Assembly: GCA_902767785.1 (NCBI GenBank)
Contig: CACXIR010000009.1
Location: 1-35,394 of the forward strand
Direction: 5' to 3'
DNA: 35,394 nt
Origin: Fibrobacter succinogenes
Lineage (GTDB): Bacteria; Fibrobacterota; Fibrobacteria; Fibrobacterales; Fibrobacteraceae
Shown: positions 1 through 35,394 of the stretch, one piece after another
Layout of the letters: each line of letters opens with the position of its first letter
How positions within the stretch are numbered: the first letter of the stretch is position 1
Notes under the pieces: model-generated
What the model was told of the DNA's origin: nothing
Database searches by the model: none
What the model saw: the letters and a program-made list of their open reading frames with translations, nothing else
Translations under genes and position numbers: made by a program

Positions 1-22
1 CAATCAGAATTTTCTTGTTCAT
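1..22 (-). CDS. 5' end of a minus-strand gene running off the left edge
   Basis: On the minus strand an ATG at 22-20 opens a frame reading MNKKILI before the window ends. An AGAGG ribosome-binding sequence lies about 7 bases upstream and a promoter-like pair (TTGAAA, 16 bases, TATATT) lies at 69-42. The basic, then hydrophobic, start would suit a signal peptide, but seven residues do not allow a family call. The start is inferred from the RBS plus promoter only. Confidence 0.5.
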
Positions 23-41
23 ATCAAACCTCTTGGCTCTA

Positions 42-69
42 AATATACTCATTTATCTGGGAATTTCAA
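42..69 (-). promoter_or_regulatory. Promoter of the left-edge minus-strand gene
   Basis: Read on the minus strand, TTGAAA (69-64) is followed after 16 bases by TATATT (47-42). This would start transcription near position 35, about 13 bases before the ATG at 22, leaving room for the AGAGG ribosome-binding site. Confidence 0.45.
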
Positions 70-376
70 AAGAGTGCGTGGGCCGGTATGGGCACTTGTC
101 TAATTTTTTAGGGTTTTTGTTGAGGCGGGTCACTAAAAAGCAGACACTGTATATTTTTGTTATCAAAACGACTGGAGCATGGGAGTCCGCATATAAACAA
201 AAGTTTACAAAGTGTGGTGGAAAAACGGGATTCCATGTCACATTTTTTTGATTCCGGGCTTTTTTTTCAAATAATGATTTGCTTTTTTTTATAAAAAAGG
301 GTAGATTTTCGAAGTATTATGTGGCGGGCCTTTGGCCTGGTGCATTTCGTTGCATATCTAAAAGGGTGAAAAATCT
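70..376. other. AT-rich intergenic region upstream of the fibro-slime gene
   Basis: No convincing gene is seen in this stretch. It is rich in T runs and holds TATATT at 151-156 and TATTAT at 315-320, either of which could be a -10 element for the gene at 377, but neither has a clear TTGACA-like partner at 16-18 bases. AAAGGG at 361-366 is the likely ribosome-binding site. The weak open frames across the region have no good start signals. Confidence 0.4.
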
Positions 377-3300
377 ATGTTAAAAAGGTTTTCCATGTGG
401 GGTTTTAAGGGTGCGTTGGGTAGGTTCATTCCTGCCATGTTGCTGGCCGTAGGAGCGTTCAGCAGTATTGCGGATGCTCAGTGTGCGGGGACCGTGCGCT
501 TCAAACCTCCTTCTGATTGGACTGAAGCGTATTTTGGTACACGAAATTGTTCGGCAGCGCTAGCCGGCCATGCTACTACTTTAGATGCAGATGGATACTT
601 CACGTTTGATTTGAGTACCATTGGCCATCAAGAAAACGGTGCGACTAGCTTCAGCATTCTCAGTAGCGTTACGCAGGGTGACATCAAAATGATAACCTCG
701 CTTAATTGGGTGTCTGCAGTAGGTGCAGGCGAAGCCCCGCAGAATGCTCTTACGAACAATGCCGTGTTTGCTTGCCCGGGTTCAAACAAGACCCTTTACG
801 TGGCTAGCGACCCTTTGAATCCCGGAAAGACTTATAAAGGCAGCGTTCCTCCCTCGGCCAAGTACCTCTTTGTGCTGGTTCCCGACGACAAGGAGTGGCA
901 GTCCGACGTGATGATGGTTAAGTCTGGCAGCGGTGCCGGGAAACAGATGTCGCCAGCCCCGGGCATGTGCGGCTGGTTCCAGATGGTTTACGAAGAAGCC
1001 CAGGTTCCGGACGACGTCATCATTTACCGCAAGAACAAGTCTGAAGACGAAATAGGCCAGAACGGCCTTTGGGGAAACGACGCGGATGCGGTCCCCCTGC
1101 CATTGAAGACCATTTTGGAAGCCTTTGGTTCCGACAGGCTGTACTTTATCCCCGACGACACCCAGTGGCCTGATGGGGAAGAAGCTGCCCAGGGCCTGTT
1201 CATTACGGACCCGGGCGTGGACGGAATTTGCAAATTCGATTTGGCCGCAGTGATATACGACTCCGACGAAAGCGTGAACCCCTTGTTCTCCTCTGACCCC
1301 AGCACTGCGGGCTATGGTGCCTGTACCGGTGTGCGCAATGGGATTGTGAAGGTGGACTTGGGCCCCGACAACAAGCCCCAGTTCAATGCAGGGAACTCGA
1401 ATGCGACGACTTGCGCTGGCGATGAAAAATTGTTCAGAACGCTCTTTAACTACGCCAAGGATACGAACGAGGTCCAGTGCTACAACATGCCCTTTAGGCA
1501 CTATGGCACCGACCCCCGCTGGGGTTTCGATTCTGATTCCACCCACTACAACCTAAATGGCGACGAACTCGCATCGGGTGGGTACACGGGCGGATTCTAT
1601 CCTCTCGAAAAATCCACGGCGGCAACCCGCGTGACTTCCCTTAGCCCCGTGGCCTGCGACAAGTGCCGCACCAAGAGGAAGGCGGAAGCTCCCGTTCCCT
1701 ACACTTATTCGGGCGACTTCGACAAGTACTGCAACACCCCCGGCTGGTTTGGCGGCAGCGATTGCGACAGGTTGACTAACCCCACCAAATCCTTCTATAA
1801 CGGCGACAATCCCGCAGTCTGGGACTGGGGAACCCGCCAGAACTGGGATGGTGTGACTCGTAACCAGCAGTATTGCTTTGAATCCCATGCCACCTTCACT
1901 TATAGCGAAGACCAGGAGTTCACCTTCCGCGGTGACGACGATATTTGGGTGTTCATCAACAAGAAGCTTGCTGTGGACAACGGCGGTGCCCACCTTGCGG
2001 CTCCCGGCCACGTGGTGCTGAAGAACCTGAATACCACGTATGGCTCGAACTTCCTGGTGCCCGGGAACGACTACCAGTTGGACATCTTCTTCTGCGACCG
2101 CCGCACCACCATGACCAACGTGATTATCAAGACCAACATGTTCATTAAGCAGACCAGCGGTCTTAACGCCAGCGGTACCAAGAACTCCGACGGTTCCGTG
2201 AGCTACAACATCTGCTATGACGAGAGCGGTGACGGATCTTGTGCCTCTCTTGCAGGTGTGGGCGGCGGCAGCAGCTCTGGCGAAGTCCATGCTTGCGGCA
2301 AAGACGTAGGAAACTATGGGACCCTGAAGTACTCGATTTTCACCAGGGGTGGCGAAAAGAAGGCTGATCTGAAATCTGGACAGTCGGGTTGGCAGTATGG
2401 CGGCATAGACCTTTCCAACCCCTTCAGCCCCAAGGTGCTGGCCGACAAGATTTCCGGCCTTGCTCCGGGCAGCTACCGCCTTGTCATAGACTTCTGCGAC
2501 AAGCAAGGCAACTGCAATGCCAACGCCCGTACCTACATCAGCTTCCGCATCAAGGGTAATTTGGATGTGATGACCCAGACCTCCACCTACACGGTGAATG
2601 CCGGTGAAGAGAAGAGCAATGTCTACGCTTCGGGAACCAAGTGGGTGTTTGTGGATAAGGGACTTGCCGGTTCCCGCGTGCCGGTGTACGTGTCGGCCTT
2701 TGCCGATGGCGGCGTAGACCTGCTCAGTGCCATTGGTCAGACGTACACTTTGAACTTGGCGGCCGGCATGGTTGCCTACACCTCTAGGTTTGGTGACACC
2801 AAGGTGACTTGGCCCAAGACGGTGGGCGCCTCGGGTATCGACACCATTTGGGTGTCCCAGGGCCTTGACGGCATGACCACCAACCCCGAAGTGAAAACAG
2901 TGTCCCTCAAGTCCCAGGCCAAGTGCAAGGACTGCAACATTAGGCTGACCTTGACGGCTGCTTCTTCTGGAGTGTCCATGACGGGCGATCCGATTCCTCT
3001 TGATAGCGGAGCGTACGTCATTTCGATCCGTTCCCGCAAGGAGTACATGGGGGATTCCACGGCGTTCATCACGATTTCCAGTGCCGACGACGTGAAGGAA
3101 CTGAGCCTTACCTCTTACATAAACTTGAGGTTCCGCAAGCCTCCTGTTCCCTATCCTCAGCTAGTGGATATGTTTGACTCTCGAGGAGAGGGCCTGGGAA
3201 CCATTCCCATACCCGAACCTTATTACTCGCAGTCTAAGAGCTATCTGGACGGAAAGGGCGATTCCATTGCCATTTACTATGACAGGCCTTTTGCCCCCAA

Positions 3301-4687
3301 CCCGCAGGGCGAGTACAAGGACTCCCTGCCGTTCCTGATTTGCTTGGATTGGGATGAACAAGAGAACGAGAAGTACAACTTCAAGGATATGAAGGCTTAC
3401 AAGAAGACACCTGCCGCAACGGATACCATCCCCTTCTCCAAGACAAAGAAGGACACTGCGGTTACCTGCTCTTACGTAATTGACTCGGTAACGATTTACA
3501 AGGCCTTTGATACCCGCCGTAAGGCAAATGGAGGCAAGAGCGACAGCGTACTCACCTTTGTGGCAGATTCCGCTTTCTCTAGCATGGTGAAGACCTATGG
3601 CCGTGGAAAGCTTTTGAACTTTGCCACGTACATGGACCGTAAAAAGTTGACCAAGGGCCATTTCGACGGAAGCGTTACGGACCGTATGGCCCCTGTGATC
3701 GTGACGGCTCGCGTGCAGAACTTCTCTGAGCAGCTGAGCAAGCTGACGGTGACCCTTTCGGAACCGGTGAAGATGCTGGATGAGACCAACAAGATGGCTC
3801 CCTTCACCTTCTACATGAACTCTGCGTCGGAAGTGGCTGAAGCCAACCGCTTTGCCTCGTCTACGGCAAACTCCGCCCCCACGGGCATGGGTACCGACAA
3901 GATAGTCTTGATTTTCGACAAGACTCAGACCACCAAGAACCCCACTCCGCGTCTGGGCGACTATATCAGATTCCGCGCAGATTCCTGGATGTGGAGCGAT
4001 ACCGCTAACATAGCCTCTGAAGACATCAAGCGTGCTGCTGCCGACAGTATCTTGCATTGGAATTCCCCCACGAACTACAACTCTACGGCGAGACTTCCGT
4101 CTCCTTGGGCAAAGGTTGTGGGTGACTACTCCGTGGAAGTGTCTGCGGTTAAGCTGGCCACTATGAATGCGGAAATCGATGCCAAGAAGACCCCGGCGGT
4201 GGAAGTGTTTGTCGTTCCCACGATGTGGGGTAAGGACGAAATTGCCAAGGCCTATCCCAACACCTTGGGCTTTATCGTGAAGTCGGACCTGTCCTCGTTT
4301 ATGAGCAGGGACTCTACCACGGAAGCCTTCTTCAGCGAACATCCAGACGCCCTTGCAGATGTGTACTTCCAGTACGAGGTGAAGTACTACACCAACCTGG
4401 GTACCTACGTGGCTGGGGACAAGGGAAGGATTTATTGCCTGGATGAAATGAACAAAAAGAAGTATAAAAAGGAATACTTTGGCGGCAAGGACTGCAGGTC
4501 TGCACAGGGCAACTTCTACATCGCCTGGAACATGCTTTCCGACAAGAAGCGCCTGGTAGGTACCGGAGCCTATATCGCAAAGCTCTCCTCCTTCGTGAAA
4601 CTTGCACGATTTGGCAAGCCCAAGTCTGGCAAGGCCGAGGAAACCGACATGTGGGGAGCCAAGCGCGGCAAGGGTATCGTGAAGTAA
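377..4687 (+). CDS. Large secreted fibro-slime domain protein
   Basis: 1436-residue exported protein. Residues 1-34 form a signal peptide (basic start, hydrophobic core, likely cleavage ADA|Q). Around residues 500-585 is a fibro-slime domain, a PA14-like beta fold: an aromatic-rich stretch, then GDDDIWVFINKKL near 518 and FFCDRRTT near 572. Many cysteines occur nearby (CDKCRTK, YCNTPGW, SDCDRL), suggesting disulfides. The middle is a long beta-rich region without a family I recognise. The last ~50 residues include WNMLSDKKRLVGTGAYIAKL, the W-x-G-T-G-x-Y pattern of FlgD/Ig-like C-terminal domains that often act in surface sorting. Fibro-slime proteins in Fibrobacter are linked to the cell surface and adhesion to plant fibre; a binding role here is inference. 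The ATG at 377 has AAAGGG ten bases upstream. A hairpin terminator follows the stop. Confidence 0.85.
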   Translation: MLKRFSMWGFKGALGRFIPAMLLAVGAFSSIADAQCAGTVRFKPPSDWTEAYFGTRNCSAALAGHATTLDADGYFTFDLSTIGHQENGATSFSILSSVTQGDIKMITSLNWVSAVGAGEAPQNALTNNAVFACPGSNKTLYVASDPLNPGKTYKGSVPPSAKYLFVLVPDDKEWQSDVMMVKSGSGAGKQMSPAPGMCGWFQMVYEEAQVPDDVIIYRKNKSEDEIGQNGLWGNDADAVPLPLKTILEAFGSDRLYFIPDDTQWPDGEEAAQGLFITDPGVDGICKFDLAAVIYDSDESVNPLFSSDPSTAGYGACTGVRNGIVKVDLGPDNKPQFNAGNSNATTCAGDEKLFRTLFNYAKDTNEVQCYNMPFRHYGTDPRWGFDSDSTHYNLNGDELASGGYTGGFYPLEKSTAATRVTSLSPVACDKCRTKRKAEAPVPYTYSGDFDKYCNTPGWFGGSDCDRLTNPTKSFYNGDNPAVWDWGTRQNWDGVTRNQQYCFESHATFTYSEDQEFTFRGDDDIWVFINKKLAVDNGGAHLAAPGHVVLKNLNTTYGSNFLVPGNDYQLDIFFCDRRTTMTNVIIKTNMFIKQTSGLNASGTKNSDGSVSYNICYDESGDGSCASLAGVGGGSSSGEVHACGKDVGNYGTLKYSIFTRGGEKKADLKSGQSGWQYGGIDLSNPFSPKVLADKISGLAPGSYRLVIDFCDKQGNCNANARTYISFRIKGNLDVMTQTSTYTVNAGEEKSNVYASGTKWVFVDKGLAGSRVPVYVSAFADGGVDLLSAIGQTYTLNLAAGMVAYTSRFGDTKVTWPKTVGASGIDTIWVSQGLDGMTTNPEVKTVSLKSQAKCKDCNIRLTLTAASSGVSMTGDPIPLDSGAYVISIRSRKEYMGDSTAFITISSADDVKELSLTSYINLRFRKPPVPYPQLVDMFDSRGEGLGTIPIPEPYYSQSKSYLDGKGDSIAIYYDRPFAPNPQGEYKDSLPFLICLDWDEQENEKYNFKDMKAYKKTPAATDTIPFSKTKKDTAVTCSYVIDSVTIYKAFDTRRKANGGKSDSVLTFVADSAFSSMVKTYGRGKLLNFATYMDRKKLTKGHFDGSVTDRMAPVIVTARVQNFSEQLSKLTVTLSEPVKMLDETNKMAPFTFYMNSASEVAEANRFASSTANSAPTGMGTDKIVLIFDKTQTTKNPTPRLGDYIRFRADSWMWSDTANIASEDIKRAAADSILHWNSPTNYNSTARLPSPWAKVVGDYSVEVSAVKLATMNAEIDAKKTPAVEVFVVPTMWGKDEIAKAYPNTLGFIVKSDLSSFMSRDSTTEAFFSEHPDALADVYFQYEVKYYTNLGTYVAGDKGRIYCLDEMNKKKYKKEYFGGKDCRSAQGNFYIAWNMLSDKKRLVGTGAYIAKLSSFVKLARFGKPKSGKAEETDMWGAKRGKGIVK

Positions 4688-4708
4688 ACCGTAATTGCAA
4701 GATTATGA

Positions 4709-4740
4709 AAATGCCTGGGGTTCTCCCAGGCATTTCTGTT
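4709..4740 (+). terminator. Intrinsic terminator of the fibro-slime gene
   Basis: An 11-bp perfect stem (AAATGCCTGGG with CCCAGGCATTT) closes a 5-base loop and is followed by a short T-rich run (CTGTTT). It lies 22 bases past the stop codon. It ends about 50 bases before the next start, so the SPOR gene probably has its own promoter. Confidence 0.75.
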
Positions 4741-4775
4741 TCCATAGCCCAAGACTCTGTGCAGGGAAATTTTTC

Positions 4776-4781
4776 TATAAT
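4776..4781 (+). promoter_or_regulatory. TATAAT -10 element abutting the SPOR gene start
   Basis: TATAAT ends one base before ATG 4783. If it is the -10 element, transcription would start near 4788-4789, exactly at the second in-frame ATG, giving a leaderless mRNA. No clear -35 element is visible at 17 bases. Confidence 0.4.
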
Positions 4782-4788
4782 TATGGCC

Positions 4789-5202
4789 ATGAAATCGCTT
4801 TATGTTTTGATTGTCGGAATGGCTTTTAGCATGGCCTTGGCCGGTGACCCGACGGACATGGATTCCCTGTTCCGCGGTAACGAGTATTCTCCGGAATTGG
4901 ATGCGACGCTGCGGAACACTTCGGCGGCGCAAGGGCCGGCTGTGCCTGCGAAGAACAGCGCCGACAAGAAGGCTTCCAATGAGCTGTACGTGTTGCAGTT
5001 CGAGGCTGTTGGCGATTTTGATGCGGCCCAGCGCCGCCGAGCCGAACTGTCTGCCAGTACGGGATATGCCATACAGGTGGTGTTCGATGCTCCCTTCTAC
5101 AAGCTCCGCGCTGGCGGTTGGAACAACAAGAAAGCCGCCGACGACAAGGCCCGCGAATTGTCTGCTTACAACATTAGTGCATTTGTTGTGAAGGTCCGTT
5201 AA
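4789..5202 (+). CDS. Small secreted SPOR-domain protein
   Basis: About 137 residues. The first ~18 residues (MKSLYVLIVGMAFSMALA) form a signal peptide. After a low-complexity linker, residues from about 62 (ELYVLQFEAVGDF...) to the end match the SPOR fold: a beta-strand start, an alanine/arginine-rich helix, the central VVFDAPFYKLRAGGW strand pair, a second helix and a final beta strand (ISAFVVKVR). SPOR domains bind glycan strands of septal peptidoglycan stripped of stem peptides, so a periplasmic cell-wall role is likely. Starts at 4783 and 4789 are both possible; 4789 fits a leaderless transcript from the TATAAT at 4776. The frame is open further upstream, but that part overlaps the fibro-slime gene and its terminator. 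The gene ends six bases from the convergent gene at 5209. Confidence 0.75.
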   Translation: MKSLYVLIVGMAFSMALAGDPTDMDSLFRGNEYSPELDATLRNTSAAQGPAVPAKNSADKKASNELYVLQFEAVGDFDAAQRRRAELSASTGYAIQVVFDAPFYKLRAGGWNNKKAADDKARELSAYNISAFVVKVR

Positions 5203-5208
5203 GGGCCG

Positions 5209-8200
5209 TTATTCTAGCAAGCCCAGAATCTGTTTGATTTCACGCTCGTCTACGGTGGCGGGTATGAACATGCGCTCTTCGGGCGAAACGTAGATAAGCT
5301 TCCTTTCGGAACTAGGCCGCAAGCTCCTGTCCCTGAGGGCCACAGCTTGGTTCTTGAGTGAATAGAAGAATTTTCCAGTCTGTATGAACTTCTGGTTCTT
5401 TATTCCTTGCTTGAGGGCATCCGTAATCAGCGGGGCGATTTGCGGATTGGGCCAGGTTTCTTTATGGAGTTCCGCCAACCTTTGCTTAAGCAAGTCTTCG
5501 TGGATGGGAGATTCGTGGTCCACGTAGAACTTCAGCTGGGTAATGAGGGATGCAGTCGGCAGTTCGGGGATGGGCTTGTCATGAGGCGTGCCTTCGATTT
5601 TGGGGTGCAGCACAGCATAGGGTACGACCCCCAGGCTCTCTGCCGTAACCATTTCGGTTTCGGCCTCTTCTTCGGCTTCGCCTTCTGGCCCTTCTTTAGG
5701 CGGCGGGGCGACGCTTTGTTCAATGGCAATTGTGGTCACCATATGGCCAACTTCGTCGCTGTAGGCCATGTACCAAGAGGGCGTCCACAGGTTAAGCACC
5801 TTCCAACCCAGTTGCCGTAGCAACGTGTGGCGTATGTAGATGCGGTCTTCGATGGATTCCTTGAAGCGTTCTGTGGTGCAGTCGTCCTCCACCATGGCCA
5901 GGAACCGCTTGGAATTGTTTGCGTCCACCACTACGGGGCCCACGGCGATGCCGCACTGGGAAAATGCCGGTTCCACCTGAATGTTCTCGTTTCGCAGGGC
6001 TTCCATGGACTGGGAATAGAGCGGGGATTCCTTGGGAGATTCTTGGGGAATTTCTAGGGTTAGTACCTTTTGCAGGTATAGGACCCATTCCCAGAACAAG
6101 TCCGGCTTTTCTGTGGGTTTTTGTGCCATGTCCTGCTCGGCAAGGAACACTTGCAGTTCTTGTCTTGCCAAGGTGGTGCAAACGGAAAGCTTGGAATTGA
6201 TTGCCTTTTTCTCGGTAACGTTGTACTCTGCGCAGACTATGATGGAGTCTCGCATTCGGCCCACGGCCCTTTCTGGGGTTTTGATGTAAAAGCTGATGGC
6301 TGGATTGTTGGGCTGAAAGAAAAATCTTGCGGCAAGGGAGTCTTTGGATACCAGGCCCCGGATGGCCTCCCAGATTTCTTGGCATGTGGACTGGTGGAAC
6401 GCCACGATTCCAAGGGTCTTGCCCGGTTGCTTTTCGGCATGCCTGATTGCCGCCTTGGCAGTGTCCATGATCTTGTCTGGGACGACTTTCAGGGTTTGGT
6501 TCTTTAGGACTTCGCGACTGGGCTGGGGCAGCTGGTGAATTCCGCCGCCATAGATTTTGCAGTTGGCGAAATCAACTAGGGAGGGGTAGGAATAAGTGGA
6601 GGAGAACCAAAGCTCCCGTGTGGGAATGCCCTGCCTTAGGCTCATGGTAAGGATGGATTCCTGGAATGCGACTGTGTGGGGAGTAAGGTCCTCTGTATAG
6701 CCATCCAGGGGAAGGTATTCCAGAACAGGCGCATGGGGGTCGCCTATCAATATGGTCTTTTCCGCCCTGAACATGGCGGGCAGGGATTGCACTGCGGTGA
6801 TGCAGTCGGCATCCAAGAGGAGCAGGATGTCGAACTTTTGCGCGGGGGCTAGGTTGTAGCTCTGCTCCAAAGGAATGCAGGCGAAAATCCCAGGGTTGTT
6901 CTTGACGGTGTCGTGTACCAGCCTGAAATTTGCATTGCAGAACTGGTCCAGCTGGGCGCGGTAATCCTTTGTTTTTTGAGATCTAGCCTTGGGCAGCAGG
7001 GAGAACAGCTCTGGTGCCTGTTTGCCGGCTTGCTGAATTTGGGTGCCTGCCCAGAAGTGGGCGAAAGCCTGCGAAATGTTTCGATTGACGTTCTCGGTAT
7101 CCGATAGGTATGCGCAGAGGGCCTTGGCTCCCTGACTTTCTAAGGATTGCAGCAGGGAAGTGATGCGGATGTGGGTTTCCAGGTTTCCCCAGTTGTCGTT
7201 CCACTGCTGGATTTCGTTCAGCCATTTTTCGATGCAGAGGCTTTCCAGGGGGGTCTCTAGCGATAGGGACCGAGTCACCTTCCTTGTAACTTCTTGTAGC
7301 TCCCGCACGGTCTTGGCGTAATCCTTCATTTGCGGAAGAGCATCCTTGAACAGGTGCCATTGTTCCAGAATCTGCAAGAGCAGGTCTATGCGCGGGTCGT
7401 TCTTATGGGATTCCTTGAAGTCGTAGATATAGGTGATTTTCTTGTTCAGCTCGACCCAGTTGGAGCGTTCATAGAGCCAATCCTTGCCTAGCAGGTGGTT
7501 TCCCAGGACGGAGGTGTCCTTGTAGGCACGCTTGTTTTCTTGCAGCTCTATGAGGGTGTCGATAAGGTCTAGCAGCTGGCTGTCAGAGGAAACGGACTTG
7601 GGGTCCTTTAGAACTTTTAAGAGCTTTTTCTTGGAATTGCGGTACCTGTCCGAAAGGCCCTTCAGGGTCGCCTTGAGGCTTTCGGCAAAGTCCTCCCTAA
7701 TGGAGAGGATGTTCTCGTCTACGGCATTGTCGGTGTAGATTTCCGATGTTTGCCTGCGGTAGCGGACCCACTTGTCGCCTGCTTCGGGCAAGGCCTTGAG
7801 GGAATCCTGGTAGTCTTCCCAGTTGCTAGAACGAAGCTCCCAGCCCTCAAAGACGGGCGTGTTGCGGTTGAAATTCTCGAGGATGAGCTCAATGATGTCG
7901 GAAAGTCCTGAGAGGTAGATTCCTGTGGGGAACAGGCTGGTCTTTTCTACCAGCGCAAGCAACGGCTTCAATTCGTTGACCTTGTCCGAGGCGTAGGCCA
8001 GCTCTTTGGCAGTGGCTTCTTGGGCTTCTAGGTCAAGACTTGGAACGCGTACCATCTTGAAAGCGTTGCGAGCTTCTTTGCCCTTTCTTTCAAAGTAGAG
8101 GAAAAGGATCTCGTCTAGATCGGCCTTTATCTCTTGATAGCTTTGATAGGATACTTTTCCCAGTTCGGCGAACAGGCTTTCCGAGGATTTGATTTTGACG

Positions 8201-9330
8201 GCGGGATTCTGGACGAATTCTGCAAGCAGTTCTGAAAGGGGTGCATCCGCTGGCTGGATGTTTGTACTTACAGCTTCGTAATAGCGCAGGAATCCGTCAC
8301 GGTTTTTTTGAAGCTCGGGAAGCAAGGCGTCTCGTTCCGGACCATTGAAGTTCCGATAGAGCGGGAACAGGGTTTCGCTGAATTCCTGCCGGGAACAAGC
8401 CCTGCGGCATACCACCAGTGTTTTTTTGTTGTTCGCCAAGGCTTCGGCAACGATGTTTGCAGCAACCTTCATTTTGGCGGTTCCCGGCAAGGCCTGGATA
8501 GCGTAGGCTTGGCTGTCGGGACTCAAGGCGTCCATGGTGACCTTGGTGGAATGGGAATCGGTAATGTACAGGGGGTAGTGGTCCAGAGGCGAATAAATCT
8601 TGTCAAATACGCCTGAATCAAAAACAGATTCTTTAGTTTGGAAACCTTCTGCCGAGTAGAGAGATTGCAATGTGGTGGACGCGGCACTGTTGGATTCGTC
8701 CAATCCACGTTCCAGGCACTTTTTCAGCCCAATCTTTACGGAGTCCAGGAAGGTGAGGCAAATGCCATGCCGGGTGAATTTCCAATTTTTCTCGGCGGCC
8801 ACTGCTTTTTCAAACAGGGAGAAATATAGGAGTACGCTGAATTTTCCACCTAGGGTGGCGTCTTCTATGGTGGGCAGGTTAATCTGAGAACTTAGGCGTT
8901 CCCGAAGGACCACGTTTTCTACCGGAGGCCTTTTGGACAAGGATACTGTCTGGTTTTGCAGGTCCACGTCTACAGGAACCAGCAAAGTCGGGGAAAGGGC
9001 GTTCCCTTCCCATTTTAGGAATCCCAGCAGAAGGTACAAGTCGGAGTTCCCGAAATCTTCGGCCTTTTCTTTAAGGGCCGCGAACAGGTGCTCCTTGACT
9101 TCCAGCTTTTGTTGAGGTGTAAAGTTAGGTGTCTGGGGAAGGAAGGAATCCAGGGGCAGAGGACCGTTGGTCTGGTTCCATTTCTCGAAGAATAGGTCGC
9201 CTGCTTCCATGACCAGGGGAGTCTGGTAAAGATTCTTGGTGTTGAAATTCAACAAGGAATCCTTAGAATCGAACAATGCGGATTCCTGACAAATCTTAGA
9301 CAGGGTTGCGGACAAAGCAGAACGAGGCAT
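5209..9330 (-). CDS. DUF4011/SF1-helicase/Vsr-like/DUF3320 protein with degenerate ATPase motifs
   Basis: 1373 residues with the order seen in large DUF4011 helicase-nucleases. The N-terminal region (about 1-250) includes FLKWEGNALSPTLLVPVDVD, typical of DUF4011. The Walker A position (about 280-288) reads ALPGTAKM instead of GPPGTGKS: Lys is kept, but a Gly and the Ser/Thr are lost. A long helical insert follows. The Walker B position reads LLLDADC instead of xxDEAS, so the catalytic Glu is missing, and the next motif GDPHAP lacks the usual Gln. RMRDSIIVC and TLARQEL mark degenerate motifs V/VI. Residues ~1143-1186 match the Vsr-like MTES_1575 nuclease (FLAMVEDDC... LLRQLGWKVLNLW). The last ~110 residues resemble DUF3320 (SPIHEDLL). 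Relatives are suspected in DNA processing or phage defence. Here ATP hydrolysis is doubtful and the role unknown. TATATT stands six bases before the ATG. Confidence 0.7.
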   Translation of the reverse strand: MPRSALSATLSKICQESALFDSKDSLLNFNTKNLYQTPLVMEAGDLFFEKWNQTNGPLPLDSFLPQTPNFTPQQKLEVKEHLFAALKEKAEDFGNSDLYLLLGFLKWEGNALSPTLLVPVDVDLQNQTVSLSKRPPVENVVLRERLSSQINLPTIEDATLGGKFSVLLYFSLFEKAVAAEKNWKFTRHGICLTFLDSVKIGLKKCLERGLDESNSAASTTLQSLYSAEGFQTKESVFDSGVFDKIYSPLDHYPLYITDSHSTKVTMDALSPDSQAYAIQALPGTAKMKVAANIVAEALANNKKTLVVCRRACSRQEFSETLFPLYRNFNGPERDALLPELQKNRDGFLRYYEAVSTNIQPADAPLSELLAEFVQNPAVKIKSSESLFAELGKVSYQSYQEIKADLDEILFLYFERKGKEARNAFKMVRVPSLDLEAQEATAKELAYASDKVNELKPLLALVEKTSLFPTGIYLSGLSDIIELILENFNRNTPVFEGWELRSSNWEDYQDSLKALPEAGDKWVRYRRQTSEIYTDNAVDENILSIREDFAESLKATLKGLSDRYRNSKKKLLKVLKDPKSVSSDSQLLDLIDTLIELQENKRAYKDTSVLGNHLLGKDWLYERSNWVELNKKITYIYDFKESHKNDPRIDLLLQILEQWHLFKDALPQMKDYAKTVRELQEVTRKVTRSLSLETPLESLCIEKWLNEIQQWNDNWGNLETHIRITSLLQSLESQGAKALCAYLSDTENVNRNISQAFAHFWAGTQIQQAGKQAPELFSLLPKARSQKTKDYRAQLDQFCNANFRLVHDTVKNNPGIFACIPLEQSYNLAPAQKFDILLLLDADCITAVQSLPAMFRAEKTILIGDPHAPVLEYLPLDGYTEDLTPHTVAFQESILTMSLRQGIPTRELWFSSTYSYPSLVDFANCKIYGGGIHQLPQPSREVLKNQTLKVVPDKIMDTAKAAIRHAEKQPGKTLGIVAFHQSTCQEIWEAIRGLVSKDSLAARFFFQPNNPAISFYIKTPERAVGRMRDSIIVCAEYNVTEKKAINSKLSVCTTLARQELQVFLAEQDMAQKPTEKPDLFWEWVLYLQKVLTLEIPQESPKESPLYSQSMEALRNENIQVEPAFSQCGIAVGPVVVDANNSKRFLAMVEDDCTTERFKESIEDRIYIRHTLLRQLGWKVLNLWTPSWYMAYSDEVGHMVTTIAIEQSVAPPPKEGPEGEAEEEAETEMVTAESLGVVPYAVLHPKIEGTPHDKPIPELPTASLITQLKFYVDHESPIHEDLLKQRLAELHKETWPNPQIAPLITDALKQGIKNQKFIQTGKFFYSLKNQAVALRDRSLRPSSERKLIYVSPEERMFIPATVDEREIKQILGLLE

Positions 9331-9336
9331 GTTCTG

Positions 9337-9342
9337 AATATA
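9337..9342 (-). promoter_or_regulatory. TATATT box six bases before the helicase-like gene
   Basis: On the minus strand TATATT is followed by exactly six bases and then the ATG at 9330. With normal -10 spacing the transcript would begin at or next to the start codon. No ribosome-binding sequence lies between them. Confidence 0.5.
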
Positions 9343-9355
9343 GATAATTTAGAGG

Positions 9356-10213
9356 CTACAGTTGACGCGATGTCAATTCCAGGGCGTATTCCAGGCTGGC
9401 CGGGGCGGGATTTGGAATAAGGCCAGACTTGAAAAGGACCCGCCCCAGGAGTTCCTGTGGTAGGATGCCCGCATCCCGGTCTTCGCGAATGCTGTGGGAC
9501 TTTTCCCGCTTGGAAAGTTTTTTGCCAGAGGCGTCGACGATGAGGGGGTGGTGCAGGTATTTCGGAGGATCTGTTCTGCCTAAAATCTCCATCAGGGCTA
9601 TTTGTCTGGCAGTGGAGGATAGCAGGTCTTCGCCTCGCACCACATGGGTGATGCTTTCTTGAATGTCGTCGACGCAGACGGCAAACTGGTAGGTCCAGCA
9701 TCCATGCCGGTCTTGAATGGGAAAGTCTCCGCATTGGAGCTTCGGGTTCTCTGCGAAGTCCCCAAGCCGCAGGTCATGCCAGTTTATTACTTTGTCTGGA
9801 ACCTTGATGCGAAGGGAATGGGGGGCGTCAAGGGGTTGTTCTCCATCGCACTTTCCCTGGTAAATGATTTCGCCGTACTGGTTTTTGGGATTTTGTTCTT
9901 CTAGTTCTTTGCGGCTGCAGTAGCAGGGGTACACAAGGCCTTTCTGTTGCAGGGCTTCCAGGATTTTTGCGTAGGAGTCGAAGTGTGCGCTCTGGATGCT
10001 TTCGCTTTGCCACTTGAACCCTAGCCACTGCAGGTCTTCGCGGATGGCGGCGATATGCTCGGGCCTGGCCCTGCCTTGGTCGTGGTCTTCGATACGCAGG
10101 TGGATTTGCAGGCCCCATTTTTTTGCGGCCGCCCACACGTACAAGGCCGAAAGCAGGTGGCCTTCATGGAGGTAGCCCGTGGGGCTGGGCGCGAATCGGA
10201 TTTTGCCGGACAT
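9356..10213 (-). CDS. gluQ: Glutamyl-Q tRNA(Asp) synthetase
   Basis: 285 residues, the short catalytic-domain form of glutamyl-tRNA synthetase with no anticodon-binding domain. Family members attach glutamate to the queuosine base of tRNA-Asp. Visible motifs are the class I HIGH signature as HEGH (16-19) after FAPSPTG, the KMSKS-type loop as KLSKR near residue 231, and a zinc site C97-x-C99...Y118-x3-C122 that is characteristic of GluQ. GEDLL and the preceding VVR fit the family active site. The start chosen is the ATG at 10213 (MSGKIRFAPSP), because family members begin just before this motif and TATATT lies six bases upstream; a start at 10261 would add 16 unlikely residues. It shares a short divergent promoter region with the gene at 10280. 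Confidence 0.88.
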   Translation of the reverse strand: MSGKIRFAPSPTGYLHEGHLLSALYVWAAAKKWGLQIHLRIEDHDQGRARPEHIAAIREDLQWLGFKWQSESIQSAHFDSYAKILEALQQKGLVYPCYCSRKELEEQNPKNQYGEIIYQGKCDGEQPLDAPHSLRIKVPDKVINWHDLRLGDFAENPKLQCGDFPIQDRHGCWTYQFAVCVDDIQESITHVVRGEDLLSSTARQIALMEILGRTDPPKYLHHPLIVDASGKKLSKREKSHSIREDRDAGILPQELLGRVLFKSGLIPNPAPASLEYALELTSRQL

Positions 10214-10219
10214 GGGGTA

Positions 10220-10246
10220 AATATAAATTTGTTTTAATGCTATATT
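10220..10246. promoter_or_regulatory. Divergent promoter pair between gluQ and the DUF3157-like gene
   Basis: On the minus strand TATATT (10225-10220) lies six bases before the gluQ ATG. On the plus strand TATATT (10241-10246) points toward the gene at 10280 and would start RNA near 10253, with a GGGGTGG ribosome-binding region before its ATG. The two boxes are 15 bases apart, so polymerases could not occupy both at once. Confidence 0.45.
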
Positions 10247-10279
10247 ATTGTCGTAAAACAACGAGAAATCGGGGTGGAT

Positions 10280-10858
10280 ATGAAATTTGGTGGAATGGTC
10301 GGGTGCCTTTGCCTGGCAGCCTTTGCCGCAGGGGCGTTTGCGGCTGATATTATCGCGACGACGTCCAACGGTTCTACAGTGATTTTACACGATAACGGCC
10401 GTTGGGAATATTACCAGAACAATGCCAAGGTTCGGGACGTTCGCCCCGAGGCAACGCCCGAAGACGCCAAGTTCAACGTGTCCGTGCTTTACGAGAGCGC
10501 AGAAAAAATCAAGAAGAATGTGCGCATGGCCCTGGAAGCGGACTTTGCTACGGAACAGGAAATCAAGGACAGCCTGCGTAAGGTTCCCAAGGGCGGTGTC
10601 ATTTATTTCCAGGTACCCACCAAGCAAATCAAGAAGGGCCTGAACCGAGAATTCACTTATTCCGTGTACGACAAGGGCAAGACTCCCATTTTCTCCAAGA
10701 CGGTGGCCGAAACGGAGGCTACTCCTAGCGAAGATGCCGGCGTGTCCAACTTGGTGGTGGTTCCTGTGTATGGCCGCCCCAAGTCCAAGGTGATGAAGGC
10801 CCGGGTGGAAAACCGTGCCGCCCATCAGACTCTGGACATAGATGTTCCTATCCAGTAG
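10280..10858 (+). CDS. Small secreted protein, DUF3157-like
   Basis: 192 residues with a signal peptide over the first ~20 (MKFGGMVGCLCLAAFAAGAFA). The mature start reads TTSNGSTVILHDNGRWEYY, a pattern shared by small periplasmic proteins of the DUF3157 type, in which a short beta hairpin carries an aspartate-glycine-tryptophan turn. The rest is beta-rich and lysine-rich with no catalytic motif. I cannot assign a function. The ATG at 10280 is preferred over 10274 because GGGGTGG lies just before it and the peptide then starts with a normal n-region. The downstream exonuclease begins 21 bases after the stop, so the two are probably cotranscribed. Confidence 0.65.
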   Translation: MKFGGMVGCLCLAAFAAGAFAADIIATTSNGSTVILHDNGRWEYYQNNAKVRDVRPEATPEDAKFNVSVLYESAEKIKKNVRMALEADFATEQEIKDSLRKVPKGGVIYFQVPTKQIKKGLNREFTYSVYDKGKTPIFSKTVAETEATPSEDAGVSNLVVVPVYGRPKSKVMKARVENRAAHQTLDIDVPIQ

Positions 10859-10879
10859 GGTTGATTCTTAGAGCTTGTT

Positions 10880-11428
10880 GTGAAATTCGCTGTTGTGGAT
10901 TTGGAAACCACCGGGGGTAAGCCCTCCGATGGACGCATTACCGAAGTGGGCATAGCCCTGATGGACGATGCCAGGGTGGTGGAAACTTACCAGGCTTTGG
11001 TGGATCCCGGAATGCCCATACAGCCCTTTGTACAAAAACTGACGGGCATTACCGACGAGATGGTGCAGGGCAAGCCGCAGTTTTCTGATGTGGCCGAACG
11101 CGTAGCGGATTTGTTGCAGGACCGCATTTTGGTGGCCCACAATGTGCAGTTCGACAGCCGCTTTTTGATTGCGGAACTGAAACGTTGCTGCATCAAGTAC
11201 GACCCGCCTAGGCTTTGCACGGTAAAGCTTGCCCGGAAATTTTTCCCGGGGCAGTCCAGCTACAGCTTGCGGAACCTGGTGCTGTCTTTGGGGCTACCGG
11301 ACTTTAACCACCACAGGGCTTTGGACGACTGCCTTGCGGCGGCGGAAATCTTGAAGATGGTTCTGGAAAAGGTGGGCGAACCCGCCTTGCTTAAAGAAGT
11401 TAAGAACCTTCCCAAAAAGAATCGTTAG
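10880..11428 (+). CDS. DEDDh 3'-5' exonuclease (DnaQ/PolC-type)
   Basis: 182 residues forming one RNase H-fold exonuclease domain. The DEDDh catalytic set is complete: D7 and E9 in VVDLETTG, D92 in AHNVQFDSRF, H145 and D150 in HRALDD. This resembles the proofreading epsilon subunit and the stand-alone exonuclease of PolC. Such proteins remove nucleotides from DNA 3' ends using two metal ions. The start is GTG at 10880 and no strong ribosome-binding site is seen, so it may rely on coupling to the gene before it. No polymerase domain is fused. It ends 31 bases before the convergent GH3 gene. Whether it serves the replicative polymerase or a repair pathway cannot be told from the sequence. Confidence 0.88.
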   Translation: MKFAVVDLETTGGKPSDGRITEVGIALMDDARVVETYQALVDPGMPIQPFVQKLTGITDEMVQGKPQFSDVAERVADLLQDRILVAHNVQFDSRFLIAELKRCCIKYDPPRLCTVKLARKFFPGQSSYSLRNLVLSLGLPDFNHHRALDDCLAAAEILKMVLEKVGEPALLKEVKNLPKKNR

Positions 11429-11459
11429 CCGCTACTTATTAAGAGCCGCTAGCCATTGC

Positions 11460-12668
11460 CTATTGCTTAAGCAGTCCCGCTTTGAATTTCATTTTCAAGA
11501 TGCGGGCGGCGGACTCTTCTATGCGTTTTTTGTAGTTCTTGTTCTGCTTGGAAAGTTGAACCATGTAGTTCACCATCTCTACCGCTTTTTGCGGGTAGGT
11601 AATCATGAACATGTCGTTCCCTGCAATAAGGGCGGTGCGGATAAGCTTGCGGAAATCTTTGCGGGGGTAGCCCTTGCTTTTGACCCGCTCGGTGCCGCTG
11701 ACCCAGGCCCGCAAGGAAACGCCCCACAGGTCGTCGGTAAGGATGACGGTTTCGGGGTCCATGTCCCTTGCCATTTTGACAATCTTGGGCTCGAATACGG
11801 CGGGACGGCTAGAAATACGGACAAACCGCACGCTGCTCATCATGGTGACGGGAATGTCGCTGGAGAGCCGGCTAAAGAATTCCACGTTGTACGCTATCTT
11901 GTCCTTTGGGCTTGCGCTGATGGCGATTTGGTGGTCGCTGTTGGTCCAACTGTCGTAACCGGGAAAGTGCTTGGAAACGCAGATGACGCCGCTAGATTTC
12001 ATGCCCCGCACAAAGGCCCGGACCTTTTCGGTGCTGGTGGAATCCTTTTCCCAACTGCGGTTGCTTTCTTCCATAAAGGAGTTCTTTTTCCGGTGGTCTT
12101 TTGCAGGGTCCAGAACGGGAGCCAGGTTCAGGTTGATTCCCAGTTCCATAAGTTCTCCGCCAATGTCAGCGGCGATGGCTTTGATGGAATCTTCCGGCAT
12201 GTCCCGCATCTCTTTGGCACTGGGAGCCTTCTTCCACTTTTCGGAAATGCCGCCCAGTCGGTTTACCAGGCCGCCTTCTTGGTCGCTGGCCACTAGCAGC
12301 GGGATTTTCAGGGAGTCGTTGGCTTCGCGGATCCTTTGCTTGAAGGCGGCGGTGTCTTTCAGGTGGTTCTTCATGACCAGTACGGCGCCGAATTCGTTTT
12401 CTACAAGGAATTTGGTTGGGGACAGGTAGACCATCACCATCTGAGCGGCTTTTTGCTTGAGGCTCAGGGAGTCCCACAGGGGCATTAGTTCATCGGGCAG
12501 ACCGTAGGGGTTTTCTACAACCATATTTGCTGAACTGTCGGAACGGACAGTGTCGGCTGCCTCCGCCTGGACCGCTTCCGCTTGGACTGCTGCCACGGCA
12601 GTGTCTGCTGGTGTTGCCTGGGGGGCTGGCTGCGCAAAAGGCAAGACTGCTCCCGCAATAAGGAGCAT
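11460..12668 (-). CDS. Secreted GH3 glycoside hydrolase (NagZ-like)
   Basis: About 402 residues. A hydrophobic export segment (MLLIAGAVLPFAQP) is followed by an Ala/Glu/Val-rich linker and one GH3 TIM barrel. Landmarks are SDQEGGLVNRLGG (substrate loop), KHFPGYDSWTNSDH near 232-246 (the GH3 K-H-F-P-G motif with the mobile histidine) and LTDDLWGV near 311 with the predicted aspartate nucleophile. NagZ-type enzymes remove beta-1,4-linked N-acetylglucosamine; the usual D-S-H of the mobile loop is S-D-H here, so the substrate is uncertain. The open frame continues upstream into topB. The ATG at 12668 (GTG at 12671) is the most credible standard start, but it leaves a signal peptide without basic residues; KAKTFLFTV just upstream would supply them, so the true start may be a non-ATG codon nearer 12707. 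It is the last gene of the minus-strand cluster. Confidence 0.75.
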   Translation of the reverse strand: MLLIAGAVLPFAQPAPQATPADTAVAAVQAEAVQAEAADTVRSDSSANMVVENPYGLPDELMPLWDSLSLKQKAAQMVMVYLSPTKFLVENEFGAVLVMKNHLKDTAAFKQRIREANDSLKIPLLVASDQEGGLVNRLGGISEKWKKAPSAKEMRDMPEDSIKAIAADIGGELMELGINLNLAPVLDPAKDHRKKNSFMEESNRSWEKDSTSTEKVRAFVRGMKSSGVICVSKHFPGYDSWTNSDHQIAISASPKDKIAYNVEFFSRLSSDIPVTMMSSVRFVRISSRPAVFEPKIVKMARDMDPETVILTDDLWGVSLRAWVSGTERVKSKGYPRKDFRKLIRTALIAGNDMFMITYPQKAVEMVNYMVQLSKQNKNYKKRIEESAARILKMKFKAGLLKQ

Positions 12669-12722
12669 CACCGTAAAGAGGAATGTCTTTGCCTTGCTAA
12701 AAATATGAACCTCGGGTTTGGT

Positions 12723-12752
12723 TTCTTCGTGGCTGGAGCCATTCAGAATGAC
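12723..12752 (-). repeat. REP-like palindromic element
   Basis: On the minus strand GTCATTCTGAATGGCT... contains the hairpin TGGCT/AGCCA and ends in CGAAGAA. The GTCAT-TC/CC-TGA opening and the closing GAAG match the other two REP-like elements in the window (27981 and 31334). It lies between topB and the GH3 gene. Confidence 0.4.
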
Positions 12753-12792
12753 GGTTGAGAAAGTACTGCTGAAAGACGAGTGAAGGTGTTCC

Positions 12793-15231
12793 TTAGGATG
12801 ACTTCTTGCCAAAGCGGCGAGGCTTGAATTCACGTGGCGGAAAGTCGAACTTGAGCTTGCCCTTTTCCAAGAAGAGGTAGGCATCGAATAGACGATGACT
12901 CTTGCTACGGAATCCCTTGATAAGATCCGTCTTCTCGCCGGCCAGGAGTTTTTGGATGGCCTCGAAGGGCAGTTCCTTGCCCAAGAGGATTTTCGGTAGC
13001 GAAATGCCTGTAGGCAGTTTGTCGATGTAACTCTGGGAAACGTAACCGGTGAGCGTCTCGAACACGTCAGTTCCATCTACGTAGGACTGGCCCACCTTCT
13101 TGATGGTTTCGATTTCTTCGGGCTTTTCGTCAAACACGAACTCTATCTTGTTCTGGTCGTTGATGATGACCACCGCCGAAAATTCGGAGCCTTTCTTGCT
13201 GCGGAATCCCGTAAGGGGACCGATTTTCCGTTTGGTCAATAGTTCCACCACCTCTTCGTCGGTAAGGCGCTTGCCGCCAATCATCTTGCGGATGACAATG
13301 CCGTCTTCGGTCTTGTAGCGGCTTACGGTCTCGAACACCTTCTTGCCGTTTACGGGGCTGAACTTTGCTTCGCCCTCGGTGTGTTCTTCCTTGAATCCCT
13401 TGATGTTTTTCACCATGGTGCGGGTCATGTCCACAATGCCCTTCATGAATTCTTCGCGGGATTCCTTGCCCTTGGAAATCAGGTCCATCTTGTATTCCCA
13501 TTCCCCGGTGAGTTCCGGGCTGGTAAGGGCGTCGCAGTTCATGGCAGAAAGTACCTTGATAAGGTCGAAGGCCTTGGCGGTGGGAATCATGTCCTTGCCG
13601 TCGCGGACCACGTACTTGTCGCTGACCAGTTTCTCGATAATGGCAGCACGGGTGGCAGGGGTCCCCAGGCCACGCTCCTTCATGGCGTCACGGAGTTCGT
13701 CGTCTTCCACTAGCTTGCCTGCGCTTTCCATCATGGAAAGCAGGGTACTTTCGGTGTAGTGTGCAGGGGGCTTGGTAAAATCTTCGGCGGCATCGATGCC
13801 GAGCGTTTTGGCGGCAGTCCCCTTGAGTTTGGGAATGTCGGATTCCTCATCGGATTCCTTGCCGTAAACCGCCTTGAATCCGGGGTCCACCAGGATCTTG
13901 CCCTCGGTAAGGAAGGTTTCCTTTTCTACGGTGGTCACGCGAGTGGTGTTCAGGTACTGTGCAGGCGGGTAGAACACGGCAATGAACCGCTGGCAAATCA
14001 TGGTGTAGATTTTCTGTTCCGCTTCGGAAAGGCTCTTGGGAGCGACTCCTGTGGGGATGATGGCGAAGTGGTCCGAAATCTTGGTGTTGTCGAATACCTT
14101 CGGGGTACGCTTGACCCAGTTCTTGTCCAGGACCTCTTGGGCGAACTTGGCAAGCGGTCCAGTAATCTTACCCAGGGTGGCCTTCACGGGGGCCACGTAG
14201 TCTTCGGGCAGGCAACGGCTGTCGGTACGGGGGTAGGTGGTGGCCTTGTGGTGTTCGTAAAGGCTCTGGGCGATGGAAAGGGTGGTCTTGGCGCTAAAGC
14301 CAAAACGGTTGTTTGCTTCGCGCTGCAGCGTGGTCAGATCGTAGAGCTGGCCGCACTTTTGCTGGCTGGGAGCGGTGGTCTCTTCGATGGTGCCAGGCTT
14401 GCCCTTGCACTTGTCGAGAATCTCGTTGACCTTTTTTTCATCGAAAAGCTGTTTTTCCTTTTCTTTGCCGTTTTCGCAGAACCATTTTCCCTTGTAGGCA
14501 TTGCCGCTGTTGTCAAAGTTGGCTTCGATGGTCCAGAACTTTTGGGGCTTGAACTGCAGCCGCTCCTCTTCGCGCTTTACGATAATGGCGAGGGTGGGTG
14601 TCTGCACGCGGCCGCAGGGGGTAATCTGGAACCCGCCCATGGAACTGTTGTAGGCAGTAAGACCACGGCTTCCGTTCATGCCTACCAGCCAGTCGGCTTC
14701 GGAGCGGCAAAGGGCGGCATCCTTCAGGTTTTCCATGTCTTCTGCGGTACGCAGGTGCTCAAAGGCATCCTTGATGGCGGCAGGAGTCATGCTCTGCATC
14801 CAGAGGCGCTTCAGGGTCTTGCCCTTGAAGTTTCCCTTGAGAACGTAATCCAGGATGTAGAAGAAAATCAGTTCACCTTCGCGGCCCGCATCGCAGGCGT
14901 TGATGATGGTGGTAACGTCTTTCCTCTTGATGAGTTTCCCGAGGGCGGTCAGGTGGCTCTTGGTGGTAGGGAGCGCCACCAGCGGGAACTTTTCCGGCAG
15001 CATGGGGAGCGTCTTCATGTCCCAGGCCTTGTACCGTTCGTCAATGTCTTTAGGATCGGCAATTCCTACCAGGTGCCCAATGGCGTGGCTCACGATGGTG
15101 GTATCGTTTTCCCAATAGGCCGTTTCTTTCTTGAAACTTTTTGTGCCAAGGACCTTTACCAGGTCGGCTGCTACACTAGGTTTTTCTGCAATGATAAGGG
15201 TCTTTTCGGGAAGCTTGGATTTGGTTGCCAT
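12793..15231 (-). CDS. topB: DNA topoisomerase III (type IA)
   Basis: 812 residues. The Toprim domain opens the protein (TLIIAEKPSVAADL) and continues with INACDAGREGELIF, whose acidic residues bind magnesium. The catalytic tyrosine is near residue 333 in TTYPRTDSRCL; this residue cuts one DNA strand by forming a phosphotyrosine link. The rest of the four-domain type IA core follows (GLGTPATRA region). Beyond about residue 600 lie two C-terminal topoisomerase repeats with the G-x-x-x-GFRSK pattern (TGFRSKKG and KGFRSKSH) in place of zinc fingers. The enzyme relaxes and decatenates DNA and usually works with a RecQ-type helicase, which is not nearby. The start 20 bases after the upstream glycosyltransferase stop, with AAAGG as RBS, suggests one transcript. 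Confidence 0.92.
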   Translation of the reverse strand: MATKSKLPEKTLIIAEKPSVAADLVKVLGTKSFKKETAYWENDTTIVSHAIGHLVGIADPKDIDERYKAWDMKTLPMLPEKFPLVALPTTKSHLTALGKLIKRKDVTTIINACDAGREGELIFFYILDYVLKGNFKGKTLKRLWMQSMTPAAIKDAFEHLRTAEDMENLKDAALCRSEADWLVGMNGSRGLTAYNSSMGGFQITPCGRVQTPTLAIIVKREEERLQFKPQKFWTIEANFDNSGNAYKGKWFCENGKEKEKQLFDEKKVNEILDKCKGKPGTIEETTAPSQQKCGQLYDLTTLQREANNRFGFSAKTTLSIAQSLYEHHKATTYPRTDSRCLPEDYVAPVKATLGKITGPLAKFAQEVLDKNWVKRTPKVFDNTKISDHFAIIPTGVAPKSLSEAEQKIYTMICQRFIAVFYPPAQYLNTTRVTTVEKETFLTEGKILVDPGFKAVYGKESDEESDIPKLKGTAAKTLGIDAAEDFTKPPAHYTESTLLSMMESAGKLVEDDELRDAMKERGLGTPATRAAIIEKLVSDKYVVRDGKDMIPTAKAFDLIKVLSAMNCDALTSPELTGEWEYKMDLISKGKESREEFMKGIVDMTRTMVKNIKGFKEEHTEGEAKFSPVNGKKVFETVSRYKTEDGIVIRKMIGGKRLTDEEVVELLTKRKIGPLTGFRSKKGSEFSAVVIINDQNKIEFVFDEKPEEIETIKKVGQSYVDGTDVFETLTGYVSQSYIDKLPTGISLPKILLGKELPFEAIQKLLAGEKTDLIKGFRSKSHRLFDAYLFLEKGKLKFDFPPREFKPRRFGKKSS

Positions 15232-15250
15232 ATATCTTGACCTTTAAAAC

Positions 15251-16387
15251 TTATTTCCATTTGAATCGACCGAACAGGCCAAATAGCACTGCCAGCACGG
15301 TAAAGGGGGCGTGGATGATTTCTACGGGAATGCACCATTTTAACAGGTGTTCCTGCTTGAAAATTTTGAGGCCCCGCAAAATCAGGATCAGGTCCCCCAG
15401 GCACTTCAGAACAAAAGCGATGAGGGTGGCCACAAGGATTTCAAAGCTGAAGGGCGAAAGGGCGGCAGTCACGCAGAGCATGGTGAGGAAAAGGAACACC
15501 ATGGAGAGCACGAACACGATTTTGGGGGAGTAGTAGATGGTCTTGGAGGCCCAGCGCTTGCGCTGCTCCCAAAGTTCCTTCAGGGTCTCTTTGCCGTTTG
15601 TGGTGACAAAGGTGGTGGGGGTGATGCAGTAGCGCATGGCAAAGGGGCGGTCGGTGGCTAGCTTTTGCATCAGCAGGTCGTCGTCGCCGCTTTGGATCTT
15701 GATGACGTTTTCAAAGCCGTTCACGCTCTTGAAAAAGTCCTTTCGGTAGGCCAGGTTGTTTCCTGTGCTGGTCAGGGGCAGGTGCATGGCTAGGCCTGCA
15801 GTGCCCGCCACCCGGTAAATGAGGGTTTCCACCGCCTGCATGCAGATGATGAAGGGGGATTTGCCGGGAGTGGTGGGAATGTAGGAATGCCCCGCCACAA
15901 GCTCGATGCCAGGTTCGAACTCCCGGATGATTCCCGTAAGCCACTCCCGCTGGACAATGCAGTCGGCGTCCGTAAGGCACAGGATGTCCCCCTCGCAGGC
16001 CTCGATCATCTTGCTGATGGCGTGCTTTTTGGGACTTACGCCCTCGGGGATTTCCTTGATGGTCAAAATATGAAGCCGTTCCGGGTGGCGGGCACGGTAT
16101 TCTTCCAGTATGGCGGGAGTGTCGTCGTCGGAGCGGTCGTCGGCCACCCAAACGTCCCAGACGCCGGCATAGTCCTGGTCAAGCACAGAATCCAGGGTGG
16201 CCCTGATGCCAGAGGACTCGTTCCGGGCGGCAATGAGGACGCTGACCCGCGGGGGTGGGTTTACGGTGGACCTACCTTCACGGACTGTACCCAAGGCATG
16301 GAAAAAGCGTGCTTCCAGCCACAAGTAGAAGAGCCCGAAAAGGGCAAGGAGGGCAATAAGCACGTATGTGACGATGGTCCAAATCAT
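15251..16387 (-). CDS. Membrane-bound family 2 glycosyltransferase
   Basis: 378 residues. One membrane helix at the N-terminus (about 3-25) is followed by a GT-A catalytic domain: VSVLIAARNES (nucleotide-binding start), WVADDRSDD, LTDADC near 139 (metal-binding DxD region), STGNNLAYRK, SGDDDLL (catalytic acidic residues) and the QRKRW acceptor motif near 275. At least two further helices occur between 300 and 370. This layout is that of processive or lipid-linked inverting GT2 enzymes that use nucleotide-sugars at the inner face of the membrane. The sugar and acceptor cannot be predicted. It is the first gene of the cluster with topB and the GH3 enzyme. TACATT lies 11 bases before the ATG as a possible -10. 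Confidence 0.85.
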   Translation of the reverse strand: MIWTIVTYVLIALLALFGLFYLWLEARFFHALGTVREGRSTVNPPPRVSVLIAARNESSGIRATLDSVLDQDYAGVWDVWVADDRSDDDTPAILEEYRARHPERLHILTIKEIPEGVSPKKHAISKMIEACEGDILCLTDADCIVQREWLTGIIREFEPGIELVAGHSYIPTTPGKSPFIICMQAVETLIYRVAGTAGLAMHLPLTSTGNNLAYRKDFFKSVNGFENVIKIQSGDDDLLMQKLATDRPFAMRYCITPTTFVTTNGKETLKELWEQRKRWASKTIYYSPKIVFVLSMVFLFLTMLCVTAALSPFSFEILVATLIAFVLKCLGDLILILRGLKIFKQEHLLKWCIPVEIIHAPFTVLAVLFGLFGRFKWK

Positions 16388-16699
16388 TTTCGGGGCTAAA
16401 TGTAAAAAGGTTTTTTTTGTTTTTGGTCGGACCGGCAGGGCTTGTTGGAGCGATTTTCGGATACATATATATATCTTATATTAAATGACTCCTTTTTTGG
16501 GGATTTTTGCCTAAAAAATGGGTAAAATTAATTTTCCAGGGCAATCCCTTTCCAGGCGTGGGAATTAATGTATCTTTCGCCCCGGATTTTAAAACAGGTT
16601 GGCACATGTCCTTTTAGGAGTGTGCCATTTTTGTTTGAAAGGCCTTTTTGCGGGCTCCTTGCCGCCTTTTCCATATGAAACTTTATTGGAGGGAATCCT
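16388..16699. other. Intergenic region with promoter-like boxes and a leader terminator
   Basis: No gene is seen here. Divergent promoters are likely: TACATT on the minus strand for the glycosyltransferase, and TATATA (16468-16473, with TTGGAG 17 bases upstream) or TATATT (16477-16482) on the plus strand. The latter would give the gene at 16700 a leader of about 210 bases that contains a strong hairpin and T-run (16601-16632). The leader opens with a possible nine-codon frame starting at 16485. Confidence 0.45.
16601..16632 (+). terminator. Intrinsic terminator inside the leader of the 16700 gene
   Basis: GGCACA pairs with TGTGCC, with a second inner stem TCCT/AGGA around a TTTT loop. ATTTTT follows directly. 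The structure sits about 70 bases before the ATG at 16700 and well after the likely promoter, so it could end a short RNA or act as an attenuator. Confidence 0.6.
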
Positions 16700-18010
16700 A
16701 TGAGAAATAGGATATGGGGCCTTGCTGCCCTGGGGGGCGTTTTGCTCTCGTCAACTGCTTTTGCAGGGACTTGCAAAAGCATGGTCTTGTATGAAAACGG
16801 AAGTTCTGCTGGTCGCATGGAAGAATCCACGCGGTCGTTCCCGGAGGCTCCGGAATGGTCTGCCAACTGGGGGGATTTCGAGGGCATGAAATCGCCCTAT
16901 GTTCGCCTTTCGGGCATGCGGAACTACCGCAGCGACTGGACGGGCTCGCTGGTGTTTGACGCCTTGCCCGCCACGGTACAGGGGGGAAGCCTCAAGTTGA
17001 AGGTTCGTTCCACCCAGGCGGCAAACTTTGGTGTTTGGCTCTCGGGTGCAGGCGGCAACGGAAAAATTTCTTTCCACGCACTTGCGGCGGGCAAGGCGCA
17101 GTCTTTGGAAATCCCCGTTGCCGACCTGCTTGGCAGTGGCAATGTGGAAGTAGACAAGGTGGGAATCGGGTTGTTTGGAGTCCCCGCGAACCAGTACACC
17201 ACCTTGTTTGTAGACGACATTGAGCTGACCTGCGTGCAGGAGGGCGGCGCTGTTGCTGCAGCGGGCGGAACTATTGGCGGAACGGCGGCTGGCGGCACCG
17301 ACACTGATGTAGGAACCGCTGCGGACTTTTCACCCTATGTCTTTGTGGACGTGAATCCCGCATCCCCCGTGCGCGAGGGCTTGTTCGAGGATGTCTACGA
17401 AAGGCCTGTCAAATCCCGTTACTCCGCCTCCGAAAGGCTGTCCTTGAAGGGTAAGACCCAGGCCCATTTTGTGATACCGGAAGAAAGCCAGTTGCAGATT
17501 TTGGGAATCAAGGATGCGGACGCCCTGTCGGCTAGGGAGTCTTGGCGTGGCTGGTATGCTAGCTTATTCCTGGTGGAAAAAGGGAGGTTGGAAGAAGGGT
17601 ATATTCCCAATTCTAAGCGGATTTTTGAAGAGGCGCAAACCATTGCGTCCATGAGCGACTACACCACGTTGCCGGTCTTGTTTGCAGATGTGGACTATGG
17701 CGTTTCTTATTGTGAGGATAGCACCTGTGCCAAATGGGAAATCGAGGATTACCGCTTGGCTCTTGCGGGAATCCCGACACCATGTGTTCATGCATCCAAG
17801 GTGCGTTTGGTATACGACCCCTATTTTACGGTGACTCCTAGCGGGAGGCTGCCTCGTCTTGAATTTTGCACTGCAGGAAGGTGCCTGGAACTGAACCCCA
17901 AGTCCGAGGGGGTCCTAGAATTCGGTTCGGCAGGAATCCAGGAAATCCTGGTGAAAATTCATCTAGAAAATCAAACTCTGGAACAGAAACTCTTTGTGGA
18001 GGTTAAGTGA
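16700..18010 (+). CDS. Secreted two-domain protein of unknown function
   Basis: 436 residues with a strong GGAGGG ribosome-binding site seven bases before the ATG. Residues 1-23 form a signal peptide (cut after AFA). Residues ~24-175 look like a beta-sandwich of the carbohydrate-binding or CIA30-like sort: SLVFDALPA, SLKLKVRST and FVDDIELTC match the alternating strands and the closing D-D-I/V-x-L strand. A Gly/Ala/Thr-rich linker (about 180-205) separates a second, cysteine-containing beta-rich domain (~210-436) that I do not recognise. No catalytic motif is seen. Its stop overlaps the ATG of the next gene by one base (TGATG), so the two are translationally coupled and probably act together outside the cytoplasm. 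A function in polysaccharide binding is inference. Confidence 0.65.
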   Translation: MRNRIWGLAALGGVLLSSTAFAGTCKSMVLYENGSSAGRMEESTRSFPEAPEWSANWGDFEGMKSPYVRLSGMRNYRSDWTGSLVFDALPATVQGGSLKLKVRSTQAANFGVWLSGAGGNGKISFHALAAGKAQSLEIPVADLLGSGNVEVDKVGIGLFGVPANQYTTLFVDDIELTCVQEGGAVAAAGGTIGGTAAGGTDTDVGTAADFSPYVFVDVNPASPVREGLFEDVYERPVKSRYSASERLSLKGKTQAHFVIPEESQLQILGIKDADALSARESWRGWYASLFLVEKGRLEEGYIPNSKRIFEEAQTIASMSDYTTLPVLFADVDYGVSYCEDSTCAKWEIEDYRLALAGIPTPCVHASKVRLVYDPYFTVTPSGRLPRLEFCTAGRCLELNPKSEGVLEFGSAGIQEILVKIHLENQTLEQKLFVEVK

Positions 18011-20526
18011 TGAAATTTATTGAGAGGATTCTAGCGTTTTCCCTGGCTTTGACGGGAACAGTTCTTGCCAATTCCGTGGACCTGTTTTATAGCGGTGGAG
18101 AGAAGCCATGCTTTTCTCGGGGTACGGCTTTGATTAACGATGTATGCTTTGATAAAAAAGGCATGGCAGTAAATTCGGGCCTCCCTAAGGCACGTCTGCG
18201 GATCATTGACCCGCCAAGAATTGGTTCGGCCCGTTTCGGTTTTTACCTGGAAAGGCCCTTCTTTATTATTGATGGAATTCATTTGAGTACCGACGAAAAA
18301 AGGACGCTCTCGCAATTGGAGGAGGAAACCGAGGAATTCGGCATTCCCGAAATACTCAAGTCTCTGGGCTACACACCCGTTTTAGTGCAGTTTTCCCAGA
18401 CCGTGGTCACTTCTCTGCAAAAGAATAGCGAAACCTTTGCGGGCATATTGAACTACCTGGGGAATAACGAGATGATTCCCTTCCCGAACAAGCTGCAGGA
18501 CGGATTCGTGATTCTGGGTATTAGCCAGGGCGGAATCATTGGGCGTTATGGGGCGTACCTGTACGACACCTCGCGGGCCAAGGTTGGCGGGGTTCCTGTT
18601 AGGTTTTACGCATCCCTGGACTCGCCCCATCAGGGAGCGGTGATGCCCCGAGGGTTGATTGCGTCTATCGACTTTTGGGCTAACGAAGCGGACGTGGCTT
18701 CTGCGGAGGCTTTTTATGATTTGATTTCTTCTCCGGGTGCCCGCGACTTGCTGATTTATGACACGGAGGCGGGCAATACCACCTACAAGCCTAAGACTGA
18801 ATCGAGCCGGTTCCTTTTTGGGGACTACCGTAAGGCTGCGGAATACAAGGGATTTCCCGTTGTCCTTGTTTCCCAAGGGCAGCTGAAGGGGAAGGATCCA
18901 GCTCATGGGAACAGGTATTTCGGTTTGGAGCGGCGTACGGAGTTCCTTTCTAAGGTTATGGGGAGAGCCTCTAGCTTTCTGTCCTATTCCACGACGGAAT
19001 CGGGGGAGTTTGCCCGTAATCGCAAATACGAATTCAATGACGGCGTGGACGAAGTTTCCCGCAAGGGGGAGACTTCGCTGGACTTTGTACAGGGGAGTAC
19101 ATATCCTTTCGCAAAAACGCTGTATTCCGCGCTCCGCGAAGGAATGCTGAAGGCTATGCCCAATAGCTGGAAGAAAAAGGTAAAGGTGAAGGGCCTTACC
19201 ATTGCAAGCATGCCTCTGAAATCTTACTGGAACGACGACACCCTGTATCAGGCTAGCAGCACTTTTATCCCTACGGTCAGCGCCATGGATTTAAAGTGCG
19301 AGGGAGATTTGGCCATTCGCAAGGGATGCGCCCACAGCCAGGCTTCTACGAGTATTTCTTTTGAAGCGCCAGGAACGCGGAGTACTGCTAGAGCTATCTA
19401 TGCCGTGGATTCCAGCCACCCCCGCTATAGCGAGGCTATGAGCGGCCGCCACATTGAATCTCCGGTGGATTCCAAGGGGAATGTAGACAAGAAGGTTCTT
19501 GCCGGAATGCAAACGGATATTTGGCGGGTGCTTTGCGAAGTGGCCAAGGCCGATTACAATTCAGCCACAAGACAGTTCCGCAATCCCAAATTGGGAGGCT
19601 TGTTTTCTCCGACCACTTCTTGCATGGACCAGGCAAAGATGCCTGCGGTTATCAAGAACGGGGGCATTTTGCAAACAAAGGCCTTGGGCTATATCCGCTA
19701 TGATTATGATGTATCGGCGACGGAAAGAAATTCCGAGGTGTCTTTCAACCTGCCTGCGGGTTGGCAAAAGGTGGCCGTTGCAGACAACGGCCTGGACGTT
19801 CCGCCATCCAGTATTTTTGAGGTGGAAATTCAGGTCTTGGATTCCAAAAGCAATTGGATGAAAGCCGAGCTTCTGCTGACGCAGCGGAAAGATGGGGGCC
19901 ATCAGGTGCAGTTTGCAGAGCAGGATGTTCCCCAAGACGGAGGGTTCCATACAGTTCGTTGGAAAATGCCGTCTACCGCAGGAGCCTTGAAAAGCTTCCG
20001 TTGGTTCCGATTGGTATTGAATTCCAAGGGAGGGCAGGTGACATTGCGCCGCCCGCGTCTCATTACCAACGCCAATGATTTAGAGGAAATTCCCGCCGCT
20101 ATACCTTCGGCAAAAATATATCCGAATGCGATGTATAAACCTGTCCCCTGGTCCGATACCGTTGTGGTGAGGGATTATTCCGATGGCCTAGGCGCAGGAA
20201 TCGCCTTTGAATTCAAGTCCAGTCAAGATGGAGTGCATTTTGACTTGAAAAAAACTTACTCCATGGATTCGTACAAGAATTTAAGGGTGGAATACTGGCC
20301 AGGAACATGTATCAACACTTCCATTTTCTTTGATGCCAAATCCAAGAAAAATGTGAATATAGGTAACAGTAGTTTGCAAAATGGATTTGTTGTGAAAAAA
20401 TTACCTTTGCAGGATTTGATTAACACCGACATCACTCCCAAGGGTTCCCTTTCCGCCTCCCGCCTGAGTTTGCAGGCGATGAAGCTCGGAGAAAAATGCA
20501 TTGTCCGTTCAATTTCACTAGAGTAG
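18010..20526 (+). CDS. Secreted alpha/beta hydrolase with C-terminal beta domain
   Basis: 838 residues from ATG 18010. Residues 1-20 form a signal peptide (ending VLA|N). The hydrolase domain shows FFIIDGIHLS, GISQGG with nucleophile Ser172 (G-x-S-x-G), and ASLDSPHQGA about 30 residues later. This set resembles PGAP1/lipase-type esterases in which the S-P-H-x-G-A strand follows the nucleophile. I could not place the acid and histidine of the triad with confidence. Residues ~600-720 form a jelly-roll-like region ending FRLVLNSKGGQVTLRRPRL, comparable to carbohydrate-binding sandwiches; a second beta stretch closes the protein. Substrate unknown: an ester-linked side group of plant polysaccharide or a lipid are options. 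GTG 18007 is possible but ATG 18010 gives the normal TGATG coupling with the previous gene. Confidence 0.7.
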   Translation: MKFIERILAFSLALTGTVLANSVDLFYSGGEKPCFSRGTALINDVCFDKKGMAVNSGLPKARLRIIDPPRIGSARFGFYLERPFFIIDGIHLSTDEKRTLSQLEEETEEFGIPEILKSLGYTPVLVQFSQTVVTSLQKNSETFAGILNYLGNNEMIPFPNKLQDGFVILGISQGGIIGRYGAYLYDTSRAKVGGVPVRFYASLDSPHQGAVMPRGLIASIDFWANEADVASAEAFYDLISSPGARDLLIYDTEAGNTTYKPKTESSRFLFGDYRKAAEYKGFPVVLVSQGQLKGKDPAHGNRYFGLERRTEFLSKVMGRASSFLSYSTTESGEFARNRKYEFNDGVDEVSRKGETSLDFVQGSTYPFAKTLYSALREGMLKAMPNSWKKKVKVKGLTIASMPLKSYWNDDTLYQASSTFIPTVSAMDLKCEGDLAIRKGCAHSQASTSISFEAPGTRSTARAIYAVDSSHPRYSEAMSGRHIESPVDSKGNVDKKVLAGMQTDIWRVLCEVAKADYNSATRQFRNPKLGGLFSPTTSCMDQAKMPAVIKNGGILQTKALGYIRYDYDVSATERNSEVSFNLPAGWQKVAVADNGLDVPPSSIFEVEIQVLDSKSNWMKAELLLTQRKDGGHQVQFAEQDVPQDGGFHTVRWKMPSTAGALKSFRWFRLVLNSKGGQVTLRRPRLITNANDLEEIPAAIPSAKIYPNAMYKPVPWSDTVVVRDYSDGLGAGIAFEFKSSQDGVHFDLKKTYSMDSYKNLRVEYWPGTCINTSIFFDAKSKKNVNIGNSSLQNGFVVKKLPLQDLINTDITPKGSLSASRLSLQAMKLGEKCIVRSISLE

Positions 20527-20532
20527 TTTTTG

Positions 20533-20561
20533 TTGAAAGAGGAAAACCAAAATAATATAAT
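20533..20561 (+). promoter_or_regulatory. Promoter of the lipoprotein gene
   Basis: TTGAAA (20533-20538), 17 bases, TATAAT (20556-20561): a near-consensus housekeeping promoter. Transcription would start near 20568, giving a 15-base leader that still holds AAAAGG as ribosome-binding site. It lies directly after the stop of the hydrolase gene, so the lipoprotein can be expressed alone. Confidence 0.7.
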
Positions 20562-20582
20562 TGGTGTGCTAAAAGGAAAAAT

Positions 20583-21359
20583 ATGAAAAGTATAATGTTG
20601 TTCAAATTTTTATTTGCCGTGTCACTTTTTTGCTTGCTTGTGGGCTGCAACAGGCCTGTGTTTATGTCCATGGGTACGGCACCTTTGCCGGTTTATCATG
20701 AACCCAGGTGGAGTGGCGAGCAGGACAAGAAGTGGGTTGTTTCCGGGGACGCCTTCGTAGGCCCTGATGGCGTAGGGGAGAATGTCCGGGAAGTCTTTTC
20801 CTTGGGCGGTGATCTATCCGTAATGTACAGGTTCATGAACCCCCTATTTGTCCAAGCGTCCTTTGCGGGCACCATGGGTGACCTGCGGTTTGGCTGTTCT
20901 GACATTCCCTGTACTACTGAATATGACCGATGGAGGGATAGGCATGACGAGAAATATTCCTTCTGGACTATGCAGGAGCGTATGCTTCTCGGTTCAGACT
21001 TCATGTTGGGAAGTCTTGTCCAGGCGGGCTTTGGCGTAGGCGCACTGCTCTTCCAAGCGGGCGGCCAGTACGAGAATGCCCGCGAAGAGTTGGAGAGTGC
21101 TGACATAGCCGACAATGCCAACGGTAAAGAGGAAATCTATCCTGTGGTGGGCTCCTGGTTTGGCTTCAATCTGGGACGTCATGCAAGGCTTGGCGTCATC
21201 AAGAACGAAGCCTACGTGGTGATGTCCAATGACTTGCCTCAGGGTGGCGTGATGACGGCTGGCGTCAACTACTACCATCCTAGCGGTTTCCATGGAGGTC
21301 TCTCTTACTCCGCCCAGATGGGAATTATGTTCCAGGCGGGCAAGAGCTTCAGCTTCTAA
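20583..21359 (+). CDS. Outer-membrane-type lipoprotein of unknown function
   Basis: 258 residues. The signal peptide ends in LLVGC, a lipobox, so the cysteine near residue 22 should be lipidated; the next residue is Asn, not Asp, which under the usual +2 rule favours the outer membrane. The mature part alternates short amphipathic beta strands rich in Gly, Tyr and Phe (SVMYRFMNPLFVQASFAG, LGSLVQAGFGVGALLF, GGLSYSAQMGIMFQAG), like a small barrel or porin-like fold, and holds one Cys pair (FGCSDIPC). No enzyme motif is seen. It has its own promoter and shares a bidirectional terminator with the convergent carboxyltransferase gene. Function not known. Confidence 0.65.
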   Translation: MKSIMLFKFLFAVSLFCLLVGCNRPVFMSMGTAPLPVYHEPRWSGEQDKKWVVSGDAFVGPDGVGENVREVFSLGGDLSVMYRFMNPLFVQASFAGTMGDLRFGCSDIPCTTEYDRWRDRHDEKYSFWTMQERMLLGSDFMLGSLVQAGFGVGALLFQAGGQYENAREELESADIADNANGKEEIYPVVGSWFGFNLGRHARLGVIKNEAYVVMSNDLPQGGVMTAGVNYYHPSGFHGGLSYSAQMGIMFQAGKSFSF

Positions 21360-21376
21360 TTATTTTTCGTTCATAA

Positions 21377-21407
21377 AAAAGTCCCGGAATTTCTTCCGGG
21401 ACTTTTC
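21377..21407. terminator. Bidirectional intrinsic terminator
   Basis: A 13-bp perfect stem (AAAAGTCCCGGAA / TTCCGGGACTTTT) encloses a TTTC loop. Both flanks are A/T runs, so it can end the lipoprotein transcript from the left and the carboxyltransferase transcript from the right. Confidence 0.85.
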
Positions 21408-21439
21408 TAATTGGGATTCGCAGCATTCGCCGCGAAAAA

Positions 21440-23014
21440 TTACTTGAGGGTCTGAACCTGCACGTCCCAGCTCTGGTTGCCAAGGGCAATGCGGTAGGTG
21501 CTCGTTGCACCGGCCTTCATGTTCTTGGTGTCCACTGCCGGAGCGGCGTTCGGGTCCTTCTTCGGCACGCCAATGTGGCGGTTGCCCTTGAGGAACTCGA
21601 TACCCTTGTTGCCAGCCTTCGTCTGGAGGCAGCCCGTGATGAAGATGGTCTCGTCGGTAACCGGCAGGCCATTTTCTTCGAGGAGCTTCTTCGCAGCCGG
21701 GATGCCCGGCGGAAGGATTTCTTCGGCGCACTGGATGCCCGGGTAGGCTTCCTTGAACGGCTTCATGTTGAACTGGTCGGCGGCGATCTTCACCAGCTCC
21801 GGATCCGGTTCGCACGGGGTCTTGCCCTGGTAGCCCAGGAGCATCTTGCCGTAGCCTTCCGTCATCTTGAACCACGTACCGCGGCCTGCGGCCTGGTTCA
21901 GGGTGTTCATGTAGGCCTGCTGGAAGTAGAACTGGGAAACCGGCGTCACGGAAGAGGCAAAGCCACCGCGGCGGACGCATTCGCTCATGTTCTCGATAAC
22001 CTTCGGGAACAGGTGGAAGGTCTTGGTTTCGCGCATCATGAGGGTGTTGGCGGTTAGAGCGCCACCCGGCATGGGACTGAAGATCACGTCGGTGGTAATC
22101 TGGCGTGCTTCAGGCGGGAAGTTGTAGTCCTTGAGGCATTCAACGGCCACGTTGTTGGCTTCCATGAGTTCCGGAATATGATCGTCGACGATGCTGTCTT
22201 CACCGAGGGCGAGCTTGTATTCCGTACCCTTGAGGGCGTGGAACATGGAGAACAGGTCGGGCTGAGCCGTACCGCCGGAGAGCGGCTTGCGGCCCAGGTC
22301 AACACCATCGGCGCCACCTTCGATAGCAGCCTTGTACTGGGCCACACCGGTACCGCAGGTGTCATGGCTGTGGATGCGGAGTTCCACCTTGTCGCCCAGG
22401 AGCTTACGAGCGCGCTTGAAGGTCTCGTACACCTTGGTCGGGTTCGTGGTGCCGGAAGCGTCCTTGAAGCACACAGAGGCGAACGGAACACCGGCGTCCA
22501 AAATGTTGCGGAGGATGCGTTCGTAGAATTCCGGGTTGTGGGCGGCGTTGAGATCGCATCCCGGAGGAAGTTCCATCATGGTCACCACGACTTCGTGTTC
22601 CAGACCGGCGTCGGTAATGCACTTGCCGGAGTAGATCAGGTTGTTCACGTCGTTGAGGGCGTCGAAGTTACGGATGCGGGTCATGCCGTGCTTCTTGAAC
22701 ATGTCGGCATGGAGCTTGATCATGTCGCGCGGCTGCGGGGCGAGGGCCACCACGTTGATACCGCGGGCGAGGGTCTGCAGGCGGACGTTGGGGCCCACAA
22801 CGCGACGGAATTCGTCCATCATGTCGAAGGCGTCTTCGCCGCAGTTCTGGTAAAGGGCCTGGAAACGGGCGCCACCACCAGCTTCAAAGTGGGTGATGCC
22901 GGCCTTGCAGGCAGCTTCGACGGCGGGCATAAAGTCCTTCGCGAAGACACGGGCACCGAAAATAGACTGGAAACCATCGCGGAACGAGGTGTCCTGGAAC
23001 TTGATCTTTTTCAT
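21440..23014 (-). CDS. Carboxyltransferase subunit (oxaloacetate decarboxylase alpha / pyruvate carboxylase B type) without biotinyl domain
   Basis: 524 residues of the DRE-TIM family. The barrel begins with FQDTSFRDGFQS (D13 as metal ligand), carries the lysine that is carbamylated in relatives (K184 in CFKDASGTT) and the two histidine ligands (H215, H217 in RIHSHDTCG). The PLSGGTAQPD and PPGCDLNAAHNPEFYERI stretches also fit. Family enzymes move CO2 between oxaloacetate or pyruvate and biotin. The protein ends in a small beta domain with no A/V-M-K-M biotin site, so the biotin carrier must be a separate protein encoded elsewhere. Fibrobacter makes succinate as main product, and this enzyme class links pyruvate and oxaloacetate; which direction runs here is not shown. 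Codons are strongly biased (Pro CCG), as in highly expressed genes. RBS AGGAAAAC; a TATATT box about 55 bases upstream (23076-23071) may be the -10. Confidence 0.82.
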   Translation of the reverse strand: MKKIKFQDTSFRDGFQSIFGARVFAKDFMPAVEAACKAGITHFEAGGGARFQALYQNCGEDAFDMMDEFRRVVGPNVRLQTLARGINVVALAPQPRDMIKLHADMFKKHGMTRIRNFDALNDVNNLIYSGKCITDAGLEHEVVVTMMELPPGCDLNAAHNPEFYERILRNILDAGVPFASVCFKDASGTTNPTKVYETFKRARKLLGDKVELRIHSHDTCGTGVAQYKAAIEGGADGVDLGRKPLSGGTAQPDLFSMFHALKGTEYKLALGEDSIVDDHIPELMEANNVAVECLKDYNFPPEARQITTDVIFSPMPGGALTANTLMMRETKTFHLFPKVIENMSECVRRGGFASSVTPVSQFYFQQAYMNTLNQAAGRGTWFKMTEGYGKMLLGYQGKTPCEPDPELVKIAADQFNMKPFKEAYPGIQCAEEILPPGIPAAKKLLEENGLPVTDETIFITGCLQTKAGNKGIEFLKGNRHIGVPKKDPNAAPAVDTKNMKAGATSTYRIALGNQSWDVQVQTLK

Positions 23015-23088
23015 AGTGTTTTCCTGTGGGATAAATCCCTTGTTTTACTGTACAATAAAATACGGGGGGAAATATAGATAAATAGTGG

Positions 23089-23913
23089 CTATATAAACAT
23101 CATGGTATTGAGTTTAGCCCGGTATTTCCAGGTAAGTTCGTGCTTGGGACCCAGGACCCCGAACAGGGTGAGCATTGCCTTCTTGGCGGCTCCGTCGTTC
23201 CACTCGGGAGCCTCTACGAACAAATTAAGGAATGCCTGGAGGGCACTTTCGAAGTCCTCTTGGCAGGCCAGTTTGCAGGCCTCGTGGTATACGACGGCTT
23301 CCTTGCCCTGCACATCCTTTTTGGCGGCTTCGGCATGAAAGTCCAGCAGTTCCAGCAGGGATTTGGCTTCGCGGTACTGGTCGTCGGCCTCGTTGAACTT
23401 GGAAAGCACTTCTTTGGCCTTTTCGGTATCGCCGAGACCCAGGCTTGCCTTGGCCCACAAAAGCTGCAATTTCTTGTCGTCGGGAGTCTTGGCCAGCGCT
23501 TCGTCTAGCATGGGGAGGGCCTGGTCAAAGTTCTTCTGAGCGATGGCGTCTTCCAGGGCCATCTGGAACTTGGCCTCGTCGCTCACGAAGAACTTCTCGA
23601 GACGCTTCTTTAGGTCCGCTTCGGGCAGCACGCCCTGGATAACATCCGCAATCTGGCCCTTGTCCACGATGTGGACCTCGGGTACCGAGCGTACCCGGAA
23701 AGCTTGGATGAGCTGCATGTTCTCCCGTTCGTCGCAGCTGACCACGCCCAGCGTAAAGTCCATGCTGGTGGAAAGCTGCCCCAGCAGCTGGGAGTAGGGG
23801 GCGCAGTCGGGGTATTCTGCCGAGGAGAAAAGAACCGCCACGGCGCGGGTGTCGGAGGCCTGGGCCACCTCGGTCTCAAAATTTTCGGAGGTAATCTGTA
23901 CAACTTTTGCCAT
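23089..23913 (-). CDS. CnoX/YbbN-like thioredoxin-TPR co-chaperone
   Basis: 274 residues from ATG 23913. Residues 1-110 have a thioredoxin fold: VQITSENFETEV, then FSSAEYPDC where WCGPC would be, keeping only the second cysteine (C37), and the cis-proline at P78 (SVPEVHIV). Residues ~115-274 are helical repeats like TPRs (FDQALPMLDEALAKTPDDKKLQLLWAKA). This matches CnoX (YbbN), which holds unfolded proteins, protects them from over-oxidation and hands them to GroEL/DnaK. The residual single-cysteine site is typical. The open frame extends 190 codons upstream, but that part overlaps the divergent gene and lacks thioredoxin-like sequence; TATATT six bases before ATG 23913 supports this start. 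Confidence 0.82.
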   Translation of the reverse strand: MAKVVQITSENFETEVAQASDTRAVAVLFSSAEYPDCAPYSQLLGQLSTSMDFTLGVVSCDERENMQLIQAFRVRSVPEVHIVDKGQIADVIQGVLPEADLKKRLEKFFVSDEAKFQMALEDAIAQKNFDQALPMLDEALAKTPDDKKLQLLWAKASLGLGDTEKAKEVLSKFNEADDQYREAKSLLELLDFHAEAAKKDVQGKEAVVYHEACKLACQEDFESALQAFLNLFVEAPEWNDGAAKKAMLTLFGVLGPKHELTWKYRAKLNTMMFI

Positions 23914-23919
23914 GCCGCA

Positions 23920-23939
23920 AATATAGATTTTGTTATATT
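23920..23939. promoter_or_regulatory. Overlapping divergent start-proximal promoters
   Basis: On the minus strand TATATT (23925-23920) stands six bases before the CnoX-like ATG (23913). On the plus strand TATATT (23934-23939) stands seven bases before the zinc-ribbon ATG (23947). Only eight bases separate the boxes and only 33 bases separate the start codons, leaving no space for conventional leaders or ribosome-binding sites. Confidence 0.5.
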
Positions 23940-23946
23940 CTGCCAC

Positions 23947-24450
23947 ATGAGTACCTGCCCTTTTTGCAAATCGGAAGTCGCCCAGATGAAAATAGGCCAC
24001 TTGGACCTTCGCTTGTGTCCCAAGTGCTTTTCGGCGTTTTTCCCCAGCAGCCAGACCACGGCCTTGCGGGGCGATTTGCCCGACAAGTCTCGGGAGCTGT
24101 GGTACAATGCCATGATTGCAAAAAAACTGCAGGATCCGGACATGACGGGCGCCTGCTGCATTGACCACGGCGAACCGCTGGTAGACGGCAAGATTCCCGA
24201 TTACGGGTACGAAGGCAAGGTGGCCACCTGCTGCAAGATGTTCCATTTGCCGCCTTCCATGGTGGAAAAGATTTTGAAGCGGACCATCGACACGCCGTTC
24301 CAGAAACCCGCCTCCCAGGGCAAGCACCATTTCTTTTTTATCCGGGCCTTGGATGCGCTGGTTTCCAAGTTCTCTGGCGAAAAACTCCCGGAAGAGGATC
24401 CGCTGGATACCATTCCTTACAATATCCACCTGAAAAAGTTCTTCGAGTGA
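23947..24450 (+). CDS. Zinc-ribbon protein of unknown function
   Basis: 167 residues from ATG 23947. A CPFC...CPKC pair (residues 4-7 and 27-30) forms a TFIIB-type zinc ribbon of the kind found in small bacterial zinc-finger proteins. Further Cys/His residues occur at GACCIDHGE and ATCCKMFHLP, which may hold a second metal. The C-terminal half is mixed alpha/beta with many basic residues (KPASQGKHHFFFIRALDAL) and no known motif. There is no signal peptide or membrane helix, so it is cytoplasmic. It opens the operon: the next ATG begins two bases after its stop. The possible start 276 bases upstream overlaps the divergent gene and is rejected. Role not known; a nucleic-acid or protein-binding adaptor is a guess. 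Confidence 0.65.
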   Translation: MSTCPFCKSEVAQMKIGHLDLRLCPKCFSAFFPSSQTTALRGDLPDKSRELWYNAMIAKKLQDPDMTGACCIDHGEPLVDGKIPDYGYEGKVATCCKMFHLPPSMVEKILKRTIDTPFQKPASQGKHHFFFIRALDALVSKFSGEKLPEEDPLDTIPYNIHLKKFFE

Positions 24451-24451
24451 C

Positions 24452-25177
24452 ATGAAAAAGACATACATCATATTGGGTTCCATTGCAGCGGTTGTCCTAG
24501 CCGTTTATTTGCTGTTGCCCGATGTTTTGTTTGAAGAACTGGTGTTCCCCCTGGAAAAAGGTTCTACGGTCCTTGCTTACGACGATCGTGCCGATGGGGG
24601 AGAATCATCAACCACGTTCAAGGTGACGGATTCGGAGCTTTCCTTTGAATGTTCCTTGGGGGCCGACACGGCCAAGTCCTCTTGGTGTGGACTCCTCTGG
24701 AATTTTGATCCCGATAGCTTAAAGCAGTTCCGCAACTGGATTTTTGTAGATTCCTTGATTTTTGATTTGGATGTTTCGGGGACCCGTGAAGTTTTGGTGA
24801 AGCTATGGGCATACGACCCCGACGTGACGGATATCCGTAAGCCCAAGACCTTCCGGCTTTTGATGAAGGAAATGCCCTTGCATGAGGGCCACAACCGTGT
24901 TTCTATTCCCATGGAACAGCTTTATACTCCGGAGTTTTGGTCCGAGGACTTGAAGGCCGATGTGAATTTGAAACAGAGACATCATGAGACCATGGCCCGC
25001 TTGGAAATCGCTCCCGGTTGGAACCAGGCTCGTGGAACCACCTTCTCTTTGAAAATCCATAGCATCAAGGCGGTAGGCGTCAGCAATTTCAGTTACGGGA
25101 TTGTCCTCGCCATTTTTGTGGTGTTGACCATTGTTGCCGTAGGCTGGCGTCATAAAGTCAAAAACGATGAAGAGTAA
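24452..25177 (+). CDS. Membrane-anchored protein with periplasmic beta-sandwich domain
   Basis: 241 residues. A membrane helix near 4-23 and another near 213-232 (YGIVLAIFVVLTIVAVGW) enclose a ~185-residue periplasmic domain. That domain has the look of a carbohydrate-binding or CIA30-like beta sandwich: LAYDDRADGGESST, SLIFDLDVSGTREVLVKLWAYDPDV, and a closing FSLKIHSIKAVG strand. The cytoplasmic tail is only about nine charged residues. The next gene has the same topology but adds a DNA-binding tail, and the two reading frames overlap by 11 bases (ATGAAGAGTAA). I infer a paired sensor or co-receptor; no enzyme motif is seen. The ligand is unknown. Preceded by the zinc-ribbon gene with a one-base gap. 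Confidence 0.6.
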   Translation: MKKTYIILGSIAAVVLAVYLLLPDVLFEELVFPLEKGSTVLAYDDRADGGESSTTFKVTDSELSFECSLGADTAKSSWCGLLWNFDPDSLKQFRNWIFVDSLIFDLDVSGTREVLVKLWAYDPDVTDIRKPKTFRLLMKEMPLHEGHNRVSIPMEQLYTPEFWSEDLKADVNLKQRHHETMARLEIAPGWNQARGTTFSLKIHSIKAVGVSNFSYGIVLAIFVVLTIVAVGWRHKVKNDEE

Positions 25178-26066
25178 GATTGCAGCCGCCCTGTTTTTGC
25201 TGATAACCCTTGCCCTATGGGTGTATTTCTTTGTTGCTTTCAAGGATTCTTCCTTGGAGCTGTTCCCGGGAAAGGCTTTTGAACTCTACACGCTTACGGA
25301 CCATGAGGCTTTGGGTTTTTCTACTTCCGAGGTGACGGTGAGCGACACCCTGGTAGATGCCGTGGTGAACGTTCGCAGCGGCAAGGCGTTTCCCTTTGCC
25401 GGATTCGGGTTCAACCTGATGTCTAAAAACGGCCGCCCTTCGGGATACTTGGACTTGTCCAAGTTCGATTCCCTGGCGGTGGAGGTTTCCACGGTCCGCA
25501 TGAATTCCATTGGCATTAGGATTTTGACCGATGACCCCGTGTATTCTAGGAAGGGCTTTTATTTGAGTTACAGGCCTCTGGAATTCCAGGTGCCTGCGGG
25601 CAGGAACTTTGTAGAGTCCAAGGCCGCCATCTCGGATTTCAAGACTGCGGAATGGTGGCTTGCGGGGCAGGGCCTGGATAAAGATGACGGCCTCACGTAC
25701 TTTTACAGGTCCATGCTGCTGGAAGTCTTTAACGGGCGGGGGACCTTGCGGGGCATTCCGGATGTCATTCAGGTGAAATCCGTGCGCCTTTGGGGCGAAA
25801 ATCGAGATTTTCGCAGGGGAATGTACGCAGGCCTCGGTTTGTGGGGACTCTTTTTAGTATGCTTTGCCTACATGGCGTTTCGCAAGAAGCCTGGGGAGCA
25901 GTCGCGTGCGCAGATGCAAGAAGTGGCACGGCTCCTGAAAACCACGGACAAATCCCTTGCTGAGATTGCCATAGCGGTGGGGGAAAAGAAAGTCTCCCGC
26001 ATGGAGCGTAATTTTTGCAAGGCCTACGGGCTAAAGCCATTGGAGTACAGGAGGAAAAATGACTAA
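25167..26066 (+). CDS. Membrane-spanning regulator: periplasmic sensor plus single AraC-type HTH
   Basis: 299 residues. Helix 1 (about 5-25) anchors the N-terminus. Residues ~27-215 form a periplasmic beta-rich domain resembling that of the preceding gene (GYLDLSKFDSLAVEVS, GIRILTDD). Helix 2 is at ~219-236. The cytoplasmic tail ends with KTTDKSLAEIAIAVGEKK, then FCKAYGLKPLEYRRK (about 257-297). This is the second helix-turn-helix of the AraC/XylS family, with its usual flanks (L-x-x-T-D-x-S-x-x-E-I-A ... F-K/C-x-x-x-G-x-x-P-x-x-Y-R). The first HTH is absent, so the DNA-binding part is about half the usual 100 residues. I infer a one-component membrane regulator that must dimerise or pair to grip DNA. 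Ligand and targets are unknown. The frame overlaps the previous gene by 11 bases and the next by 8. Confidence 0.65.
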   Translation: MKSKIAAALFLLITLALWVYFFVAFKDSSLELFPGKAFELYTLTDHEALGFSTSEVTVSDTLVDAVVNVRSGKAFPFAGFGFNLMSKNGRPSGYLDLSKFDSLAVEVSTVRMNSIGIRILTDDPVYSRKGFYLSYRPLEFQVPAGRNFVESKAAISDFKTAEWWLAGQGLDKDDGLTYFYRSMLLEVFNGRGTLRGIPDVIQVKSVRLWGENRDFRRGMYAGLGLWGLFLVCFAYMAFRKKPGEQSRAQMQEVARLLKTTDKSLAEIAIAVGEKKVSRMERNFCKAYGLKPLEYRRKND

Positions 26067-27186
26067 GCGCTGGAACTTGGACCGGGTCATGCGTTTTCTT
26101 AGAAACATGGTCCTTGCCTCTGTGGCCATTGTATTGGTGTATTATTTGCGTGGTGTGCTGTTCCCCTTCTTTGCGGCGTTCCTTATAGCCTACATTGTCG
26201 ATCCGTTGGTGAACTGGTTGCAGAAAAAGGTGAAGCATAGGATTATCGCAGTAATCATAGTGCTGCTTATAGCGGGGCTTGTTATTGGAGGCGCTCTCCG
26301 ATTGTTTATACCCATGGTGGTAAACGAAATCCAGAATCTTGGAATCCTGATCGCAAAGATGTTCAACGACTCGGAATGGTCTTCCCGAATTGCGCACCTG
26401 ATGCCCGGTGGGCTGTTCGAGACAATACACTCCCTCATTTCTTGGGACCAGCTGGCCGTTGCCATGCAGCGCCTGGATTTCTGGAGCGAGGTGCAGAACA
26501 TCGCTGGTAAGGTTTTGCCTGGAGCCTGGGGCGTACTCTCTTATACGGGAACTATTGTTCTGTGGTTTTCCGGTGCGGCGGTGATTTTCATGTACCTGGT
26601 ATTTATTATGCTGGACATGCCCAAGCTTCGTCGAGGCCTGTTTAGCCTTCTTCCCGACAAGTATGCCGATGGCGCTGTTTCTTTTGTCAAGGAAACGGAC
26701 GTATTCATGGGTACCTATTTCCGCGCCCAATCCGTGGTGGCCCTGCTAGTGGGAATTCTCTATGCCATAGGCTTTGGCATTATGGGACTCCCTATGGGCG
26801 TTGCCTTTGGACTCTTCTCTGGTGCGCTTAACATGATTCCCTATTTGCAGCTCACCACCATCCCCTTGGCCTTGCTTTTGGCGGTGGTTCACGCTTTGAA
26901 CACGGGAATGCCCTTCTGGGAGGTGGCCTTGATTGTAGCCGCCATTTACCTGGTAGTGCAGGTTATTCAGGACTTTTTCCTGGTTCCCCGCATTGTCGGA
27001 GGCTCCATGAATCTGCCTCCTGTGGGCATACTTTTGTCGCTGTCGGTGTGGGGTAAGTTGTTGGGCTTCTTAGGGTTACTTGTAGCAATTCCGTTCACTT
27101 GTCTGTGCTTGGTGTACATCCAGAAGTTGCCCAAACACAACGTGGACGACGACTTCGATTTGCCCGAACCACCGCCCGAGGCTTGA
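26059..27186 (+). CDS. AI-2E/PerM family membrane transporter
   Basis: 375 residues with seven to eight membrane helices. The family signs are visible: an N-terminal pair of helices with GVLFPFFAAFLIAYIVDPLVNWL, a large extracytoplasmic stretch (about 80-165), and the C-terminal LPMGVAFGLFSGALNMIPY...P and VPRIVGGSMNLPPVGILLSL stretches that mark the AI-2E transporter (DUF20) fold. Members export small molecules such as autoinducer-2 or act as sodium/proton antiporters; annotation by name alone would over-claim the substrate. It is the last gene of the operon and overlaps the regulator gene by 8 bases (ATGACTAA), so the sensor and transporter are made together. An AT-rich inverted repeat (27207-27231) follows the stop and may end the transcript. 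Confidence 0.82.
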   Translation: MTKRWNLDRVMRFLRNMVLASVAIVLVYYLRGVLFPFFAAFLIAYIVDPLVNWLQKKVKHRIIAVIIVLLIAGLVIGGALRLFIPMVVNEIQNLGILIAKMFNDSEWSSRIAHLMPGGLFETIHSLISWDQLAVAMQRLDFWSEVQNIAGKVLPGAWGVLSYTGTIVLWFSGAAVIFMYLVFIMLDMPKLRRGLFSLLPDKYADGAVSFVKETDVFMGTYFRAQSVVALLVGILYAIGFGIMGLPMGVAFGLFSGALNMIPYLQLTTIPLALLLAVVHALNTGMPFWEVALIVAAIYLVVQVIQDFFLVPRIVGGSMNLPPVGILLSLSVWGKLLGFLGLLVAIPFTCLCLVYIQKLPKHNVDDDFDLPEPPPEA

Positions 27187-27260
27187 TTTCTGGGTCTTTG
27201 GCCGATTCAAGAAAAAAAACTTTTTTTTGAAAAAAGTTCCCCACATGGCAAAAAAAAAGG

Positions 27261-27266
27261 TATAAT
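27261..27266 (+). promoter_or_regulatory. -10 element of the HU gene
   Basis: TATAAT at 27261-27266 lies 41 bases before the ATG. The matching -35 position reads TTCCCC (27237-27242, 18-base spacer), a poor fit. The leader carries AGGAGT (27295-27300) as a normal ribosome-binding site, unlike several other genes here. Confidence 0.55.
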
Positions 27267-27307
27267 ATACCCATAACTTTCTTAAACCTAACTCAGGAGT
27301 TAAAAAA

Positions 27308-27607
27308 ATGAATAAACAAGATCTCATTGACGCTATCCTCGCTAACAAGGCTGCAGGCTTTGAATCCAAGGCTGCCGCTGGCCGTGCTGTTGACGCCGTT
27401 CTCGACGGTATCGCTGCTGGCATCAAGAAGGATGGCAATGTGCAGCTGATCGGTTTCGGTACCTTCTCTGTGAAGAGCCGTGCCGCTCGTACTGGCCGCA
27501 ATCCTCAGACTGGCGCCACCATCAAGATCAAGGCTTCCAAGACTGTTGGTTTCAAGGCTGGTGCTGCTCTCAAGGCTGACGCTGCCAAGGCCAAGGCCAA
27601 GAAGTAA
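27308..27607 (+). CDS. HU-family DNA-binding protein
   Basis: 99 residues, near the usual ~90 for HU. The helical N-terminal dimerisation half ([23 protein letters not shown]) is followed by the beta-saddle start [21 protein letters not shown], with the GRNPQTG signature of the DNA-wrapping arm, and an alanine/lysine-rich tail (about 86-99) that extends past the normal end and should add nonspecific DNA contact. HU bends and compacts DNA and helps initiation, recombination and repair. It is a single-gene unit with a TATAAT promoter, an AGGAGT ribosome-binding site and a strong terminator. Codons look like those of a highly expressed gene. Confidence 0.93.
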
Positions 27608-27627
27608 TAGACCTTGTGGTTTAAAAG

Positions 27628-27653
27628 GCCGTCCTTCGGGGCGGCTTTTTTTT
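27628..27653 (+). terminator. Intrinsic terminator of the HU gene
   Basis: GCCGTCC pairs with GGGCGGC (one G-T pair) around a TTCG tetraloop, followed by eight T. It lies 20 bases past the stop codon. Confidence 0.9.
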
Positions 27654-27764
27654 ATGTTGCCCATAGGAGTAACGCCTGTTTAGGGATTGCCGAAATGACT
27701 AACTCGTTGATATTCAACCCGTTGGAAATTTTCCGGCGGGTTTTCCGTTTTTTGAAAAAACATG

Positions 27765-27793
27765 TTGCAAGATTTACATTTTTTGTCTATATT
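27765..27793 (+). promoter_or_regulatory. Promoter upstream of the carB leader
   Basis: TTGCAA (27765-27770), 17 bases, TATATT (27788-27793). RNA would begin near 27800. This leaves a leader of about 263 bases before carB, with an intrinsic terminator about 155 bases in. Confidence 0.65.
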
Positions 27794-27799
27794 TGCGCA

Positions 27800-27955
27800 A
27801 GTTTGAACTGAACGAATTTTGGCTAGGAAAAAGATGATTTTGCAGAAGATTATGGATGCAAAGGCACCTTGCGGAACACACCGTTCCGGCGCAGTCAAGG
27901 TTGTTTCTATTTCTGATTTTGATTTTGCTGAACCATTTGGTTCGGCATTTTTTTT
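27800..27955 (+). ncRNA. Structured leader or small RNA upstream of carB, ending in an intrinsic terminator
   Basis: From the predicted start near 27800 the RNA has a two-level hairpin: an outer stem ACCTTG/CAAGGT (27866-27871 with 27896-27901) around an inner stem GGAAC/GTTCC (73-77 with 83-87). It then runs into a terminator at 27927-27955. It could be a free-standing small RNA of about 155 bases or an attenuator/riboswitch controlling carB, the next gene. An open frame from ATG 27834 with AGGAAAAAG before it passes through both the terminator and the REP-like element, so it is probably not a protein gene, though a short leader peptide cannot be excluded. I do not recognise a known riboswitch class. 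Confidence 0.45.
27927..27955 (+). terminator. Intrinsic terminator in the carB leader
   Basis: GCTGAACC pairs with GGTTCGGC (one G-T pair) around an ATTT loop; ATTTTTTTT follows. It sits about 110 bases before the carB start and downstream of the TTGCAA/TATATT promoter. Confidence 0.8.
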
Positions 27956-27980
27956 ACCCCGCGGCTGCGCGGTTCCCAGT

Positions 27981-28010
27981 GTCATCCTGAGGCGAAGCCG
28001 AAGGATCCAG
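27981..28010 (+). repeat. REP-like palindromic element before carB
   Basis: GTCATCCTGAGGCGAAGCC followed by GAAGGATCCAG. The inner hairpin is GGC-GAA-GCC and the outer arms are ATCCT/AGGAT. GTCATCCTGA...GAAGGATC elements of this shape are scattered between genes in many bacteria. It lies between the leader terminator and the carB ribosome-binding site. Confidence 0.55.
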
Positions 28011-28062
28011 TCCAACAGTTTAACACAAGAGTTTAATAATTAGTCATACGGAGATAAACAAA

Positions 28063-31000
28063 ATGAAGATTGAAGGCATCGACAAAGTCCTTATCATCGG
28101 TTCTGGCCCGATCGTGATCGGTCAGGCTTGCGAATTCGACTATTCCGGCACCCAGGCTTGCAAGGCCCTGCGCGAACAGGGTTACAAGATTGTGCTCGTG
28201 AACTCCAACCCGGCTACCATCATGACCGACCCGGTCATGGCCGATGCCACCTACATCGAACCGCTGAACGTCGCCCGCCTCACCCAGATTATCGAAAAGG
28301 AACGCATCGAAAAGGAACGCCCGCAGGCCCTCCTCCCGAACTTGGGCGGTCAGACTGGCCTGAACCTCGCCTCAGCACTCAGCAAGGCCGGCGTGCTGGA
28401 CAAGTACGGCGTGAAGGTCATCGGTGTGAACCTCGACGCTATCGAACGCGGCGAAGACCGTGAAATCTTCAAGGAAACCATGCAGAAGCTCGGCATCGAC
28501 ACCCCGCGCTCCGGCATTTGCCACTCTGTGGAAGAAGCTGAAAAGATCGTGGCCGAAATCGGTTACCCGGTCGTCGTTCGCCCGGCATACACCATGGGCG
28601 GTGCAGGCGGCGGTTTCTGCTACAACGTGGAAGAACTCCGCACCATTTGCTCCAACGGTCTTGAACTCTCCATGACGCACCAGTGCCTCATCGAAGAATC
28701 CATCCTCGGCTGGGAAGAACTCGAAGTCGAAGTCGTGCGCGATTCCAAGAACCAGATGATCGCCATCTGCTTCATCGAAAACATTGACCCGGTGGGCGTG
28801 CATACCGGCGACTCCTTCTGCGCAGCCCCGTTCCTCACCATCGACAAGAAGCTCGAAGAAGAACTGAAGGAAAAGGCCTTCAAGATTGTGGAATCCATCG
28901 GCGTGATTGGCGGTACCAACGTGCAGTTCGCTCACGACCCGAAGACCGGCCGCGTGGTGATTATCGAAATCAACCCGCGTACCAGCCGCTCCTCTGCCCT
29001 TGCTTCGAAGGCTACCGGTTTCCCGATCGCCCTCATTTCTGCAAAGCTCGCCGCAGGCCTCACCCTCGACCAGATTCCGTACTGGCGCGACGGAAGCCTC
29101 GAAAAGTACACCCCGAGCGGTGACTACGTTGTGCTCAAGTTCGCTCGCTGGGCTTTCGAAAAGTTCCGCGGCGTCGATGACTGCCTCGGCACCCAGATGA
29201 AGGCCGTGGGCGAAGTCATGGCTATCGGCAAGACCTACAAGGAAACCCTCCAGAAGGCTATCCGCGGCCTCGAAAATGGTCGTTCCGGCCTCGGCTTTGC
29301 GAAGGACTTCAACAAGAAGAGCAAGGAAGAACTCCTTGAAATGCTCAAGACTCCGAGCTCCGAACGCCACTTCCAGATGTACGAAGCCCTCCGTAAGGGT
29401 GCGACCGACGAAGAAATCTTCGCCGCCACCTACGAAAAGGCTTACTTCGTGCAGCAGATGCGCGAACTCGTGGAACTCGAAGAAGAAATGCTCAAGACCC
29501 CGGGCCGCCTGCCTTCCGATGAACTCCTCATCAAGGCCAAGAAGGACGGCTTCAGCGACAAGTACATCGCCAAGATTCTTGGCATCCGCGAAAAGGACGT
29601 GCGCAAGAAGCGTACGGAACTCGGCGTGGTCGAAGGCTGGTGTGCCGTGCCGGTGAGCGGCGTGAAGGACCAGTACTACTACTACAGCACCTACAACTGC
29701 AAGGACGAATCTACCGCTTCCTCCAACCCGAAGAAGATCATGATTCTCGGCGGTGGCCCGAACAGAATCGGCCAGGGCATCGAATTCGACTACTGCTGCT
29801 GCCACGCTGCAATGGCCCTCCGCGAAATGGGTTACGAAACCATCATGGTGAACTGCAACCCCGAAACGGTCTCTACCGACTACGATACCAGCGACAAGCT
29901 GTACTTCGAACCGGTCAGCCTCGAAGACGTTCTCCAGATTTACCACAAGGAAAAGCCGGCTGGCGTGATTGTGCAGTTCGGTGGCCAGACTCCGCTGAAC
30001 ATCGCCCGCGCTTTGAGCGACGAAGGTGTCAAGATTCTCGGTACGAGCATCGACTCCATCGATATCGCCGAAGACCGCGACCTGTTCCGCAAGATGATGG
30101 ACCAGCTCGGCATCCCGATGCCGGAAAGCGGCATGGCCACGAACATCGACGAAGCCCTCGCCTGCGTCAAGCAGATCGGTGGCTACCCGGTGATGATCCG
30201 CCCGAGCTTCGTGCTTGGCGGCCGCGGCATGGAAGTCATCTACGACGAAAACATGCTCCGCGTCATCTACGACGAAAACATGCTCCGCGAATACGTGGCG
30301 AAGGCCGTGGGCGTGACCCCGGATCGTCCGCTCCTCATCGACCGCTTCCTCCACAACGCTTTGGAATGCGAAGCCGACGCCCTCTCTGACGGCGAACACG
30401 TTTACATCCCGTCTGTGATGGAACACGTGGAACTTGCCGGTGTCCACTCCGGTGACTCCGCCTGCATCATCCCGCCGGTGACCATCACCAAGGAAAACCT
30501 CGCGACCATCAAGGATTACACCAGGAAGATTGCTGAAGCCCTCCACGTTTGCGGCCTCATGAACATGCAGTACGCTATCGAAGACGGCAAGGTGTTCGTG
30601 CTCGAAGCCAACCCGCGCGCATCCCGCACGGTGCCTCTGGTCTCCAAGGTTTGTAACACGCAGATGGCCCGCCTCGCTACCCGCCTGATGCTCGGTGCCA
30701 AGCTCGAAGACCTCAAGCTCAAGGAGACAAGAAGTTCAACCACCACGGTGCCAAGGAAGCTGTGTTCCCGTTCGACAAGTTCCCGAAGGTGGACCCGGTT
30801 CTCGGCCCTGAAATGCGCTCCACTGGCGAAGTGCTCGGCCTCTCCGACGACTACGCCCTCGCTTACTACAAGAGCCAGGAAGCCGCAGGTTCCTTCCTCC
30901 CGAACGAAGGTGCCGTGCTGATTAGCCTCTCCGACAAGGTTAACTTGTCTGAACAGGCCATCGAAATCGGGAAGGAATTCCAGAAGCTCGGCTTCAAGAT

Positions 31001-31325
31001 TTACGCTACCGAAGGTACCGCCAAGTTCTACGAGAAGGCCGGTGTCAAGTGTGAAGTGGTGAACAAGATTGCAGAAGGCCGCCCGAATGTTCTCGACATC
31101 ATCCTGAACAAGCAGGTGAACCTCATCATCAACACGCCGTGGGCAAAGCGCGACGCCATCAAGGACGAAAGCGCCATCCGTAAGGCCGCCATCAAGTACA
31201 AGGTTCCGTACATCACGACCCTCGCCGGTGCCTACAACACCGTGAAGGGCATCGCCGCCGCAAGGAACGGACATGGTGCTGTGAAGTCGTTGCAAGAGTA
31301 TCACGCGAGCATTGAAGAGATTTAA
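28063..31325 (+). CDS. carB: Carbamoyl-phosphate synthase large subunit, with a one-base frameshift and a 27-bp duplication
   Basis: CarB makes carbamoyl phosphate from bicarbonate, ATP and ammonia passed on by CarA, feeding arginine and pyrimidine synthesis. Both ATP-grasp halves are clear: VLIIGSGPIVIGQACEFDYS at residue 10 and the repeat ILGGGPNRIGQGIEFDYCC near 563, each followed by its NPET/NSNPAT and GGQT(P/G)LN motifs. The C-terminal MGS-like allosteric domain follows (VLISLSDKVN... onward). The first frame leaves the family sequence after KLEDLKLK (about 30720-30726) and stops at 30921. The family sequence resumes one frame over (DKKFNHHGAKEA..., then FPFDKFPKV) and ends at 31325. The total length is one base short of whole codons. 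VIYDENMLR is also duplicated exactly (30235-30288). Without these two changes the protein would be 1078 residues, a normal CarB. GGAG lies ten bases before the ATG. carA is not in the window. Confidence 0.88.
30235..30288 (+). repeat. Perfect 27-bp tandem duplication inside carB
   Basis: Copy 1 is 30235-30261 and copy 2 is 30262-30288, identical at all 27 positions and in frame. It adds a second VIYDENMLR to the second ATP-grasp domain, where CarB proteins have one such stretch before EYV. Confidence 0.9.
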
Positions 31326-31333
31326 TGCTTAAT

Positions 31334-31411
31334 GTCATCCCCGCGAAGGCGGGCGGACAGCACTTAGCACTTTAGTGCTTAGTGCGCATGGCCACCAAGG
31401 TGGGGATCTCC
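31334..31411 (+). repeat. Composite REP-like element with inner palindrome
   Basis: The outer parts GTCATCCCCGCGAAGGCGGG and GGTGGGGATCTCC resemble one REP-like unit. Between them sits a second palindrome, AGCACTTAGCACT with AGTGCTTAGTGC (one T-T mismatch in an ~11-bp stem). It lies in the gap between carB and the next terminator. Confidence 0.5.
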
Positions 31412-31426
31412 TGTCAAAATATTAAA

Positions 31427-31455
31427 GACCGTAGCAATAAGCTGCGGCCTTTTTT
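31427..31455 (+). terminator. Intrinsic terminator after carB
   Basis: GACCGTAGC pairs with GCTGCGGCC (G-T pairs at two positions) around AATAA; six T follow. It lies about 100 bases past the carB stop. Confidence 0.8.
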
Positions 31456-31530
31456 GTATGGTGGAGGGGAGTTTTTTCGCGTGAAAAAGTTATTTTTTTA
31501 GCGAAAATTTATTATACCTCAATCAAAGCT

Positions 31531-32319
31531 ATGCATATCCTAGAAAAAATCAGTGAATTTGTGGGCAAGTGGATGGCTCTTTTCATTTTGGCCGTTGCTG
31601 CACTCTCGTTGTTTCTTCCCAAGTCAACCCTTTGGATTGAACTTTCTTGGGTGAATTACCTGTTGATGATTGTGATGTTCGGCATGGGGCTTACGCTAAA
31701 GTTGAGCGATTTTGCGCTCGTCTTTGCACGCCCGAAAGAAATTTCCATTGGGTGTGCGGCGCAGTTCATCGTGATGCCTGCTCTGGCGTTCGTTCTCTCC
31801 GTGATTTTCGACCTTGATCCCGCTCTGATGGCGGGCGTGGTTCTCGTAGGCGCTTGCCCGGGCGGTACCGCCAGCAATGTTATCACATATCTTTCTAAAG
31901 GTGATATTAGATTAATTGGTTCTACTACATATAGTGAATATTCTAATACTTCCCGTGCCGTGAAAGTTTTGCCACTCGTTTCCGTAATTGCCATTGCGAT
32001 GATTGTGGGGGCCGTCGTCTCGCACAATGCGGCAAAGATTCTCTCCACGGGTGCCATCGTGTTCGCCGTCGTGATTCTCCACAACCTGCTCGGCTACGGC
32101 TGCGGTTTTGGCCTCGGCAAGCTGCTGAAATTCTCCACGCCCAAGACGAAGGCTCTCTCCATCGAAATCGGCATGCAGAATTCTGGTCTGGCCACAAGCC
32201 TTGCGAATACCGCGTTTTCATCGCTTGCCATGGCGACCGTCCCCGGCGCCATTTTCTCCGTCTGGCACAACATCTCCGGTGCGATTTTGGCGAACGTTTA
32301 TCGCCGGTGGGAAAAGTAA
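31531..32319 (+). CDS. Shortened, chimeric BASS-family (bile acid:sodium symporter-type) transporter
   Basis: 262 residues; family members usually have about 310-330 with ten helices. The N-terminal part (helices 1-4) is normal and ends at GACPGGTASNVITYLSKGD, the conserved BASS motif. The C-terminal part from SRAVKVLPLVSVIAIAMIVG to the end is also normal, including EIGMQNSGLA. Between them about 50 residues of helices 5-6 are missing. In their place is DIRLIGSTTYSEYSNT (31903-31950), which matches the ClpA ATPase (G-x-I-R-x-I-G-S-T-T-Y-x-E-x-S-N) and no BASS protein. Its bases are much more AT-rich than the flanks. The protein as written is unlikely to transport. The neighbouring GNAT gene starts three bases after its stop. 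The original gene would have been a sodium-coupled organic anion or pantoate-like transporter. Confidence 0.75.
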   Translation: MHILEKISEFVGKWMALFILAVAALSLFLPKSTLWIELSWVNYLLMIVMFGMGLTLKLSDFALVFARPKEISIGCAAQFIVMPALAFVLSVIFDLDPALMAGVVLVGACPGGTASNVITYLSKGDIRLIGSTTYSEYSNTSRAVKVLPLVSVIAIAMIVGAVVSHNAAKILSTGAIVFAVVILHNLLGYGCGFGLGKLLKFSTPKTKALSIEIGMQNSGLATSLANTAFSSLAMATVPGAIFSVWHNISGAILANVYRRWEK

Positions 32320-32322
32320 GGC

Positions 32323-32727
32323 ATGAGTATCGAATACAAAGACACCCACGAATTTTCTGAACAAAATTTAAAAGACCTGTTCCTCTCCGTCGAATGGTCC
32401 TCAGGGCATTTCCCCGACAAGCTCGTTGTCGCGATGAAGAACTTCAAGACCGTCATCTCGGCCTGGGACGGCGATAAACTCATCGGCATGATTTGCGCAA
32501 TGGACGACGGCATCATGAACGCCTATGTGCATTACCTGCTCGTGCGCCCCGAATACCAGGGCAAAGGCATCGGCAAAGTCCTCGTCGACAAGGTTCACGA
32601 GAAATACAAGGATTACCTCCGTATTGTCGTGGTCGCCTACAATGAAGAACTCGCCTTCTACGAACATTGCGGCTTCAAGAAAGCAGATGACGCAAGCCCC
32701 ATGTTTATTACCAGTTTGTGGACGTAA
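32323..32727 (+). CDS. GNAT-family N-acetyltransferase
   Basis: 134 residues, one GNAT domain. The acetyl-CoA binding motif A is VRPEYQGKGIGKVLV (Q-x-x-G-x-G) near residues 74-88, preceded by the beta-4 strand YVHYLLV and followed by the AYNEELAFYEHCGFKKAD motif B common to the family. Members move an acetyl group from acetyl-CoA to an amine; the substrate cannot be told. It is probably cotranscribed with the transporter gene before it (3-base gap; AAGG as ribosome-binding site). No terminator is obvious after it. Confidence 0.85.
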   Translation: MSIEYKDTHEFSEQNLKDLFLSVEWSSGHFPDKLVVAMKNFKTVISAWDGDKLIGMICAMDDGIMNAYVHYLLVRPEYQGKGIGKVLVDKVHEKYKDYLRIVVVAYNEELAFYEHCGFKKADDASPMFITSLWT

Positions 32728-32760
32728 GGATTAAGTCAACTACAACCACTATTGTTCAAG

Positions 32761-32775
32761 GTCACAAATTATGAC
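32761..32775. promoter_or_regulatory. Operator-like palindrome, site 1
   Basis: GTCACAAATTATGAC, an imperfect version of the larger palindrome at 32829. It lies 34 bases after the GNAT stop. Confidence 0.4.
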
Positions 32776-32828
32776 TTTGAAGACGACTATATATCGTAAG
32801 CGAACATTATATGCTTGATTTCTGATAT

Positions 32829-32859
32829 TTTCTATGGTCACAATTTGTGACCATAGAAA
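32829..32859. promoter_or_regulatory. Perfect 15-bp inverted repeat, operator-like site 2
   Basis: Arms TTTCTATGGTCACAA and TTGTGACCATAGAAA meet at a single central T. The core GGTCACAA-T-TTGTGACC recurs in degraded form at 32761 and 32884. The perfect palindrome without a T-tract points to a dimeric DNA-binding protein rather than a terminator. Confidence 0.55.
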
Positions 32860-32883
32860 TCCCTTTACATATTGATATCCATT

Positions 32884-32906
32884 TGAGATCACAATTTGTT
32901 ACCTCA
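32884..32906. promoter_or_regulatory. Operator-like palindrome, site 3
   Basis: TGAGATCACAA-T-TTGTTACCTCA: 11-base arms with two mismatches and the same core as site 2. Its centre is 51 bases from that of site 2, about five helical turns, and about 105 bases before the toxin gene promoter start point. Confidence 0.45.
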
Positions 32907-32965
32907 AGATTTCTTCACATCCTAATGTTTGTCTGAAAAATTGTCAAAAAAAATATTCATCTCTC

Positions 32966-32994
32966 TTGACAACCTGTATCCGATTAGATACATT
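32966..32994 (+). promoter_or_regulatory. Promoter of the toxin-antitoxin operon
   Basis: TTGACA (consensus -35), 17 bases, TACATT as -10. Transcription should start near 33001, only about three bases before the toxin ATG at 33004, so the mRNA is almost leaderless. Confidence 0.7.
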
Positions 32995-33003
32995 TAATAT
33001 TGT

Positions 33004-33309
33004 ATGATTACGGTAAATCAGACTCCTACATTTAAGAAATGGATGAGTAAATTACGGGATATTCGAGCGAAAGCCCGAATACTCTTTCGTCTGACACAAG
33101 TCGAAGGAGGAAATATCGGAGATTACAAATCCATTGGTGAAGGGGTGTCGGAAATGCGAATCGATTATGGGCCTGGTTATAGATTATATTTTGCGAGAAA
33201 CGGAGATGCTATCGTAATTCTTCTTATTGGTGGAGATAAATCAACGCAGGATCGAGATATAGAAAAGGCTAAAGCAATTTGGCGAGGAATGCAAGATGAA
33301 AAAAAATGA
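33004..33309 (+). CDS. higB: HigB-type (RelE/ParE superfamily, Gp49) toxin
   Basis: 101 residues, the normal size. The sequence follows the addiction-module killer-protein family: TFKKWMSKLRDIRAKARILFRL at the start, then GEGVSEMRIDYGPGYRLYF and ILLIGGDKSTQDRDIEKAKAIW, the strong C-terminal signature of this family. Relatives cut mRNA on the ribosome and arrest growth unless bound by their antitoxin. The toxin comes first and overlaps the antitoxin by 14 bases, the usual order for HigBA-like pairs. Codons are more AT-rich than those of neighbours, consistent with a mobile accessory module. Start ATG 33004 has no ribosome-binding site and a consensus-like promoter right in front. The symbol is given for the family, not a proven orthologue. 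Confidence 0.82.
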   Translation: MITVNQTPTFKKWMSKLRDIRAKARILFRLTQVEGGNIGDYKSIGEGVSEMRIDYGPGYRLYFARNGDAIVILLIGGDKSTQDRDIEKAKAIWRGMQDEKK

Positions 33310-33652
33310 AACTACAGTTCTAGACATTGCCGAATACCTCGACAACGAAGAAATCGTCGCTGAATATTTGAATATGGTCAGCGAATCTGATGACCCAGCG
33401 CTGTTTCTCCGTGCCATCGGGCACATTGCTAGAAGCAAGGGAATGTCGCAGATTGCCGAAAAGACAGGACTCGGCCGTGAAAGCCTTTACAAAGCTTTAG
33501 ACGAAAAAGCCCATCCGCGTTTTGAAACCATCTTCAAGGTATTGAACGCCATGGGAATCCAGATGACTCTCGTTCCTAAAGTGAAATTCAGAAAACGTGG
33601 CAAACAAGCAGCGCTTTGCGTTGCTGAGAAAAGAGCGCGGTATAAGGTGTAG
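33296..33652 (+). CDS. higA: HigA-type antitoxin
   Basis: 118 residues. The core matches the putative addiction-module antidote family: AEYLDNEEIVAEYLN, FLRAIGHIARSKGMSQIAEKTGLGRESLYKALD (helix-turn-helix) and FETIFKVLNAMGIQMTLVP. About 20 extra basic residues follow (KVKFRKRGKQAAL...). Antitoxins of this type bind the toxin through one end and the operon's DNA with the HTH, repressing their own promoter. The HTH makes it a candidate binder for nearby palindromes, though those lie 100-240 bases upstream. Overlaps the toxin gene by 14 bases. Confidence 0.85.
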   Translation: MKKNETTVLDIAEYLDNEEIVAEYLNMVSESDDPALFLRAIGHIARSKGMSQIAEKTGLGRESLYKALDEKAHPRFETIFKVLNAMGIQMTLVPKVKFRKRGKQAALCVAEKRARYKV

Positions 33653-33656
33653 ATAT

Positions 33657-33677
33657 AGAAAATCAATGAAATTTTCT
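33657..33677. terminator. Weak AT-rich hairpin between convergent genes
   Basis: AGAAAAT and ATTTTCT form a 7-bp stem with a 7-base loop, between the antitoxin stop and the stop of the convergent lipoprotein gene. The low GC content makes it a weak candidate. Confidence 0.3.
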
Positions 33678-34200
33678 AGCGGATTTCCAGCTTATCGAAA
33701 GTTTCGTAATGGTCTGCGGTATAGTAGATAACGCAATCTGACTGGTAAATCAAGCGCTTTGTTCCGCGGTTCTTGGCGGAGTAATCAACATCCGCTTCGT
33801 GATAACTTCCGCTTGGCAATTGGCCGTCGTGATTTTCATAAACATCGCCGCCAATCATCACGCCGATTGTTGTCCACGGATTGAAATTCCATTTTTCGAA
33901 AGTGTTCCTTGTTTTAGATTCGTACAAGGACTGCCCCTCATTTTTGCCGACATAGTTGCTCGGCAATTTATCAAACTTGCAGAGGTATGCGGCCACAGAA
34001 TCCTTCGTGGTATACAAACCAGATTCTTCCACCGCTTCGTAAATCAATTTTGTCGCAACGCTAGAGGAAGAAGTCGCTTTTTCGCTATTGGAAGATATCC
34101 GTTCAATTTCATCGGAATCGTCGCTGGAAACTGTCGACGTAGAGCATGCGACGAGGAATGCCGAGAACAGAAAAGCAAGAGAAATCTTCAAGGTTTTCAT
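33676..34200 (-). CDS. Barnase-like guanyl-specific ribonuclease, lipoprotein
   Basis: 174 residues. The signal peptide ends at LVAC with lipidated Cys19; residue 20 is Ser, which favours the outer membrane. A Ser/Asp-rich spacer runs to about residue 60. Residues 68-174 align with mature barnase along their length: VAAYLCKFDKLPSNYVGKNE, IGGDVYENHDGQLP, HEADVDY, LIYQSD and TADHYETF. From E135 to H164 the alignment needs no gap (offset 62), which places E135, R145, R149 and H164 at barnase E73, R83, R87 and H102; K86 matches K27. So the catalytic set is complete. Barnase cleaves RNA after guanine. Cys74 and Cys156 may form a disulfide. No barstar-like inhibitor gene is nearby. TATATT six bases before the ATG suggests a leaderless mRNA. 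The mature enzyme would act outside the cytoplasm. Confidence 0.85.
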   Translation of the reverse strand: MKTLKISLAFLFSAFLVACSTSTVSSDDSDEIERISSNSEKATSSSSVATKLIYEAVEESGLYTTKDSVAAYLCKFDKLPSNYVGKNEGQSLYESKTRNTFEKWNFNPWTTIGVMIGGDVYENHDGQLPSGSYHEADVDYSAKNRGTKRLIYQSDCVIYYTADHYETFDKLEIR

Positions 34201-34206
34201 GCCTTA

Positions 34207-34212
34207 AATATA
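34207..34212 (-). promoter_or_regulatory. TATATT box six bases before the barnase-like gene
   Basis: On the minus strand TATATT, then TAAGGC (six bases), then ATG. With normal spacing the transcript starts at the start codon. A TTGCAG at 34237-34232 (19-base spacer) is a weak -35 candidate. Confidence 0.5.
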
Positions 34213-34246
34213 TGAAATCTTTCAACTAAATCTGCAATGGGGTCTT

Positions 34247-34318
34247 AGGGGTATCCCCTAGGCGAAGGGGTGATGGAAGACCGCGTAGCGGGCTGCAATC
34301 AGGGGGATTCTTCCCCCT
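34247..34318. repeat. GC-rich intergenic element with alternative hairpins
   Basis: AGGGG (34247-34251) can pair with CCCCT (34255-34259), or that CCCCT can pair with AGGGG (34266-34270) instead. A third hairpin, AGGGGGA/TCCCCCT (34301-34307 with 34312-34318), follows, and a TGCAAT stretch occurs on both sides. The block stands out from the AT-rich surroundings. It may be a dispersed repeat. Confidence 0.35.
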
Positions 34319-34333
34319 CCCACTAGTCATTTT

Positions 34334-34419
34334 TATAGCCTTTTTCTAAATTTCGCCGCACCGCCAGATGTCGTATTTCTGGGGAACCGGGCGAGAACCG
34401 CCCACAGAAAGGATTATTT
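34334..34419 (+). promoter_or_regulatory. Probable promoter and structured leader of thrS
   Basis: TATAGC (34334-34339) is a possible -10, giving a leader of about 75 bases. The leader can form CCAGA/TCTGG (34364-34368 with 34378-34382) and GGGCG/CGCCC (34389-34393 with 34399-34403) hairpins before the AGAAAGGA ribosome-binding site. Leader hairpins next to thrS are used for self-regulation in other bacteria; here that is only an option. Confidence 0.35.
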
Positions 34420-35394
34420 ATGTCTCAAATCGAACTCACCTTCCCCGATGGCTCCGTACGTTCCGTAGCATCGGGCACCACCGGCCTCGAAATTGCGAAG
34501 GGCATTTCCGAAGGTCTTGCACGCAAGGCGCTTGGCGTCAAACTCGGCGATAAGGTCCTCGACCTCACGCGCCCGCTCACCGAGAGCGGCACCATCAAGA
34601 TTATCACGCCGAGCAACGACGACCCGGATGCTCTGATGCTCCTGCGTCACAGCTGCAGCCACGTGCTCGCCGAAGCCATCTGCGACCTGTTCCCGGGCAC
34701 GAAGCTCGCCTACGGTCCGGCTATCGAAAAGGGTTTCTACTACGATTTGATGACACCGACCCCGATCCAGCAGTCGGATTTCGAGCGCATCGAAAAGCGC
34801 ATGAAGGAAATCATCAAGGAAGACCGTCCGTTTACCCGTTGCGAAGTCAGCGCCGCCGATGGCCTGAAGCGCACCGAGGGCGACAAGTACAAGACGGACA
34901 ACGCTGAACGCGCTCTCGCCCGCGAAGGTAGCGACGGCACTCTCAGCTTCTACGTGACTGGCGAACCGGGCAAGAACTTTGAAGACCTCTGTGCCGGCCC
35001 CCACGTGCCGAGTACTGGCAAGCTCAAGAATTTCAAGGTGCTCTCCATGTCCGGTGCATACTGGCATGGCGACCAGAACAGCGACCAGCTGACTCGCGTG
35101 TACGGTACCTGCTTCGCCGACAAGGAAGGTCTCGAAACTTATTTGAAGTTCCTCGAAGAAGCCGAAAAGCGCGACCACCGCAAGATCGGTAAGGAAATGG
35201 ACCTCTACCACATCGAAGACCATTCTCCGGGCATGGTGTTCTGGCACCCGAAGGGCACCAAGATGGTGAACGCCCTGAAGGACTACATCCGCGGAAAGAT
35301 TGACCGTCGCGGCTACCTCGAAGTGATCACGCCGGAAATCGTGAACAAGACTTTGTGGATCAAGTCCGGCCACGCCGACAAGTACAACGAGAAC
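34420..35394 (+). CDS. thrS: Threonyl-tRNA synthetase, N-terminal part (runs off the right edge)
   Basis: The first 325 codons of a gene whose product is usually about 640 residues. It begins with a TGS domain (about 1-62: IELTFPDGSVRSVASGT...). The second additional domain follows, with HSCSH (H-x3-H) and CAGPH (C-x3-H), the residues of the editing site that removes wrongly attached serine. The class II catalytic core starts near residue 270 (GMVFWHPKGTKMVNALKDYI) and is cut by the window end. ThrRS charges tRNA-Thr with threonine in the cytoplasm. Codons are strongly biased (Pro CCG, Leu CTC), like carB and the carboxyltransferase, fitting high expression. AGAAAGGA lies 6-13 bases before the ATG. 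Confidence 0.93.
   Translation, partial: MSQIELTFPDGSVRSVASGTTGLEIAKGISEGLARKALGVKLGDKVLDLTRPLTESGTIKIITPSNDDPDALMLLRHSCSHVLAEAICDLFPGTKLAYGPAIEKGFYYDLMTPTPIQQSDFERIEKRMKEIIKEDRPFTRCEVSAADGLKRTEGDKYKTDNAERALAREGSDGTLSFYVTGEPGKNFEDLCAGPHVPSTGKLKNFKVLSMSGAYWHGDQNSDQLTRVYGTCFADKEGLETYLKFLEEAEKRDHRKIGKEMDLYHIEDHSPGMVFWHPKGTKMVNALKDYIRGKIDRRGYLEVITPEIVNKTLWIKSGHADKYNEN

Follow-up and report, generated by a model that had tools for sequence, protein, structure and literature searches.

The closest described relatives of the protein analysed here are the DUF4011 helicase-nucleases of PDC-S37, a candidate defence family, and the anti-phage protein ProA, with which it shares full-length kinship and domain order. 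It differs from both in lacking their catalytic residues, in all 25 orthologues compared, and in occupying a core locus, whereas the genes of PDC-S37 and ProA occupy a mobile one. Hhe (NF042953) likewise has DUF4011 and MTES_1575 regions, but the match to it is weaker, at 100 bits where the cut-off is 2000. RecC of the RecBCD complex combines a dead helicase fold and a dead nuclease fold in one protein, and serves as a scaffold. A further parallel, from a different helicase family, is the PriA pseudohelicase of Deinococcus radiodurans, whose helicase motifs were lost throughout the clade while the gene was retained; in that case loss of ATPase activity together with retained DNA binding was measured (PMC4504706). 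Our searches of the literature on DUF4011/MTES_1575/DUF3320, PDC-S37/ProA/Hhe, pseudohelicases and Fibrobacter defence found no paper on this protein.

The window, that is, the whole stretch of 35,394 nucleotides of Fibrobacter succinogenes DNA that was analysed, carries the pseudo-helicase/pseudo-nuclease gene at 5209..9330 on the minus strand, as defined by its open reading frame and by comparison with orthologues. The gene starts with ATG and its frame is unbroken over 1373 amino acids, as an earlier note made from the sequence had described. Pfam matches in this protein were found for MTES_1575 (E 1e-6, 29.2 bits, cut-off 38.2), for DUF4011 at residues 81-146 (8893..9090, minus strand; E 2.4e-4, 21.6 bits, slightly under the cut-off of 22.2) and for DUF3320 (E 0.014, 15.8 bits, cut-off 25), so all three names fall under the curated Pfam cut-offs. 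The kinship with the DUF4011 helicase-nucleases is firm because the PADLOC profile PDC-S37 scored 369.7 bits and an hhalign comparison with the canonical copy of genome G049 gave a probability of 99.6 over 1175 columns, at 20% identity. The ProA model (NCBIfam NF058533) scored 230 bits, below its equivalog cut-off of 1500; this cut-off is strict, as the canonical G049 (1240.7) and Haloferax (1304.1) proteins also fail it and the Azospirillum protein (1570.4) passes. No useful match came from a sequence search of the PDB, where the best E was 0.58 for the protein itself and 0.31 when the profile was used.

To describe the catalytic motifs, we compared 25 representative orthologues from seven Fibrobacteraceae genera, with identities down to 27% (the partial L122 was excluded), with eight canonical relatives drawn from six phyla. 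Four helicase motifs (I, II, V and VI) were affected, and so was the nuclease, which has lost its first Asp: the Gly and Ser/Thr of the P-loop, the Asp-Glu of Walker B, the Arg of motif VI and the nuclease Asp (position 1131) were present in 8/8 canonical proteins and 0/25 orthologues. The former Walker A, residues 280-287 (8470..8493, minus strand), reads ALPGTAKM where all eight canonical proteins have GPPGTGKS, and the glycines at 280 and 285 and the Ser/Thr at 287 are missing from every orthologue. The PG of the P-loop is mostly retained. The P-loop Lys, K286 in the window protein, is found in 17 of the 25 orthologues and in all canonical relatives; the other eight orthologues have W, A, L, G, R or N at this position. 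In the former motif V, residues 1023-1028 (6247..6264, minus strand), the Gln is found in none of the orthologues and the terminal RD alone is kept, in all 25, while in the former motif VI, residues 1046-1055 (6166..6195, minus strand), position 1054 is Leu in 16 orthologues and His in nine instead of Arg.

The former Walker B lies in the sequence LLLDADC, which starts at residue 837; its core, residues 839-842 (6805..6816, minus strand), now reads L-D-A-D. Asp840 and an acidic residue at 842 (Asp or Glu) occur in 25/25 orthologues, at positions where the canonical proteins carry E and S. An ungapped alignment between the FD and GD anchors places the canonical DEAS opposite L839-D840-A841-D842, which implies that the Mg-binding Asp was changed as well as the Glu. 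With a shift of the strand by one residue, D840 would instead be kept as the Walker-B Asp and the Glu would have become Ala. About 45 residues that precede motif II in the canonical proteins are absent from the pseudo-helicase.

The earlier note had read the two ATPase motifs as eroded, with a Gly, the Ser/Thr and the catalytic Glu gone, and this is borne out, the loss being wider than described (motifs V and VI, the nuclease Asp and possibly the Walker-B Asp). It had also suggested comparing orthologues to see whether the substitutions are fixed, and had named orthologues with canonical motifs as evidence that would count against its reading. The losses proved to be fixed, and the comparison did not overturn that reading. 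Besides the 25 representatives, no canonical motif was found in a 33-row alignment, which includes the window and leaves out L001 (the window again) and L025 (a C-terminal piece), or in 17 further rows, among which L036 was used here and in the tree alignment without its first 390 residues. Two of these further rows, from g23, contain GGKT offset by two residues. This offset GGKT, the retained PG, the Lys in 17 orthologues and the two invariant acidic positions could suggest that the old ATP pocket binds a nucleotide or metal in a new way, through D840-x-[D/E]842, and works as a slow switch or sensor instead of a motor. We consider such altered chemistry unlikely, given that Gly285, Ser/Thr287 and the motif-VI Arg are absent from all 25 orthologues and Lys286 is replaced in eight.

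The Vsr-like (MTES_1575) nuclease region spans residues 1100-1200 (5731..6033, minus strand). The claim that this region remains is correct as regards the sequence family; it does not extend to the active site, which lacks its first Asp. Glu1148 and Asp1150 are conserved in 25/25 orthologues; the Glu following the nuclease Asp, kept in all 25, is found in just 6/8 canonical proteins. Glu1148, Asp1150 and the partly conserved K286 might be read as signs of an ATPase or nuclease that still works with atypical motifs, but several independent catalytic positions have been lost jointly in all 25 orthologues and we regard this as very unlikely. Judged by conservation, the invariant acidic residues of the old Walker B and of the nuclease, together with the Lys in 17 orthologues, would go beyond the demands of a purely structural role.

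Across the 25 orthologues, 85 residues are invariant in the family. Twenty of them lie in a long, mostly helical insert (predicted helices) that runs from the P-loop block to motif II, residues 331-815 (6886..8340, minus strand), and six of these 20 occur in none of the eight canonical relatives. The tail too has new invariant residues without a counterpart in the canonical proteins. A predicted model of 1200 residues had a pLDDT of 80.1, with much of the nuclease region past about residue 1120 at low confidence. Foldseek with the helicase model matched 81 chains with E no higher than 0.001, and VIA-align superimposed it on SETX (8fth) with Z 21.8 over 426 residues at 5.5 Å. It is thus predicted that the SF1 helicase shell (Upf1-like/UvrD-like, with two RecA-like domains) survives. 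In an AlphaFold2 model of residues 1085-1373, pLDDT was mostly above 90 over the putative winged-helix/DUF3320 region, residues 1241-1329 (5344..5610, minus strand), which was assigned from this model and VIA-align. Many winged helix-turn-helix entries were aligned, all with Z below 8 (best Z 7.6, 70 residues, 3.2 Å), and a Foldseek search with the C-terminal model had no hits at E 0.001 or below.

Of 80 Fibrobacter genomes, 78 had the broken gene in profile searches, as did 15 genomes from six further genera of Fibrobacteraceae; it was missing from 15 of the 31 other genomes of the family, and so is not indispensable to Fibrobacteraceae. A single-protein search had initially pointed to a gene confined to the genus (25/25 genus genomes, 0/16 others), but its first sample contained no other Fibrobacteraceae genus, and the profile search overturned this idea by extending the distribution to seven genera. 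Selection was estimated from the 40 pairs with the lowest dS among all pairs of 29 sequences (L004 was left out). In 38 of these pairs dN/dS was 0.027-0.155; of the remaining two, one was identical (L002 and L027 have identical sequences) and one was distant, with dN/dS 0.36. Pooled values were 0.07-0.11 in every folded domain. The earlier suggestion that the intact frame is under selection without canonical ATPase motifs thus holds, and on the sequence comparisons a non-ATPase role appears well supported. In a quick tree (L122 excluded) the pseudo-helicases formed one clade, all lying to the same side of a branch supported at 100.

Immediately upstream of the pseudo-helicase on the same strand, separated by 25 bp, is gluQ, the gene for tRNA glutamyl-Q(34) synthetase (9356..10261, minus strand; TIGR03838, 252.8 bits, cut-off 276.7), and the two genes adjoin in 32 of 33 loci (15/15 and 17/18). 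On the other side a fibro-slime/PA14 protein is encoded convergently (377..4687, plus strand; TIGR02148, 105.3 bits). This neighbour is frequent, not universal: it was found in 12/15 and 7/18 loci, and not in L029, L030 and L034 of the former set or in 11 of the latter, where some loci end too early. Because of the presence in 78/80 genomes, the link to gluQ, the purifying selection and the single clade, the gene is, as far as sequences can tell, a vertically inherited pseudo-helicase/pseudo-nuclease, not a product of lineage-specific decay. The broken motifs, together with an internal stop in the G044 copy and a split frame in the G116 copy, the two disrupted copies among 94 matching genomes, might be taken for ordinary decay of a defence gene into a pseudogene. 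The identical losses in seven genera, the 85 residues kept invariant at such low identities and dN/dS values well below 1 contradict this, and we consider it extremely improbable.

The ancestry of the protein, with its PDC-S37 and ProA scores, could also fit an anti-phage role as sensor or decoy, in which a dead copy would keep the surface that lets defence enzymes of its family meet phage DNA, phage inhibitors or partners. Two Fibrobacter genomes hold a canonical copy besides the broken gene, and one of these canonical copies adjoins PDC-S01 and a type IIG restriction gene. The broken gene itself, however, is inherited vertically at a fixed place beside gluQ, and a scan of its neighbours with Pfam named no defence gene, so that this explanation seems quite unlikely. 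The proposal of a DNA-binding or regulatory derivative linked to defence or repair did not find direct support either: ancestry alone hints at defence, the gluQ locus is fixed, and the protein is acidic overall (K+R-D-E = -27), which argues against simple DNA binding.

We also examined the idea, raised by the absence of PDDEXK_1 matches in five of seven Fibrobacter genomes, that the pseudo-helicase replaces RecC. It was ruled out because the genome of the window has its own recC-recB-recD operon (248, 393 and 275 bits, all under the equivalog cut-offs), in which a separate RecC-like protein is encoded. Three-gene blocks of similar sizes, judged on ORF size alone, were seen in three other genomes.

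Since the residues of both the motor and the cutter are lost and the gene stays intact at one chromosomal place, this dead but conserved helicase-nuclease probably has a non-enzymatic job. The explanation that we favour, and regard as fairly likely as a whole, starts from what the sequences show: an SF1 helicase of the DUF4011 type, with a Vsr-like nuclease at its C-terminus, was deprived of its canonical catalytic residues. The simplest reading is a single loss that predates the divergence of the Fibrobacteraceae genera carrying the gene, which was then passed on as a single gene adjoining gluQ. The protein would no longer translocate or cut, and may act as a non-catalytic scaffold or adaptor; to bind a partner protein or nucleic acid it would use the long helical insert and the helicase shell that is still preserved, together with the putative winged helix and the conserved tail. 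D. radiodurans PriA, where this was measured, and RecC are precedents for working in this way. More tentatively, a single conversion early in the Fibrobacteraceae may have turned a complete phage-defence motor-nuclease into a non-catalytic housekeeping family of pseudoenzymes with new conserved surfaces (the tryptophan-marked helical insert and D-x-[D/E] where Walker B once was). Such a protein could be a scaffold that senses a nucleotide or a metal and is expressed together with the tRNA-modification gene gluQ.

The result is also a warning for annotation: the profile search assigns these core proteins to PDC-S37, in 25 of 25 orthologues, despite their lost active sites. It opens the question of what a motor shell of 1373 residues is good for once the motor is gone, and it provides a clear natural case in which a defence-type helicase-nuclease without canonical catalysis has become a core gene of a genus and of several sister genera.

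The gene at 5209-9330 on the minus strand encodes a stop-free frame of 1373 residues, for which the earlier note had claimed eroded ATPase motifs in an intact frame; the analysis bore this out. The protein matched the Pfam families MTES_1575 (nuclease), DUF4011 and DUF3320, all under the curated cut-offs, and PDC-S37 of PADLOC at 369.7 bits. Its scores with the NCBIfam models of anti-phage ProA (230 bits, cut-off 1500) and Hhe (100 bits, cut-off 2000) lay far under threshold. It was the single match in its assembly (2.53 Mb, 87.8% complete; the window is contig 9) and was 75-77% identical to orthologues on nine Fibrobacter contigs.

The alignment comprised 25 orthologues, 11 of them Fibrobacter proteins and 14 drawn from six other genera, together with eight canonical relatives with intact motifs. 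Two of these relatives are encoded by other Fibrobacter genomes and six are plasmid-borne (Haloferax, Aristaeella, Bacteroides, Azospirillum, Salinibacter and Rhizobium), so that the eight cover six phyla. GPPGTGKS, DEAS, the motif V sequence QGD[E/D], the motif-VI Arg and the first nuclease Asp were present in all eight canonical relatives, the next nuclease Glu in just six. In contrast, none of the 25 orthologues had the first Gly of motif I, the Gly preceding its Lys, the Ser/Thr, the Walker-B Asp (replaced by Leu in 24 and Thr in one) or the Walker-B Glu, whose position was Asp in every case. The substitutions are thus fixed, and the proposed non-ATPase character holds as far as the motifs can indicate. 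The erosion is wider than claimed: the motif-V Gln, the motif-VI Arg (Leu in 16, His in 9) and the first nuclease Asp were also absent from all 25. The motif I Lys persisted in 17, including the window protein, and GGKT was shifted by two residues in both g23 proteins (two rows of a further alignment). Pairwise alignment with two canonical proteins showed that about 45 residues preceding motif II are missing from the family.

On the other hand, D840 and D/E842 at the former Walker B, and E1148 and D1150 in the nuclease region, were invariant in all 25 orthologues, which counts against plain erosion. Altered chemistry at D840-x-[D/E]842 would be one reading of this, although we consider it rather improbable. 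The FD-to-GD anchor stretch is gap-free in the alignment, though the strand could still be shifted by one residue; in the predicted model it stops at L839.

A template-free model of residues 1-1200, built on the 25 aligned orthologues, had a mean pLDDT of 80.1 and a pTM of 0.64. Foldseek retrieved 81 chains at E up to 0.001, with spliceosomal Aquarius, Dna2, Upf1 and Sen1/SETX as the best rows, and VIA-align gave Z 21.8 with SETX 8fth (426 residues, 5.5 Å) and Z 20.6-21.2 with UvrD entries (313-321 residues); by this prediction the protein keeps its helicase shell. In the model of the C-terminal fragment 1085-1373, residues from about 1241 to 1329 look like a winged helix (Z <8), in agreement with the wHTH overlapping DUF3320 described in PMC3710099.

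The frame was proposed to be under selection, and this was confirmed. Among the 40 orthologue pairs of lowest dS, dN/dS was 0.027-0.155 in 38; of the others, one was identical and one distant (dS >1; dN/dS 0.36). Pooled over eight pairs, dN/dS was 0.07-0.11 for each folded domain, including 0.10 for the dead P-loop and 0.09 for the dead nuclease, and the acidic linker was relaxed (0.33). Across the 25 orthologues, with a lowest pairwise identity of 27%, 85 residues were invariant: 20 in the wHTH and tail (133 residues) and 20 in the insert (residues 331-815, 485 residues), six of the latter being found in none of the eight canonical relatives.

Searching 167 genomes of the phylum with a profile revealed an orthologue in 78 of the 80 from Fibrobacter. 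The remaining two have a completeness of 65% and 71%, and neither has a close gluQ, the tRNA glutamyl-Q(34) synthetase gene (window 9356..10261, minus strand). Among the other 31 genomes of Fibrobacteraceae, 15 from six genera carried an orthologue (in G109 as two pieces on two contigs), a sixteenth, G097, gave a weak match alone, to a 245-aa frame, and the remaining 15 had no match; none of the 56 genomes outside the family matched. A quick maximum-likelihood tree separated the 25 orthologues from the eight canonical proteins by a branch with support 100. gluQ adjoined the gene in 15/15 Fibrobacter loci and in 17/18 further loci, most from other genera, and in two relatives without the gene (G164 and G094) it was flanked by different genes. 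Where it occurs, the gene is therefore old and has been passed on vertically; some Fibrobacteraceae lack it or have lost it. The copy on G044:C128 has one in-frame stop and that on G116:C9 (L125) is split into two overlapping frames, each a true lesion or an assembly error.

We also noticed a 194-aa protein adjoining gluQ (window 10274-10858), present in most family loci examined, with weak sub-threshold matches only (DUF3157, 15.4 bits). The 493-aa frame at 13759-15240 on the plus strand is antisense to the topoisomerase gene 12793-15231, and its apparent conservation probably just reflects that gene.

PDC-S37 was searched in 60 genomes, 37 of them Fibrobacter, and matched all 37 through the broken core protein (only a piece in G015). 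An extra full-length canonical copy was found in two of these, G049 and G006 (1407 and 1216 bits). Near the G049 copy lie a PDC-S01 gene and a type IIG restriction-modification gene, neighbours that a mobile defence gene would have, and tblastn with this copy hit 428 plasmid records, of which 20 aligned with 80% or more of its length. The canonical and broken forms are thus set apart by their locus, by how they are spread and by their motifs. According to PMC10250203, a conserved DUF4011 gene borders a defence hotspot in P. aeruginosa. A weak profile match at G132:C1:652171-652569 falls within a 1963-aa frame. It may be a canonical relative of the kind seen in the 1986-aa frame of G006, which would make it the third in Fibrobacter.

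Replacement of RecC by the broken protein was ruled out because the genome carries its own recC-recB-recD operon. Separately, the 1441-aa protein encoded at L094:670-4992 (G000:C73) apparently combines two helicases on one chain: residues 53-425 form a RecQ-family helicase, and UvrD/Rep-like matches span about 855-1270. PDDEXK_1 nuclease matches were seen at G003:C2:175330-176064 and G003:C7:15868-16689, and G003 also carries a three-gene block (L098) of recBCD-like sizes.

A clade-wide bacterial pseudohelicase has been measured in D. radiodurans PriA (PMC4504706), and we liken the broken protein to this precedent. With neither translocation nor cutting expected from its sequence, the protein probably serves as a scaffold or adaptor, which would act through the insert, the winged helix and the tail.

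Follow-up and report, generated by a model that had tools for sequence, protein, structure and literature searches.

A membrane-protein pair in Fibrobacter carrying half of an AraC domain, with relatives in full, half and tailless states

We analysed a window of 35,394 nucleotides from Fibrobacter succinogenes (assembly GCA_902767785.1, contig CACXIR010000009.1, positions 1 to 35,394), which holds two genes for membrane proteins, here called P1 and P2, whose reading frames overlap by 11 bases (Table 1). An AlphaFold2 model of P2, built on an alignment of 41 relatives, reached a mean pLDDT of 90 and placed a first transmembrane helix (TM1) at residues 2-25, a beta-rich domain at 27-211 and a second transmembrane helix (TM2) at 213-237, followed by cytoplasmic helices at 242-259, 264-270, 276-287 and 291-298. 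The fold model of P1 has the same topology, with the chain stopping directly after TM2, and both models contain a periplasmic beta jelly roll of about 187 residues. A Pfam scan of the Cys-pair protein that precedes P1 (23947..24450) gave no significant match. Elsewhere in the window, the carB reading frame (28063-30921, carbamoyl-phosphate synthase large subunit) contains a perfect 27-bp tandem duplication at 30235-30289 that encodes two copies of VIYDENMLR, and a low-complexity run of Ser, Thr and Arg gives its C-terminal end the look of a frameshift; carB is thus either disrupted or mis-assembled here.

Table 1. Features of the P1-P2 locus, in coordinates of the window.
Feature	Position	Strand	Evidence
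Small Cys-pair (zinc-ribbon-like) protein immediately before P1	23947..24450	+	Sequence, synteny
P1, 241-aa membrane protein: TM1, CBM11/CIA30-like periplasmic domain (modelled), TM2, short tail, no HTH	24452..25177	+	Intact ORF, fold model
P2, 299-aa membrane protein: TM1, CBM11/CIA30-like periplasmic domain (modelled), TM2, half AraC domain	25167..26066	+	Intact ORF, Pfam, fold model, structural matches
P2 predicted periplasmic CBM11/CIA30-like jelly roll, about residues 26-212	25242..25802	+	Secondary structure of model; CBM11, CIA30 and CBM30 structural matches
P2 half AraC domain, predicted linker helix and HTH2 only, residues 248-298	25908..26060	+	HTH_18 positions 31-80, ToxT/YesN superposition, dN/dS, comparison with full homologues
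AI-2E-type (PerM-like) transporter, start overlapping the end of P2	26059..27186	+	PF01594, E 4.6e-47; downstream neighbour conserved, outgroup genera included

Each monomer of an AraC/XylS regulator has two helix-turn-helix (HTH) motifs with a linker helix between them, about 100 amino acids in all. In P2, the Pfam profile HTH_18 matched residues 248-297 over profile positions 31-80 of 80 only (E 2.8e-7, 31.1 bits against a cut-off of 33.6), indicating that HTH1 is absent. Residues 240-299 of the P2 model superpose on ToxT 213-272 with an rmsd of 1.2 Å over 60 residues, residues 241-296 superpose on the C-terminal domain of YesN at 1.2 Å, and the tail fold superposes on Rns as well. On the strength of these models, the tail is an AraC linker helix followed by HTH2, and P2 therefore falls outside the two-HTH definition of AraC/XylS. 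It shares the fold and sequence of the linker helix and HTH2 with that family (PF12833) and descends from complete AraC domains, but it differs in having no HTH1, in the replacement of its recognition-helix signature and in its membrane anchorage. The topology of both genes, their 11-base overlap and an AraC domain reduced to its second half had been described in an earlier, sequence-only reading, and the reading frames, profile match and fold models bear all three out; a structure prediction, which that reading had named as a check on the HTH fold, gave the superpositions on ToxT and YesN. A PDB sequence search with the tail alone as query returned no match at E 0.01. In a whole-genome HTH_18 scan of the window's own genome (88% complete), the P2 tail was the sole match (positions 30-80), and nine further Fibrobacter genomes gave one to three matches each. 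Three other origins of the tail were rejected: a chance HTH-like match is ruled out by the profile, by the fold and by 38 Fibrobacter genomes with an intact half-tail; an HTH1 hidden upstream or in another frame is ruled out by the short gap, just ~10-25 codons, that half-tail species have from TM2 to the linker helix; and relocation of the tail to a separate gene finds no counterpart in five tailless genomes scanned with HTH_18, which hold only complete AraC proteins elsewhere.

P2 orthologues in three other Fibrobacteraceae genera are 359-387 residues long and carry a complete AraC domain at the C-terminal end; the matches at L053, L055, L062 and L064 span HTH_18 positions 2-79 with E about 1e-23, in the same gene order as in the window, while the L054 orthologue is cut short by the end of its contig. 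What these full orthologues have and the window's P2 lacks is the stretch from TM2 to the linker helix, HTH1 included; their HTH2 aligns with the tail of the window's P2 (ARLLKTTD, for example, is common to L062 and the window). Among the 74 Fibrobacter genomes with P2, 38 have the half-tail and 36 are tailless, and at three sampled Fibrobacter loci (L042, L045 and L049) P2 lacks TM2 too. In most of the other Fibrobacteraceae genera sampled, the pair and its downstream transporter persist without any HTH. On a maximum-likelihood tree of 67 rows, built from P1 and the P2 periplasmic domain with the tail excluded, the four tail states require 7 changes, against 27.5 for shuffled states. Species with the half-tail occupy the base of Fibrobacter, which the tree resolves in part only, and four separate tailless groups are nested inside the genus. 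The most parsimonious order of loss is thus from full to half to none, with HTH1 lost near the base of Fibrobacter and the whole tail afterwards, on at least four occasions inside the genus. Because P1, P2 and the transporter stayed while the tail was lost at least four times, DNA binding is unlikely to be the core role of the pair. Two-HTH orthologues in sister genera, together with paralogues in other Fibrobacterota families, identify the window's P2 as a reduced membrane AraC regulator. A parallel reduction was seen in another genus, with a degenerate half-tail at L058 (HTH_18 positions 28-71, E 0.004) and tailless proteins at L057 and L059.

P2 is present in 74 of 80 Fibrobacter genomes, a tally from which weaker matches to a GGDEF paralogue were left out, and the six genomes without a match are 62-84% complete. 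P1 is present in 73 of the 80 genomes and in 73 of the 74 that have P2. The order Cys-pair protein, P1, P2, AI-2E-type transporter and HU is kept across most of the sampled family, many of the compared genomes being metagenome-assembled, and the most divergent genera still hold P1, P2 and the transporter in that order. Homologues in which the two are not conserved together would have counted against the sequence-only reading; the genome search instead showed the pair kept within a fixed cluster. The only Fibrobacter locus with P2 and no P1 is L036 (genome G018, contig C39), where the zinc-ribbon gene runs directly into P2, leaving a clean gap at the expected site; the whole G018 assembly, rated 8% contaminated, gave no P1 match. 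The reverse loss occurs in genus g4, which has a P1 homologue in genomes lacking a P2 match, as in G092, where it lies outside the usual cluster (L180:2582-3232).

We compared the predicted periplasmic domains with known structures. The P1 jelly roll matched CIA30 (7zkq, Z 16.0) and CBM11 (1v0a, Z 15.2) best, and the P2 jelly roll likewise matched CIA30 (Z 16.4) and CBM11 (Z 15.4), with CBM30 also found; a weak CIA30 Pfam match was present in the P2 orthologue L021. By these fold models, P1 and P2 each have a CBM11/CIA30-like jelly roll as their periplasmic domain. The likeness to CBM11 modules and to CIA30 (NDUFAF1), with Z of about 15-16 over about 160 residues, is one of fold only, as the P1 and P2 domains are ~10-19% identical to them and, in contrast to them, are tethered to the membrane at both sides. 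Although CBM11 belongs to a carbohydrate-binding class, CIA30 has the same fold, which counts against saccharide sensing by the pair. P1 grouped with P2 weakly in a deep tree of both proteins and their paralogues (SH-aLRT 76), so an origin of the two by tandem duplication remains a suggestion. Two tandem, overlapping transmembrane AraC genes on the minus strand of another locus (L159:68-1204 and 1158-2318), both with an AraC domain, offer a possible picture of such a pair arising before one partner lost its output.

A paralogue search of 168 Fibrobacterota genomes with a full-length orthologue as query revealed many proteins in which a CBM11-like domain between two transmembrane helices is followed by a complete AraC domain; a single genome gave as many as 11 scored matches, some of them not full-length. 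P2 shares this architecture with full-length members such as L053, L064, L079 and L090, among which are direct orthologues in sister genera. In contrast to P2, which has lost HTH1 from a common architecture and so lacks the complete AraC domain that marks the family, these proteins have both HTHs, keep the canonical [YF]NN..HFNR signature and in several cases have a glycoside hydrolase as neighbour. Membrane one-component regulators had been said to use other HTH types; the complete AraC domains of P2 orthologues and of paralogues across the phylum overturn that statement for Fibrobacterota. A Pfam-confirmed glycoside hydrolase adjoins 10 of the 25 paralogue loci read: GH16 at L078, L079 and L091; GH9 at L090, L151 and L163; GH2 at L149 and L154; GH5 at L148; and GH8 at L165. 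The GH9 protein at L151 itself has CBM11 and CBM30 domains. These adjacencies hint at a wider family that detects plant polysaccharides or their products and controls hydrolases from the membrane, a lead only, because the neighbours scanned were picked by eye and carry no background rate. No glycoside hydrolase adjoins the conserved P1-P2-transporter cluster, so the signal of the pair may differ from that of the wider family. At the paralogue loci read outside Fibrobacteraceae, no P1 partner was seen. The window's genome also encodes a 457-aa relative (L002:820-2193, contig C52) in which the same transmembrane-periplasmic-transmembrane layout is fused to GGDEF, a candidate membrane diguanylate cyclase with a related sensor, indicating that the sensor is modular; weak matches of this length occur in nearly all Fibrobacter genomes.

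Across 44 close pairs analysed by a counting method, dN/dS was 0.103 in the HTH helices; the periplasmic domain gave 0.086 and TM2 gave 0.160. The half-HTH is thus constrained like the sensor domain and, where kept, evolves under purifying selection as judged from its coding sequence. We compared the recognition region of 30 half-tails with that of 29 full-length membrane AraC proteins. The AraC HTH2 core is retained, with A268, V271, G272 and F283 invariant in the half-tails, P291 and Y294 kept in 29/30 and R295 in 28/30. However, the recognition signature of the full homologues, [YF]NN-[ST]HFNR-F-K, is absent from the half-tails and replaced: [YF] at position 273 becomes Glu (23/30) or Ala, Asn at 274 becomes Lys (29/30), His at 278 becomes Arg, Ala, Cys or Gln, and Asn at 280 becomes an invariant Glu (30/30, GF/GY giving way to GE), while position 284 (Lys) is variable and Arg or Lys at 281 is retained. 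The half-tails are also more basic than the full homologues, with a net charge of +4.9 versus +3.4 over the tail and +2.9 versus +1.6 over the recognition helix. These changes fit a domain whose job has changed. The added positive charge favours a kept DNA contact with new specificity, whereas the invariant Glu midway along the recognition helix and the lost H..N signature favour a role in protein contact; on balance, residual DNA binding by the half-HTH seems plausible, if slightly short of probable.

The explanation that we consider somewhat likely as a whole is that P1 and P2 form a receptor pair derived from a transmembrane AraC one-component regulator whose output has been pared down. The pair would be an inner-membrane receptor of Fibrobacteraceae. 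The ancestral P2 had a complete AraC domain, with which it would have controlled transcription while anchored in the membrane. In the Fibrobacter lineage, an internal loss took away the juxtamembrane segment and HTH1, so that TM2 now leads straight to the AraC linker helix and HTH2. The two CBM11/CIA30-like domains most likely pair together and may read the state of the envelope or of saccharides, with the signal crossing through the transmembrane helices and coupled to the co-translated AI-2E-type transporter. Where kept, the half domain would be a selected cytoplasmic output, and our first guess is that contact with DNA persists with altered specificity, each P2 supplying one HTH and a P2 dimer two; other lineages would have dropped this output and retained the receptor/transporter role. 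Several findings weigh against the pared-down receptor, among them that the tail is dispensable, being absent in 36 of the 74 Fibrobacter genomes with P2 and in most sampled sister genera, and the recognition signature has given way to Glu280 (30/30) and Glu273 (23/30). More tentatively, P2 may be a membrane-tethered DNA-binding receptor with a single AraC HTH2 per monomer and a rebuilt recognition helix, working with a paralogous CBM11-like co-receptor and the transporter.

The half-HTH could instead have ceased to bind DNA and been exapted as a protein-contact module, for example one that holds a P2 dimer together or makes contact with the transporter or with some soluble partner protein. 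Purifying selection in the absence of a conserved DNA-recognition signature would be expected of such a module, as would the acidic residues in the recognition region (E273 in 23/30, E280 in 30/30), the loss of HTH1 and the persistence of the pair and transporter after tail loss. However, the tail and recognition helix are more basic than those of the full homologues and the core AraC positions (A268, V271, G272, F283, P291, Y294 and R295) are kept, and we regard this alternative as rather unlikely.

The sequence-only reading went further than the pared-down receptor, proposing a receptor of two proteins that answers a periplasmic signal, with direct binding of DNA from the membrane as its essential function. 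The anatomy and conservation of the pair and its full-AraC ancestors agree with this proposal, as does the analogy to the co-component systems VtrA/VtrC and ToxR/ToxS, which have an N-terminal CadC-like HTH and a lipocalin-like partner (PMC9214523). Like those systems, P1 and P2 are encoded by adjacent, overlapping genes (an 11-base overlap, together in 73/74 genomes), and both are membrane proteins with periplasmic domains, with one cytoplasmic HTH between them. However, P1-P2 has neither a CadC-like N-terminal HTH nor a lipocalin-like partner: its HTH is C-terminal, AraC-type, half-sized and often absent, and P1 and P2 share a CBM11/CIA30-like fold and have two transmembrane helices each. 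As HTH type, HTH position and partner fold all differ, P1-P2 is not a member of the co-component class. What stands of the proposal is a conserved membrane pair with a fold of a carbohydrate-binding class, a selected cytoplasmic AraC HTH2 and membrane AraC ancestry; what does not is DNA binding as the function of the pair, with 36/74 tailless and the recognition signature lost. Since the pair persists without any DNA-binding domain in half of the genus and in most sister genera, the proposal in its full form is improbable. That the tail is a decaying, functionless relic of the ancestral AraC domain would suit the stepwise passage from full to half to none on the tree and the independent degenerate half-tail of L058 with its tailless sisters, but is very improbable given 38 open frames among 38 Fibrobacter half-tails, a dN/dS of 0.10 in the HTH helices and invariant positions specific to the half-tail group.

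We know of no earlier natural half-AraC regulator, and in the open-access literature that we searched, we found no prior description of membrane-anchored or single-HTH AraC proteins. If P2 does bind DNA as a receptor with a single AraC HTH2 per monomer, it would be the first natural half-AraC regulator known to us, with the tailless state found in the same genus and the full one in the same family. These relatives form a natural series in which a membrane receptor's AraC domain shrank to a single HTH and finally disappeared, with the receptor's partner and operon retained, making the sufficiency of one AraC HTH directly testable in matched species. The analysis also uncovered membrane AraC regulators that carry CBM11-like sensors and form a family found across the phylum; several are encoded beside cellulase or glucanase genes, and these hydrolase-linked proteins are candidates for glucan sensing in the cellulose-degrading Fibrobacterota.
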